From Bacteroidetes bacterium GWF2_35_48 (GTDB taxonomy: Bacteria > Bacteroidota > Bacteroidia > Bacteroidales > GWF2-35-48): a stretch of 47,163 bases of DNA. Location: assembly GCA_001769125.1 (NCBI GenBank), contig MEOG01000134.1, forward strand, positions 1 through 47,163, in the 5' to 3' direction. The notes under the pieces were generated by a model. It ran no database searches. It worked only from the letters and a program-made list of their open reading frames with translations, and was not told the origin of the DNA. Made by a program: the position numbers and the translations under genes. Within the stretch, counting starts at the first letter, position 1; every line of letters begins with the position of its first letter. Of the stretch, positions 1 through 47,163 are shown piece after piece.

Positions 1-131
1 AAAAACGAAAACTGAAACAGGAAAAACGGAATTAAATAGTTTGTTAACTTTAAATTTTCAATTATATAAAAACGCAATTTATAACCGAGCGTAGTATATG
101 TTAAATAAAGTAATTAAGTAATTTAATGCTT

Positions 132-139
132 TATATTTG
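132..139 (+). promoter_or_regulatory. Bacteroidota-type -7 promoter box for the YceI-like gene
   Basis: TATATTTG fits the Bacteroidota -7 consensus TAnnTTTG and ends 29 bases before the ATG of the YceI-like gene. I see no good TTG -33 box at the expected spacing, so only half of the promoter is supported. Confidence 0.45.
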
Positions 140-168
140 TCCTATAAATTTAATAGGATAAATAGGAT

Positions 169-753
169 ATGAAAACAAATGCGAAATTGCTTTATGTGCT
201 GTTGATGCTAAGTTTTTTGACTTTAAACAGCATTCTGCTTGTTGCTAAAAATGTAAAAATTGATACAAAAAAAAGCAGCGTAGAAATATCGGGGACTTCC
301 ACACTTCATGACTGGAAAATAAAAGTCTTAAATTTTAAAGGCGATTTGGATGTAGAACTCGGGGCGAACAATCAAATAGAGACTTTTAAATCTGTTAACC
401 TTTCTTTTTTCAGTACAAGTTTCAGTAGTGGTAAAAAATCAATGGATAATAAAATAAAGGACGCTGTAAAAGCAGAAAAATATCCAATGATTGGTTTTAC
501 CATGGACAAGATCAAGGATATTAAATCTCTTCCCAACAAGCAAATGATCATTGTATCTGGAAAAATAACCATAGCAGGTGTTTCCAAAAACATTGAAATA
601 ACAGCATGGGGAACAGTAAATGCAGCTGGGGAGATTGTTATTATAGCAAAAAAAGATATTGAAATGACAGATTTTGGAATTGAGCCCCCTGAAGTTTTTT
701 TTATCAAAGCAGGCAACAAGGTTGAGATCAGGCTTACTCTTTTCATATCATAA
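169..753 (+). CDS. YceI-like secreted protein
   Basis: This 194-residue protein has a signal peptide (about residues 1-27, a long hydrophobic stretch ending in LLVAK) followed by one YceI-like domain to the C-terminus. Family hallmarks visible are the start VKIDTKKSSVEISGTSTLHD with the conserved T-x-H-D region, the middle KYPMIGFTM segment, and the closing MTDFGIEPP motif. YceI proteins form a small lipocalin-like barrel that binds a polyisoprenoid or other amphiphile in the periplasm; the ligand here is unknown. The length is normal for the family. The next gene starts 35 bases downstream on the same strand and ends in an outer-membrane barrel signature, so the two are probably cotranscribed and act in the cell envelope. 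The terminator after the second gene closes the unit. Confidence 0.85.
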   Translation: MKTNAKLLYVLLMLSFLTLNSILLVAKNVKIDTKKSSVEISGTSTLHDWKIKVLNFKGDLDVELGANNQIETFKSVNLSFFSTSFSSGKKSMDNKIKDAVKAEKYPMIGFTMDKIKDIKSLPNKQMIIVSGKITIAGVSKNIEITAWGTVNAAGEIVIIAKKDIEMTDFGIEPPEVFFIKAGNKVEIRLTLFIS

Positions 754-788
754 AAAGTAATACAAATATTCATTTAAATTCTATAATT

Positions 789-2045
789 ATGAAAACGTTG
801 ATTAGCATATTAATTTTAGTTACACTCTCAGTGTTCTCCTTTGGGCAATATGTCCAGCAATTTGAAGAGCCAAAAAACGAAGGTGAGAAATTTGATTCTC
901 TTAAAATAGTTGTAGGCGGTAATTTTGCGATGGAATTTCAGGGAATAAAACATAAGGCCGATACAGCACTTATTCCTCTGGGTAATGGCATTGTTCTTCC
1001 CACTGCAAACTTTAATATAAACGGATACCTTGCAAAAGGGGTTAAAGTAAATTTAGAAACATATCTTTCTGCGAGGCACCATAACGAAGCCTGGGTAAAA
1101 GGAGGGTACTTACTGATTAACCAGATGCCTTTTTTTGAAAGTCCTCTTGTAGACAAGTTGATGGAGTATATGACTTTGAAAGTTGGGGTAATGGAACTGA
1201 ATTACGGGGATGCTCATTTTCGCCGATCTGATAATGGCAAGGTAACCACCAATCCGTTTGTTGGAAATTATATAATGGATGCATTTACTGTATCACTTGG
1301 TCTTGAGATCATGTATCGCAATCCAAATGGTTTTTTTGGTATGCTAGCCGGAACAAATGGAACGGTTAACCCAAGTATTGTTGGATTTAATTCAACTACT
1401 AAAAAATATTCTCCTTATATAATGGGTGACGAAGTTGCCTGGTACACCAAATGGGGGTATGATAAGAAATTTAATGACGATTTTCGTTTCAGAGCATCTT
1501 TGTCCGGTTACTTTTGTGAAAACCAGCATCAGGGAACGCTTTTTAGTGGAGATCGCGCAGGATCGCGTTATTATCTGGTTATGAACAAAATTACTAAAAC
1601 ATCTACTGATGTAGATATAAAATCGAATCATACTTCTGGTAACTGGGGCCCAGGAACTACTAACAGGCTGTACGCATATCAACTTAACCTGTTTTCAAAA
1701 TGGAAAGGTCTTGAATTTTTTGGAACCTACGAATATGCGAACAACACACTGCCCTCTGACATAACTCATAAGAATTATTTTTATCATCAGTATGCCGCAG
1801 ATTTGGTATACAGATTTGGAAAGAAAGAGCAGTTTTATGGCGGGGCGCGTTATAATTTTGTTAACAATGCCAAATCATTGGATATGTCAATTGACCGGAT
1901 ACAGGTGGCTGCCGGATGGTATCTGAATAAATATATTCTGGCAAAAGTTGAATATGTAACACAGAAATATAATAATTTCACAGACAAGTATGGTTCAAGT
2001 GCTAAATTTGAAGGTCTGATTGTTGAAGCTGCCATATCGTTCTAA
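789..2045 (+). CDS. Putative outer-membrane beta-barrel (porin-like) protein
   Basis: This 418-residue protein has a cleavable signal peptide (residues 1-19, ending SVFSFGQ). The rest is rich in alternating aromatic and polar residues typical of membrane beta strands, and it finishes with a terminal phenylalanine (EAAISF), the usual C-terminal barrel signal. I recognise no catalytic motif. The pattern, including FNINGYLAKGVKVNLETYLS and GGARYNF, resembles the phosphate-selective porin type of Bacteroidota barrels, but the exact family is not certain. It follows the YceI-like gene closely and precedes a clear terminator, suggesting a two-gene envelope operon. A substrate cannot be inferred. 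Confidence 0.7.
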   Translation: MKTLISILILVTLSVFSFGQYVQQFEEPKNEGEKFDSLKIVVGGNFAMEFQGIKHKADTALIPLGNGIVLPTANFNINGYLAKGVKVNLETYLSARHHNEAWVKGGYLLINQMPFFESPLVDKLMEYMTLKVGVMELNYGDAHFRRSDNGKVTTNPFVGNYIMDAFTVSLGLEIMYRNPNGFFGMLAGTNGTVNPSIVGFNSTTKKYSPYIMGDEVAWYTKWGYDKKFNDDFRFRASLSGYFCENQHQGTLFSGDRAGSRYYLVMNKITKTSTDVDIKSNHTSGNWGPGTTNRLYAYQLNLFSKWKGLEFFGTYEYANNTLPSDITHKNYFYHQYAADLVYRFGKKEQFYGGARYNFVNNAKSLDMSIDRIQVAAGWYLNKYILAKVEYVTQKYNNFTDKYGSSAKFEGLIVEAAISF

Positions 2046-2067
2046 ATATTGAGTTAATAATTTTAAA

Positions 2068-2102
2068 GCCACGGTATTTTAATTGAGCCGTGGTTTTTTT
2101 TT
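2068..2102 (+). terminator. Rho-independent terminator of the yceI-like/barrel operon
   Basis: A stem CCACGG (2069-2074) pairs with CCGTGG (2088-2093) over a 13-base loop and is followed by nine T residues. It lies 23 bases after the barrel stop codon. Confidence 0.85.
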
Positions 2103-2117
2103 ACATGATGAATTATG

Positions 2118-2125
2118 TAGATTTG
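2118..2125 (+). promoter_or_regulatory. -7 promoter box for the Rrf2 regulator
   Basis: TAGATTTG matches TAnnTTTG and lies 13 bases before the regulator's ATG, just after the upstream terminator, so the regulator has its own promoter. The -33 region falls in the T-run of the terminator. Confidence 0.5.
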
Positions 2126-2138
2126 TAAAAAATGATGT

Positions 2139-2567
2139 ATGAAACTAAATACAAAAGTACGCTATGGTCTTCGAGCCATGATAGAAATTGGTTTGAAAAA
2201 AAATAAAACAGGGGTGTTGCAAAAAATAATTTCAGAGAATCAGGAAATTTCTGAAAAATATCTGGATCACATCATTTCTGATCTGAAAAAAGAAGGCTTG
2301 ATTATCAATGCCGGAGGGAAAAAAAGTGGATATATATTAAATAAACTAAAGTCGAAAATTACGGTTTATGATATTTACAAGGCTTTTGAATCGGACATTT
2401 CAATTATTCAGTGTATCTGCTCTCCCAAAGTGTGCAAGCGTTCAAAAAAATGTACAGCTCGCGATTTCTGGTCAGGATTAAATGATGAAATTTCTGCATA
2501 TATGAAAGGAATATCTTTAGCGGATCTGGTAAAATGGGAAGAAGAGAATTCAGGGTCTATTATTTAA
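2139..2567 (+). CDS. Rrf2-family transcriptional regulator with Fe-S cysteines
   Basis: The 142-residue protein has the Rrf2 winged helix: the N-terminal MKLNTKVRYGLRAMIEIGL, a recognition helix around EISEKYLDHIISDLKKEGLI (about residues 36-55), and the wing with GGKKSGYIL (59-67). It carries four cysteines, C92, C94, C99 and C105. C94/C99/C105 have the C-x4-C-x5-C spacing of the NsrR type; IscR has C-x5-C-x5-C. An Fe-S cluster sensing iron-sulfur status, NO or redox is therefore likely, but which one cannot be read from the sequence. The gene stands alone between a terminator and a convergent gene 16 bases beyond its stop codon. Targets are unknown, and the upstream envelope operon is one candidate. 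Confidence 0.88.
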   Translation: MKLNTKVRYGLRAMIEIGLKKNKTGVLQKIISENQEISEKYLDHIISDLKKEGLIINAGGKKSGYILNKLKSKITVYDIYKAFESDISIIQCICSPKVCKRSKKCTARDFWSGLNDEISAYMKGISLADLVKWEEENSGSII

Positions 2568-2583
2568 AAAATATAATATTTTT

Positions 2584-3378
2584 TTAATTTGTATCCTCTT
2601 CCTCCACAGGCTGAAACTCCATATACTCTTTATCTTCGTTATAAAATAAAAGCAAAGAATCTCCTGTTGCCCTGTAAAATGTTACAAACCGAATCACTTC
2701 CCAGAATTTTTCATTCCACTCATTTTTTTCTGTTTTTTGAGGTGTATTTATTTTGTTGATTTTTATTTCAAGACTGTCTATGAACTCATATTTTCCTTTT
2801 ATTTCGTTTTCTTCAGTAAAACCTGAAAAAACGCCTTCTGTCCCATCATCATTAAAATGAATTGTAATGGGGCGCTTCATTTTTTCGGACAAAGGCAGCG
2901 ACTCTTCTTTTTCTGTATTTGTATAGGACGTTAAAACCCATTCTCCCGTGAAACCTGAATCTTTATAAGGTTCTGCATAAAATTTTATTTTCCCGATATC
3001 TGAATAAAAAACCAAAGAATCATCTCCCGTGGCGAAGTATGTAGCTTTTGTAAGACAGAAGTAAATTTTCTCTGCCACTTTTCCATTATATGAAAGTTCA
3101 TCAGATTTCAGATATGCATATTCTATTCGGTTTCCGTTGATAGATTTTATCTTAATTTTTCCGGGATTTGTATCCAACTTGTAGGTCATTTCTTTATTGT
3201 AATGAAATATCAGGAAATACTGTCTGTGGCTCAGGTCTTGTGGCTCCATATTGTAAAGTGTCATTTCATAGAGAGTCCATTTTTTATCAATCATTTCTTT
3301 ATACGGGTCTTGAGCATCTATCGTAAAATAAAAGCAACACGAAAAAAACACGAAGAATATGATTTTAATATTATTCAT
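2584..3378 (-). CDS. Secreted protein with two META/lipocalin-like halves
   Basis: The 264-residue protein starts with a signal peptide (residues 1-22, FFVFFSCCFYFTIDAQ). The mature part seems to contain two similar halves. The second half (about 143-262) opens with GEWVLTSYTN, passes an FSGF...GKYEF centre, and closes with YRATGDSLLLFYNEDKEYMEF. The first half (about 28-135) opens with KKWTLYEMT and closes with YFATGDDSLVFYS. This W-x-L opening, G-x-Y centre and GD-x-L-x-FY ending resemble META/HslJ-like small barrels; that assignment is my inference. Its ATG overlaps the TGA of the upstream flippase-like gene by four bases (ATGA), so it is translationally coupled to that membrane protein. 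Function is unknown. Confidence 0.6.
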   Translation of the reverse strand: MNNIKIIFFVFFSCCFYFTIDAQDPYKEMIDKKWTLYEMTLYNMEPQDLSHRQYFLIFHYNKEMTYKLDTNPGKIKIKSINGNRIEYAYLKSDELSYNGKVAEKIYFCLTKATYFATGDDSLVFYSDIGKIKFYAEPYKDSGFTGEWVLTSYTNTEKEESLPLSEKMKRPITIHFNDDGTEGVFSGFTEENEIKGKYEFIDSLEIKINKINTPQKTEKNEWNEKFWEVIRFVTFYRATGDSLLLFYNEDKEYMEFQPVEEEDTN

Positions 3379-4337
3379 TCTTTAATACGTATGACCCAAA
3401 ACGAACCTATTATTGCAGGTAAAGCTAAATTAATAATCCATAACAACAATGTTGCCGAAATAACAGAAACCGGATTTTGAACAAACAATCCGAAAAAAAA
3501 CAAAGCAACAGAACCCCGAACGCCAATTTCTGATATTCCTACCGTAGGAATAATGGCCATTACAAACCATGTTAATGAAATTGCTATACCTGTATTTAAT
3601 AAACTCATTTCTATTCCAAAAATTTTTATTGCAAGAAAAAATTGTACACTGAAAATAACATAACGAACTAGACTTAATCCTAAAAAAACATAAATATCTT
3701 TTCTGCTGTATAGTGTTAGAACACTTGTAAAATCAGGATGTTTTTTAATAAAAGAAAACCTTTCGAGCAATGTTTTAATTTTTGATAAATGAAAAAAAAA
3801 GTAGAGAAAAATCAAAGTTAAAATACAAGCTAAAACCAGTGCAATTTGCGAAGAAAAAGAAAACATCGTAAGCGAGCCTTTAACTTTAAAAAGCAATAAA
3901 GTCCCTGCTATTCCGGCAACCAAAGTAATAAGTAACTGACTGAGGTTTCCTGTAATATTAGCACAAACAGCTTGAATTCTGAATTCTTTTTTCAGAAAAA
4001 AAATCCGTCCCGCGAACTCGCCCACTCTGTTTGGTGTAAATATCGAAACCGTAATACCTGCGTAAACGGCTTTCATTGCCTGAATAAAATTTTGAGCTTG
4101 TATTTTTTGGAGTAAATACTGCCATTTAATAGTTTCTGTTGCCCAGTTGAAAAACATCAGAATAAAAATCGAACAAAGAATAATAACTGAAAAAATTGAA
4201 GCTGAATTGAACTGATTGAAAAAACCGTCATAATTATCGTATTGATAGAGCTTAACCCCTATGTATACATACGATATTATGATAATAGCAATTTTGCCAA
4301 ATGTCAGTATTTTTTTATAGTTTTTCAAAACATACAA
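3375..4337 (-). CDS. Lysylphosphatidylglycerol synthase TM-region (flippase-like) membrane protein
   Basis: The 320-residue protein is almost entirely membrane-embedded, with about eight hydrophobic segments. It has the features of the UPF0104/MprF-N family: an early NRVGEFAGRIFFLKKEF block (about residues 97-115) and a late block with IIPTVGISEIGVRGSVALFF (about 258-277). Family members flip or handle lipids; archaeal and bacterial relatives act next to glycosyltransferases or in aminoacyl-phospholipid export. No synthase domain is attached. It overlaps the META-like gene by four bases. The upstream 235-base spacer (4338-4572) contains no gene I can support. Confidence 0.8.
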   Translation of the reverse strand: MYVLKNYKKILTFGKIAIIIISYVYIGVKLYQYDNYDGFFNQFNSASIFSVIILCSIFILMFFNWATETIKWQYLLQKIQAQNFIQAMKAVYAGITVSIFTPNRVGEFAGRIFFLKKEFRIQAVCANITGNLSQLLITLVAGIAGTLLLFKVKGSLTMFSFSSQIALVLACILTLIFLYFFFHLSKIKTLLERFSFIKKHPDFTSVLTLYSRKDIYVFLGLSLVRYVIFSVQFFLAIKIFGIEMSLLNTGIAISLTWFVMAIIPTVGISEIGVRGSVALFFFGLFVQNPVSVISATLLLWIINLALPAIIGSFWVIRIKE

Positions 4338-4572
4338 ACCTACAAAAATTTTCGGAAAAGAGATTTAGCGAAAAATTTGCTTTTTAGTATCTCAATGGCA
4401 AAATCATGTATATTTATCTGCCACGGCAAATACGAAGGGCAAAAAGTTTTGAACTGACAACGATTAATATTGGTTATGATATTTATGAGGGGGGGAGACA
4501 AAACAACCTGTCAAGCTTTAGCATAATCGGGCAGAGCGTGAGCGTGAATAACAATAAGGTAAATAGTATCTT

Positions 4573-5283
4573 TTAATTTAAGGGGAAAGAGACAGGGTAA
4601 GCGCTATTAAATTTTCTGATATAACTAAGCGCAAGCATTCTTTTTTTCTTTTTTTTCAGCGACTTGTATTCATTAAATAATTCAGGGTCTTTTTTCAGCA
4701 ATTCTTCAATATTGTGTGTGTTAAAATCAAGAACGGTACCGCTTTCAAAATCCAGAATATATTGTCGTATTTCTTCCTGAGTATTGTCTCCTATTGTCAT
4801 AGCCGGATAGTAAGGATCAAAAGGGTCTTGAAATCTTGTTCCAGAAACAGAAATCATCGCTGCAAAATAAGTAATACTGCCAATTACGGGTACACGACTG
4901 AATTCACCATGCCAGTTAATAAAAATCATTCCTTTCCTGCAATACCCCCAGATTTCAGACACTTTCATGGTTTGTTGGACACCGTAATCATCAAAGTATT
5001 GGAGATTTTCTTCGGAAAGAATTTTTACAAAATACTCAAAATCATTGGCATCTGTTTTTGTAACGATTCGTTGTTTTGTAAGAGGTTTGTTGTGTTTCCA
5101 CTGGTCGAAGCTCAGATAGATGCCTTCTTTGAATTTGAATTCCGGGGAATATTCAACCAGATTTTTGGGGTCTTCCTGCGCTGATGATAATAGAGGAATA
5201 GCCACAAACAGAGAAAAAAGAAACCAGGGAAAAACTGAAAGATTGGAGAATATTTTCCTTCGGGTATTTGAATTATGAGACAT
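4573..5283 (-). CDS. Conserved-looking secreted protein of unknown function
   Basis: The 236-residue protein has a basic N-terminus followed by a hydrophobic stretch (about residues 17-35, ending LLSSAQ) that should act as a signal peptide or anchor. The mature part has motifs such as FKEGIYLSFDQWKHNKP, GYCRKGMIFINWHGEF and a lysine-rich tail segment (KSLKKKKKRM) before the end. I do not recognise a named domain. Its ATG follows the TAA of the upstream TPR/PD40 gene with no gap, so the two are translationally coupled and probably work together in the envelope. Confidence 0.6.
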   Translation of the reverse strand: MSHNSNTRRKIFSNLSVFPWFLFSLFVAIPLLSSAQEDPKNLVEYSPEFKFKEGIYLSFDQWKHNKPLTKQRIVTKTDANDFEYFVKILSEENLQYFDDYGVQQTMKVSEIWGYCRKGMIFINWHGEFSRVPVIGSITYFAAMISVSGTRFQDPFDPYYPAMTIGDNTQEEIRQYILDFESGTVLDFNTHNIEELLKKDPELFNEYKSLKKKKKRMLALSYIRKFNSAYPVSFPLN

Positions 5284-6924
5284 TTATTTTTTATTCAAAA
5301 TAATATGTTTTGTCATCGTATGGGTTTCGCCTTTGCCTGCAGGAAGTTTGAAATTAAATTTAAAAGCCTGATAATTGGAGTCATTTATAATAATTTCATA
5401 TTTCAGATCAGCGGGTAGGGTAATAAAATATTCACCTTTTTCATTACTCTTAATTTTTGTTTCTTTATTATTATCGGTATCTTTAATGATGAATTCTATA
5501 GAAACAGGCTTGCTGTCACCGTCAATGATGTTTCCTTTAATAATAGAAAGAACAGGTCCTGTCAGCGCATTAACAACATCTTTGTTAAAGCTTGAGTGCG
5601 ATTTATAGAAATTAGTCATATCTACCTCCCAAATATCAAAAGCTCCGTTTCCACCTTCTCTATTACTCGACATATATGCTTTTTTTCCTTCAGTTGATAG
5701 CACAAAATGAATTTCTTCTTTTGTGCTGTTAATAGGATAACCTAGATTAACCGGATCAGACCATTTGCCATCCACAAGCGTTGTCATAAAAATATCATGA
5801 CCACCCATAGTATTGTGTCCGTTAGAACTGAAAAATAAAGTTTTTCCGTCAGGATGCACAAAAACGCCGATTTCATCATCAACAGTGTTTATGCTTTTGC
5901 CAAGGTTCACGGGTTTTCCCCAGCCACTGCCTTCACGTTTGGACATATAAATATCGCCCATCCCATAGCTTTCAATACCAAAGCCTTCGCGTTCGCTAAC
6001 AAAAAACAGGGTGTTGCCATCAGCCGTAATACATGAAGAGCTTTCAAAGTAAGAAGAATTGACATTTTTTCCTACGGAATAAGGTTTTCCCCATGTTCCG
6101 TCGGGCTGTTTATCTGAAACATAAATGTCGCCGCTTCCTGTTTCTCCCGGAATATTTTTATATAAGAAAATTTTTGATCCATCGGGAGAAATACTCAGGT
6201 TGGCATCATATCCGTCTGTGTTTATATTCCCTTGTACCGGAGTTGCCTGCGCCCATGTTCTACCCCCGTCCGCTGTTGTTGAAATGTAAACATCATCAAA
6301 GTAATCGCCTGTATTTGGATCAATATTGTCTCCCTTTGCATTAGGTCTGCGTGAAGTGAAAATTAAAGTTTTACCGTCTGCGGTAACAGAAGGGTTTGCG
6401 TCCGTATGTTTTGTATTGATGGTTGTGCCAATATTTTTAATTTTAACATCAACGGGTTTTGTAATAAGTTCTTTTGCATTTTGGCATTGCAACAACAGAG
6501 TGTTTACCTGATGATGCTCAAGCTGCCTTGGTTTCAACTTTGTTTTAAATTTGTAATAAGAACTCATAGCTGCTTCAATTTTTCCGGCAAACTGATAAGC
6601 TTGTCCGAGAACAAAATGTATTTCTTTATCTATCGTACTATCTTTTACAGCAGTTTCAAGATGAGGCAGTGCTTTGCCCATCTGTTTCGTGTAGATATAA
6701 CATTGCCCTATTCTGAAATTCAGTTCTGCGTCTAAGGAGTCTGTTTCAAAAATTTCGCGGTATATACGAAGTGCTCCGTGGTAATCTCCATCATTGAAGC
6801 GAATCCATGCTTGCGCCATTTTGGTTTTGTTTTTTATGTCAATCGGAGATGCAGAACTTATAGCAAAAAGTCCAGAGATTATTGTTAACCCTGCAATAAG
6901 CAAAGTGGTTTTTATATACTTCAT
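5284..6924 (-). CDS. TPR and PD40 beta-propeller protein, PorE-like but without OmpA domain
   Basis: The 546-residue protein contains a signal peptide (about residues 1-25), TPR repeats (about 33-135, for example AWIRFNDGDYHGALRIYREI), a PD40/WD40-like propeller (about 165-430, with repeated units like TADGKTLIFTSRRPNAKGDN and HPDGKTLFFSSNG), and a carboxypeptidase-regulatory-like fold (about 458-530, IIKGNIIDGDSKPVSIEFII). This is the domain order of the T9SS component PorE/SprE-type proteins, which normally continue into a C-terminal OmpA peptidoglycan-binding domain. Here the protein ends right after the regulatory-like domain and the next gene begins immediately (TAAATG). A peptidoglycan anchor would have to come from elsewhere. 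The gene is probably the first of a two-gene unit. Confidence 0.8.
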   Translation of the reverse strand: MKYIKTTLLIAGLTIISGLFAISSASPIDIKNKTKMAQAWIRFNDGDYHGALRIYREIFETDSLDAELNFRIGQCYIYTKQMGKALPHLETAVKDSTIDKEIHFVLGQAYQFAGKIEAAMSSYYKFKTKLKPRQLEHHQVNTLLLQCQNAKELITKPVDVKIKNIGTTINTKHTDANPSVTADGKTLIFTSRRPNAKGDNIDPNTGDYFDDVYISTTADGGRTWAQATPVQGNINTDGYDANLSISPDGSKIFLYKNIPGETGSGDIYVSDKQPDGTWGKPYSVGKNVNSSYFESSSCITADGNTLFFVSEREGFGIESYGMGDIYMSKREGSGWGKPVNLGKSINTVDDEIGVFVHPDGKTLFFSSNGHNTMGGHDIFMTTLVDGKWSDPVNLGYPINSTKEEIHFVLSTEGKKAYMSSNREGGNGAFDIWEVDMTNFYKSHSSFNKDVVNALTGPVLSIIKGNIIDGDSKPVSIEFIIKDTDNNKETKIKSNEKGEYFITLPADLKYEIIINDSNYQAFKFNFKLPAGKGETHTMTKHIILNKK

Positions 6925-7235
6925 AAATAAGTGTTGTTAGTACAATCCACGAAAATAAATATTAAATCAAGAATAACAAAATTTTTATAAATGATTTCTG
7001 AAAAGGAAGAAAATTGAGTCCACTCCGAAAACCTTCTGCTACAGATTTTACAGGTTGTCAAATATACTTAAATTCTTTACCTTTAGGTTGCAGGTTACAA
7101 GTTGCAAGTTGCTGACAACATGTAACTTGCAACTTGTAACTAATAGTGAAAATGTTAAAATATCATACGTTTACAATATAAATATTTGACTCATCAGAAC
7201 TGTTTTATGAAGGGGTTCAGAGTGAATTCAATAGG
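6925..7235. repeat. Spacer filled by a degenerate palindrome with GTTGCAR heptamers
   Basis: This 311-base spacer holds no gene. Its centre is a perfect 17-bp inverted repeat (7094-7110 with 7124-7140, 13-base loop) made of 7-base units GTTACAA/GTTGCAA and their complements. Further out, GTCAAATAT (7057-7065) faces ATATTTGAC (7183-7191), and imperfect outer arms sit at 7015-7032 and 7211-7228, so about 214 bases form one nested, decayed palindrome. There is no T-run after the hairpin, so it is not a standard terminator. Confidence 0.7.
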
Positions 7236-7997
7236 TTATTTCTGATTCATTTCAGAAAGATACCTTAGGAATAGTTCCATCCCTTTTTTTTTTTGTTCAT
7301 TGAAATCATAACTTAAATTAATTTTAAGATATTCTAAAATATCGGAAGCAGGAATTATTTTTTCTTTTTGCTGCAAGACCATTTCATCAATGCAGGAGAG
7401 ACCATTTTTTAATGCTTTTTTTAATGCTCTTGTGAATGTGTCAGGTAAAGTTTTTGTAGAAACCCATAATGCAAAAACAAAGGGAAGCTCTGTAAATTGA
7501 AACCATTCTTCGGAAAGATCATAATTATACAGGAATCTTTTTTGCATCATTAATGCTCTGTCTCCAATTACTACTCCGGAAAGTTCGCCTCCTATTTTTT
7601 TCTCAAAACCGGGTTGACTGTTAATAAATTCGGGTTTAATTTTCCAGTATTTTTCAGCAAGTATCTGAACAAGCGCAACAGATGTGCGTGATTGATAATC
7701 AAGAGCAATTTTTTTAATTTTAGAAAGAGGCACATCGCTGAACAAAGAAACAGAGGCAACTTTTCCTACTGCACCAATGCAAAAAGGGGCAACAATCGTA
7801 TAATTTTTCAACTTTGGCAAAATGGCAACAGGAACAATTCCTACATCTGTAGCTCCGGATAATAATCTATCAGCACATTCTGATGGTGTTGCAAAATCAA
7901 TAGTAGAATTTTCCTTTAAATAATCCGAATGCCTCATGCCATACACGAAGGGCATTGTATTTAAATAGGAAATTGCCGTTATTTTGATTTTTTGCAT
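7236..7997 (-). CDS. mqnA: Chorismate dehydratase of the futalosine menaquinone pathway
   Basis: The 253-residue protein has the MqnA/solute-binding-like fold. Key signatures are the N-terminal ITAISYLNTMPFVYGM, the pocket segment FATPSECADRLLSGATDVGIV followed by PVAILP, and the SRTSVALVQILAEKY helix. MqnA removes water from chorismate to give 3-[(1-carboxyvinyl)oxy]benzoate, the first step of the futalosine route to menaquinone. It acts in the cytoplasm. The length is usual for the family. MqnD is a paralogous alternative, but the SYLNTxPF start favours MqnA. No other mqn gene is in the window. It stands alone between repeat-bearing spacers. Confidence 0.85.
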   Translation of the reverse strand: MQKIKITAISYLNTMPFVYGMRHSDYLKENSTIDFATPSECADRLLSGATDVGIVPVAILPKLKNYTIVAPFCIGAVGKVASVSLFSDVPLSKIKKIALDYQSRTSVALVQILAEKYWKIKPEFINSQPGFEKKIGGELSGVVIGDRALMMQKRFLYNYDLSEEWFQFTELPFVFALWVSTKTLPDTFTRALKKALKNGLSCIDEMVLQQKEKIIPASDILEYLKINLSYDFNEQKKKGMELFLRYLSEMNQK

Positions 7998-8036
7998 TAT
8001 AAATTCATTACCAATCTTATTTACTCGCTTTACGCA

Positions 8037-8188
8037 GATTGTTTTTTGACACGAATTTCACTAATGTTTTCGTTTTAATTTGTGTAATTTGTGTCGAACT
8101 TTTTGACTTTGCTGATGCACACTAATTAGACGTGTTTTATTATAATATTTTATTGTAATGCAATTCGTGATAATTAGTGTCAAAATGT
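8037..8188. repeat. Imperfect inverted repeat of the TTTTGACACGAATT type
   Basis: The 208-base spacer between mqnA and pgi has TTGACACGAATTTCACTAAT near its left end and, in reverse orientation, a variant reading TTTTGACACTAATTATCACG at its right end (about 8163-8187). The two arms share the TTTTGACAC core and rearranged CACGAAT/CACTAAT words. A further short TTTGACACGAAT copy is present upstream of gpsA (about 11050-11062). I see no gene here. Confidence 0.5.
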
Positions 8189-8205
8189 TTTTTACGTAAC
8201 ATCAG

Positions 8206-9555
8206 TTATTTGCCTAGTTTTTCAAGAATTTTTTGTGTGGCTTCTTCATGACCGGGTTTTCCCAAAAGCGCAAACATGTTACTTTTATAGGCTTCAACTC
8301 CCGGCTGGTCGAATGGGTTTACATCAAGAATGTATCCACTGATTCCGCACCCGATTTCAAAAAAATATAAAAGTTGTCCTACATAGAATTCATTGAGCTT
8401 TGGAATTTCAATATGAATATTTGGAACACCTCCGTCAACATGCGCAAGAATAGTTCCAAGTTCAGCCATTTTATTTACCTCGTCAAGTGGTTTTTCTGCA
8501 ATGAAATTCAGTTTGTCAAGGTCTTTAATGTCTTTTGGAATTATCAGTGTATTATTCGGTTCTTTAACAGAAATTACGGTTTCAAAAATGTTTCGTATAC
8601 CCTCTTGTATATATTGACCCATAGAGTGAAGATCTGAAGTAAAATCAACACTTGCAGGAAAAATTCCTTTTTTTTCTTTTCCTTCACTTTCTCCATATAA
8701 TTGTTTCCACCATTCAGCTAAATAATGCAGCTTAGGATTATAATTTACCATTATTTCCGTTGTGCGTCCGGTTTTATATAAAGCATTTCTTGCAGCAGCA
8801 TAAATTGAAGCAGGGTTTTCACTAAATTCTGAATTAATATCCGTGATTTTTTGCATTGTTTTAGCACCTTCCAATAATTCTCTGATATTGAAACCTGCAA
8901 TAGCAATAGGAAGCAAACCAACAGGCGTAAGCACAGAGTAGCGACCACCAACATCATCAGGAATTTCAAATGTTTTATATCCTTCTTTATCGGCAAGTTG
9001 TTTCAACGCACCTTTTTGAGCATCTGTAATTGCAATAATCCGTTCTGTTGCTCCATCTTTTCCATATTTTTTTTCCACAGCCTGTTTCAATAACCTGAAT
9101 GCTATGGCGGGCTCTGTTGTAGTTCCGGATTTTGATATGACAACAACAGCAAATTCTTTATTGTTTAAAAATTCAAGAAGTTCGTAATGGTAATCCTCGC
9201 TGAGGTTTTGACCGGCAAAAACAACCAAAGGGTATTCACGATCTTTTTTGAAAAAAGAAAAATTACCAGACAAAGCTTCAATTACTGCTTTTGCTCCAAG
9301 ATAAGAGCCTCCGATACCAATAATTACTACCACTTCCGCTTTTCCTTTCAAAGATTTCGCAATCTTCTCAATATCTTTTATTTCTTTTTCTGTAATTACA
9401 GAGGGCAGATTAACCCATCCAAGAAAATCGTTGCCTTTACCTGTTTTGTTATACAGCGCATCAATATGCCGTTCGGTTTCTTTTTTGTAATTATCTACTG
9501 TTGTACGCGATACAAAATCCTGAATTTTTTCAATGTTGATTTTTAAGTTTTCCAT
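8206..9555 (-). CDS. pgi: Glucose-6-phosphate isomerase
   Basis: The 449-residue protein is a short, Bacillus-type phosphoglucose isomerase that interconverts glucose-6-phosphate and fructose-6-phosphate. The sugar-phosphate binding SIS-fold motifs are clear: [16 protein letters not shown] (about residues 80-95) and [16 protein letters not shown] (about 138-153). The signature [17 protein letters not shown] and the C-terminal [12 protein letters not shown] with the catalytic lysine are intact, as is the [13 protein letters not shown] region containing the catalytic glutamate. The length matches this subfamily. It is flanked by repeat spacers on both sides and is probably monocistronic. It supplies the central branch between glycolysis and sugar-nucleotide synthesis. 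Confidence 0.97.
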
Positions 9556-9618
9556 ATTTTTAGATTTTTGATTTTTTCTGACGTGCGCTTATTTTACTTG
9601 GTTTATTCATAATTTTTT

Positions 9619-9914
9619 CAGTCTTCAGTCCGCAGTCTTTAGTCCACAGTCTTTAGTCCACAGTTTTCAGTCTTCAGTCCGCAGTCTTCAGTCCGCAGTC
9701 TTTAGTCCGCAGTCTTCAGTCTTCAGTCCACAGTCTTCAGTCCACAGTCCTCAGTCCTCAGTCTTCAGTCTTTAGTCTTCAGCCTTCAGCCTTCAGCCTT
9801 CAGCCTTCACGACTGCCGACTGCCTGACTGGAGACTCTTTAGACTGCCTAACTGCCTGACTGCCGACTGGAGACTCTTTCGACTGCCAACTGCCAACTTT
9901 CTGACTGCCGACTA
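9619..9914. repeat. Heptamer array: 27 CAGTCNN units, then GACTGNN complement
   Basis: From 9619 to 9807 the DNA is 27 consecutive 7-base units of the form (C/T)AG(T/C)(C/T)NN, mostly CAGTCTT, CAGTCCA, CAGTCCG and CAGCCTT, with no insertion or deletion breaking the 7-base phase. From 9810 to 9914 it switches to the reverse-complement motif, GACTGCC and variants, with looser phase. The two halves could pair into a long imperfect hairpin. It fills most of the 381-base spacer between pgi and gpsA. There is no spacer-repeat alternation, so it is not a CRISPR array. Confidence 0.95.
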
Positions 9915-9936
9915 CGTAGCAAGCATCCAAAAATAA

Positions 9937-10935
9937 TTATTTTAGTTTACCTGTCAATAATTTTATTTCCATAGCGGGTGAAATTTTTTCGTACAATATA
10001 TTATAAACAGCATCAACAATGGGCATGTTTACCTGAAATTTTTTATTCATTTCATGAATACACGCTGTTGCATAATATCCTTCCGCGATCATGTTCATTT
10101 CCATCATAGCCGATTTTACTGAATATCCTTTTCCGATCATAGCGCCAAATGTTCTGTTTCTGCTGAATTGAGAATATGCCGTAACTAAAAGATCGCCCAA
10201 ATAGGCAGAGTTATTAATTTTCAGTTTAGCCCCCGGGATGGTTTTATCAAGAAAGCGTTTCATTTCCCTGATACAATTAGATACAAGCACTGCCTGAAAA
10301 TTATCGCCATAGCCTAATCCTACACAAATACCTGCTGCAATGGCAAAAATATTTTTTAACACTGCCGCATATTCTGTTCCATAAATATCTTTTGTGAAAC
10401 GAGTCTTTAAAAACCGGCATTCCATTTTTTCTGCAAGTATGCTGGCCGTATGTTGATTTTGAGAGCCCAACGTTAGATAAGACAGGCGTTCCAGTGCTAT
10501 TTCCTCAGCATGACAGGGTCCTGCAATAATTCCTATTGAGGCAATTGGTACCTGATAATGCTGTATGAAATAATCGGCAATTCCAATATTTTCGTGAGGG
10601 ATGATTCCTTTTATTGCAGAAAAAATTATTTTATCTTTTAATGAAATTTTAAGATTTTTTAATGAGTCATGCAGAAAAGCTGAAGGGATAGCAAAAATAA
10701 GCAAATCAGAATTTTCCACAGCCTTGTTGATGTCATTGAAAAAATTAATTTTTTCTGCCGGAAGCGCAAGCGATGTAAGATATTGCGGATTATGTCCGTG
10801 CGTTTTAATATGTGTAAGAATTTCATTTCTTCGAATATACCAATTTATCTTTTCAGAATTATTTAATAACAATCTGACAATAGCAGTTGCCCAGCTTCCG
10901 CTTCCAATAACTCCTATTCTTGGTTCTCTCTCCAT
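9937..10935 (-). CDS. gpsA: NAD(P)-dependent glycerol-3-phosphate dehydrogenase
   Basis: The enzyme reduces dihydroxyacetone phosphate to sn-glycerol-3-phosphate for phospholipid synthesis. From the chosen ATG it has 332 residues, the usual family length. It begins with a Rossmann motif (RIGVIGSGSWATAIVRLL), followed by SAIKGI, the IAGPCHAEEIA loop, the catalytic-lysine segment YAAVLKNIFAIAAGI, and FSRNRTFGAMIGKG. The open frame continues upstream to 11073 and would add 46 residues with a hydrophobic stretch. I reject that start because normal members begin just before the Rossmann motif, and a TAnnTTTG box (10996-11003) lies within the extension. A good Shine-Dalgarno is absent, as is common in this phylum. 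Confidence 0.94.
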   Translation of the reverse strand: MEREPRIGVIGSGSWATAIVRLLLNNSEKINWYIRRNEILTHIKTHGHNPQYLTSLALPAEKINFFNDINKAVENSDLLIFAIPSAFLHDSLKNLKISLKDKIIFSAIKGIIPHENIGIADYFIQHYQVPIASIGIIAGPCHAEEIALERLSYLTLGSQNQHTASILAEKMECRFLKTRFTKDIYGTEYAAVLKNIFAIAAGICVGLGYGDNFQAVLVSNCIREMKRFLDKTIPGAKLKINNSAYLGDLLVTAYSQFSRNRTFGAMIGKGYSVKSAMMEMNMIAEGYYATACIHEMNKKFQVNMPIVDAVYNILYEKISPAMEIKLLTGKLK

Positions 10936-10995
10936 GATTAAATTTCTTTTTTCGTAATTTTTTTCTCTCCTTTGTTGCTCATAATATTTATATCC

Positions 10996-11003
10996 CAAAT
11001 ATA
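10996..11003 (-). promoter_or_regulatory. -7 promoter box upstream of gpsA
   Basis: On the minus strand TATATTTG matches TAnnTTTG, about 60 bases upstream of the chosen gpsA ATG. A TTG lies 15 bases further upstream, shorter than the usual 19-21, so only the -7 box is well supported. Confidence 0.45.
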
Positions 11004-11062
11004 TTATATTTAAGAATACAATAAGTGAGACCGCTATGAAAAGATTTTTTTTTGACACGAAT

Positions 11063-11138
11063 CTTCCTGCCAAATCAGCTGGAGCACAAAATCAAATATT
11101 GAGATCATCCCGAAAACCAGCCTGCGTCTGGCAGGAAG
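11063..11138. repeat. Inverted repeat CTTCCTGCCA / TGGCAGGAAG
   Basis: Ten-base arms at 11063-11072 and 11129-11138 are perfect complements, 56 bases apart. They sit in the 355-base gene-free stretch upstream of gpsA (10936-11290), next to a short TTTGACACGAAT copy. A short open frame on the minus strand (11034-11291) covers this area but looks like repeat-derived noise, so I do not call it a gene. Confidence 0.5.
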
Positions 11139-11163
11139 GTTTATGTTCCTGATAGATGGAAAC

Positions 11164-11194
11164 AAAAAAGGTTCAGTGTTTTGCTGAACCTTTT
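11164..11194 (-). terminator. Rho-independent terminator of the HEPN-like unit
   Basis: GGTTCAG and CTGAACC (outer A/T pairs extend the stem to 11 bp) flank a 7-base loop. Read on the minus strand the stem is followed by TTTTTTG. It lies about 100 bases downstream of the HEPN-like gene. Confidence 0.8.
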
Positions 11195-11290
11195 GGTTGA
11201 GTAGCAGAGTTGTTAAAAAATATCTAACATAGATTTTATTAATGATTGCACTAATATCATTAGTGTTTCGCTTCATTTTGAAAAGGTTCA

Positions 11291-11722
11291 CTAATGCTTT
11301 TCTAAATCAGCTTCAATTGTTGGTTTGCAATCATCTTCAATAATGGCCAAACATTTTTTAGCTTTTTTAACTTCCGATATATCTAATTTATAATTTTTAT
11401 ATCTTGAAGACATGCTTAAATCACATAAACATTCATATTCTGAACTAATATTTGGACGATGCTCGTGCAATAAATCAACTAATGATTCATGTTTACTTTT
11501 TCTGTTTCTGTCATTTTTATTGTAAAAATCATCAAACGTATTATATGTCTTCGAGGAAGATGGTTCAACAATCAAAATTGGAAACAAATCAGCTTTAACA
11601 AACTGAAGAGCTGTATAAAATGAAGTAGTGATAACCCAATCATTAAATTGACCATCTTTATCAATATAATCACAAGCTTTTTTATTGTGAATTGCGTGAT
11701 TATAATGATATTTTTTGCTCAT
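11291..11722 (-). CDS. HEPN-like protein
   Basis: From the chosen ATG (the 15th codon of the longest open frame) the protein has 143 residues. It shows the helical pattern of HEPN-like proteins: an N-terminal helix leading to FNDWVITTSFYTALQFVKAD, a middle SKHESLVDLLHEHRPNI segment, and a C-terminal helix around LSMSSRYKNYKLDISEVKKA. An R-x5-H can be read at RNRKSKH, but it is in the linker region rather than a clear RNase R-x4-6-H helix, so nuclease activity is uncertain. The start overlaps the upstream partner by 23 bases, so the pair is cotranscribed. HEPN proteins often act in toxin-antitoxin or defence modules; that role here is inference from context. Confidence 0.55.
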   Translation of the reverse strand: MSKKYHYNHAIHNKKACDYIDKDGQFNDWVITTSFYTALQFVKADLFPILIVEPSSSKTYNTFDDFYNKNDRNRKSKHESLVDLLHEHRPNISSEYECLCDLSMSSRYKNYKLDISEVKKAKKCLAIIEDDCKPTIEADLEKH

Positions 11723-12173
11723 TGTGTTTAAAGATATATCCGTCAGATATAATAACCTCTTCATTTAAATCATCAGATTCCGCCATAAATGAGAATCTTA
11801 ACTCAAATTGGTTATTATTATGCATCTTTCTGAACCCAAAAGCTTCACAATAGATTTTTTTAAATTCGTCCTGGAGATAATTCTCTTTTTCAACAATAAA
11901 TAATGCTTTAAATTTATCTATTCTCTCGATGGATAAATATGCTGTTTTGCAATTTATTCCTAATCTAGCGATATATGAAAGAAAGTCGGAACTTAATGTT
12001 TGGGCTTTAATTAAATTCTCCGTAAAGAATTTTTTAGTATCATCAATTGCTAATTGCTTACCCTTATGGACTCCCTTTTCGTATGCATTTAAAACATCTT
12101 CCGAAGAAAAAGTACTGTTTGTCTTTTCCCAGCCAAACATGCTTGTTTCTTCACAAATACATTTAGTTTCCAT
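11700..12173 (-). CDS. Unrecognised partner of the HEPN-like protein
   Basis: The 157-residue protein is soluble with no signal peptide. The N-terminus is cysteine-bearing (METKCICEE), followed by a likely helical region (about residues 24-60) containing YEKGVHKGKQLAIDDTKKF. The second half (about 75-150) alternates short strands with charged loops and ends in VIISDGYIFKH. It has no GS-x10-D-x-D nucleotidyltransferase motif, so it is not the usual MNT partner of HEPN toxins. It is the first gene of a two-gene unit with its own -7 box and a terminator after the second gene. I do not recognise the family. Confidence 0.55.
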   Translation of the reverse strand: METKCICEETSMFGWEKTNSTFSSEDVLNAYEKGVHKGKQLAIDDTKKFFTENLIKAQTLSSDFLSYIARLGINCKTAYLSIERIDKFKALFIVEKENYLQDEFKKIYCEAFGFRKMHNNNQFELRFSFMAESDDLNEEVIISDGYIFKHNEQKISL

Positions 12174-12223
12174 TTTATTTTTATATTTTCGATGTCAAAG
12201 AAAATAAATAATTTTTAGAATAT

Positions 12224-12231
12224 CAAATATA
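12224..12231 (-). promoter_or_regulatory. -7 promoter box for the HEPN two-gene unit
   Basis: TATATTTG on the minus strand matches TAnnTTTG, about 50 bases before the ATG of the first gene. No clear TTG is found at the ideal -33 distance. Confidence 0.4.
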
Positions 12232-12363
12232 TGAAAAAATGAACTCTTTCTCGAATTCAAAATTCTCGTGGTTAAATGAAAATTAAATAATTTTCCAAGG
12301 GGCATCTTATTCATAATTTTACGTATTGTAAATTACCGTGATAATCTATGTTCATTGTTATTA

Positions 12364-12939
12364 TTATATGTATTCACTTTCGATGAACGATTCAACAAAC
12401 ATTAGGTTACGATAATAAGAATCTAATTTTTCTCTGAAATTAATCGATAATAAAATAAATTTAACAAAGAATAGAGCGACAGAAATTATTACAAATATTA
12501 AATTTACAGATAGGGTTAATATGAGCGCAAGCCCTATGAGCGCATCAAAAACTCTGGATAATTTAACAAAACTGTAAGGGATTTCATATATTTTATAACC
12601 TTTAATCCGGATATTTATTTCAAGCCTATCTTCTCTTTTCCCAACTAATTCTTTGAAAACATTCGTTAATAATACAGCAAAAGCAATAAAAATTACAGAC
12701 AATACTGATACTGTAGCAATACTAAATAATATCGAAAATATTAAGAAAATTCCAAATCCTATAGCAGTAAACCTCGATAGCAGCAACCAAGTGTGTAACA
12801 CATTAATTTTATTTTTGAATTCGCGAACGCAGATATGTACTTGAAGGATTTCATCTTTACATTCAGAATATTCTTTCTCAAAGGATTTGAAGAACAGACT
12901 TAGTTTTGTAAAATTGATATAAACAAATCTGTTTTCCAT
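12364..12939 (-). CDS. Four-TM membrane protein of unknown function
   Basis: The 191-residue protein has a soluble helical N-terminus (residues 1-50), a hydrophobic hairpin (about 52-95), a short charged loop with VGKREDRLEINIRIKGYKIYE (about 98-118), a second hydrophobic hairpin (about 130-165), and a soluble tail. There is no signal peptide. The shape is reminiscent of small membrane effectors found in defence islands, but I do not recognise the family and will not assign a function. It stands alone on the minus strand between the HEPN pair and the Abi_2 gene, with short AT-rich spacers of about 150-190 bases on either side in which I see nothing. Confidence 0.5.
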   Translation of the reverse strand: MENRFVYINFTKLSLFFKSFEKEYSECKDEILQVHICVREFKNKINVLHTWLLLSRFTAIGFGIFLIFSILFSIATVSVLSVIFIAFAVLLTNVFKELVGKREDRLEINIRIKGYKIYEIPYSFVKLSRVFDALIGLALILTLSVNLIFVIISVALFFVKFILLSINFREKLDSYYRNLMFVESFIESEYI

Positions 12940-13094
12940 AATAAAGACTTTATTATATTAACGAAAAACAGATGATAAAGTTGCAGGAAAGAAAGTAATA
13001 TATCCGGCATCAATTCAACAAAACCTCCGAAGGTTGAAATTATTGAAGAGTGATATATTTATATGAAATTAAAACATGGTTAAATAAAGATTGA

Positions 13095-13994
13095 TTATAA
13101 CCAAAATTTATCTCCTTCCCATTCATTTGGAAAACCCATATAATGCAATGGGATTTCAGGATAATCGGATAGAAGCTGCTTTAACCGTGAAGGGAATGTA
13201 GTTCCGGGATTAATCCGCTTTATCATATATCGGATAATACTCAACACTATATAAATTCTATTCAGTTTATCAGTTTCCGGTAAAATTTCCAGCCATTTAT
13301 CTGCTGCTCTATCAGGGATAATTGGGCGTTTAGGTAATTTTCTGTTCCATAAACGAGAATGATGAGCGCATGTATTTCTTACAAAAGATAAGGTCTCAAG
13401 CCACGATTCTAAAACAATCTCACTAACACCAAAGTGTTTTGCTGTTGCTTTTCTTGCATCACAAGTACGTAAATTTTTGAAAAGCATAGACAACTGACCA
13501 AATGATGCAATCTCAATAGTCATCCATGCGGGTGGATTTTCGGGTGAAAAATATTTTGATTTATAATGCTTTATGAAGGTTTCATTAGTCCCATCCATTT
13601 CCTTTTTAAAAATACGAACTAATTTTTCACATAAATCCTGATGACGATAATGTAAGCTGTCCTCGTACCAGTTGTTTCCATACGCTAGAGTGTAGTGGTA
13701 AATTAGTTGCGTGCGAATTGCTATTTCAATCCTTTCTATTTCATCGAAAATGAGCAGACGCAATTTTCTGTCGAAAATATAAGTACTTTTAACTTTGTCG
13801 AAAGTGGTTCCCTCGATAAAAACATGGAGGTTCTGAGGTTTTTTTAAAAAAGTGAACCAATAAGCACTTAACCTATAATAACTGATGTTTGATAGATAGT
13901 GACATGCTTTATTATAATCTGTTATTTGCATACCACGACTTTTTAATAATTCTATTTGCTCGGATATGCTGATTGCTGTTTTTGTAAATTCCAT
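13095..13994 (-). CDS. Abi_2 / AbiF-type abortive infection protein (HEPN RNase)
   Basis: The 299-residue protein (ATG at 13994, 13 codons inside the longest open frame) is a complete Abi_2 family member. It opens with KTAISISEQIELLKSRGMQI, contains SNISYYRLSAYWFTF and the domain core YIFDRKLRLLIFDEIERIEI, then PPAWMTIEIASFGQLSMLF. It ends with the HEPN catalytic segment FVRNTCAHHSRLWNRKL, in which RNTCAH is an intact R-x4-H. These proteins are phage-abortive-infection or toxin RNases. The chosen start agrees with family members beginning just before this first segment. Directly upstream is a hairpin ending in a T-run (14005-14057), which looks like a small leader RNA; an XRE regulator lies beyond it on the same strand. 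Confidence 0.9.
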   Translation of the reverse strand: MEFTKTAISISEQIELLKSRGMQITDYNKACHYLSNISYYRLSAYWFTFLKKPQNLHVFIEGTTFDKVKSTYIFDRKLRLLIFDEIERIEIAIRTQLIYHYTLAYGNNWYEDSLHYRHQDLCEKLVRIFKKEMDGTNETFIKHYKSKYFSPENPPAWMTIEIASFGQLSMLFKNLRTCDARKATAKHFGVSEIVLESWLETLSFVRNTCAHHSRLWNRKLPKRPIIPDRAADKWLEILPETDKLNRIYIVLSIIRYMIKRINPGTTFPSRLKQLLSDYPEIPLHYMGFPNEWEGDKFWL

Positions 13995-14004
13995 AAGTAT
14001 AAAT

Positions 14005-14057
14005 AAAAAGACCCGCCGTGGTGCGCTGTTCAATGGGAAGCGTGGCAGGTACTATTA
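14005..14057 (-). ncRNA. Candidate small leader RNA upstream of the Abi_2 gene
   Basis: On the minus strand a -7 box (TATTTTTG) is followed, at the expected start distance, by an RNA that folds CCUGCC (14049-14044) against GGCGGG (14017-14012), with an inner CGC/GCG pairing, then UCUUUUUAUUU. The outer stem includes a G-U pair, so only the minus-strand RNA pairs fully. The T-run ends ten bases before the Abi_2 ATG. I recall that structured RNAs (the abiF RNA motif) have been described upstream of such genes; whether this one belongs to that class is untested. Confidence 0.5.
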
Positions 14058-14061
14058 AATG

Positions 14062-14069
14062 CAAAAATA
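14062..14069 (-). promoter_or_regulatory. -7 promoter box for the Abi_2 leader RNA
   Basis: TATTTTTG on the minus strand fits TAnnTTTG and places the start of transcription just before the hairpin upstream of the Abi_2 gene. No TTG is seen at the -33 distance. Confidence 0.4.
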
Positions 14070-14181
14070 CAAAAAAGAATTTTAAAAACCATATTTTACG
14101 GCATATTTTCATTTACGCCAGCTTGATGCTTTTTCTAATTGTTGGTCAATCTACTGCGCTTTACAACTGCTGTATTAGTAC

Positions 14182-14194
14182 AACTTAGTAAGTT
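14182..14194. promoter_or_regulatory. Palindrome AACTTA-G-TAAGTT, possible operator
   Basis: A perfect 6-1-6 palindrome lies in the 288-base spacer between the XRE regulator and the Abi_2 gene. It may be a binding site for the neighbouring HTH protein, but it lies over 100 bases upstream of the proposed leader-RNA promoter, so this is weak. Confidence 0.25.
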
Positions 14195-14282
14195 TTACAA
14201 TCATGCATCTGCCTCCGTTACCAAAAAATATCTTTCACTCAATAAGGTCAAATATGGTAGTGTTCACGACCTACTGTAACAT

Positions 14283-14648
14283 TTATTTTTGCACTTTTTT
14301 CATCAACTCGATTATCTTATCTTTGTCAGTAAGCCGCTCCTCAAGAATTAAAATTTCTTTTTGAAGTAATTCAATTTTTCCGGAAAGTCTCTTTATTTCT
14401 GAACTTGTAGTGTATTGATTAGAAGGGTCGCTTGCAATTTGTGTTTTCGTTTCATCAGTTATATAATATTGAAAAAAATCATTGTCAAGTACTTTTGAGA
14501 TTTTTAATAGCAAACTTGTATCTACAGATTTTCGTGCAAAAATATCATACGCATTATTTCTGTTTGTAGCAATTCTGCGGGCAAATTCACTCACGCTCAT
14601 TCCTTTTTCTCGTAGCTTTTTCTCTATGATTTTTCCAATTGCTTGCAT
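14283..14648 (-). CDS. XRE-family HTH regulator with C-terminal coiled coil
   Basis: From the ATG at 14648 the protein has 121 residues. An N-terminal Cro/CI-type HTH (about residues 1-60) contains LREKGMSVSEFARRIATNRN and ends in LLLKISKVLDNDFF. A linker leads to a coiled coil (about 85-118) with heptad-like leucines (IKRLSGKIELLQKEILILEE). This architecture is common in Bacteroidota. The frame is open for nine further upstream codons, but the HTH begins at the chosen Met. It reads toward the Abi_2 gene with 288 bases between and is divergent from the Uma2-like operon, so it could regulate either. Confidence 0.85.
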   Translation of the reverse strand: MQAIGKIIEKKLREKGMSVSEFARRIATNRNNAYDIFARKSVDTSLLLKISKVLDNDFFQYYITDETKTQIASDPSNQYTTSSEIKRLSGKIELLQKEILILEERLTDKDKIIELMKKVQK

Positions 14649-14781
14649 AAAATAAAAATATTGTTTGCAAGCCAAATACGATTTTTTATATGTAATATTT
14701 AATTTGGCAGAAATGTCATATTTTATTTTGCGGTATTGTTTTTAATGATTAATTTTGAGAAGAACATCAAAATGATAATCC

Positions 14782-15183
14782 ATGAAAACGAAATTTGAAG
14801 AATATCAATCTTTGTCTGAAAATTTAAATCTTGATAACCGGAATCACAATGAAACAGTTGGTAATATTTATTATTATTTGAGAAAACATTTAGAATCAAA
14901 AAATGAAAAATCATTTAAAATTCTTCTTGATGTTCGTTTAGACGAAGATATGGACAAAAGTAAAAAACCTAATATTCAAATAAATTTAAGGGATAAAAAC
15001 ATTACAATAGATGTATTTTCAGGAAAAATTACTGATGCGGTAAAGAAATATGCTAATCATACGAATGATATTTCTGAAATGTTTTTCTATGACTACACAA
15101 AGAAAAAATGGTATAATTCAAGTACAAAAGAAAATAGCCTTTCGAAAATATTACAATTAGACTTATCAGACACTATAAAATAA
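14782..15183 (+). CDS. Small Uma2-like (PD-(D/E)xK fold) protein, possibly inactive
   Basis: The 133-residue protein resembles the core of Uma2/DUF820 proteins: NHNETVGNIYYYLRKHLESK (about residues 21-40), then FKILLDVRLDEDMDKSKKPN, then an ITIDVFSGKITDAVKKY segment, and EMFFYDYTKKKW near the end, matching the NHN-GN-L / DVRL / PD / EYW-x-VDP order of the family. The usual catalytic PD is PN here, and the E-x-hydrophobic strand reads IDVFS, so activity may be lost. It is shorter than the usual 180-200 residues, missing the N-terminal part. It is the first of three closely spaced plus-strand genes. The assignment is by eye and moderate at best. Confidence 0.45.
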   Translation: MKTKFEEYQSLSENLNLDNRNHNETVGNIYYYLRKHLESKNEKSFKILLDVRLDEDMDKSKKPNIQINLRDKNITIDVFSGKITDAVKKYANHTNDISEMFFYDYTKKKWYNSSTKENSLSKILQLDLSDTIK

Positions 15184-15189
15184 TAAGAT

Positions 15190-15489
15190 ATGGAAGACGC
15201 AAGCATTTTACAAATTATTTTAACCTGTACAGCACAGGATTATTTAAAATCTGTCAAACGAGATTTATCAGAATATGAACTTAGAGGGGTTCATTTCTAC
15301 ATAGAATTTGATGAGATTAAAACAGATGTCAAATTCCAAGAACTGCTAGCAAAACAAGTGCCTGTGAATTGTGAGGTAATTGTAGATTATAAATTTTGTG
15401 CGTTTTCCGCACATAGTGGTTATATAGGACGCCATGAAACTTTCATTGCCAGTGGAACCGCTTTAATATTAAAAGCACACAATAAATAA
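15190..15489 (+). CDS. Unknown 99-residue protein
   Basis: The protein begins six bases after the Uma2-like stop and ends 15 bases before the next gene, so it is the middle gene of a three-gene unit. It has no signal peptide. The N-terminal half is charged (YLKSVKRDLSEYELRGVHFY), and the C-terminal half ends in VNCEVIVDYKFCAF and FIASGTALILKA. The last part faintly recalls the closing strand of YbjQ-like proteins (ASGTA), but this is too weak to name. Function unknown. Confidence 0.5.
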   Translation: MEDASILQIILTCTAQDYLKSVKRDLSEYELRGVHFYIEFDEIKTDVKFQELLAKQVPVNCEVIVDYKFCAFSAHSGYIGRHETFIASGTALILKAHNK

Positions 15490-15504
15490 ACTGTAATTAC
15501 AATT

Positions 15505-16332
15505 ATGAAAAAGTTATTAGCAGTATTAGCGATTATGATTAGCACAATAGCAATCAACGCACAATGTGAGTACGATACTTCTTTAGCAGTAAAGACCACC
15601 ATTGGTATAGATGGTTATTTATATAGTGAAAATGCATCAACGACTTTTGATTATGGTGTTGCTGATACTGCATATTTTTATTTGAATCCCCCGAAGCATT
15701 GGAAATTGCTTCGAAATGAAGGAGATTTTATATTTGTTAATATAAGTCATATCAATTTTAGAAATAGTGATGGATACTATATGATATATGGTGGAAATAA
15801 TGATATTAAAATAGATTCTAATAGTGTATTGTCTGGGTCTTCTGGCGTATTAGTAAATAATACATATGAATTAAAATTGATTTATAATAATGTATCTGAT
15901 AGTTTATATAGCGGTTCTGTGACCATGAATTTTTGGGGAATAATCAATGACCCTATACATGGTATCGGAAATACATTAATGGGTATAAATGTTGGTGAAT
16001 CACATTACTGGGATATGTATGCGGGAGAAGCTAAAATAATTATAAATTACACGATATCCAACACGACCGGAATAAAAATAACAAGTGTTTCAACATCGTT
16101 TAACAATTCGAGTATATCATTAATCAACAACAATCTAATCGTAGATTATACATTATCTAAAGCAGAATCTTTACCGCTATACATATTCAATACTGCTGGA
16201 CAATTAGTATATCAAAATAATATTTCTGTAAATGCCGGAGAAAATCATTTTGAAAACCTTGTTAATCTTGAAAAAGGAATGTATGTGTGTAGGTTTGGTT
16301 CTTTGTTGCGGCAAAAAATCATTAAATTCTAA
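15505..16332 (+). CDS. Secreted T9SS cargo protein of unknown function
   Basis: The 275-residue protein has a signal peptide (residues 1-19, ending TIAINAQ), a central part of about 170 residues rich in beta-type sequence with no known domain, and a type A T9SS sorting domain at about 190-275. The sorting domain is recognised from the order LPLYIFNTAGQLVYQ, VNAGENHFENLVNLEKGMYV and a final basic RQKIIKF. It should be exported through the outer membrane. It is the last gene of the Uma2-like operon. Its stop codon lies inside the left direct repeat of the 403-bp element that follows. Confidence 0.75.
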   Translation: MKKLLAVLAIMISTIAINAQCEYDTSLAVKTTIGIDGYLYSENASTTFDYGVADTAYFYLNPPKHWKLLRNEGDFIFVNISHINFRNSDGYYMIYGGNNDIKIDSNSVLSGSSGVLVNNTYELKLIYNNVSDSLYSGSVTMNFWGIINDPIHGIGNTLMGINVGESHYWDMYAGEAKIIINYTISNTTGIKITSVSTSFNNSSISLINNNLIVDYTLSKAESLPLYIFNTAGQLVYQNNISVNAGENHFENLVNLEKGMYVCRFGSLLRQKIIKF

Positions 16333-16336
16333 AAGA

Positions 16337-16739
16337 CAGAACTCCTGACTTGGCAGCAGACTAAAATGTCGCCATTGTATACGCATGTTTATTTCTTTAC
16401 AGATTACAGGGCGCTCCTAACGGAGCTTATATTCAACTAACATATAAATTTTTCAATAAACAGTAAAATCCTAACGGATTTTTAGATTAAAGTTCCGATA
16501 GATAACGAGACTGTTTATAATAAATTACAGAGTCCGGTATAATAAGCTCCTTTAGGAGCACCCTGTAAATATAGCAGTTTTGGTAATAAGTAGGGAGTAC
16601 GTCAATTAATGAAGTTTTATATCTGATAATCAGCAATAACTTGATTGCAATAACGACAACTTTACGAATTTTCGGCAATTTAGTTTACGAGCGAATAAAC
16701 AGAAATTATTGATAATCAATTATCGAGTCAGGAGTTCTG
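16337..16739. mobile_element. 403-bp element with 13-bp inverted repeats and flanking direct repeats
   Basis: The arms CAGAACTCCTGAC (16337-16349) and GTCAGGAGTTCTG (16727-16739) are perfect inverted repeats. The right arm is followed at once by AAATTCTAAA (16740-16749), and the same ten bases precede the left arm (16324-16333) with three bases (AGA) between. With one A allowed as an insertion, the direct repeat is 12-13 bases. This is the layout of an inserted MITE or a deletion derivative of an IS; direct repeats of 10-13 bases are known in the IS4 group. There is no transposase inside. Confidence 0.7.
16404..16568. repeat. REP-like element with 27-base imperfect inverted arms
   Basis: The arms at 16404-16430 and 16542-16568 pair over 27 bases with two mismatches. 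Each arm also contains its own small hairpin (GCTCCTAACGGAGC on the left, GCTCCTTTAGGAGC on the right). A third hairpin, AAATCCTAACGGATTT, lies between them and shares the TAAC loop. The whole is nested inside the 403-bp element. Confidence 0.8.
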
Positions 16740-16771
16740 AAATTCTAAAGAGTTGTTTTTATTTATGGCAA

Positions 16772-16999
16772 CTTCCAATAAAGGAATTCATAAAGGAATC
16801 GCTTAAAACACTTGAAAACATAAAGGGTTTCTGGTCGGATGGCAATCTCGAAATACGTCAAAAAATTCAAAAAATACTGTTTACGGATGGCATTCAGTGG
16901 GACAAAAAAAACAGGGCAGTTCGAACTCCGTCAGTAAACAGGTATATTGCTTGTATTGTAGAAATGGCAAAGGATGCAGAATGCACAAAAAAAGAACGG
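16772..16999 (+). pseudogene. C-terminal remnant of a serine recombinase
   Basis: The frame encodes the tail of a Bacteroidota large serine recombinase: FIKESLKTLENIKGFW, then GNLEIRQKIQKILFTDG, then a WDKKN...RTPSVN ending. Everything N-terminal of this, including the catalytic domain, is missing; the 403-bp element lies immediately upstream. The open frame runs on through the tRNA terminator and into the tRNA gene on the other strand, giving a GLEPTTFGL tail that is not real protein homology. The fragment abuts the 3' end of tRNA-fMet, as expected for an integrase at a tRNA attachment site. Confidence 0.7.
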
Positions 17000-17021
17000 A
17001 GTGAGAATTTACTCACTCCGT
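16989..17021 (-). terminator. Terminator of the initiator tRNA gene
   Basis: Ten-base arms ACGGAGTGAG (16996-17005) and CTCACTCCGT (17012-17021) form a perfect stem with a six-base loop. On the minus strand the stem is followed by TCTTTTTTTG. Confidence 0.9.
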
Positions 17022-17030
17022 CCGGTTCAG

Positions 17031-17102
<72 letters not shown>

Positions 17103-17243
17103 ATATATTTTTGTAGAACGTTCTTTTTTAAGAGTTGCAAAGATACTGTTTTTCTACACATACGCAAACAAATACAACTATTTTTGAAAATAAATAAGTT
17201 TTGAAATTTTGCTCGTCTTCGTAGTATGAATAAAAAGCTGTGG

Positions 17244-17654
17244 TTATTGCACCAGAACTGTAGGTTCGTTTTTCTTTTTTTTGAAATAATTCAGCAGGCT
17301 CACTACTTCAAAAAGTGTATAAATAATATAGTAGCATATAAAAACAATCAGGAAGGGAATAGCTCTTGTTTTATCCTGAAATACATAAAGAACAATAATT
17401 GCAATATTTAAAATCATTTTTAATCCTGTCATAAGAATAAACATGGCAGAGAATTTTCCAAATTTATCTTCAGCTTTTTTCAGAAGCAAATAATGTGTTA
17501 GAGCGTATATTAAGAAAAAATAAAGAGGAATGAGGGGTAAGGCTTTAAAATAATACTGATTACAACAAAAAGCAAATAAGAGGTAGCTTGCACCGAAACA
17601 TAAGAGGGAAATAAAGAATGAATTTAGGATGAATTTTTTAAAATCGGCAGTCAT
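17244..17654 (-). CDS. Membrane protein following atpZ (AtpI-like)
   Basis: The 136-residue protein has four hydrophobic segments and a lysine-rich tail (LLNYFKKKKNEP). In many Bacteroidota a protein of this size sits between atpZ and the F0 a-subunit gene and is thought to help ATP synthase assembly. Its ATG overlaps the atpZ stop by four bases (ATGA). What normally follows, atpB and the rest of the F-type ATP synthase operon, is not here: the next feature on this strand is tRNA-fMet. The assignment rests mainly on context and topology. Confidence 0.6.
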   Translation of the reverse strand: MTADFKKFILNSFFISLLCFGASYLLFAFCCNQYYFKALPLIPLYFFLIYALTHYLLLKKAEDKFGKFSAMFILMTGLKMILNIAIIVLYVFQDKTRAIPFLIVFICYYIIYTLFEVVSLLNYFKKKKNEPTVLVQ

Positions 17655-17887
17655 TTTTTCTTTTTCAAAAGGTCTTTAATAACAATGTAAACTGCAACGA
17701 AAACTGAAAATATGCTTAGTGTAATTGTGAAAATGGGGAACTTAATCCCCATCCATTTATCTAATTTAATTCCGCCGAAAACTCCGATCAGAACAATGGC
17801 TATCATTTGAAATGCTATACTCGAATACCGGGCATAATCATTTAATTGGTTTTTCGATTTTTGGATCGGGTTGTCTGATTTCTGCAT
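17651..17887 (-). CDS. AtpZ/AtpI-family F-ATPase accessory protein
   Basis: From the ATG at 17887 this is a 78-residue protein with two membrane segments. It has the AtpZ layout: YARYSSIAFQMIAIVLIGVF (first TM), GIKLDKWMGIKFPIFT between, and a second TM ending in a KDLLKKKK tail. The family is associated with ion loading or assembly of the F0 sector. The frame is open to 17950 with an earlier Met, but the conserved part starts after residue 25 of that longer form. Either start overlaps the end of the bactofilin gene (50 bases from the chosen start). Confidence 0.8.
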   Translation of the reverse strand: MQKSDNPIQKSKNQLNDYARYSSIAFQMIAIVLIGVFGGIKLDKWMGIKFPIFTITLSIFSVFVAVYIVIKDLLKKKK

Positions 17888-18248
17888 TTGGCATAGATGA
17901 GGTTGTATTTCCCATATTGCAGGTTCCTGTGAAAAGCGCATTGGGTTCAATTGAGAGTTTATTGGTAATAATATCTCCTGAAATTTTTGCAGTAGCTTTT
18001 AAGGAAAGCAGTTCAGAAACTTTTATTTTCCCATCCATTTTCCCTGAAATTTCAGAGTTTTTGCAATTAATTTCTCCCATTACAGCACCTGTAGGACCAA
18101 TAATTACTTTTCCTTTTGTGGTTAAATTGCCGTTGAGATTTCCGTCAATGCGGATATCGCTATCACAAAGAACTTCTCCTTTGATGGTTGTTCCGGTACC
18201 TATAAGATTAATAGAATTTGATACAACAGGTTCGTCAATTTTTGCCAT
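17838..18248 (-). CDS. Bactofilin (polymer-forming cytoskeletal protein)
   Basis: The 136-residue protein has the right-handed beta-helix of bactofilins: repeated hydrophobic rungs from GTGTTIKGEVLCDSDIRIDG (about residues 17-36) through GKVIIGPTGAVMGEI and KISGDIITNKLSIEPNALFTG, with a disordered proline-containing tail (about 115-136). Bactofilins self-assemble into filaments near the membrane and guide wall shape. The gene follows fabH by 22 bases and its end overlaps atpZ, the usual Bacteroidota order. Confidence 0.93.
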   Translation of the reverse strand: MAKIDEPVVSNSINLIGTGTTIKGEVLCDSDIRIDGNLNGNLTTKGKVIIGPTGAVMGEINCKNSEISGKMDGKIKVSELLSLKATAKISGDIITNKLSIEPNALFTGTCNMGNTTSSMPNAEIRQPDPKIEKPIK

Positions 18249-18270
18249 AGCTGTAATGTTTTAGATTAGA

Positions 18271-19281
18271 TTATTTTGCAAATTTATCACCGTCATAAGC
18301 CCATTTCACATAGGCCGCTCCCCATGTAAATCCGGCACCGAAAGTTGTAAGAATTATGTTATCCCCTTTTTTAAGTTTTGATTCCCATTCCCATAAACAA
18401 AGCGGAAGCGTTGCGGCTGTTGTATTTCCGAATTTCTGAATGTTAATCATAACTTTTTCAGGATTCAGGTTCATACGGCGCGCAGTAGCTTCAATAATAC
18501 GCATATTTGCCTGATGAGGAACAAGCCATGTAATTGTATCTGAGTTCAGATTATTACGCTCCATAATTTCAACAGAAACATCTGCCATATTTGAAACAGC
18601 AGCTTTGAAAACCGCCTGTCCTTCTTGATATATAAAGTGTTCGCGGGCATCAATAGATTCATGTGATGAAGGTTTTACGGAGCCTCCTGCTTTTTGGTGC
18701 AGGTGAATTCGTCCATATCCATCTGATTGCAACTTGGAATCTAAAATTCCAAAATCTTCTGTTGTGGGTTCAAGAAGAACAGCACCGGCTCCGTCTCCGA
18801 AAATGCAGCAGGTTTGCCTGTCTGTATAATCAACAATGGAAGACATTTTTTCTGCGCCGACAATAATTACTTTTTTATATGCACCCGACTCAACGTATTT
18901 TGAACCTGTAATAAGTGCGAAAAGAAATCCGGAACAACCTGCATTTATATCGAAACTGAAAGCGTTTTTGATGCCTGTTTTATCGCTGATAATATTTGCT
19001 GTAGCAGGAAACTGATGATCAGGAGTAACGGTAGCGCAAATTAATAAATCAATTTCTTCGGGTTTTGTTTTTGTTTTTAACAGCAATTCATTTACCGCAG
19101 CTGCTCCTACATCTGAAGAGCCTTTCCCTTCTTCTCTGATTATTCTTCTTTCTCTGATACCTATTCTTGTCATGATCCACTCATCGGTGGTATCAACCAT
19201 TTTACTTAATTCTTCGTTCGTGAGAATATATTCTGGCAGTGCGCCGCCAACTCCTGTGATTGCTGCTTTTATTTTTGTCAT
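18271..19281 (-). CDS. fabH: Beta-ketoacyl-ACP synthase III
   Basis: The 336-residue enzyme condenses acetyl-CoA (or another primer) with malonyl-ACP to begin fatty-acid synthesis. The catalytic triad is intact: Cys in [13 protein letters not shown] (about residue 117), His in [11 protein letters not shown] (about 256) and Asn in [12 protein letters not shown] (about 286). The [10 protein letters not shown] segment near residue 40 is typical. Its ATG shares one base with the plsX stop (TAATG), so the two are translationally coupled. Confidence 0.97.
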
Positions 19282-20219
19282 TATTTTAAAGCTTCTTTAA
19301 TTTTTTGACTCACTTTTGCTTCAATAACATCTTTTGTATGCAAGATCATGTTTTTGATAGCGACCGGTCCGGATATTCCATGACCAATCATTACAGTTGA
19401 GTTTATTCCTAGTACGGGAGTTCCTCCATACAATTCAAAATTAAATTTATCAAAGAATTCATCCGAGCGATTTCTTCTTTTGATTAGGGAATAAAAAGCT
19501 TCCGCTTCTTTTAACATAACATTTCCAGTGAAACCATCTGCTATAATGACGTCTGCTTTATCGTTAAATATTTCGTTTGCTTCAATGTTTCCAATAAAAT
19601 TGAAATCTTGAGTATTTTTCATCAATTCGTAAGTTGCCTTGGTAATAAGGTTTCCTTTTTCTTCTTCAGAACCAATATTTAAAAGGGCAACGCGTGGATT
19701 TTTAATACCTGCAACGCTTTCTGCATATATTTTTCCTAATATACCATATTGATAAAGTACATCAGGACGGCAGTCTGAATTAATCCCCACGTCTAAAATA
19801 TACGAATAGCCTCCATGTTCTTGAGGAAGCGGACTCATAATGCAAGGACGCATAATGCCTTCAATGGCCTTAATTGTATACATACAGCCCACGAGCATTG
19901 CGCCCGTGCTTCCCGCGCTTGCAAAACCGTCAATTTCATTTTTATGCAGCATATTAAATCCAACGGTTATGCTCGAGTTTGGTTTTTGAGAAAAAGCCTT
20001 GGAGGGGTGGTCGCCCATTTCAATAACTTCTGTTGTTGGAACAATTTCAAAACCCGAAGGGTCAATTTTTTCTCTCTGGCATATTGCTCTGATACTGTCT
20101 TCGTTGCCGATTAGTACCAGACGTATGTCAGGAGTTAGTTCCTTAAAAGCTAAAATGGATCCCAGCATTATGCCCTCAGGAGCATAATCGCCACCCATAA
20201 TGTCTATTCCAATCCTCAT
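19281..20219 (-). CDS. plsX: Phosphate acyltransferase PlsX
   Basis: The 312-residue enzyme makes acyl-phosphate from acyl-ACP for phospholipid synthesis. Signatures are the start [46 protein letters not shown], and the late [20 protein letters not shown]. The length and start are normal. It sits between rpmF (19 bases upstream) and fabH (one-base overlap), the widely conserved yceD-rpmF-plsX-fabH order that links ribosome and membrane synthesis. Confidence 0.97.
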
Positions 20220-20238
20220 AAGTAGTGTGGCTAATTAG

Positions 20239-20424
20239 TTATACTGCAACTTTCTTTTCAATAGCGAGTTTTCCTCTGTAGTAGCCACATTCCGGGCATA
20301 CCCTGTGATATTGAACCTGAGCATTGCAGTTTGAGCAGGCAGCTAATGTTGGAGCTACAGCTTTGTCGTGAGTTCTTCTTTTGTTCCTTCTTTGTTTTGA
20401 AATTTTGTGTTTAGGATGTGCCAT
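20239..20424 (-). CDS. rpmF: 50S ribosomal protein L32
   Basis: The 61-residue protein begins MAHPKHKISKQRRNKRRTHD, the L32 signature, and carries the zinc-binding pairs CSNC and CPEC (about residues 35-38 and 48-51). It is a structural protein of the large ribosomal subunit. It lies between yceD and plsX with gaps of 17 and 19 bases. Confidence 0.97.
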   Translation of the reverse strand: MAHPKHKISKQRRNKRRTHDKAVAPTLAACSNCNAQVQYHRVCPECGYYRGKLAIEKKVAV

Positions 20425-20441
20425 TTTATAAATATTTAATA

Positions 20442-20969
20442 TTAATTCAATAATTTCTTTAAATCATCCCATCGTCCATCTGTAGTACTGGTTTCTTTTA
20501 CTGAAAGGCTTTGAATTTTTTTAAGCATTTCCAGATTACAGGTGTTTTTTCCTTTTTTATCGTCAGGATGAACTCTTCTCAATGGAAGGCTCAAGATAAC
20601 AAATTCATAGATATATTGCGCTATGCAGATTTCTGTCTGTGTTTGTGTTATGAAAACGATTTCATCGTCTTCTTTGTCATCTTCTTCAGAAATATTACGT
20701 TTTAAAAAAAGAGAACCTGTATAGCTGACAGAAACATCCATGAGATCTAAACATCTGTCGCACTCTGTCTTTATTGTACCACGAATGTCAAAGAGCAATT
20801 CTGATAAATGGGATTTTTTTATGAAACGCACTTCTACGTTTAGAATCCCTGATGCAATTGGTGATTCGGCAAACTGAACGAAAAATTCATCATCTGCAAT
20901 GAATTGAAACGAATGTGTTCCTTCATGCAGTCCTCCAAAGGAAATCGTGTATTTTTCCAAATAGTTCAA
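20442..20969 (-). CDS. YceD/DUF177 family protein
   Basis: The 175-residue protein has the DUF177 core: GTIKTECDRCLDLMDVSVSY (about residues 64-83) and, further on, a DDEIVFITQTQTEICIAQYI stretch, followed by LSLPLRRVHPDD (about 127-138). The CDRC pair is the usual conserved cysteine motif. In bacteria and plastids the family affects 23S rRNA accumulation. It starts the yceD-rpmF-plsX-fabH cluster. Confidence 0.9.
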   Translation of the reverse strand: MNYLEKYTISFGGLHEGTHSFQFIADDEFFVQFAESPIASGILNVEVRFIKKSHLSELLFDIRGTIKTECDRCLDLMDVSVSYTGSLFLKRNISEEDDKEDDEIVFITQTQTEICIAQYIYEFVILSLPLRRVHPDDKKGKNTCNLEMLKKIQSLSVKETSTTDGRWDDLKKLLN

Positions 20970-21067
20970 ACCGCCAACACTATTACTAAAATAGGGTGCA
21001 AAATTATAAATTAATATTTAAAAAAAAAATATTTGAGGAAATGTTATAACCGTCCTGATAATCAGCC

Positions 21068-22225
21068 TTATGGCTGTTTTTTAAGCGCGATACGGAAAGT
21101 TGTGCCCGAATTCAGCTCTGAACTTTTAACGAAAATTTTCCCGTTATGGTAAGTTTCTATAATTCGTTTTGACAAAGAAAGACCTAATCCCCAGCCCCTT
21201 TGTTTTGTTGTATACCCGGGTTGAAAAATGGTTTTAAATTTTGATTTTGCAACGCCCTTCCCAGAATCTTTTATATCTACATAAACAACCTGAACATTAT
21301 CAGTGATATAGACATCAATCGTTCCGGAGCCATCCATGGCATCCACCGCATTTTTACATAGATTTTCAATTACCCATTCAAAAAGTGCTTCATTTATTGG
21401 AACATAAATTTCTTGATTTTCTGTAGCATGCAAATTGAAAACAACCTTGCTTGAGGTGCGGGATTTCATATAATTTGAGGCTGAGGAAACTACGGTATGA
21501 ATGTTTGTGCTGGTAAGTACCGGAGCAGAGCCAATTTTTGAAAATCTGTCCGTTATAGTCTGCAAGCGGGAAACATCTTTTTCAAGCTCTGAAACAAGTT
21601 GTGCATCAATACTTTGAAGCTTTAAAAGTTCAGACCATGCCATAAGAGAAGAAATGGGTGTTCCCAACTGATGCGCTGTTTCTTTTGATAAGCCAAGCCA
21701 TACCTGATTTTGCTCTGCTTTACGCGAAATACTGAATGCAAAATAAGATACAAGAATGAAAAGAAAAATTACCCCGAGCTGAATAAAAGGGTAATACGCA
21801 AGTTTTGTAAGTATCAGAGAATCTTTGTAATAAATAAATTGACTTTGTGTAGGACTAAATTTTATTTCAATTCGCTCGTGTTGCTGTTTCATTATTTGCA
21901 ACTGGACTTTAAGAAATTCCGGCTTTAATGATTTTAACGAATCAAGATTTCTGAAACAAATAACACTGTCTTTATCGTCTGTTAAAATAACCGGAACGGT
22001 TTCATTGTTTCTTACAACTTCAAAAACAAAACTGACATCCTGATCTGTATTCTCAAGTGATGAAAGCTGCTTCATCCCCTCGGCCCATAGCTCAGCTTTT
22101 TTTCGTTCTTCGTCCGATAATTTTTTCACAAGAACATTGGTATACCACAAAGAGGAAATGCCTATTATTACAGCGGTAATAAAAAGCACAAGTTTCCATG
22201 TTTGTTTTTTTGAATAAATGTTCAT
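21068..22225 (-). CDS. Orphan sensor histidine kinase
   Basis: The 385-residue protein has an N-terminal TM (about residues 10-28), an extracytoplasmic domain of about 115 residues, a second TM (about 144-163), a HisKA segment with the phosphoacceptor in LSKETAHQLGTPISSLMAWS, and an HATPase domain with N box ENLCKNAVDAMDG, G1 DSGKGVAKSKF and G2 RGWGLGLSLSKRI. There is no HAMP or receiver domain, and no response regulator gene is adjacent. The input signal is unknown. The gene is transcribed toward the yceD operon with a 98-base gap. Confidence 0.92.
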   Translation of the reverse strand: MNIYSKKQTWKLVLFITAVIIGISSLWYTNVLVKKLSDEERKKAELWAEGMKQLSSLENTDQDVSFVFEVVRNNETVPVILTDDKDSVICFRNLDSLKSLKPEFLKVQLQIMKQQHERIEIKFSPTQSQFIYYKDSLILTKLAYYPFIQLGVIFLFILVSYFAFSISRKAEQNQVWLGLSKETAHQLGTPISSLMAWSELLKLQSIDAQLVSELEKDVSRLQTITDRFSKIGSAPVLTSTNIHTVVSSASNYMKSRTSSKVVFNLHATENQEIYVPINEALFEWVIENLCKNAVDAMDGSGTIDVYITDNVQVVYVDIKDSGKGVAKSKFKTIFQPGYTTKQRGWGLGLSLSKRIIETYHNGKIFVKSSELNSGTTFRIALKKQP

Positions 22226-22260
22226 TGTCTTTTAATATCTAATGTTACGCAAAATGATTT

Positions 22261-22396
22261 TTTGTCGGAAGTCCGAAGCGATCTTGCTCTACAGTCTACA
22301 GTCTGACTGACTGCCGACTTTTTGACTGCTGACTTCCGGCTTCCAGCTTCCGGCTTCCGGCTTCCAGCTTCCGGCTTCCGGCTTCTGACTTCCAAC
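22261..22396. repeat. Heptamer array in the kinase/murF-alr spacer
   Basis: Nine consecutive 7-base units of the form (G/A)(G/A)CTTCC/T run from 22331 to 22393, preceded by GACTG words (22305-22330). Their complements, CGGAAGTC and ACAGTCTACAGTCT, occur on the left at 22266-22304. The array is a smaller member of the CAGTC family at 9619-9914. Confidence 0.85.
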
Positions 22397-22442
22397 TCCT
22401 CAAAGACGTATTAAAAAAAATATGGTTGCAAACAGTCTCAAT

Positions 22443-24902
22443 CTATTCATGATAATAAACCCTTTTTACCCTTCGCGAAATTCCGGTTAAAATTTCATAG
22501 GGAATTGTTCCTGTTTTTTCAGCAAGTTCTGAAACACTGATTCCTTTTCCGAAAACAATAATTTCGTCTCCTTCTTTGGCGTTAATGCCTGTTATATCTA
22601 TCATGCACATATCCATGCAGATATTTCCGATAATCGGCGCTTTTTCTCCTTTAACAAGGACATAGCCAACACCGTTTCCAAGCCTGCGATCAAGACCATC
22701 TGCGTAACCAATTGGCACTGTTGCTATTACTGAATTTTTCCGTACCTGACCTTTTCTGCTGTAACCAACCGTTTCCTTTGCAGAAACGTTTTTTATCTGC
22801 GAAATGATACATTTCAGACTGCTTATTTGTTCTAATTTATTTTGATTAATGCTGCTTATTCCATAAAGACCGATTCCTAATCGCACCATATCATAATTAA
22901 CTTCGGGGAAACGTTCTATCCCTGATGAGTTTAAAATATGGCGCAGCACTGGGTACTTCAACGCATCTGTGATTTTTTTACTCATTTCTTCGAATACCAG
23001 AAACTGCGAGAGGGTAAAATCATCGTGAACTGTTTCATCACTTGCTGCAAGATGTGAAAAAACGGATTTTACCATCATGCAATTTTGTGATAATAAAAAC
23101 GAAATAAGCTTTTCTATTTCAGCGCTTTCAAATCCCAGTCGGCGCATTCCTGTATCAAGTTTAATATGAACAGGATAATTACGGATTCCGTTTTTTTGCA
23201 GAACGCTTAAAAATGCTTCGAGCAGCCTGAAACTATAAATTTCCGGTTCAAGCCGGTTTTCAAGCATCAGTTCAAAATTATTCATTTCCGGATCCATAAC
23301 CATAACCGGAATCGTAATACCTGCGCGCCTCAGTTCAATTCCTTCGTCAACATAGGCAACAGCAAGATAATCTACTTTCTGATATTGAAGAACGTTTGCA
23401 ATTTCAAAAAGTCCGCTTCCATAAGAAAACGCTTTGACCATTGCCATAACTTTTGTTTCAGGCTTTAAAAGCGATTTGAAATAATTCAGGTTATGAACAA
23501 CAGCATTGAGATTTATCTCCAGTACCGTATCGTGTGTTTTTTGTTGAAGAAATTTTGAAATTTCTTCAAATCTGAATGCGCGCGCTCCTTTGAGCAAAAT
23601 AGCCTCATCGCTGAAAACAATTTCTGATATATGCTCTAAAAATTCTTCTGTTCCGGAAAAAAATTTCTTTTTAATTTTAAATAGCCCTGCCTGGTGCGAT
23701 ATTGCCGGTCCGATTCCAATAAGCCGATGAACATTTTTCTTTAAAAGAAGATTTGCAACAGCGCTGTATAATTTTTTTTCATCCATTCCGCTTTGTAAAA
23801 TATCAGAAAGGATAATGGTTCGCTTATCATGTTGTTTTTGATGATTCAAAAAATCAAGGGCGATGTTCAGGGATTGTATATCGGAATTATAATAATCGTT
23901 TATCAATGTGCAATTATGGATGCCTGCTTTCAGCTCAAGCCTCATTGCCACGGGGCTTAGCCCTTCCATTTTTAACTGAATTTCTTCCTCTTTAAACCCG
24001 AGATACAAAAGGGTAGCCCAGCAATGAATGGCGTTTTCTATGGAAGCATCATCTGTAAACGGAATTGCAATCTGTGTTGTTTTTCTTTTGTATTTTGCAG
24101 CAATTTTTGTACTTGCTTCTTTTTTCTCAATGTTTGATATATTAAGATCTGCCGGAAATTTTTGCGACCATGTAAATGTTTTTATTTTTTGGGCAAGGTC
24201 AGATGTTACAATCGTGTCTATAATCAAATAATCCCGGTTATAAATCAGTGCTTCGCATTTTGAAAAAAGCCGAAGTTTTTCTTTTGCTTTTTGTTTCTGG
24301 CTGATGAAGTTCTCCTGATGCGCTTCTCCAATATTTGTAAAAATTCCGATTGTCGGACTAATTATATTTTGCAGATTTTGCATCTCATCATCGCGGGATA
24401 TGCCTGCTTCAAAAATTCCCATTTCTGTTTTTTCATCCATCAGCCACACAGAAAGAGGAACACCCACTTGAGAATTGTAACTTTTCGGGCTTCTTGTAAT
24501 GTTGTATTTTTGATTCAATAACTGAAACAACCATTCTTTTACAATAGTTTTGCCATTACTGCCGGTTATACCGATAACAGGAATGTTAAATTTTTTCCTG
24601 TGAAGGGAACAAAGTGTTTGCAAAGCTTTGAGCGTGTCTTTAACAACAATAAAGTTACAATTTGAAAGTTCATCGTTGGGTTGAGGTATATAATTAACAA
24701 CAAAGTTCAGCACTCCGTTTCCTGCAAGTTCAGAAATAAAATTATGACCGTCGTGGCGATCGCCTTTAAGCGCAAAAAAAAGTGAGTCGCCGGGCGATAA
24801 AAGGTTACGGCTGTCAATCAGCAAATGGTTGATAACAGGATTTACGGGATTGCTTAATGTTCCCTGAATCGCCTTTGCTATATCACTGAGCTTGTATTCC
24901 AA
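22443..24902 (-). CDS. MurF-alanine racemase fusion
   Basis: The 819-residue protein fuses two peptidoglycan enzymes. The first (about residues 1-455) is a MurF ligase that adds D-Ala-D-Ala to UDP-MurNAc-tripeptide: ATP loop GITGSNGKTIVKEWLF (about 109-124), then GIFEAGISRDDEM and NIGEAHQENF. The second (about 462-819) is a PLP alanine racemase: VMAMVKAFSYGSG with the PLP lysine, HIKLDTGMRRLGF, and VGYSRKGQVRK with the catalytic tyrosine. Such fusions are known in Bacteroidota and place D-Ala supply and use on one chain. All key residues are present in both halves. It has no partner genes nearby. Confidence 0.96.
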   Translation of the reverse strand: MEYKLSDIAKAIQGTLSNPVNPVINHLLIDSRNLLSPGDSLFFALKGDRHDGHNFISELAGNGVLNFVVNYIPQPNDELSNCNFIVVKDTLKALQTLCSLHRKKFNIPVIGITGSNGKTIVKEWLFQLLNQKYNITRSPKSYNSQVGVPLSVWLMDEKTEMGIFEAGISRDDEMQNLQNIISPTIGIFTNIGEAHQENFISQKQKAKEKLRLFSKCEALIYNRDYLIIDTIVTSDLAQKIKTFTWSQKFPADLNISNIEKKEASTKIAAKYKRKTTQIAIPFTDDASIENAIHCWATLLYLGFKEEEIQLKMEGLSPVAMRLELKAGIHNCTLINDYYNSDIQSLNIALDFLNHQKQHDKRTIILSDILQSGMDEKKLYSAVANLLLKKNVHRLIGIGPAISHQAGLFKIKKKFFSGTEEFLEHISEIVFSDEAILLKGARAFRFEEISKFLQQKTHDTVLEINLNAVVHNLNYFKSLLKPETKVMAMVKAFSYGSGLFEIANVLQYQKVDYLAVAYVDEGIELRRAGITIPVMVMDPEMNNFELMLENRLEPEIYSFRLLEAFLSVLQKNGIRNYPVHIKLDTGMRRLGFESAEIEKLISFLLSQNCMMVKSVFSHLAASDETVHDDFTLSQFLVFEEMSKKITDALKYPVLRHILNSSGIERFPEVNYDMVRLGIGLYGISSINQNKLEQISSLKCIISQIKNVSAKETVGYSRKGQVRKNSVIATVPIGYADGLDRRLGNGVGYVLVKGEKAPIIGNICMDMCMIDITGINAKEGDEIIVFGKGISVSELAEKTGTIPYEILTGISRRVKRVYYHE

Positions 24903-24968
24903 TTTTTAAAAGAAAAAGGATTGCAAAGATAAACAAATCAATGAAAAGAAAAAGATGAAATATTTTCA

Positions 24969-25004
24969 CAAAAAAACGGTCTGCAAAAATGCAAACCGTT
25001 TTTT
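24969..25004 (-). terminator. Terminator of the FISUMP giant gene
   Basis: AAAAAACGGT and ACCGTTTTTT pair, with an inner TGCA/TGCA pairing beyond one mismatch and a four-base A loop. On the minus strand it follows the stop codon of the giant gene directly and ends in a T-run. Confidence 0.8.
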
Positions 25005-25005
25005 G

Positions 25006-28000
25006 TTACTGTTTTACAAAGCGCCTTATCAGGCTTGTTTTTTCAGTATAAATTTTAACCAAATACACACCGGCAGGCAAATTCATTGTATTGAGAGTTG
25101 TTTTCCCCTCAATTGTATGTACAGAAATAGTTTTCCCGATGATATTCAGAATTTTTAAATTTTTAATTTCATCAGAATTTATTTCAATCGTCAGCTCTTC
25201 TTTCACTGGGTTCGGATAAATTTTTATTTCATCAGATTCATAAATTTGAGAAGAAATTCCTACATCAATTATACCATTATCTTCAATATTCGAAAGTGAT
25301 TGGCTGAATGGACCTGACATATCTTTTGCATCGCCTTCTGCCCAGCATTCATTTTCACGTAAAGCGCTTACCTGATATTTTAAATTTCCAGTTACAGGGG
25401 CTTCATCATCGGTATAAGTATTCAGGTCTCCCGGAATACTGTCTAATGCGACCCACCCTGTTGAAGAATGATAACGGTAAATAAAGTACGTTAAATATTC
25501 ATAACCATAATAATGATTCCATATCAAGTTCATATCGTCACCCTGTCCCAGATTTATTGTGAGATGTATGGTTTTATGAAAATCGCTTTGCGGACTTTCG
25601 TTTCCACAACTGTCAACCTGCGAAATTTTATAACGGTATGCGCGTGTTTTGGGATTTGAATTTACATCAATCCATTTGCTCATGGCATTATACGGAACAC
25701 TTGCAGCATGAAGATAAACTCCTGCTGCAGATGATTCTTTATAAATTTTGTAATGCGAAATTCCCGTTGTCTGCGCTTTTTCCCATACCAGCATGTTTTT
25801 AGGAGATGAAAGCGTGTTGTCAACAGAAACAATACAGAGAGACTGTATTGCAGGGGCTGTAACTTCAATTTCTGCCTGAGCAATGGCCGTGCAACCTCCG
25901 CCGGTAACCGTTACGCTGTAAATTCCTGCTTCGGTATTTACAAGATCTTCATCTGTTGAACCACCTGTCCACTGATAAGAATAAGTTCCAATTGCTGGTA
26001 CGCTTATATAAATAGCGCCATCGAATCCGCTGCATGTTGCATTTTTAACAGAATCAATCAGAATAATCGGCGCATCGGTTTCTGTAATAGCGGTTGTGGC
26101 TGTAATGATACACGAATTCGCATCCTGAACGGTCAGCGTGTATGTTCCGTAACCAAGATTAGCTGCGGTAGCTGAAGTATTTGTGTTTGACCAGACGTAC
26201 AGATAAGGAACTGTTCCGCCACTAACGCTTGCAGTAGCAGAGCCATCCTGATTCCCACAGCTTGCATTGTTTGAAGTAATCGTAACATTAAGCTGTGGTG
26301 GTTGTGTAATGTTAATACTTTGTACAGCCTGGCATCCTGCATGGTCGGTAATAATTACTTCATACGGACCGGCAGCAAGATTGCTAATATTTTGAATACT
26401 GTCGCCGTTGCTCCATTCAAAGTGATAAGGCAGTGTGCCTCCGGAAACATTGATGGTTATAGTGCCGTTTGTTCCGCCATAGCAGCTTACATTCGTAGCT
26501 GTTTGTGAAGTAATATTCGGTCCGTTTGAAGAACTGATAAGCGCGGTGGCTGTATTTTGGCATCCATTTGCATCTGTAATATATAGCATAAAAATTCCGG
26601 ATTCAAGACCCGTGGCTACATCTGTAGTATCGCCGTTTGACCACAAATAATCATACGGCTGCGTTCCTCCGGTTACAAGCGCTGTGGCGCTTCCCATTGC
26701 TTGTCCGCATAGTGTATTCGCTGCATTTATCATTATTTGTATCGGCAAATATTTTGTTACCTGAATTGTATCTCTGTCTGTACACCCGGCACTGTTGGTG
26801 GCTGTTACGGAATAATAACCGGAATTACTTACCGTAATCGAAGGCATTGTTTGTCCATTGCTCCAGATGTAGGTGCAGCCAGCTCCAGCAAATGCATTCA
26901 GGGTAATTGAGGCATTGGCGCAAATGGTGGTATCGTTTCCGAGATTAACAACAGGATTTTGAGCCTGAGATACGATGAAGGGAGATGAAGTTCCGGAGCA
27001 GCCGTTGTTGTCCATTACGGTTACGTAATATGTTCCGGGCATGGAGACGTTGCATGCAACGTCTGTACAGCCCGAAACCCATTGATAGCTTGAGAAATTT
27101 CCTGTGCTGAGCGTTGCGCTGCTTCCTTCGCAGAAGCTGCTTGCTCCTGTAATTACAGGCGTGGGAAGCGCATGAATAGTTACGTGAATAGTGTCAGCAG
27201 CAGAGCAATTTTCGGCATCTGTTACGGTAATGGAATAGAATCCGGACTCGGAGACGATGCATGAATCGTCTGTACAAGCCGAATTCCATGAATAAGAATA
27301 TGGTCCGGTGCCGCTGCTTACGCTGACATTCAGTGTTAATGGACCGCCGCAAATTGTTGTATCATTGCCAAGTGTAACCACAGGTGGCTGGCAGCCAAAT
27401 GAAATGATTACTGTATCGGCAGAAGTGCCGCATAAATTAGAAATAGTCCATACCAGCGTGTATGTTTCTGATGCTATACCAGAAAATGAACTGGAAGGAT
27501 TATTCGCATCAAGAATTGCTCCACCTGTTCCGCTTATTAGTGTCCATATTCCTGTGCCAATTACAGGTGCGTTTGCAGCAAGAGTGGCTAATTCTCCTAA
27601 ATTTATTTGTTGATCAGCTCCCGCGTTTGCTGTTGTTGGTAATGACAGCACGGTTAAATTTGTTGTAATTATACTGTCGCAACCACTAGCCATTTGTATT
27701 GTATCGTGATAAGTACCACTGCTTGTATAAGAGCTTGTACCAACTATAAATGGACCACCGCAGACAGTGGTGTCAATAGTAACAGCAACAGCAGAGCAAA
27801 TGCTTTTGATACAGCGAATAGAATATCCATAATTTTTACTCAGGCTTGCTTTTCCAATAATTCCGCTGTTGTGATAAAGAACCCTGTACCACGTGTCTGT
27901 AGCATTATATTCTGAGGATGTCCAGAAAAAGGCATTCGTATTGATATTATATGAAGAGCCACCAGGAATACGATTGCCACCAGGAAGCGCTGTAAAGCCA

Positions 28001-31000
28001 CTCTCGTTTGTTGCTGCTGTATTCGGACTGCTCCAATGTGTTAATCCTATTTCTTTCATTTTACCACTGGCGACACTTTCTCCACCAAGAGCAGATGTTA
28101 ACTGAGTCCATTCCGCATCACTTGCCACCTGCCACCCTGTCGGACAAACACCTCTTGAATCATTTACCGCGTACCAGTTATAAAGCGGACCATAAGTTTC
28201 TGCATACTGGGTAGAATCGTTGTTATAATAACTCAATGCCCCGGTAGTTAAATTACTCCAATTGGTATTATTTGCTACATTCGGTATAGCAGAACCATTC
28301 TGATATTTAGTTGCAGCCAGATTCTCTTTCATCCACCATTGTGTACCAATTTTTACAATAGGATAATTCCGGCAGTCTCTTCCGTCGAGAATAAATTTGT
28401 TAATAGTATCGGTGATTGTCTGACCAGATGCAGCAACAACCAGATGAGTTGTAATGATACTATCGCAGCCACTGACCATTGGAATTGTATCAATATAGGT
28501 TCCAGCAGTTGTGTAAGAATGTGTTCCAACTGCATAAGATTGACCCTGACAAATTAATATTGATGAACTACTAGAAATATTTGGATTAACATAAACGACA
28601 GCATCAAGTGGTGCACCAAAACAACCATTATATGAAGCACTAATTGTATATGTAATCATACCTGAACCTACTAAAACATTTCGAATTGGTATGTCATTAT
28701 TCAGATTACCTACAATTGAAACACCACTGGCAGAATATGTCCAATTAAAAACTGTACCAGGTTGATCAGATGTAATCATAATATTAGTTGTATCGCCGCT
28801 GCAAATAGTTTCAGTCTGTGGAGTGACTGTAATTATTGGTAGTGGAATAACTGTTAAGTTGGTTGTAATTATACTGTCGCAACCATCGGCAAAGGGGATT
28901 GTATCATGGTAGATGCCACTGTTTAAGTAAGTGTGAGTTCCAACGATGTATGATTCCCCTTGACAGATAGCAGTATCAACAGTAACTGCAACATCTTCGA
29001 AGATGTTTTTGATACAGCGGACGGAGAAACCAAAATTTTTAAAGTTTGTCCCAATACCTATCTGTGATTTATTATATGAAAGGTGTCGTATCCATGCATA
29101 CTCAATATCATACTCAGTTTTCAGCCACCAGCAACCACCATTTTCAATATCAGTATATGAACCATCATTACCACGACCACTCCCAGGTAACGCAGTAAAG
29201 CCACTACTGTTCGTTGCTCCTGTGTTTGGATTATTCCAATGCAATGTGTCTATTTCTTTTAATTTACCTCCTATGTCTGTTCCCAACCAACCTATAATAT
29301 TTGTATCAACGGTATTATCTAAAAATAGTTCTAATATATTCCATTCAATACTACTTGATGTATGCCATCCTGTCGGACAAATTTTTCTAGAATCATTTAC
29401 TGCATACCAGTTATAAAGGGAACCATAAGTTTCTGCATATTGCAAAGAGTCGTTGTTATAATAACTCAATGCCCCGGTAGTTAAATTACTCCATTCAGTA
29501 TTATTTGTTACATTCGGAATAGCTGAACCATTCTGATATTTAGTTGCAGCCAGATTCTCTTTCATCCACCATTGTGTACCAATTTTCACGATTGGATAAT
29601 TTTGGCAATCTCTACCATCATGGATGAATTTATTGATGGTATCAGTATATGTAACCCCTGCAGCAAAAACAAAAAGACTTGCAGCATCTGAAGTATCTGA
29701 ATCAATGCCATCGGTAACAACGCAACGGTATTGAAAGCCATTAAACCCGATTGATGCATTTAAAATTTCCAATGTATCATTTGTCGTTCCCGAATAAATT
29801 CCTTCATTCGTATTCGCCCATGAATTACCATCATGAGACTGCCACTGGTAGGTAAGTCCTGAACCTGTAGCGCTTACTATAAAAATTGTGCTGCTTCCTT
29901 CACAAACGATTTTGGGGTGTGGATTTTCAACTATTTCAGGCGGATCGTTTTTTACACAACGTACAGAATAGCCATACGATTTTCCAAAAGTTGTTCTTGA
30001 AACAGTACTGTAATAGTAGCTTAAATATCTTACCCATGCCATAGTTTCACTTGACTCATTTTTTGTCCACCATAATCCCCCCATTCCAATGTTCCAAAAT
30101 TGCCCGGTATCATTCCTGTATCCTGCAGGCAAACCAGAAAAGCCGCTCGAATTGGTTGCTCCATTATTTGGGTCTGTCCAATGCGTTGTTCCTGCTTCTT
30201 TCATCTTTCCCCCTTCATTGTTTCCGCACCACGCGTTAGTAGTATTATCAAACGGAAAATCTGTCTCACAATTTGCCCCATCACAAAGAGCTCTTTCTAA
30301 AATTGTCCATTCATCATGTGTAGGTACATGCCAGCCGTTTGAACAAATTCCCCTCGAATCATCTACTGCATACCAGTTGTATAAAGCTCCATAAGTTTCT
30401 GCATACTGTGCAGAGTCATTGCTGTAATAACTGCAGGCACCGCTGACAAGACTGCTCCATTCTATATCTAGAGTTACTCCATAAATCGCTGAACCATCAG
30501 CATATTTATGTGAATTCAGGTTCTCCTTCATCCACCACTGATTACTTATTTTTACAATCGGATAATTTTGGCAATCGCGTCCATCGTGAATAAATTTGTT
30601 TATAGTGTCGGTAATTGTCACACCTGTAGCTAGAACAAAAAGAAAAGCTGCTTCGGAGGTATCAGTGTCTGCACCATCTGTAACAAAACAGCGGAACTGA
30701 GTGTTGTTCATTGAAACTGTTGCAGCAGTAATTGAGAGGGTATCGTTGGTAGCGCCACTATAAACTCCTGTGTTGGTTACATTCGACCAGAGACCTGTTG
30801 TTTTTTTCTGCCATTGGTAACTGAGTCCTGATCCAGTAGCACTAACCGTGAAGCTTGTGTTGCTGCTTTCGCAGGTGGGTTTTGTTTGCGGATGTTGTGC
30901 TATTTCTGGCGGATTGTTTTTAATGCATCGGACTGAAATGCCATTTTCAAGATTACCCCAGCTTCTGCTGATTTGCGAATAACCAGATTGTAAAGAACGC

Positions 31001-33981
31001 GTAAGAAAGCTGAAAGGATCATACAGTGTCTGAGTTGCAAAAAAGCTTGATGTATTCAATGCTGCATAAGTGCCAAAAACATTACGAAAACCTCCAGGCA
31101 GAGCAGTAAACTCAGTACTATTCGTTCCACTGTTTCCAGTTGCCCAATGAATTGTTCCTGATTCTTTAAGCTGAGAGCCCTCATCAGTGCCCCTCCAGTC
31201 AAAACCATCTGCTGATGATTGATCCATACCAAGCCCCATTTCCAATACCTTCCATTCGTCATCACTTGGTACATGCCAGCCATTCGGACAAATTTTTATA
31301 GAATCATTTACTGCAAACCAATTATATAATGGTCCATAAGTTTCAGCATATTGAACAGAATCGTTATTATAATAACATAATGCTCCGTTAGTGAGTCCTG
31401 TCCAAGAAGTGCTGCTTGTGTCATTTGGAATAGTTGTGCCATTCTGATATTTAGTTGCAGCCAGATTTTCTTTCATCCACCATTGTGTGCCAATTTTTAC
31501 AATCGGATAATTCTGGCAATCACGTCCATCATGAATAAATTTGTTTATGGTATCTGTAACTGTTATACCTAGGACTAATACTGTAAGATTCGCAACATTA
31601 CTGGTATCAGAGTCAACACCATCGGTTACATAACAGCGGTACTGAAAACCATTATACGCTATTAATGCATTTAAAATTTCAAGTGTATCATTGGTCGTTC
31701 CCGAATAAATGCCTTCTTCGGTATTTGCCCAGAAATTACCATCAAAGAATTGCCACTGGTAGGTAAGATCTGTGCCTGTTGCATTAACTGTAATTATTAC
31801 ACTTTCCCCCTCGCAAGTTGTTTTGGGTTGCGGGTTTAGTGTGATAACCAGAGGGTCATTTTTAACACAGCGTGCAGAGTAAGCCTTTTTTTTGCTAGTA
31901 AACCCTCCGATAATATCTTTACTATCATAAGAATAGGAGTAAAACCAAGCACTTGTGGAATTGGCTGACCCTCTCCATAAATATCCTTTGTTATTCCTGT
32001 TGACAAAAGTACCATCTGTTTGCCTTTCCCCACCAGGAAGCATATTAAAACCCGTACTATTTGTAGCACCAGTATTGGGTGCAGACCAATGCACTATTCC
32101 TGTTTCTTTCATTTTGCCACCAGCTGAATCTCCAAGAGATTGAGTCAGGTCCAACAATTCATTTCCAAAGGGTTCGCTCCAGCCCAGAGGGCAAAGATGA
32201 CGCGAGTCGTTCAAAACATTCCATGTATATAAAAGACCATAAGTAGCTTCATTCGAAGCGTTGTTGTCATAATAAAACCAGTATTTCGGTTCATTAACAC
32301 CACTGATATCACCGGCTGCAGTACCATCAGGAATAGCATCGCCGTTACGGTATTTTTTCGTGGAAATATTTTCTGCCATCCACCACTGGTTACCGATTTT
32401 CACAATAGGGTAATATTGACAATCTCTTCCATCTAAAATAAATTTATTAATGGTGTCGGTAATTGTTTCTCCCTGCCCTGCCACAGTAAGATTTGTGGTA
32501 ATAATACTATCACAACCACCTACGGTCAGCAGCGTGTCATAAAAAGTACCACTGGTAAAATAATTATGTATACCAACCGTTAGAGACTCGCCGAAACAGA
32601 TAGTAGTATCAAATATAAAAGCCACATCTTCGCAGGGACTTTTAATGCAGCGGACTGAGAAGCCGCTTACCTTCGGTGCATAATATCTATAAATACCTGA
32701 ATACAAGTCATGCAAATGCCTATGCCATGCATTATCAGAATCATAAGCATTATTTGTCCACCAAACAGCTATTCTTGTAACATCATGAAATTGACCATCC
32801 TCTCCAAAGGCTCCACTTGCTAAAGCCGCAAATCCACTTTCGTTTGTTCCATTTGGAAATGAAATATCTTTTAATTTATTGCCAATATCTGTTCCAACCC
32901 ACTCCATGGCTGTTGTGTCTGTTAATATATCTATACCTTTTTCTAAAATATTCCAATCCGATTCTGTTGGAATTTTCCACCCGTTCGGACATATCTTTCT
33001 CGAATCATTAACAGCGTACCAGTTAAAAAGTGCGCCATACGTTTCAGCATATTGAATAGAGTCATTATTATAATAACACAGGGCTCCAGTTGTTCTGTTT
33101 AATAATGATGCCGCACTTGTATCATTCGGGATTAAAGTTCCATCATTGTATTTATGTGCATTAATATTCTCCGCCATCCACCACTGGCTACCGATTTTAA
33201 CAATTGGATAGGTTTGGCAGTCGCGACCGTCAATAATGATTTTGTTTATTGTATCGGTTACTGTAATATTCTGTTCGCACAGACCTTCATTGTATAATAC
33301 AGAAATTTCAGCAGGGGTGAGGGCGCGGTTGTAGATGCGGATGTCGTCGATTTTTCCTTTGAATGGTGGGAAATTAAATGAAGTAGCACTTTCTTTGCCG
33401 ATAATAAGATTATGGGTGGTATTCAGAATTGCATAATTATTTGTTCCTGAATTGGTCAAAACTCCGTTCAAATAATACTTCCAGCTCTGCGTGTTGATAT
33501 CATAGGTAAAAACAGCATGTTCCCATTGATTCCACAATAAAGAATCTGACCTCGGGCTTGTAGGATCCCAATGCGGGGTTGCAGAATATAATAGCCGTCT
33601 GTCAGAGTGAATAACAAAATAAAAACTGCCGTCATCGTCTACACCTGGAATATGCTTTGCCAGAATAACACCGCCTGTGTCTGCTTTTATCCAGCAAGAA
33701 AAAGAGAGATTCTGTGTTAAGTCAAGCATATCTGCATCAGGAACTAAAATGTAATCATCCACTCCATCAAAAATATATGCCTTATTTGTATTTCCAAACC
33801 TATCCGTAGTAAGGGTTGGTCCATTCACAGTGCCATGGTTGACATTGCCGCTTTCATCGTTGGCATTGCCGTTAAAAGGGTAATGGGCAACAAGACCATT
33901 AGTGGGGATTTGAGCATTGAGAGAAGCAGCAATCAGCAAGAACATGCAAAATGCATACAGGCATAAAGAATTGTGTTTCAT
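25006..33981 (-). CDS. Giant T9SS-secreted protein with LamG-like, six FISUMP, Ig-like and SprB-like domains
   Basis: The 2991-residue protein has a signal peptide (1-24), a LamG/concanavalin-like domain (about 25-230) and six FISUMP domains starting near residues 250, 517, 817, 1132, 1456 and 1865. Each FISUMP domain begins DGRDC...YPIVKI...QWWM and ends in SVRC, SIRC or SARC plus K. Three Ig-like domains (C-E-S/G...YQWQ...YRC) and four copies of a GCDSIITTNLTV module lie between them. PKD/SprB-like repeats follow (about 2080-2600; for example GTITINVSGGTLPYHFEWSN), then a two-part fibronectin-like region and a type A T9SS signal (about 2915-2991, IYPNPVKEELTIEI to LIRRFVKQ). It should be surface-bound or released, and adhesion or carbohydrate binding is plausible. 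The start Met is followed by a clean signal peptide. Confidence 0.9.
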   Translation of the reverse strand: MKHNSLCLYAFCMFLLIAASLNAQIPTNGLVAHYPFNGNANDESGNVNHGTVNGPTLTTDRFGNTNKAYIFDGVDDYILVPDADMLDLTQNLSFSCWIKADTGGVILAKHIPGVDDDGSFYFVIHSDRRLLYSATPHWDPTSPRSDSLLWNQWEHAVFTYDINTQSWKYYLNGVLTNSGTNNYAILNTTHNLIIGKESATSFNFPPFKGKIDDIRIYNRALTPAEISVLYNEGLCEQNITVTDTINKIIIDGRDCQTYPIVKIGSQWWMAENINAHKYNDGTLIPNDTSAASLLNRTTGALCYYNNDSIQYAETYGALFNWYAVNDSRKICPNGWKIPTESDWNILEKGIDILTDTTAMEWVGTDIGNKLKDISFPNGTNESGFAALASGAFGEDGQFHDVTRIAVWWTNNAYDSDNAWHRHLHDLYSGIYRYYAPKVSGFSVRCIKSPCEDVAFIFDTTICFGESLTVGIHNYFTSGTFYDTLLTVGGCDSIITTNLTVAGQGETITDTINKFILDGRDCQYYPIVKIGNQWWMAENISTKKYRNGDAIPDGTAAGDISGVNEPKYWFYYDNNASNEATYGLLYTWNVLNDSRHLCPLGWSEPFGNELLDLTQSLGDSAGGKMKETGIVHWSAPNTGATNSTGFNMLPGGERQTDGTFVNRNNKGYLWRGSANSTSAWFYSYSYDSKDIIGGFTSKKKAYSARCVKNDPLVITLNPQPKTTCEGESVIITVNATGTDLTYQWQFFDGNFWANTEEGIYSGTTNDTLEILNALIAYNGFQYRCYVTDGVDSDTSNVANLTVLVLGITVTDTINKFIHDGRDCQNYPIVKIGTQWWMKENLAATKYQNGTTIPNDTSSTSWTGLTNGALCYYNNDSVQYAETYGPLYNWFAVNDSIKICPNGWHVPSDDEWKVLEMGLGMDQSSADGFDWRGTDEGSQLKESGTIHWATGNSGTNSTEFTALPGGFRNVFGTYAALNTSSFFATQTLYDPFSFLTRSLQSGYSQISRSWGNLENGISVRCIKNNPPEIAQHPQTKPTCESSNTSFTVSATGSGLSYQWQKKTTGLWSNVTNTGVYSGATNDTLSITAATVSMNNTQFRCFVTDGADTDTSEAAFLFVLATGVTITDTINKFIHDGRDCQNYPIVKISNQWWMKENLNSHKYADGSAIYGVTLDIEWSSLVSGACSYYSNDSAQYAETYGALYNWYAVDDSRGICSNGWHVPTHDEWTILERALCDGANCETDFPFDNTTNAWCGNNEGGKMKEAGTTHWTDPNNGATNSSGFSGLPAGYRNDTGQFWNIGMGGLWWTKNESSETMAWVRYLSYYYSTVSRTTFGKSYGYSVRCVKNDPPEIVENPHPKIVCEGSSTIFIVSATGSGLTYQWQSHDGNSWANTNEGIYSGTTNDTLEILNASIGFNGFQYRCVVTDGIDSDTSDAASLFVFAAGVTYTDTINKFIHDGRDCQNYPIVKIGTQWWMKENLAATKYQNGSAIPNVTNNTEWSNLTTGALSYYNNDSLQYAETYGSLYNWYAVNDSRKICPTGWHTSSSIEWNILELFLDNTVDTNIIGWLGTDIGGKLKEIDTLHWNNPNTGATNSSGFTALPGSGRGNDGSYTDIENGGCWWLKTEYDIEYAWIRHLSYNKSQIGIGTNFKNFGFSVRCIKNIFEDVAVTVDTAICQGESYIVGTHTYLNSGIYHDTIPFADGCDSIITTNLTVIPLPIITVTPQTETICSGDTTNIMITSDQPGTVFNWTYSASGVSIVGNLNNDIPIRNVLVGSGMITYTISASYNGCFGAPLDAVVYVNPNISSSSSILICQGQSYAVGTHSYTTAGTYIDTIPMVSGCDSIITTHLVVAASGQTITDTINKFILDGRDCRNYPIVKIGTQWWMKENLAATKYQNGSAIPNVANNTNWSNLTTGALSYYNNDSTQYAETYGPLYNWYAVNDSRGVCPTGWQVASDAEWTQLTSALGGESVASGKMKEIGLTHWSSPNTAATNESGFTALPGGNRIPGGSSYNINTNAFFWTSSEYNATDTWYRVLYHNSGIIGKASLSKNYGYSIRCIKSICSAVAVTIDTTVCGGPFIVGTSSYTSSGTYHDTIQMASGCDSIITTNLTVLSLPTTANAGADQQINLGELATLAANAPVIGTGIWTLISGTGGAILDANNPSSSFSGIASETYTLVWTISNLCGTSADTVIISFGCQPPVVTLGNDTTICGGPLTLNVSVSSGTGPYSYSWNSACTDDSCIVSESGFYSITVTDAENCSAADTIHVTIHALPTPVITGASSFCEGSSATLSTGNFSSYQWVSGCTDVACNVSMPGTYYVTVMDNNGCSGTSSPFIVSQAQNPVVNLGNDTTICANASITLNAFAGAGCTYIWSNGQTMPSITVSNSGYYSVTATNSAGCTDRDTIQVTKYLPIQIMINAANTLCGQAMGSATALVTGGTQPYDYLWSNGDTTDVATGLESGIFMLYITDANGCQNTATALISSSNGPNITSQTATNVSCYGGTNGTITINVSGGTLPYHFEWSNGDSIQNISNLAAGPYEVIITDHAGCQAVQSINITQPPQLNVTITSNNASCGNQDGSATASVSGGTVPYLYVWSNTNTSATAANLGYGTYTLTVQDANSCIITATTAITETDAPIILIDSVKNATCSGFDGAIYISVPAIGTYSYQWTGGSTDEDLVNTEAGIYSVTVTGGGCTAIAQAEIEVTAPAIQSLCIVSVDNTLSSPKNMLVWEKAQTTGISHYKIYKESSAAGVYLHAASVPYNAMSKWIDVNSNPKTRAYRYKISQVDSCGNESPQSDFHKTIHLTINLGQGDDMNLIWNHYYGYEYLTYFIYRYHSSTGWVALDSIPGDLNTYTDDEAPVTGNLKYQVSALRENECWAEGDAKDMSGPFSQSLSNIEDNGIIDVGISSQIYESDEIKIYPNPVKEELTIEINSDEIKNLKILNIIGKTISVHTIEGKTTLNTMNLPAGVYLVKIYTEKTSLIRRFVKQ
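27045..27064. repeat. 20-bp perfect palindrome inside the giant gene
   Basis: AGACGTTGCATGCAACGTCT is a perfect palindrome lying in frame within the coding sequence, where it encodes part of CTDVACNVS. The half GCAACGTCTGTACA also occurs in the intergenic hairpin at 36163-36188. A related but imperfect form is at about 27252-27271. Confidence 0.8.
28190..31560 (-). repeat. Near-identical FISUMP coding blocks
   Basis: The stretches at about 28190-28410, 29420-29640 and 31320-31560 are almost identical at the DNA level, including silent positions. All encode the segment from the YNNDS-x-QYAETYG block back to the DGRDCQNYPIVKIGTQWWM start of a FISUMP domain. Conservation of silent bases points to recent duplication or gene conversion. 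Confidence 0.8.
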
Positions 33982-34030
33982 ATTGGTTTGTGTTTAACAT
34001 TCAAAAATTAATGCGAAGATAAAATAAATT

Positions 34031-34090
34031 TTAATATATGGTTTTTTGTAAAATTATTTATGTAATAATTTTAAAAAAACCATATATTAA
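34031..34090. repeat. AT-rich 27-bp hairpin upstream of the giant gene
   Basis: Arms at 34031-34058 and 34064-34090 are complementary over about 27 pairs with one bulged G and a five-base loop. The hairpin lies 50 bases upstream of the giant gene's ATG and 25 bases beyond the stop of the RAYT relic, so it may be the transposase's end structure, a bidirectional terminator, or a leader element. Confidence 0.75.
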
Positions 34091-34114
34091 AAATGTTATT
34101 AAAAAAGAATTTGT

Positions 34115-34329
34115 TTATGTTTTTTGTTGGTCTTTTTCCCAATTTCCGGAATTATTTTGAATGTATTTTCTGACAACATGTAACCGTTCATCTTTTTTAA
34201 TAATTTCATCATAAAATCGGGATTGCCAACCCCATTCGGGAATATTGTGGTTTATTTAATTTCCATTGTTACCGCCCGTTTAAATTGATTGATTATTACG
34301 TCCAATGAACCGGATTCATAATTTGGAAT
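34115..34329 (-). pseudogene. Relic of a REP-associated (IS200-like) tyrosine transposase
   Basis: Two minus-strand frames give the C-terminal part of an RAYT/Y1-type transposase. The first (34329 to 34252) reads GSLDVIINQFKRAVTMEIK and stops at TAA. The second, shifted by one base (34254 to 34115), reads NHNIPEWGWQSRFYDEIIKK followed by a YIQNNSGNWEKDQQ ending. The WQSRFYDxII and Y-I-xNN...W motifs are characteristic. The N-terminal HUH and catalytic Tyr regions are absent, and there is a frameshift, so the copy is dead. It lies between tRNA-Leu and the AT-rich hairpin. Confidence 0.75.
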
Positions 34330-34365
34330 TTGTTTTTTTTGGGGAATGGTTTCGGCGGGAAATGA

Positions 34366-34388
34366 AAAAACACCCAATTTGGGTGTTT
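34366..34388 (-). terminator. Terminator of tRNA-Leu
   Basis: AAACACCC (34368-34375) pairs with GGGTGTTT (34381-34388) around a five-base loop. On the minus strand the stem leads into a TTTTTTC run, just downstream of the tRNA. Confidence 0.85.
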
Positions 34389-34398
34389 CTTCATTTTT

Positions 34399-34485
34399 TG
34401 GTACCCGGGGCCGGGATCGAACCGGCACGGGTGTGACCCCACTGGTGTTTGAGACCAGCGCGTCTACCAATTCCGCCACCCGGGC
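34399..34485 (-). tRNA. tRNA-Leu (CAA)
   Basis: The minus strand folds into a class II tRNA: acceptor GCCCGGG with CCCGGGT (one G-T pair at 1-72), D arm GGCGGAATTGGTAGACGC, anticodon stem CTGGT/ACCAG with loop CTCAAAC giving anticodon CAA, a long variable arm around TGGGGTCACACCCGT, and T arm GCCGG-TTCGATC-CCGGC. The bases CCA follow position 73 in the genome. Confidence 0.94.
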
Positions 34486-34591
34486 TTTTTATGAAATTGG
34501 GACTGCGAAAATAAGCAAATGTTTTTGTTGTGCAAAATGTTTTTCACTTCATAATGAAAATTTTTCCATTAAAACAGAATTTAGACTTTTC

Positions 34592-34622
34592 TTGCATGCA
34601 CTATATAATAGTTTTATATTTG
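34592..34622 (+). promoter_or_regulatory. Complete Bacteroidota promoter for the thioredoxin-like gene
   Basis: TTG (34592-34594) and TATATTTG (34615-34622) are separated by 20 bases, matching TTG-N19-21-TAnnTTTG. Transcription should start near 34629, about 30 bases before the chosen ATG. Confidence 0.75.
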
Positions 34623-34658
34623 CACCGTTAATAATTGAACAATTTAATTTCTAATGTT

Positions 34659-36140
34659 ATGAAAAGTATTATTGTTTTTGCGATCCTTGCTATGATTTCA
34701 AAAACATTTGTTTTTGCGCAGGGATATGAGATAAAAGTTAAAATCAGCAATCTTCCCGGACAGGAAATTATGCTGGGTCATCACTGGAATGATAAATTAT
34801 ACCCCGATGACACGATTAAACTTGACAAAAAAGGGCAGGGCATATTTAAAGGAAAAACACCTCTGCATGGAGGTATGTATTTTGTTTTTATGCCCAACAA
34901 AACTTATTTTGATCTTATGATTGGCGACAATCAGACATTCTCTTTTGAAACAGATACTCTTGATTACGGTAAAAACACAAAATTCAAAAATTCTCCTGAA
35001 AACGATGCATTCTACCAGTATCAGAATTTTATTATTGAAAGGCAAAAAATTGGTAAAGAGCTGGATGCAAAAAGAAAAGAAGCAAAGGATGACAAAGAAA
35101 AAACAGAAATCAATAAAAAATTAGATGACCTGGGTAAAGAGGTAAAAGATTTTGCTTGGAAATTAATTGAAGAAAATAAAGGTAATATTTTTGGTCAGTT
35201 TTTAAAAGCCACACAGGAAGTGAAAATTCCTGATCCGCCTAAAGATGCAAATGGTAATATTACGGACTCTTTATTCCAGTACCGTTTTTACAGATCGCAT
35301 TACTTCGATAATTTTGACTTCACAAATCCCCGTTTGCTTTACACTCCCATTTATGAAGAAAAAATAAAAACGTATATCGAAAAAGTAATACCACAAATTC
35401 CTGATACAATCATCAAAGAATGCGATAAGCTTATTGAAAGTACAAGGAAAGATAAGGATTTATTTAAATATATGCTGTTAACCCTGTTCAATCATTATGC
35501 CAGCAGCCAGATTATGGGTTTTGATGCTATTTACATTCATCTTGGAGAAAAATATTATATTTCAGAAGCAACATGGAGCGATACTGCTTTTGTAAACAAG
35601 TTAAAGGACAGAATAAAAAAGTTAAAACCGCTATTGTTAGGAAAGCAGGCGCCGAATTTTAAAATGCTTTGGGTCCCAAAAGAACATTTTATTCAGGCAA
35701 AAACAGATACTGCCGCAGCCAACAATCCTCATGCAGGAACATTTATTGATTTATATACAAGCATCAAAGCAAAATATACCATTCTTTGTTTCTGGGAAAG
35801 CGATTGCGGGCATTGCAAAAAACAAATTCCTCAATTACATGAAGTGTATAAAAAATTAAAACCAAAAGGGGTAGAAGTAATGGCCGTACACATGATAGGA
35901 GGGATTGAAGGAAAGAAGAAATGGATAAAATTTATAAATGATCACGACCTGCTTGATTGGATTAATTGCTGGAATCCCTATGAATACAAGTACAAAGATT
36001 TGTATGACATATCAAGTACGCCGGTAATTTTTGTTTTGGATAAAGATAAAAAAATTATTGGAAAGCGTTTAGCTCCTGAGCAGATTGAAGAGTTTTTGGA
36101 AAAATTGATTGAGCGGGATAGAAGATTAGAGAAAAAATAG
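34659..36140 (+). CDS. TlpA-like thioredoxin-fold protein with N-terminal DUF4369-like domain
   Basis: From the ATG at 34659 the protein has 493 residues: a signal peptide (1-21, ending KTFVFAQ), a DUF4369-like beta domain (about 22-115, YEIKVKISNLPGQEIMLGHH), a helical middle domain (about 120-320), and a TlpA/AhpC-TSA thioredoxin domain (about 325-485). The redox motif is CGHC in WESDCGHCKKQIPQLHEVY, and the cis-Pro region is SSTPVIFVLDKDKKI. It likely handles thiols in the periplasm or as an exported protein. The frame is open eight codons upstream (34635), but the signal peptide starts cleanly at the chosen Met and a promoter lies just before it. Confidence 0.88.
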   Translation: MKSIIVFAILAMISKTFVFAQGYEIKVKISNLPGQEIMLGHHWNDKLYPDDTIKLDKKGQGIFKGKTPLHGGMYFVFMPNKTYFDLMIGDNQTFSFETDTLDYGKNTKFKNSPENDAFYQYQNFIIERQKIGKELDAKRKEAKDDKEKTEINKKLDDLGKEVKDFAWKLIEENKGNIFGQFLKATQEVKIPDPPKDANGNITDSLFQYRFYRSHYFDNFDFTNPRLLYTPIYEEKIKTYIEKVIPQIPDTIIKECDKLIESTRKDKDLFKYMLLTLFNHYASSQIMGFDAIYIHLGEKYYISEATWSDTAFVNKLKDRIKKLKPLLLGKQAPNFKMLWVPKEHFIQAKTDTAAANNPHAGTFIDLYTSIKAKYTILCFWESDCGHCKKQIPQLHEVYKKLKPKGVEVMAVHMIGGIEGKKKWIKFINDHDLLDWINCWNPYEYKYKDLYDISSTPVIFVLDKDKKIIGKRLAPEQIEEFLEKLIERDRRLEKK

Positions 36141-36162
36141 GGAATGGAAATAGGGAATAAAG

Positions 36163-36188
36163 AGACGTTGCGGTGCAACGTCTGTACA
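36163..36188. repeat. Intergenic hairpin AGACGTTGC-GGT-GCAACGTCT
   Basis: A nine-base perfect stem with a three-base loop (36163-36183) lies in the 99-base gap between the thioredoxin-like and heptose kinase genes. It is followed by GTACA, as is the palindrome at 27045-27064. No T-run follows, so it is more like a REP element than a terminator. Confidence 0.7.
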
Positions 36189-36239
36189 AGACGATACAAA
36201 AATTAAGAAATTCATAAAAATCAAGAAATTTATAAGCCC

Positions 36240-37226
36240 TTGGGAAAAGAAAAAATAATAGAAGTATTTCAATCCTTTTTTTCGATGAAAATTCTTATCA
36301 TTGGAGATGTAATGATTGATTCCTATATGTGGGGAAAGGTTGAACGGATTTCTCCCGAAGCCCCTATTCCAGTTGTAGCAGTAACAAAAAAAGAGAACAG
36401 GCTGGGCGGCGCAGGTAATGTTGCATTAAATGTACAAGCTATGGGCGCAGAACCGATACTCTGTTCTGTCATTGGAAAAGATTCTGGCGAAGATTTATTT
36501 TACGAAATAATGCGAATCAACAATTTAAGCAGCGAAGGAATTTTTTCTGTCAGCAAAAGAAAAACAACGGTTAAAACAAGAGTTATCAGCGATGGTCAAC
36601 ACCTGCTTCGCGTGGACGAGGAACTGACAGCTCCATTAGATACAGAAACAGAAGAATTGTTCATTTCAAAAATCTTTTCTGTTATAGAAAGCAAGCCGGT
36701 AAATGCAATAATTTTTCAGGATTATGACAAGGGTGTGATTACTCCTTATGTTATTGAAAAAGTAACAGGTATCGCAAATCAAAGAGGTATTCCTACAACA
36801 GTAGACCCCAAAAAACGAAATTTTAATTCGTATAAAAACGTAACACTTTTTAAACCTAATTTTAAAGAATTACTCGAGGGGTTAAAACTTGAATTTGAAA
36901 AAAGTGATACCAAAAGTCTTTTACAGGCTGTGGGCAGATTGCACGAAACAAGCAATATTCAGAACGTTTTGGTTACATTGTCTGAACACGGTGTTTTTAT
37001 CAGTAATAGAAAAGAACATTATAAAATTCCTGCTGAGATAAGAGACATTGCAGATGTATCAGGCGCCGGAGATACGGTAATAAGTGTTGCTACACTTTGC
37101 ATGGCAGCAGGCTTGCCCATACAACAAACTGCCCGAATATCTAATTTAGCCGGTGGTCTTGTTTGTGAAAAAGTGGGCGTAGTAAGTATTGATAAAAAAC
37201 GATTATTGGAAGAGCTTTCTGCATAG
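36240..37226 (+). CDS. Heptose-7-phosphate kinase-like PfkB carbohydrate kinase (HldE kinase domain)
   Basis: The 328-residue PfkB enzyme matches the N-terminal kinase half of HldE/RfaE: GDVMIDSYMWGKVERISPEA followed by PIPVV (about residues 20-45), RLGGAGNVALNVQAMGAE (PfkB signature 1), DPKKRNF, and the catalytic SGAGDTVISVATLCMAAG. It would phosphorylate D-glycero-D-manno-heptose-7-phosphate for LPS core or surface sugar synthesis. The C-terminal adenylyltransferase half is absent; many Bacteroidota encode it apart. The start is TTG, giving LGKEKIIEVF as family members begin; no ATG is available upstream, and the first downstream one (about codon 16) would cut into the conserved start. Confidence 0.87.
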   Translation: MGKEKIIEVFQSFFSMKILIIGDVMIDSYMWGKVERISPEAPIPVVAVTKKENRLGGAGNVALNVQAMGAEPILCSVIGKDSGEDLFYEIMRINNLSSEGIFSVSKRKTTVKTRVISDGQHLLRVDEELTAPLDTETEELFISKIFSVIESKPVNAIIFQDYDKGVITPYVIEKVTGIANQRGIPTTVDPKKRNFNSYKNVTLFKPNFKELLEGLKLEFEKSDTKSLLQAVGRLHETSNIQNVLVTLSEHGVFISNRKEHYKIPAEIRDIADVSGAGDTVISVATLCMAAGLPIQQTARISNLAGGLVCEKVGVVSIDKKRLLEELSA

Positions 37227-37304
37227 TGCTTGCAAGAAAAAAACATGAGTTTTCTTGCTGACACTACATAATATTTTTTTGTCGAATTTTGATTTTCTGA
37301 AAAT

Positions 37305-37344
37305 AAAAAAGAGCATTCTACGCATAAGCAGAATGCTCTTTTTT
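37305..37344. terminator. Bidirectional terminator between the heptose kinase and DUF3332 genes
   Basis: Fifteen-base perfect arms (37305-37319 and 37330-37344) around GAGCATTCT/AGAATGCTC, with A- and T-rich outer ends, flank a ten-base loop. It serves the two convergent genes. Confidence 0.93.
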
Positions 37345-37363
37345 ATTTGTGTTTTGAAAAAAA

Positions 37364-37951
37364 TTATTTTACAGCCATATTACTGTTGGTATAATTGTAA
37401 ATACTTTTGGGACTTACAATCGAAGAGGCAGCATTGAAATCCAATACTGCTGTTTCATTGTTAGGAAGATGTAATTGAACCTGTGCTTTTCCATCTTTTT
37501 GTAAAAGGGTAAGAAGCTTCGTGGTTTTACCATTGCTTTCAGCACTCCAGGTGTTGTCTTCTTCATTGAAAATTAATGCAGATTTTTTGCCTGCTTCTTT
37601 TCCTGTTAATTGTGTTACATAAAAACGATTTTTTGTTGCTTTGATTTCAAACCAGTTTCCATCTTTTTTTACCTTTTGAATTTCTTCATCGCCTTCATTC
37701 ATTGCCATAGGGTTTGATCCTGTCCAGAATTCAATAGTATTTAAAATCCACCAGTCAATAAGTCCTGCCACTTCATATACCGGAACAATTATCAACACCC
37801 ACATAACAAGAGTTTTTACCCATTTGTTGCCAAGTGAACCATTCCATTTGTGAACTTTTTTTACAAGGCTAAATGAGCCATAGCATGACACTAAAAAATT
37901 TGCGCTAAATGCAATAGCCAGCGATAATGCAATAATTCTTACATGTTTCAT
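37364..37951 (-). CDS. DUF3332 family lipoprotein
   Basis: The 195-residue protein has a lipoprotein signal with lipobox LVSC (Cys at about residue 23), a short GSFSLVKKVHKWNGSLGNKW stretch (about 25-45), and a TM segment (VMWVLIIVPVYEVAGLIDWW, about 49-68), then a soluble C-terminal domain of about 115 residues. This matches DUF3332, common in Bacteroidota, whose function is unknown. It is convergent with the heptose kinase across a shared terminator and divergent from rsmI across the heptamer array. Confidence 0.8.
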   Translation of the reverse strand: MKHVRIIALSLAIAFSANFLVSCYGSFSLVKKVHKWNGSLGNKWVKTLVMWVLIIVPVYEVAGLIDWWILNTIEFWTGSNPMAMNEGDEEIQKVKKDGNWFEIKATKNRFYVTQLTGKEAGKKSALIFNEEDNTWSAESNGKTTKLLTLLQKDGKAQVQLHLPNNETAVLDFNAASSIVSPKSIYNYTNSNMAVK

Positions 37952-38139
37952 AATAATATAAATTAAGGTTTATTAATATCCGAAGCAAATGTAATTATTC
38001 AAATTTAAGTGAACTAAGAATATGATGAAAGTCAATGATAATTTGAAAATAAAATAACGCAATGCAACCAAAATGAATTAGGACTAACATGCATTTTGAA
38101 ATTTTAATGTATTTTTACAAAGTAATGATGGAGGTATAG

Positions 38140-38346
38140 TCGGCAGTCGGCAGTCGAAAAAGTCGGCAGTCAGCAGTCAGCAGTCGGCAGTCGAAAAAGT
38201 CGGCAGTCAGACAGAATGCAGACTGTAGACTGAGGACTGAGGACTGTAGACTGTAGACTGTAGACTGTAGACTGTAGACTGTAGACTGTAGACTGTAGAC
38301 TGTAGACTGTAGACTGTAGACTGTAGACTGTAGACTGTAGACTGTT
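38140..38346. repeat. Heptamer array (CAGTCNN then 18 GACTGNN units) upstream of rsmI
   Basis: The left part (38140-38210) has CAGTCGG and CAGTCAG words broken by two GAAAAAGT interruptions. The right part (38221-38346) is 18 unbroken heptamers: GACTGTA once, GACTGAG twice, GACTGTA fourteen times and a final GACTGTT. The two parts are reverse complementary in their CAGTC/GACTG core. It lies in the 421-base divergent spacer, ending 26 bases before the rsmI ATG. A shadow open frame reading SLQSTVY repeats on the minus strand is not a gene. Confidence 0.95.
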
Positions 38347-38372
38347 TTTAAAATATATAAGAATTATCCCAC

Positions 38373-39068
38373 ATGAAACTAACAATTGTTCCCACGCCCA
38401 TTGGAAACCTTGAAGACATCACACTGCGCGCTTTAAGGATACTTAAAGAAGCTGATACGATTCTTGCCGAGGATACACGCACGAGCGGGAATCTGCTAAA
38501 GCATTTCGAAATTTCTTCGCGTTTGATGCCGTATCATAAATTCAATGAACATAAGGCAATTCATACAATTATTGAAAGAATAAAAGCTGGCGAAAAAATT
38601 GTTTTAGTTTCAGATGCGGGTACGCCTTCTATTTCAGATCCCGGATTTTTAATTGCCCGATCTTGTATTGAAAATGGTATTGAAGTAGAATGCCTGCCTG
38701 GTTCGACAGCACTAATTCCAGCACTTGTTAATTCCGGATTCCCCAGCGACCGTTTTTGCTTTGAAGGCTTTCTTCCTCAAAAAAAAGGAAGGTTGAAAAA
38801 AATAGAAATGCTGAAAGATGAAACACGCACTATGATTTTTTACGAATCACCGTATCGGGTAATTAAAGCATTAGAGCAGTTTGCTGAAATATTTGGAAAA
38901 GACAGAGGGATTAGCGTCTCACGTGAACTTACAAAAATCCATGAAGAAACCGTAAGGGGTACAATAGAAGAAGTCTTAAGCTATTTTTTAAATCATACGG
39001 TTAAAGGTGAATTTGTGATTGTAGTCAAGGGGAAAACAGATGATAAGGACGCAGATAATGACAATTAA
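38373..39068 (+). CDS. rsmI: 16S rRNA 2'-O-methyltransferase RsmI
   Basis: The 231-residue SAM-dependent enzyme methylates the ribose of C1402 in 16S rRNA. Signatures are the start TIVPTPIGNLEDITLRALRI, ILAEDTRTSGNLLKHF, VSDAGTPSISDPGFLIARSC, and ETRTMIFYESPYRVIKAL. The family's optional C-terminal extra domain is absent, giving the shorter form. The start is the first Met before the conserved block. Confidence 0.95.
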   Translation: MKLTIVPTPIGNLEDITLRALRILKEADTILAEDTRTSGNLLKHFEISSRLMPYHKFNEHKAIHTIIERIKAGEKIVLVSDAGTPSISDPGFLIARSCIENGIEVECLPGSTALIPALVNSGFPSDRFCFEGFLPQKKGRLKKIEMLKDETRTMIFYESPYRVIKALEQFAEIFGKDRGISVSRELTKIHEETVRGTIEEVLSYFLNHTVKGEFVIVVKGKTDDKDADNDN

Positions 39069-39119
39069 ATAGAAGCGTGTGGAATAAATTATATTTTTGT
39101 AAAAAAAATAACGTGAAAC

Positions 39120-39452
39120 ATGGAAACGATATTTAGATTAAACAATTCAGAGCTGGAAGTAGGTTTAATAGAAACACTGAAAAAACTCTTTAATAATAAA
39201 ACTGTTGAAATTTCCGTAAAGCAAATTACAGATGAAACAGAATATCTTATAAATAATTCTGCAAATAAAAAAAAAGATCTTTTAGATGCAATAGAGGTTA
39301 AAGAGAATAAAAACCTTGTGCATTTTACCGGAGAAGAATTTGTTGCATATTCTAAAAAGAAATTATCTATTCCTCGAGCGGTCATTAATAGCGCATTTGA
39401 AAAACCCTTGAGGTCTCCCTTGGATAGGCGCATTGAGACCTCAAGGGTTTAA
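39120..39452 (+). CDS. Antitoxin-like small protein, no toxin beside it
   Basis: The first 80 or so of 110 residues resemble short Bacteroidota type II antitoxins: FRLNNSELEVGLIETLKKLF, EISVKQITDETEYLINN, NKKKDLLDAIEVKENK and a VHFTGEEF strand. A RelE/ParE-type toxin would be expected next, but the following gene is a DUF6973-like secreted protein 92 bases away. The last 16 codons (EKPLRSPLDRRIETSRV) run through a perfect 16-bp hairpin (39402-39450) and are probably repeat-derived. A solitary or decayed antitoxin is likely. Confidence 0.45.
   Translation: METIFRLNNSELEVGLIETLKKLFNNKTVEISVKQITDETEYLINNSANKKKDLLDAIEVKENKNLVHFTGEEFVAYSKKKLSIPRAVINSAFEKPLRSPLDRRIETSRV
39402..39450. repeat. Perfect 16-bp inverted repeat at the antitoxin-like 3' end
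   Basis: AAACCCTTGAGGTCTC (39402-39417) and GAGACCTCAAGGGTTT (39435-39450) are perfect complements around a 17-base loop. The gene's stop codon is at the end of the right arm. There is no T-run. Confidence 0.9.
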
Positions 39453-39544
39453 GCGATTGAGAAAATATGACCGATAAGAGTAAAAATGAAACACAATATA
39501 ATTTTTGCTCTTAAAACAAATATCACTATTAGTTTTACTTTTTT

Positions 39545-40180
39545 ATGCGACTTTTATTCATGCTATTTTTTTTCTCTTTAAGTATTTCTAACTCCTTCTG
39601 TCAAGAAAAAGAAGGGCTCATCCGTGGTTTTTGCAAAGTCAGTTTTCCTGAAAAAATGTGGGCAATAACCCATCCGTTTGTTGCAATGAAAGCTTGGAGA
39701 ATAAGCAAGCAAGCACTTTCTGTAACCGTGCAGATAAAAAATGACACACTTTTTGACGGAGATGAAGACGGAGGTCAGGTAGACGCATTTCGTCATACTT
39801 TCTGGATGGCGAAGCTTGCACAAAACATTCATCCGCGAAAAGCCTGGAAGCTCGGACTTGCACACGAAAAAGCAGGTTGGATTGCTTTTAAAAAAGGAAA
39901 AAATTCTGAAAACAGTATTCACGATGCCGCAGCGAAAGAAATGGATTTGCGCAATAATAAATTCGGAATTGACCTTGGGAAAGCGAATAAATCATATAAT
40001 GATTCGAGGTTAATTCTTGAAGTGAAAAAAGCAATATCAGAGGGAAATGTTTGGAAAATAGTAAAAAATAAAAACATGCAATCGCTCGACTGTGAGGGAA
40101 ATATTATTCCCAAAGAAGAATACATGAACAAATGGGAAAACAAAAGATGTATTGTGAGGTCGGATTTTAGCCCTAAATAG
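39545..40180 (+). CDS. Secreted DUF6973-like protein
   Basis: The 211-residue protein has a signal peptide (1-19, ending ISNSFCQ) and a helical domain whose centre reads DEDGGQVDAFRHTFWMAKLA (about residues 77-96), followed by a KLGLAHEKAG segment and HDAAAKEMDLRNNKFGIDLG. The order D-AFRH-x-W, A-H-E, and D-NN-x-G is what I know as the DUF6973 pattern, often seen in secreted or effector-like proteins. The function is unknown. It stands alone and converges with the second giant gene. Confidence 0.55.
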   Translation: MRLLFMLFFFSLSISNSFCQEKEGLIRGFCKVSFPEKMWAITHPFVAMKAWRISKQALSVTVQIKNDTLFDGDEDGGQVDAFRHTFWMAKLAQNIHPRKAWKLGLAHEKAGWIAFKKGKNSENSIHDAAAKEMDLRNNKFGIDLGKANKSYNDSRLILEVKKAISEGNVWKIVKNKNMQSLDCEGNIIPKEEYMNKWENKRCIVRSDFSPK

Positions 40181-40289
40181 TTGCAGGTTGTTTGTGGTTG
40201 CAGGTTGCAGGTTGTGATAGTTTCGTCTCAATGAAGGCACGTTGGAGAGAGGATGTACGCTTACCTTGGCAACTTGTGCAACCTGCAAC
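40180..40289. repeat. GTTGCAG heptamer repeat with opposing CAACCTGCAAC arm
   Basis: GTTGCAGGTTG occurs at 40180-40190, 40197-40207 and 40204-40214 (the last two in a 7-base phase). Its exact complement, CAACCTGCAAC, is at 40279-40289. The arrangement repeats the left-arm/right-arm design of the spacer at 7081-7141. Confidence 0.85.
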
Positions 40290-40304
40290 AAAAATTAAAT
40301 TTTT

Positions 40305-43300
40305 TTAATCCCTCCTGATAACAATTTTATGAATTTTTGGAATATCATTAACAAAAGGATGTTTCAGGTAATAAACGCCGTCTGCTATATCCGGCAATAT
40401 CAATTGCAGTTTATTGAAACCGGGCATGAGATGGAATTTGAATTCTTTAATTTTTTTCCCAACAGGATCATTTAAAATGAATGTTATGTCCTGCTCTGTT
40501 TGTGAACCTATTTCAACAGTAAGCATATCAGAAGCCGGATTCGGGTAAACAGAGCAATAGGCAACAATATTTTCAGAATTATTGCAATTGACATAAATTA
40601 CTTTTTCCAGCCCCTGTTTCCCATCAATATCAAACTGAGTTAAGCGGTAGTACGAAGCATCCTGAACATCCGAATCTTTAAAATGATATTCGCGTGTTTC
40701 ATTAGAATTTATTTCACAATTTGCTTTTCCAAGATAAGTCCAATTATTACCATCATCGCTTTTTTCAACTGCAAAATAATCGCAATTAGTTTCACTTGCT
40801 GTTGACCAGAGAAGAGTTATGCCTTTATCATTACAAATTCCATAAAAACCTTTAAGCTCAACAGGTAGCGGATTTTTTCCGGTTTTTGAGCCAAACGAAA
40901 TAGGGCTATACGAACTGAAAGCAACTGTGGATGTAATTTGTCCGGATGGCCATGTACCTGTTCCGTTACCAGCCATATCATCCCATTTACTGGTAGATGT
41001 GTTCCAATGAGCAACACACAAATCAGAAATTGAATCGTAAGGGGCAGCCTTTTCCACCACAGTCGATGCATCTTCCCAGTAAAGCGTAACAGCTGGGTAC
41101 TCTGTCCCTGCGTCACGGGTAAGATTCCAGTATTCAAGATAACTCACATGATCTAAGCTATTCATATAAGATGAACTGTTATTAGTGCAAGCACTTCTAA
41201 AATATTCTGCAGTGAAAGTATTTGCGGCATTTGTAGAAGCTGCAACACCAAGTTGCGCATACCACAAACTTTTCCCAAGAGGAAAAGTAAATGCAGTATT
41301 CCCTATTTTCTGCATCGGTCCGTTTACGTAGCTGAGAACACTCCCTCCTGAAACACTTGAACCTACATTCATTACAAGAAGAGCCGGAGCAGTTGGTGTA
41401 ATAATTCCCTGGGTAAGCGTCAAAATTCCATTAATGTAAATACTGTTGTTTGCCGATGTTCCTATTGATAACCCTCCTCCAGTGTTATTTATTGTCCCGT
41501 TTGTTAGTGTCAGTGAACCGCTGCTGTTTGTTAAAGTCTGAGTACCGGTGCCATTAAATTCAATATTCGAACAATTCAGGGTGCCGCTTCCTCCCAAACT
41601 GACATTTCCACCTATTTTTATTGTCGAAGTTGTAGAGGACAAAATACTTGTACTGTTTGAAGTAGTAAAAGTTCCTCCTATTTCAAAATCCTGATTAGCA
41701 GAAACACTTCCACCTGTTTTTGTGATGGTAAAGTTCCCGAATTTATTGGCTCCGGTTATCATGCCATTGAGATTCTGAACTACGGAGGCATTGCTCATTA
41801 AAATCGATGAGCTGCTGTTCAGGTTGAGTGTTCCCAGATTTTCAAAATCACCTTTCACTTCCAGTTGATATCCTGAATTTATTGTCAAGCTTGCTCCATT
41901 AATAATCTGAACACTCTTGCAAATTGCCCCAGCAGCATTAATTATTGGCTGGTTTGCAGGGCCATTAACAATAATAACATTTGTTGTCGCTAAAGGAACG
42001 GTACACCCTCCCCAGTTTGCAGCATTGTTCCATGCAGTACCTGACGCTCCTGACCATGTTAGTGTTGTAGGTATATTGTAATTTCCGGGGGTTGATTCCA
42101 AATCAAGAGTAAAACCATTATTGTTGGATGAATAATTCTGAATATTTATTAAAAACACCTTTACAGAGGCAGGAATAGGAATCTGTGCACACCAGCCATC
42201 ACCACCGGATCCCTCGGAATTATCTAAAGCAGTTGTATTCAGTCCTGTTGCACCGCTTATTGCAGAATAACTACAGCGTATAAGATTGGTTTCATCGTCT
42301 CCGTTGATTCCTGAGCACGGATCCGTAATACCTGTAACATCCCACACTCCCCAGTCGTAATCTGTAGATGCTGTCGGCGTTATTGAAAAGGTAAAATTCC
42401 CGGCAGCGCCATCGGTAGTTACCATATACCATGCAGAATTTAGCTCACCGGAAGACAAACAGCCATAACCTGATGAAAAATCACAGTTGCTTCCGGATCC
42501 TGTAAACCCAGGATTCCCTACAACGGTTTGCGCCCCGCATACAGCAGTCGTAGAGCTACAGTCCTGCTGCGGAATTCCCGGCCAGCTGCTTGTCCCATTT
42601 ATGGCTGTAATAGAAAAAGTACCAACAAGGCTGCTGTATCCATCCACCGCAATGTAATACGTATTGCCAGCGGTTAAACCAGTTAAACTTAAACTGGATT
42701 CTGTGTAATCATTGGAACAATCTGTGTAATCATCGTTGCAGGCATTTGCAACCAGACTAAGTCCGGAACAATTTCCCTGATAAACTGCAATTTGAGTATT
42801 AGTAAGGGAACCCAGAATGGTTTTTATTTTCAGACTACCCGAAGCAGGAGCAACAATTTTATACCAAAGCGTATTTACATTTCCGGCTGTCCAGCATGAA
42901 GGGACAACGGGTTCTCCACCTCCCGTGGCGCAGGTATTGTCCCCGAGTTCAATCCCTCCAACTGAAAGAGTTGTGGCATAACAGGGCAAATCATTGGGAG
43001 TGCCGGATGGATCCGGTTCACTTATAGTAATGCTGTAGGGATTACAATCAGGTGAATCGTAGGAGTCAAGAATTAAATAATACGGATTATCAGCATTAAC
43101 CGAAACGCACATACTTTTGGAACCCGTGGAGCTTTGATTGTATGCTATACAGATACCTCCCTGTCCATTCATAGGGCATCCCTGATAAAGCATCAGTCCT
43201 GTATAGGAGCCGGTGCTAGTTAATGAAATTGTTACGGACCCTGAAACAGAAGGAGTAAATGTATACACATAATCCTCTCCTGTATAGTAACTGGAGCTAC

Positions 43301-46300
43301 CGCCAATAATAGCGTTTGCCGATGTTATGTCATCCACATCCCCACAGGTGGTTTGTCCACTGTGTGTAAAAGGCAAAGTTGTAAGATTTGATACACCTGT
43401 TCCTAAGCCGGTGCAGGGCTGTGTTACAGTTATAGCAATGGTTTGAGTGTTGGTGCAGGAACCGTTTGTTCCGGTTACAGTATATACAATATTATCGGTT
43501 GGGCTGGCAGTTACAGTGGTGCCGATAGTTGTGTTCAATCCGGTAGCAGGAGACCATGTATAGGTGTAAGCAGGAGAAGCAGCACTGGAGGCAGTTAGAC
43601 CGACCGATCCTCCAGACAAAAATGTGGTAGGACCATTTGGAGTAATAGTTATAGGAGAAGCTGTGTGTGTAATTATTACAGGAGTCCTTGCACTCTCACA
43701 GTTTGATCCAGATGAAACAATCCAGTTATAAAAATATCCGTAAATTGTTGCATCGGAACCCCACCATTCACCCGATGTGAGTGAAATAATTCCAGAAACC
43801 GTATAGGGATAGCTAGAAAAAGGATCTGTATAACCCATGCTGACACCGTCTTCCGACATTAAAATATAATTGCCGGGGGTAGATATGGTAAAATTAAGGG
43901 TAAGTGTATTTAAACCCGATGGAAGATTTGTAAAGGATTTTGTTTCCAAATCAGTATAAGAAGTATTCTCAAGCCTTACTGTAAGGTTTGTTCCTGCATT
44001 TGTAATATATACATTTACCGTTTTTATTGTCAATGCAGCATAAGTTGTAAAACGTATACCCATGGAAGATGAAGATGCAGTACTATTGTTTGGTCCCGGA
44101 TGTCCGGTTGTATAATCTGAAGTAGAACCTACGGTTGCTCCAACATAATAAGTAGTATTACCGCTGAAAGTTGCATTGTATGGGCTTCCTGTTCCAATAG
44201 GTGCTCCACCGGTAGCAACATTATACCAGTTCAGTGTTCCACTTCCAGTTGCTGTAAGTGCATAGGTATTCTGACAAGTACTAATCGGGGAATTTGTTCC
44301 GGTAACTGACACATTGGTAGTGGTAAATGAACGAACCGTGGTGCAGGAAGAATTTTCTCCCGCGTTATTGTACGGCAAAATTTTCCAGTAATAGGTTGTA
44401 TTGGAAAGAAGAGGGCCGGTGTTATATGTTGTAACATTGCCCAGATCCGAACCATTCAGTACATTTGTAGGAGGATTGTTTGTGCCAAAATATAGGGAAT
44501 AACCACTAGGTGCAAAACCGCCTGAACCCGCGCTCCATGTGAGAGGGACACCTGTTCCGGGGCATAAATCTACAGATGCATCTGCGGGGGAGGTAAATGT
44601 TGCGCAATTCGGAGGAGTCATGGGTACACAGGAAATTGCTGCTGCCCAGCCATCATAAAGCACACTAACGTCTGAAGTAAATTTGAATGTCAGACTGCTT
44701 CCACTGGCAACGATTGTACCGGGGGAAGTTGATCCACTAAAAGGACTTCCTGTTACCTGAGGAGAGGATGTATTGGGTCCGTCATAAATGTAAAGAAAAT
44801 CATTTCCGGATTCCGTAGCAAAAGAAGTAAACACAAACTGCAAAACACTAGCAGGATCATCTGAGGTAAAAGTTTTTGTCAGGTTCTGGCTATTTGAATA
44901 CTGCCCTGTAGACCCACCTGAATCATAAAAATAACCAGTACATGTTGATATCGGATTATTGTCCATTGGATAACAACCTACGACAGGAACAAAAACAGAT
45001 GCTGAATTTGCGGACAGCCCGCTACTGGTGCAGGTAGTAGCCCTCCGGTAATATGTATTGACCGAAATAGAAGCACTACAAGAGAGAGATGTTGCTCCTG
45101 AAATGTTAGACCAGGATGAATTGTCCGAAGAACTCTGCCACTGATATGTTAAACCAGTTGCAAATGTTCCACCAGATACCGAAAGTACGACCTGTCCACC
45201 TGAGCAGGCAGTAGCAGGGTTTGCAAGTGCTGTACCTCCAGTGGGAGTGCCTGAACAAGCAGATGGAGGAGTATAGGTAACCTTTGCATTCGGCCTGTAA
45301 CTTGAAGTATAAGCCGCACTCATAGTGCAACCGGTTTCACTGTTTGCGTAATTATAGCATACAGAATTTGTTACCGATGTATAATAAACCATATCATAAT
45401 CCGTGGTGTTGTTGTTATTATAACAGGCTTCAATTACAATGTTACTGAACCCGTCCCAGGTAAAACCCGGAGAAAAACTATGCGTATTCCAGCCTGTTGC
45501 GGTGGAATAATTCGTATTAAAAACTTCTGTAAAAGTTGGAGTAAGCCATGCTACTGAACCAAAAGTTGAGGAGGACGTATGTGCGATTTTCACTGTAAAT
45601 CCTTTATAAGCCTGCGAACTATACTTGGTAGATACATTAAAAGCTAGAGAATTTAAAGTTGTTCCCGGAAGCACCCCAAGAGCAGAAAGTTCTGCTGCAG
45701 TATAAATAATCTGGGTTCTTTCATCATCATAAGAACCTTTATATGGAAAAGAACTCGTTGTTAATGTTCCGTTTCCAATAAGCATACAGTTATTTATTGA
45801 AACAAGTGCACTTACAGAATTTTCAGACAAACCGCTGTTGGAGCAGGTTACAACACAACGGTAATATGTGGATCCAGTAGGTGTGGCATTGTAGGTAAGC
45901 GAAGTTGCTCCACTGATATTTGCCCACGCTGAATTATCGAAAGAAGATTGCCATTGGTATGAAATACCGCAGCCAGTGGCATTTCCGGAAAGTGAAATGG
46001 TTGAACTTTCTCCAAGACATATTGAAGAAGAAGAGGCATTGGCTGTTCCTGCGGCAGGAGTTCCAGAGCAAGCCGGATTAACCGATAAATTATCAATTCC
46101 GATATCTGTGCTTCCAGCATCGCCATCTGCTTTGAATCTAATTACTGCAGTGCTGCTCACAGCGGAGATACAAATTTGTTGTACTGTCCAGACTGATGCA
46201 GGAGTAAGAGAAAGTAATGTAGTTGGGAAGGTTAAACCACCGTCTGTAGAAAGTAAAACATCCAGAACATCAGAACCGCTGGTATTAATATAATCAAAAG

Positions 46301-47126
46301 AAAGCGTTTTTGTTCCTGCGCTGCTAAGATTGATGTATAAATCCATTGAACCGACCGAAGATGTAATGTATGAATGAAACCGGGCAGAATAAGCCCCTGC
46401 AGAAAAAGTCGGAGAATATGCTCCTGATGTGGCAGAACTCCATGCAGCAGTGGCTCCATCATCATTTCTTCTCCATGAATTATTGCCTGTATTCGGAGCA
46501 TTAACCCAGTTTGAAGAAGGTACATCACGAGTATTACAACTGTTGATCCATGGTCCTTCAAAACCTTCAGAAAAAGGAACGCTTGCATAACCCAGAATTG
46601 TAACAACCACCTGAACTGAAGAAGAATATAATGTCGTTGCAGCGGCTGTACAGGTTACTGCACACCGATAATAAGTAGAAACTGCCGGTGTAGCTAAATA
46701 TGTGGCAGAAGTAGCACCACTGATATTACTCCAGTTTGTGTTGTCCGATGATGACTGCCACTGATACGTGCTGTTAGCAATTGTCGAGCCGGATAAAGAA
46801 AGGGTTGTTGAGGTGCCTGGACACACAGGAGTAAGGCTGGCTGAAGCAGAACCAAGAATATTTGTATTTACAGTAACAGTAGCAGTGCTGGAAATGTCAG
46901 ATAAAGAGCTGTAGGTACAGGAAACTAAACATCTATAATCAGTACTGGCAGCAATAGTTCCTGTAGAAACTGAAACATTGGTAGCTCCGGTAATATTCGA
47001 CCAGCTGCCAATTCCTGCAGGGCTTGACTGCCACTGGTAGGTAATTCCTCCTCCTTCTGTTGAACTATTTAGTGTCTGTCCATAAACTATCTTTTGTTGA
47101 TAAAAAGGGACATTCAGAGTATTCTT
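40305..47126 (-). CDS. Giant T9SS-secreted protein (5' end incomplete), with Ig-like, MAM-like, CUB and Fn3-like domains
   Basis: The open frame runs 2273 codons from 47126; a TAG lies just before (47127-47129), and no credible Met or signal peptide is found, so the true start is missing. Visible are repeated Ig/PKD-like units (YQWQSSSDNTNWSNISGATS and variants) near the start and in the middle, a MAM-like segment (about 46570-46070), a CUB-like domain (about 44955-44640, DFLYIYDGPNTSS), an Fn3-like unit (about 44610-44310), several PPC-like units, and a type A T9SS sorting domain at the end (CSVYPNPASDMLTVEIGS to IHKIVIRRD). It should be a large surface or released adhesin. The nearest in-frame start other than a truncated one is a GTG at 46826, which would fall within an Ig-like unit. 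Confidence 0.75.
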   Translation of the reverse strand, partial: KNTLNVPFYQQKIVYGQTLNSSTEGGGITYQWQSSPAGIGSWSNITGATNVSVSTGTIAASTDYRCLVSCTYSSLSDISSTATVTVNTNILGSASASLTPVCPGTSTTLSLSGSTIANSTYQWQSSSDNTNWSNISGATSATYLATPAVSTYYRCAVTCTAAATTLYSSSVQVVVTILGYASVPFSEGFEGPWINSCNTRDVPSSNWVNAPNTGNNSWRRNDDGATAAWSSATSGAYSPTFSAGAYSARFHSYITSSVGSMDLYINLSSAGTKTLSFDYINTSGSDVLDVLLSTDGGLTFPTTLLSLTPASVWTVQQICISAVSSTAVIRFKADGDAGSTDIGIDNLSVNPACSGTPAAGTANASSSSICLGESSTISLSGNATGCGISYQWQSSFDNSAWANISGATSLTYNATPTGSTYYRCVVTCSNSGLSENSVSALVSINNCMLIGNGTLTTSSFPYKGSYDDERTQIIYTAAELSALGVLPGTTLNSLAFNVSTKYSSQAYKGFTVKIAHTSSSTFGSVAWLTPTFTEVFNTNYSTATGWNTHSFSPGFTWDGFSNIVIEACYNNNNTTDYDMVYYTSVTNSVCYNYANSETGCTMSAAYTSSYRPNAKVTYTPPSACSGTPTGGTALANPATACSGGQVVLSVSGGTFATGLTYQWQSSSDNSSWSNISGATSLSCSASISVNTYYRRATTCTSSGLSANSASVFVPVVGCYPMDNNPISTCTGYFYDSGGSTGQYSNSQNLTKTFTSDDPASVLQFVFTSFATESGNDFLYIYDGPNTSSPQVTGSPFSGSTSPGTIVASGSSLTFKFTSDVSVLYDGWAAAISCVPMTPPNCATFTSPADASVDLCPGTGVPLTWSAGSGGFAPSGYSLYFGTNNPPTNVLNGSDLGNVTTYNTGPLLSNTTYYWKILPYNNAGENSSCTTVRSFTTTNVSVTGTNSPISTCQNTYALTATGSGTLNWYNVATGGAPIGTGSPYNATFSGNTTYYVGATVGSTSDYTTGHPGPNNSTASSSSMGIRFTTYAALTIKTVNVYITNAGTNLTVRLENTSYTDLETKSFTNLPSGLNTLTLNFTISTPGNYILMSEDGVSMGYTDPFSSYPYTVSGIISLTSGEWWGSDATIYGYFYNWIVSSGSNCESARTPVIITHTASPITITPNGPTTFLSGGSVGLTASSAASPAYTYTWSPATGLNTTIGTTVTASPTDNIVYTVTGTNGSCTNTQTIAITVTQPCTGLGTGVSNLTTLPFTHSGQTTCGDVDDITSANAIIGGSSSYYTGEDYVYTFTPSVSGSVTISLTSTGSYTGLMLYQGCPMNGQGGICIAYNQSSTGSKSMCVSVNADNPYYLILDSYDSPDCNPYSITISEPDPSGTPNDLPCYATTLSVGGIELGDNTCATGGGEPVVPSCWTAGNVNTLWYKIVAPASGSLKIKTILGSLTNTQIAVYQGNCSGLSLVANACNDDYTDCSNDYTESSLSLTGLTAGNTYYIAVDGYSSLVGTFSITAINGTSSWPGIPQQDCSSTTAVCGAQTVVGNPGFTGSGSNCDFSSGYGCLSSGELNSAWYMVTTDGAAGNFTFSITPTASTDYDWGVWDVTGITDPCSGINGDDETNLIRCSYSAISGATGLNTTALDNSEGSGGDGWCAQIPIPASVKVFLINIQNYSSNNNGFTLDLESTPGNYNIPTTLTWSGASGTAWNNAANWGGCTVPLATTNVIIVNGPANQPIINAAGAICKSVQIINGASLTINSGYQLEVKGDFENLGTLNLNSSSSILMSNASVVQNLNGMITGANKFGNFTITKTGGSVSANQDFEIGGTFTTSNSTSILSSTTSTIKIGGNVSLGGSGTLNCSNIEFNGTGTQTLTNSSGSLTLTNGTINNTGGGLSIGTSANNSIYINGILTLTQGIITPTAPALLVMNVGSSVSGGSVLSYVNGPMQKIGNTAFTFPLGKSLWYAQLGVAASTNAANTFTAEYFRSACTNNSSSYMNSLDHVSYLEYWNLTRDAGTEYPAVTLYWEDASTVVEKAAPYDSISDLCVAHWNTSTSKWDDMAGNGTGTWPSGQITSTVAFSSYSPISFGSKTGKNPLPVELKGFYGICNDKGITLLWSTASETNCDYFAVEKSDDGNNWTYLGKANCEINSNETREYHFKDSDVQDASYYRLTQFDIDGKQGLEKVIYVNCNNSENIVAYCSVYPNPASDMLTVEIGSQTEQDITFILNDPVGKKIKEFKFHLMPGFNKLQLILPDIADGVYYLKHPFVNDIPKIHKIVIRRD

Positions 47127-47163
47127 CTAAAAAGTAATATTTTATCTTCGAGAAAAAAACGAG

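Follow-up and report, generated by a model that had tools for sequence, protein, structure and literature searches.

The heptamer array between gpsA and pgi in Bacteroidetes bacterium GWF2_35_48 is probably a member of a modular repeat family dispersed in the genome and descended from a MITE-like element, that is, a non-autonomous element with terminal inverted repeats (TIRs). The locus is best read as a modular repeat, now decayed, that derives from a MITE and has heptamer arms. The array lies in a stretch of 47,163 nucleotides that was analyzed as a whole (the window) and that makes up contig C134 of a 5.98-Mb, 142-contig genome (G000). Both flanking genes, gpsA (9937–11073) and pgi (8206–9555), are on the minus strand, and the gene content of the window resembles that of Bacteroidota, with a MurF/alanine racemase fusion and proteins with partial matches to PorE-type and CHU_0125 proteins. 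The features discussed below are collected in table 1.

Table 1. Repeat features of the window and one hairpin from the sister genome
Feature	Position	Strand	Remarks
First arm, 27 units (Y)(N)CAGTC, indel-free	9617..9805	+	gpsA-pgi spacer, faces pgi start
Opposed arm, GACTGCC-type units and 8-9 nt T-rich units (GACTCTTT, GACTGGAGACT)	9811..9913	-	
Terminal inverted repeat, T-rich end, CTAATGTTACGCAAAATGATTTTTT	22239..22263	+	starts the 22261 copy; PWM 33.6
Interior of the 22261 copy: GTCGGAAGTCCGAAG, CTTGCT, two CAGTC units, GACTG units, CTTCCGG/CTTCCAG heptamers	22264..22393	+	
AGTCGGC-type arm with AGTCGAAAA units	38138..38210	+	second composite copy, upstream of rsmI
Part of second composite copy	38220..38345	-	upstream of rsmI
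Element with the same terminal inverted repeats, no CAGTC-type heptamers inside	8024..8205	.	adjoins pgi stop codon
GTTGCAR heptamer hairpin, period 7, opposed arms, unit unlike CAGTC	7087..7141	.	
GTTGCAR heptamer hairpin	40192..40294	.	67-nt loop
ACCGATT heptamer hairpin	L209 1162-1358 (G001:C241)		G001 pgi-gpsA spacer

An earlier note on this DNA had described 27 heptamers in unbroken phase, two of whose positions vary freely, followed by their complement. Both the unit count and TRF (period 7, 27.6 copies, 0% indels) bear out the indel-free array at 9617–9805, and the GACT-type units at 9811–9913 bear out the flip in strand sense. The variable positions proved to be restricted: the core has an invariant A and G (27/27 units), the first variable position is T in 17 and C in 10, and the second is T in 19, G in 4 and A in 4. 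The opposed arm is likewise real, but it is not an indel-free complement, its unit spacings being 7, 8 and 9.

This array has many counterparts in the genome. Triples of CAGTCNN number 437, against 43 for the pattern read backwards, a control that may match related repeats and does not give a pure noise level. A DNA search of the genome with the 9619 spacer gave at least 54 matches, counted in the best 40 of 90 candidates that were scored. We sampled 40 stretches, 37 around search matches and 3 at contig starts, and found 49 clusters of AGTC/GACT units in 684 kb including the window, of which 42 have two arms; as stretches were chosen around matches and only 40 of the 90 candidates were scored, these 42 copies are a sample and not a census. 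Three of the seven one-arm clusters are pieces of split two-arm copies. The genome-wide count that the earlier note had proposed thus reveals a dispersed family with a recurrent flip rather than isolated microsatellites, and the outcome that it had named as contrary evidence, ordinary slippage without a flip elsewhere, is not what we find, given a flip in 42 of the 49 clusters. As a separate observation, a 640-bp one-arm GACTGNN array without an opposed arm is located at L064 7555–8194 (G000:C54).

The two-arm copies share a plan. The AGTC arm precedes the GACT arm in 42/42, and the arms differ in type in 40, one being mostly AGTC[CT][AT] and the other mostly AGTC[AG][AG] on the opposite strand, with 2 unclear and 0 alike. 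Spacing in the AGTC arms is 7 in 323 of 338 cases, and 11 of the remaining 15 are multiples of 7, whereas the 483 spacings of the GACT arms include 318 of 7, 59 of 8 and 66 of 9; the 8–9 nt units of these arms are common to different loci. Better-preserved copies start with the T-rich end CTGATGTTACGCAAAATGTTTTTT, often followed by GGAAGTC heptamers and GCTTTGCT, continue with (CAGTCYW)n and then GACTGCC and 8–9 nt T-rich GACT units, and close, often after CTTCCGAC heptamers, with the end TTCCACAATTTGCGTAACATCAG. The unit numbers of the two arms are uncorrelated (Spearman −0.08, p 0.63, 42 copies). Copies are short, with 62–507 bp between the outermost units, and the only ORFs that overlap them (in 9 of 42) encode 80–152 amino acids, with no transposase gene inside; a coding role is therefore unlikely, as the earlier note had held. 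The fixed arm order, the unlike arms, the shared 8–9 nt units and the TIRs beside 26 of the 42 copies imply a single composite ancestor, in whose descendants each arm slipped on its own.

The TIRs (CTGATGTTACGCAAA...TTTGCGTAACATCAG) were scored with 25-nt weight matrices, for which 12 and 11 ends taken from other loci served as training sets. Of the 42 composites, 23 are adjoined by the T-rich end, 19 by the other end, 16 by both and 26 by at least one; the 99% null threshold allows about 0.4 chance matches per end, and with the flanks reversed the counts were 0 and 2. No end was detected by weight matrix at 16 copies, namely 9619–9914 (scores of 1.6 and −7.7 against thresholds of 9.14 and 7.16), 38138–38345 and 14 further ones. 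With at most one mismatch, CTGATGTTACGCAAA occurs at 24 sites in the genome and its backward control at 0, and ATGTTACGCAAAATG at 27 sites and its control at 2. The motif was first spotted by eye beside arrays and then searched for, and its discovery is not independent of them. Clean elements with both ends occur at L069, L070 (64 bp) and L071. Near the 9619 array, CTGACGTGCGC at 9578–9588 is at most suggestive of an end.

Some elements with these ends lie between target duplications. Among 21 short elements, 20 of them in a Chitinophagaceae MAG and one in a Cyclobacteriaceae MAG, 11 are flanked by exact 7-bp duplications, against 1.1 with permuted flanks, and 7- or 8-bp duplications flank 4 of 8 in G013, which belongs to another family of the same order (permuted 1.0). 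The interiors of the elements in these three genomes form other hairpins, not CAGTC heptamers. In the present genome, 2 of 5 in the TIR-only set carry duplications (permuted 0.6), and array copies carry 0/16 exact and 3/16 near ones (permuted 1.1).

The probable mover is a transposase of the IS701/ISAba11 group. A contig scan for CTGATGTTACGCAAAWTG across genomes yielded 51 stretches: 27 in the Chitinophagaceae MAG nzgw143, 6 in the Bacteroidota MAG Yes70-14, 2 in Candidatus Parabeggiatoa HSG14, 2 in Methylococcaceae GLR68 and 14 singles, some of which may be due to chance. In a Yes70-14 stretch (L100) an ORF follows the end; its 117 residues hit NCBIfam NF049921 (IS701 family) at 1.7e-33, short of the cut-off since the ORF is a fragment. 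Full-length relatives on plasmids pass that cut-off with 338.8 to 357.7 bits versus 250, and one of them is annotated as ISAba11 group. The transposase genes at L138 and L139 are flanked by CTGATGTTACGC and GCGTAACATCAG; L140 has a left end that runs into the start codon, and this end was left unscored. The family TIR is therefore found beside IS701-family transposase genes at L138–L140 and L100, that is, the ends are shared with an autonomous element. In the present genome, a search with L138 at E up to 1 found no such transposase, which for an assembly of 142 contigs is a weak negative; a search with the L100 fragment, equally weak and uninformative by itself, also found none. Taken with the 0/16 exact duplications, these results indicate that movement is old or that the partner is missing from the assembly. 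Like MITEs of the IS701/ISAba11 group, the copies have the TIR CTGATGTTACGC that is common to NF049921 transposases; unlike them, they are tandem-heptamer inside and mostly decayed, with no autonomous partner found in the genome.

We propose that an IS701/ISAba11-type transposase would have moved the elements long ago, after which the arms would have lengthened and shortened independently by 7-nt slippage steps that kept the phase. Older copies, including 9619–9914 and 38138–38345, would then have lost recognizable ends while their arrays stayed recognizable. The arrays thus resemble interiors of old MITE-like elements that slippage has expanded. With less assurance, we suggest that copies may be transcribed with the genes as long imperfect hairpins, of which one orientation is tolerated or favored.

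The earlier note had suggested comparing array positions with gene orientation and modeling the hairpins, and both analyses uncovered an asymmetry. With genes taken as ORFs of at least 80 amino acids, longest first and without a gene finder, it is the CAGTCYW arm that borders the downstream gene start in 26 of the 29 composites between co-directional genes (p 1.5e-5). Among the 42 copies, 12 more lie between divergent genes and 1 between convergent genes; the latter is not a significant depletion (1/42 versus 10/92 control spacers, p 0.17). Copies about 4 kb apart on C85 and 10 kb apart on C46 point opposite ways, each with its genes, and because copies flip with the genes, transcription is favored over replication as the cause of the bias. 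The mRNA-sense strand is the more stable by energy in 41/41 copies (those over 420 nt were dropped, leaving 41 of 42) and has the lower z score in 36/40, with means of −6.98 and −4.24 (30 shuffles each; copies over 320 nt dropped). At the 9619 locus the plus strand folds with z −5.75 as RNA and −3.07 as DNA, and the minus strand, over a slightly shorter core, with z −10.5. These models fit predicted hairpins in transcripts with one orientation favored or tolerated and with a putative function. No such bias is seen in nzgw143, where 9 elements have the same and 6 the opposite orientation, so the bias is not a property of the ends; among 13 TIR-only elements, oriented by eye, 6 are opposite and 2 the same.

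The uncorrelated arm lengths argue against selection for a matched stem. Tentatively, and with more doubt than belief, we consider that the repeat may be in service, or policed, at the RNA level in the form of expandable, heptamer-stepped mRNA hairpins upstream of genes; as parts of the same tentative proposal, the GGCAGTC arm would always come first with the GACTGTA arm beside the downstream start, and the arms would be asymmetric because the mRNA strand can form G-U pairs that its complement cannot. Rfam models matched two tRNAs as the sole hits in the window, with no structured RNA family at the arrays. An intrinsic terminator was rejected as a role, since by sequence alone it is A-runs, not T-runs, that follow the hairpin in the favored orientation. 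The Bacteroidota −7 box is TAnnTTTG; of 23 copies, 7 have this motif within the T-rich end or farther out, versus 7.4% of random 115-mers. The enrichment is suggestive of a built-in promoter, which we do not claim, as one spacing alone fits by eye.

Other repeats were found in the window and elsewhere. The earlier note had ascribed the CAGTC core and the flip to two further spacers, and the one at 38140–38346 is indeed the same composite (38138–38345). The other, at 22261–22396, does contain about two CAGTC units followed by GACTG, but it is mostly a CTTCCGG heptamer array; its T-rich end at 22239–22263 scores 33.6 against a 99% null threshold of 9.14 and has 0 mismatches to ATGTTACGCAAAATG. 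The ends of the element at 8024–8205 score 21.2 and 19.8 by weight matrix; its interior reads GACACGAATT...GTGTC, and that of L084 is similar. The GTTGCAR hairpins of the earlier note are real, the arms at 7094–7110/7124–7140 being complementary at 17/17 positions and those at 40192–40209/40277–40294 at 89%. At L033 4549–4727, L059 5815–5900 and L067 8554–8600, GTTGCAG heptamer arms enclose a small palindrome (TTTCGACTCCGCTCAA or GGTTGAGCGTAGTCGAAACC), and heptamer arms thus flank a further dispersed repeat. Arrays of AATTNNN type are also numerous (L032 9496–9600, L041 18627–18695, L166 3816–3868 and others); some of their units, like TTAGGAA, resemble the TTANTAA target, and L084 adjoins such an array. 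In the 40 array-centered stretches plus the window, period 7 accounts for 116 segments and 8293 bases, and period 11 is second by bases, with 28 segments and 2471 bases.

A different origin, which we regard as unlikely, is that the arrays are ordinary heptanucleotide repeats (STRRs or long SSRs) born in place and that the shared ends mean that some of them arose inside MITEs. Heterocystous cyanobacteria contain STRR heptamers, species-typical 7-nt tandem repeats between genes, which to our knowledge are described without composite opposed arms or TIRs; being intergenic tandem 7-nt units, the arrays here fall within the definition of heptanucleotide SSRs or STRRs. A birth in place would agree with the dominance of period 7 among tandem arrays, whose units are many and unrelated. 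In 354 kb sampled from contig starts, 7 arrays have period 7 and 5 have period 14, no other period from 3 to 20 is represented by more than 2 arrays, and a Markov control has 0; the units in this genome include AATTCNT, GTTGCAG and CATGTTT. Since period 7 is the commonest across unrelated units, a general tendency to expand heptamers exists beside the element. Stand-alone arrays are present in this genome (L034, L064), and relatives carry short one-arm CAGTC arrays without a TIR. CAGTC triples occur in 8 of 41 genomes, and in the same set TIR counts are clearly above background only in G000 (24) and G013 (27), with controls of 0; all five G013 array loci examined lie outside TIR elements, and G001, G021, G028 and G040 have CAGTC arrays with TIRs at background, which counts against the descent from MITE-like elements that we prefer. 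From genome to genome, the link between CAGTC arrays and TIRs is loose. The sister genome G001, of the same genus and 69–74% identical over pgi/gpsA and other compared genes, also has pgi and gpsA as neighbors, and its spacer contains a different heptamer hairpin with the unit ACCGATT and a GC-rich loop. Its spacer upstream of rsmI has no array and a different upstream neighbor, no heptamer array was apparent on reading either in the spacer that follows the DUF6973 gene or in the one that separates the OmpA/TPR and menaquinone genes, and the histidine kinase and murF genes are not adjacent. Arms born in place would not be expected to keep one order in 42/42 copies, to be unlike in 40/42, to share 8–9 nt units or to have TIRs beside 26/42, and it is these traits that lead us to favor descent from a composite element.

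The earlier note had raised two mechanisms. Putative protein-binding sites, with two arms placing a protein in both senses, would account for the constant AGTC core, its restricted neighbors and the position near gene starts, but we consider this very improbable, as the unit number per arm varies widely, the copies in the window adjoin housekeeping genes without a common theme and the pattern of descent needs no binding protein. Fold-back copying (template switching) of one arm into its complement would explain the flip itself and may apply to the GTTGCAR hairpin at 7094–7140, whose arms match at 17/17 positions including the order of variants. For the CAGTC copies it is scarcely credible: the arms differ in unit length and, in 40/42, in spacer dinucleotides, and their unit numbers are uncorrelated, so the suggestion that one arm was copied from the other is not supported.

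The earlier statement that no named feature type has these traits was too strong. In the literature searched, with most subscription journals outside our reach, we found no description of the CAGTC family, and the published repeats that it most resembles are the Xanthomonas heptamer arrays with opposed orientation (PMC4692102) and BOX elements (PMC3049150). BOX in streptococci is a composite, MITE-like interspersed repeat with fixed ends, variable tandem modules, strong RNA structure and a TIR that resembles an IS (PMC3049150). The fixed ends and variable number of tandem modules recur here as a resemblance of plan only, likened by description and not by sequence, whereas the modules here are 7-nt units in two opposed arms; furthermore, BOX is over-represented between convergent genes (PMC3049150), where the copies here show the nonsignificant deficit given above. 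For GGGAATC in Xanthomonas and GGGGA(C/T)T in Nostoc, hundreds of intergenic heptamer arrays that differ between related species are reported, with 70 and 75 cases of array pairs convergent on opposite strands, and three tandem heptamers are mentioned for Calothrix (PMC4692102). Those arrays are likewise intergenic heptamers with two opposed arrays, but the copies here lack G-runs and have unlike units in each arm and TIRs, and in Xanthomonas the two strands, relative to genes, carry about equal shares of the arrays (30% and 35%; PMC4692102), in contrast to the 26 of 29 that face one way here.

TAACTGA direct repeats, reported in Beggiatoaceae, Cyanobacteria and some Bacteroidetes (PMC4679880), are also intergenic 7-nt tandem arrays near gene starts in partly the same groups, but they have another unit, short arrays and one inverted case. 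Here the junction of target and TIR (TTANTAA then CTGATG) spells TAACTGA in 46 of 86 exact sites, among which loci may overlap, and we treat its identity with the Beggiatoaceae heptamer as a lead only. Among the loci retrieved, (TAACTGA)3 occurs once, within an array of L041, and nowhere beside a TIR. That the 7-nt period derives from the 7-bp duplication of this transposase group, through the target TTANTAA and the junction TAACTGA, has in our judgment a very small chance of being right: duplications are of 7 bp in the Chitinophagaceae set and of 7 or 8 bp in G013 and G000, and most heptamer families are unlike the target, so we keep it as a side idea. Both heptamer papers relay the idea that a 7-nt unit reflects polymerase contact (PMC4692102, PMC4679880).

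Heptamer arrays recur in distant bacteria without an agreed origin or role. Arrays inside recognizable mobile-element ends, as at 26 of the 42 copies, provide a test case for insertion versus birth in place, and this test case extends to the rate of slippage and to how the downstream gene responds to the orientation and length of the hairpin. A strong gene-orientation bias like the one found here is not described for the arrays of Xanthomonas (PMC4692102). We suggest that such arrays be annotated as element remnants before they are read as regulatory motifs. If the tentative proposal of a service or policing at the RNA level were true, the genome would contain dozens of hairpins whose length could tune neighboring genes.
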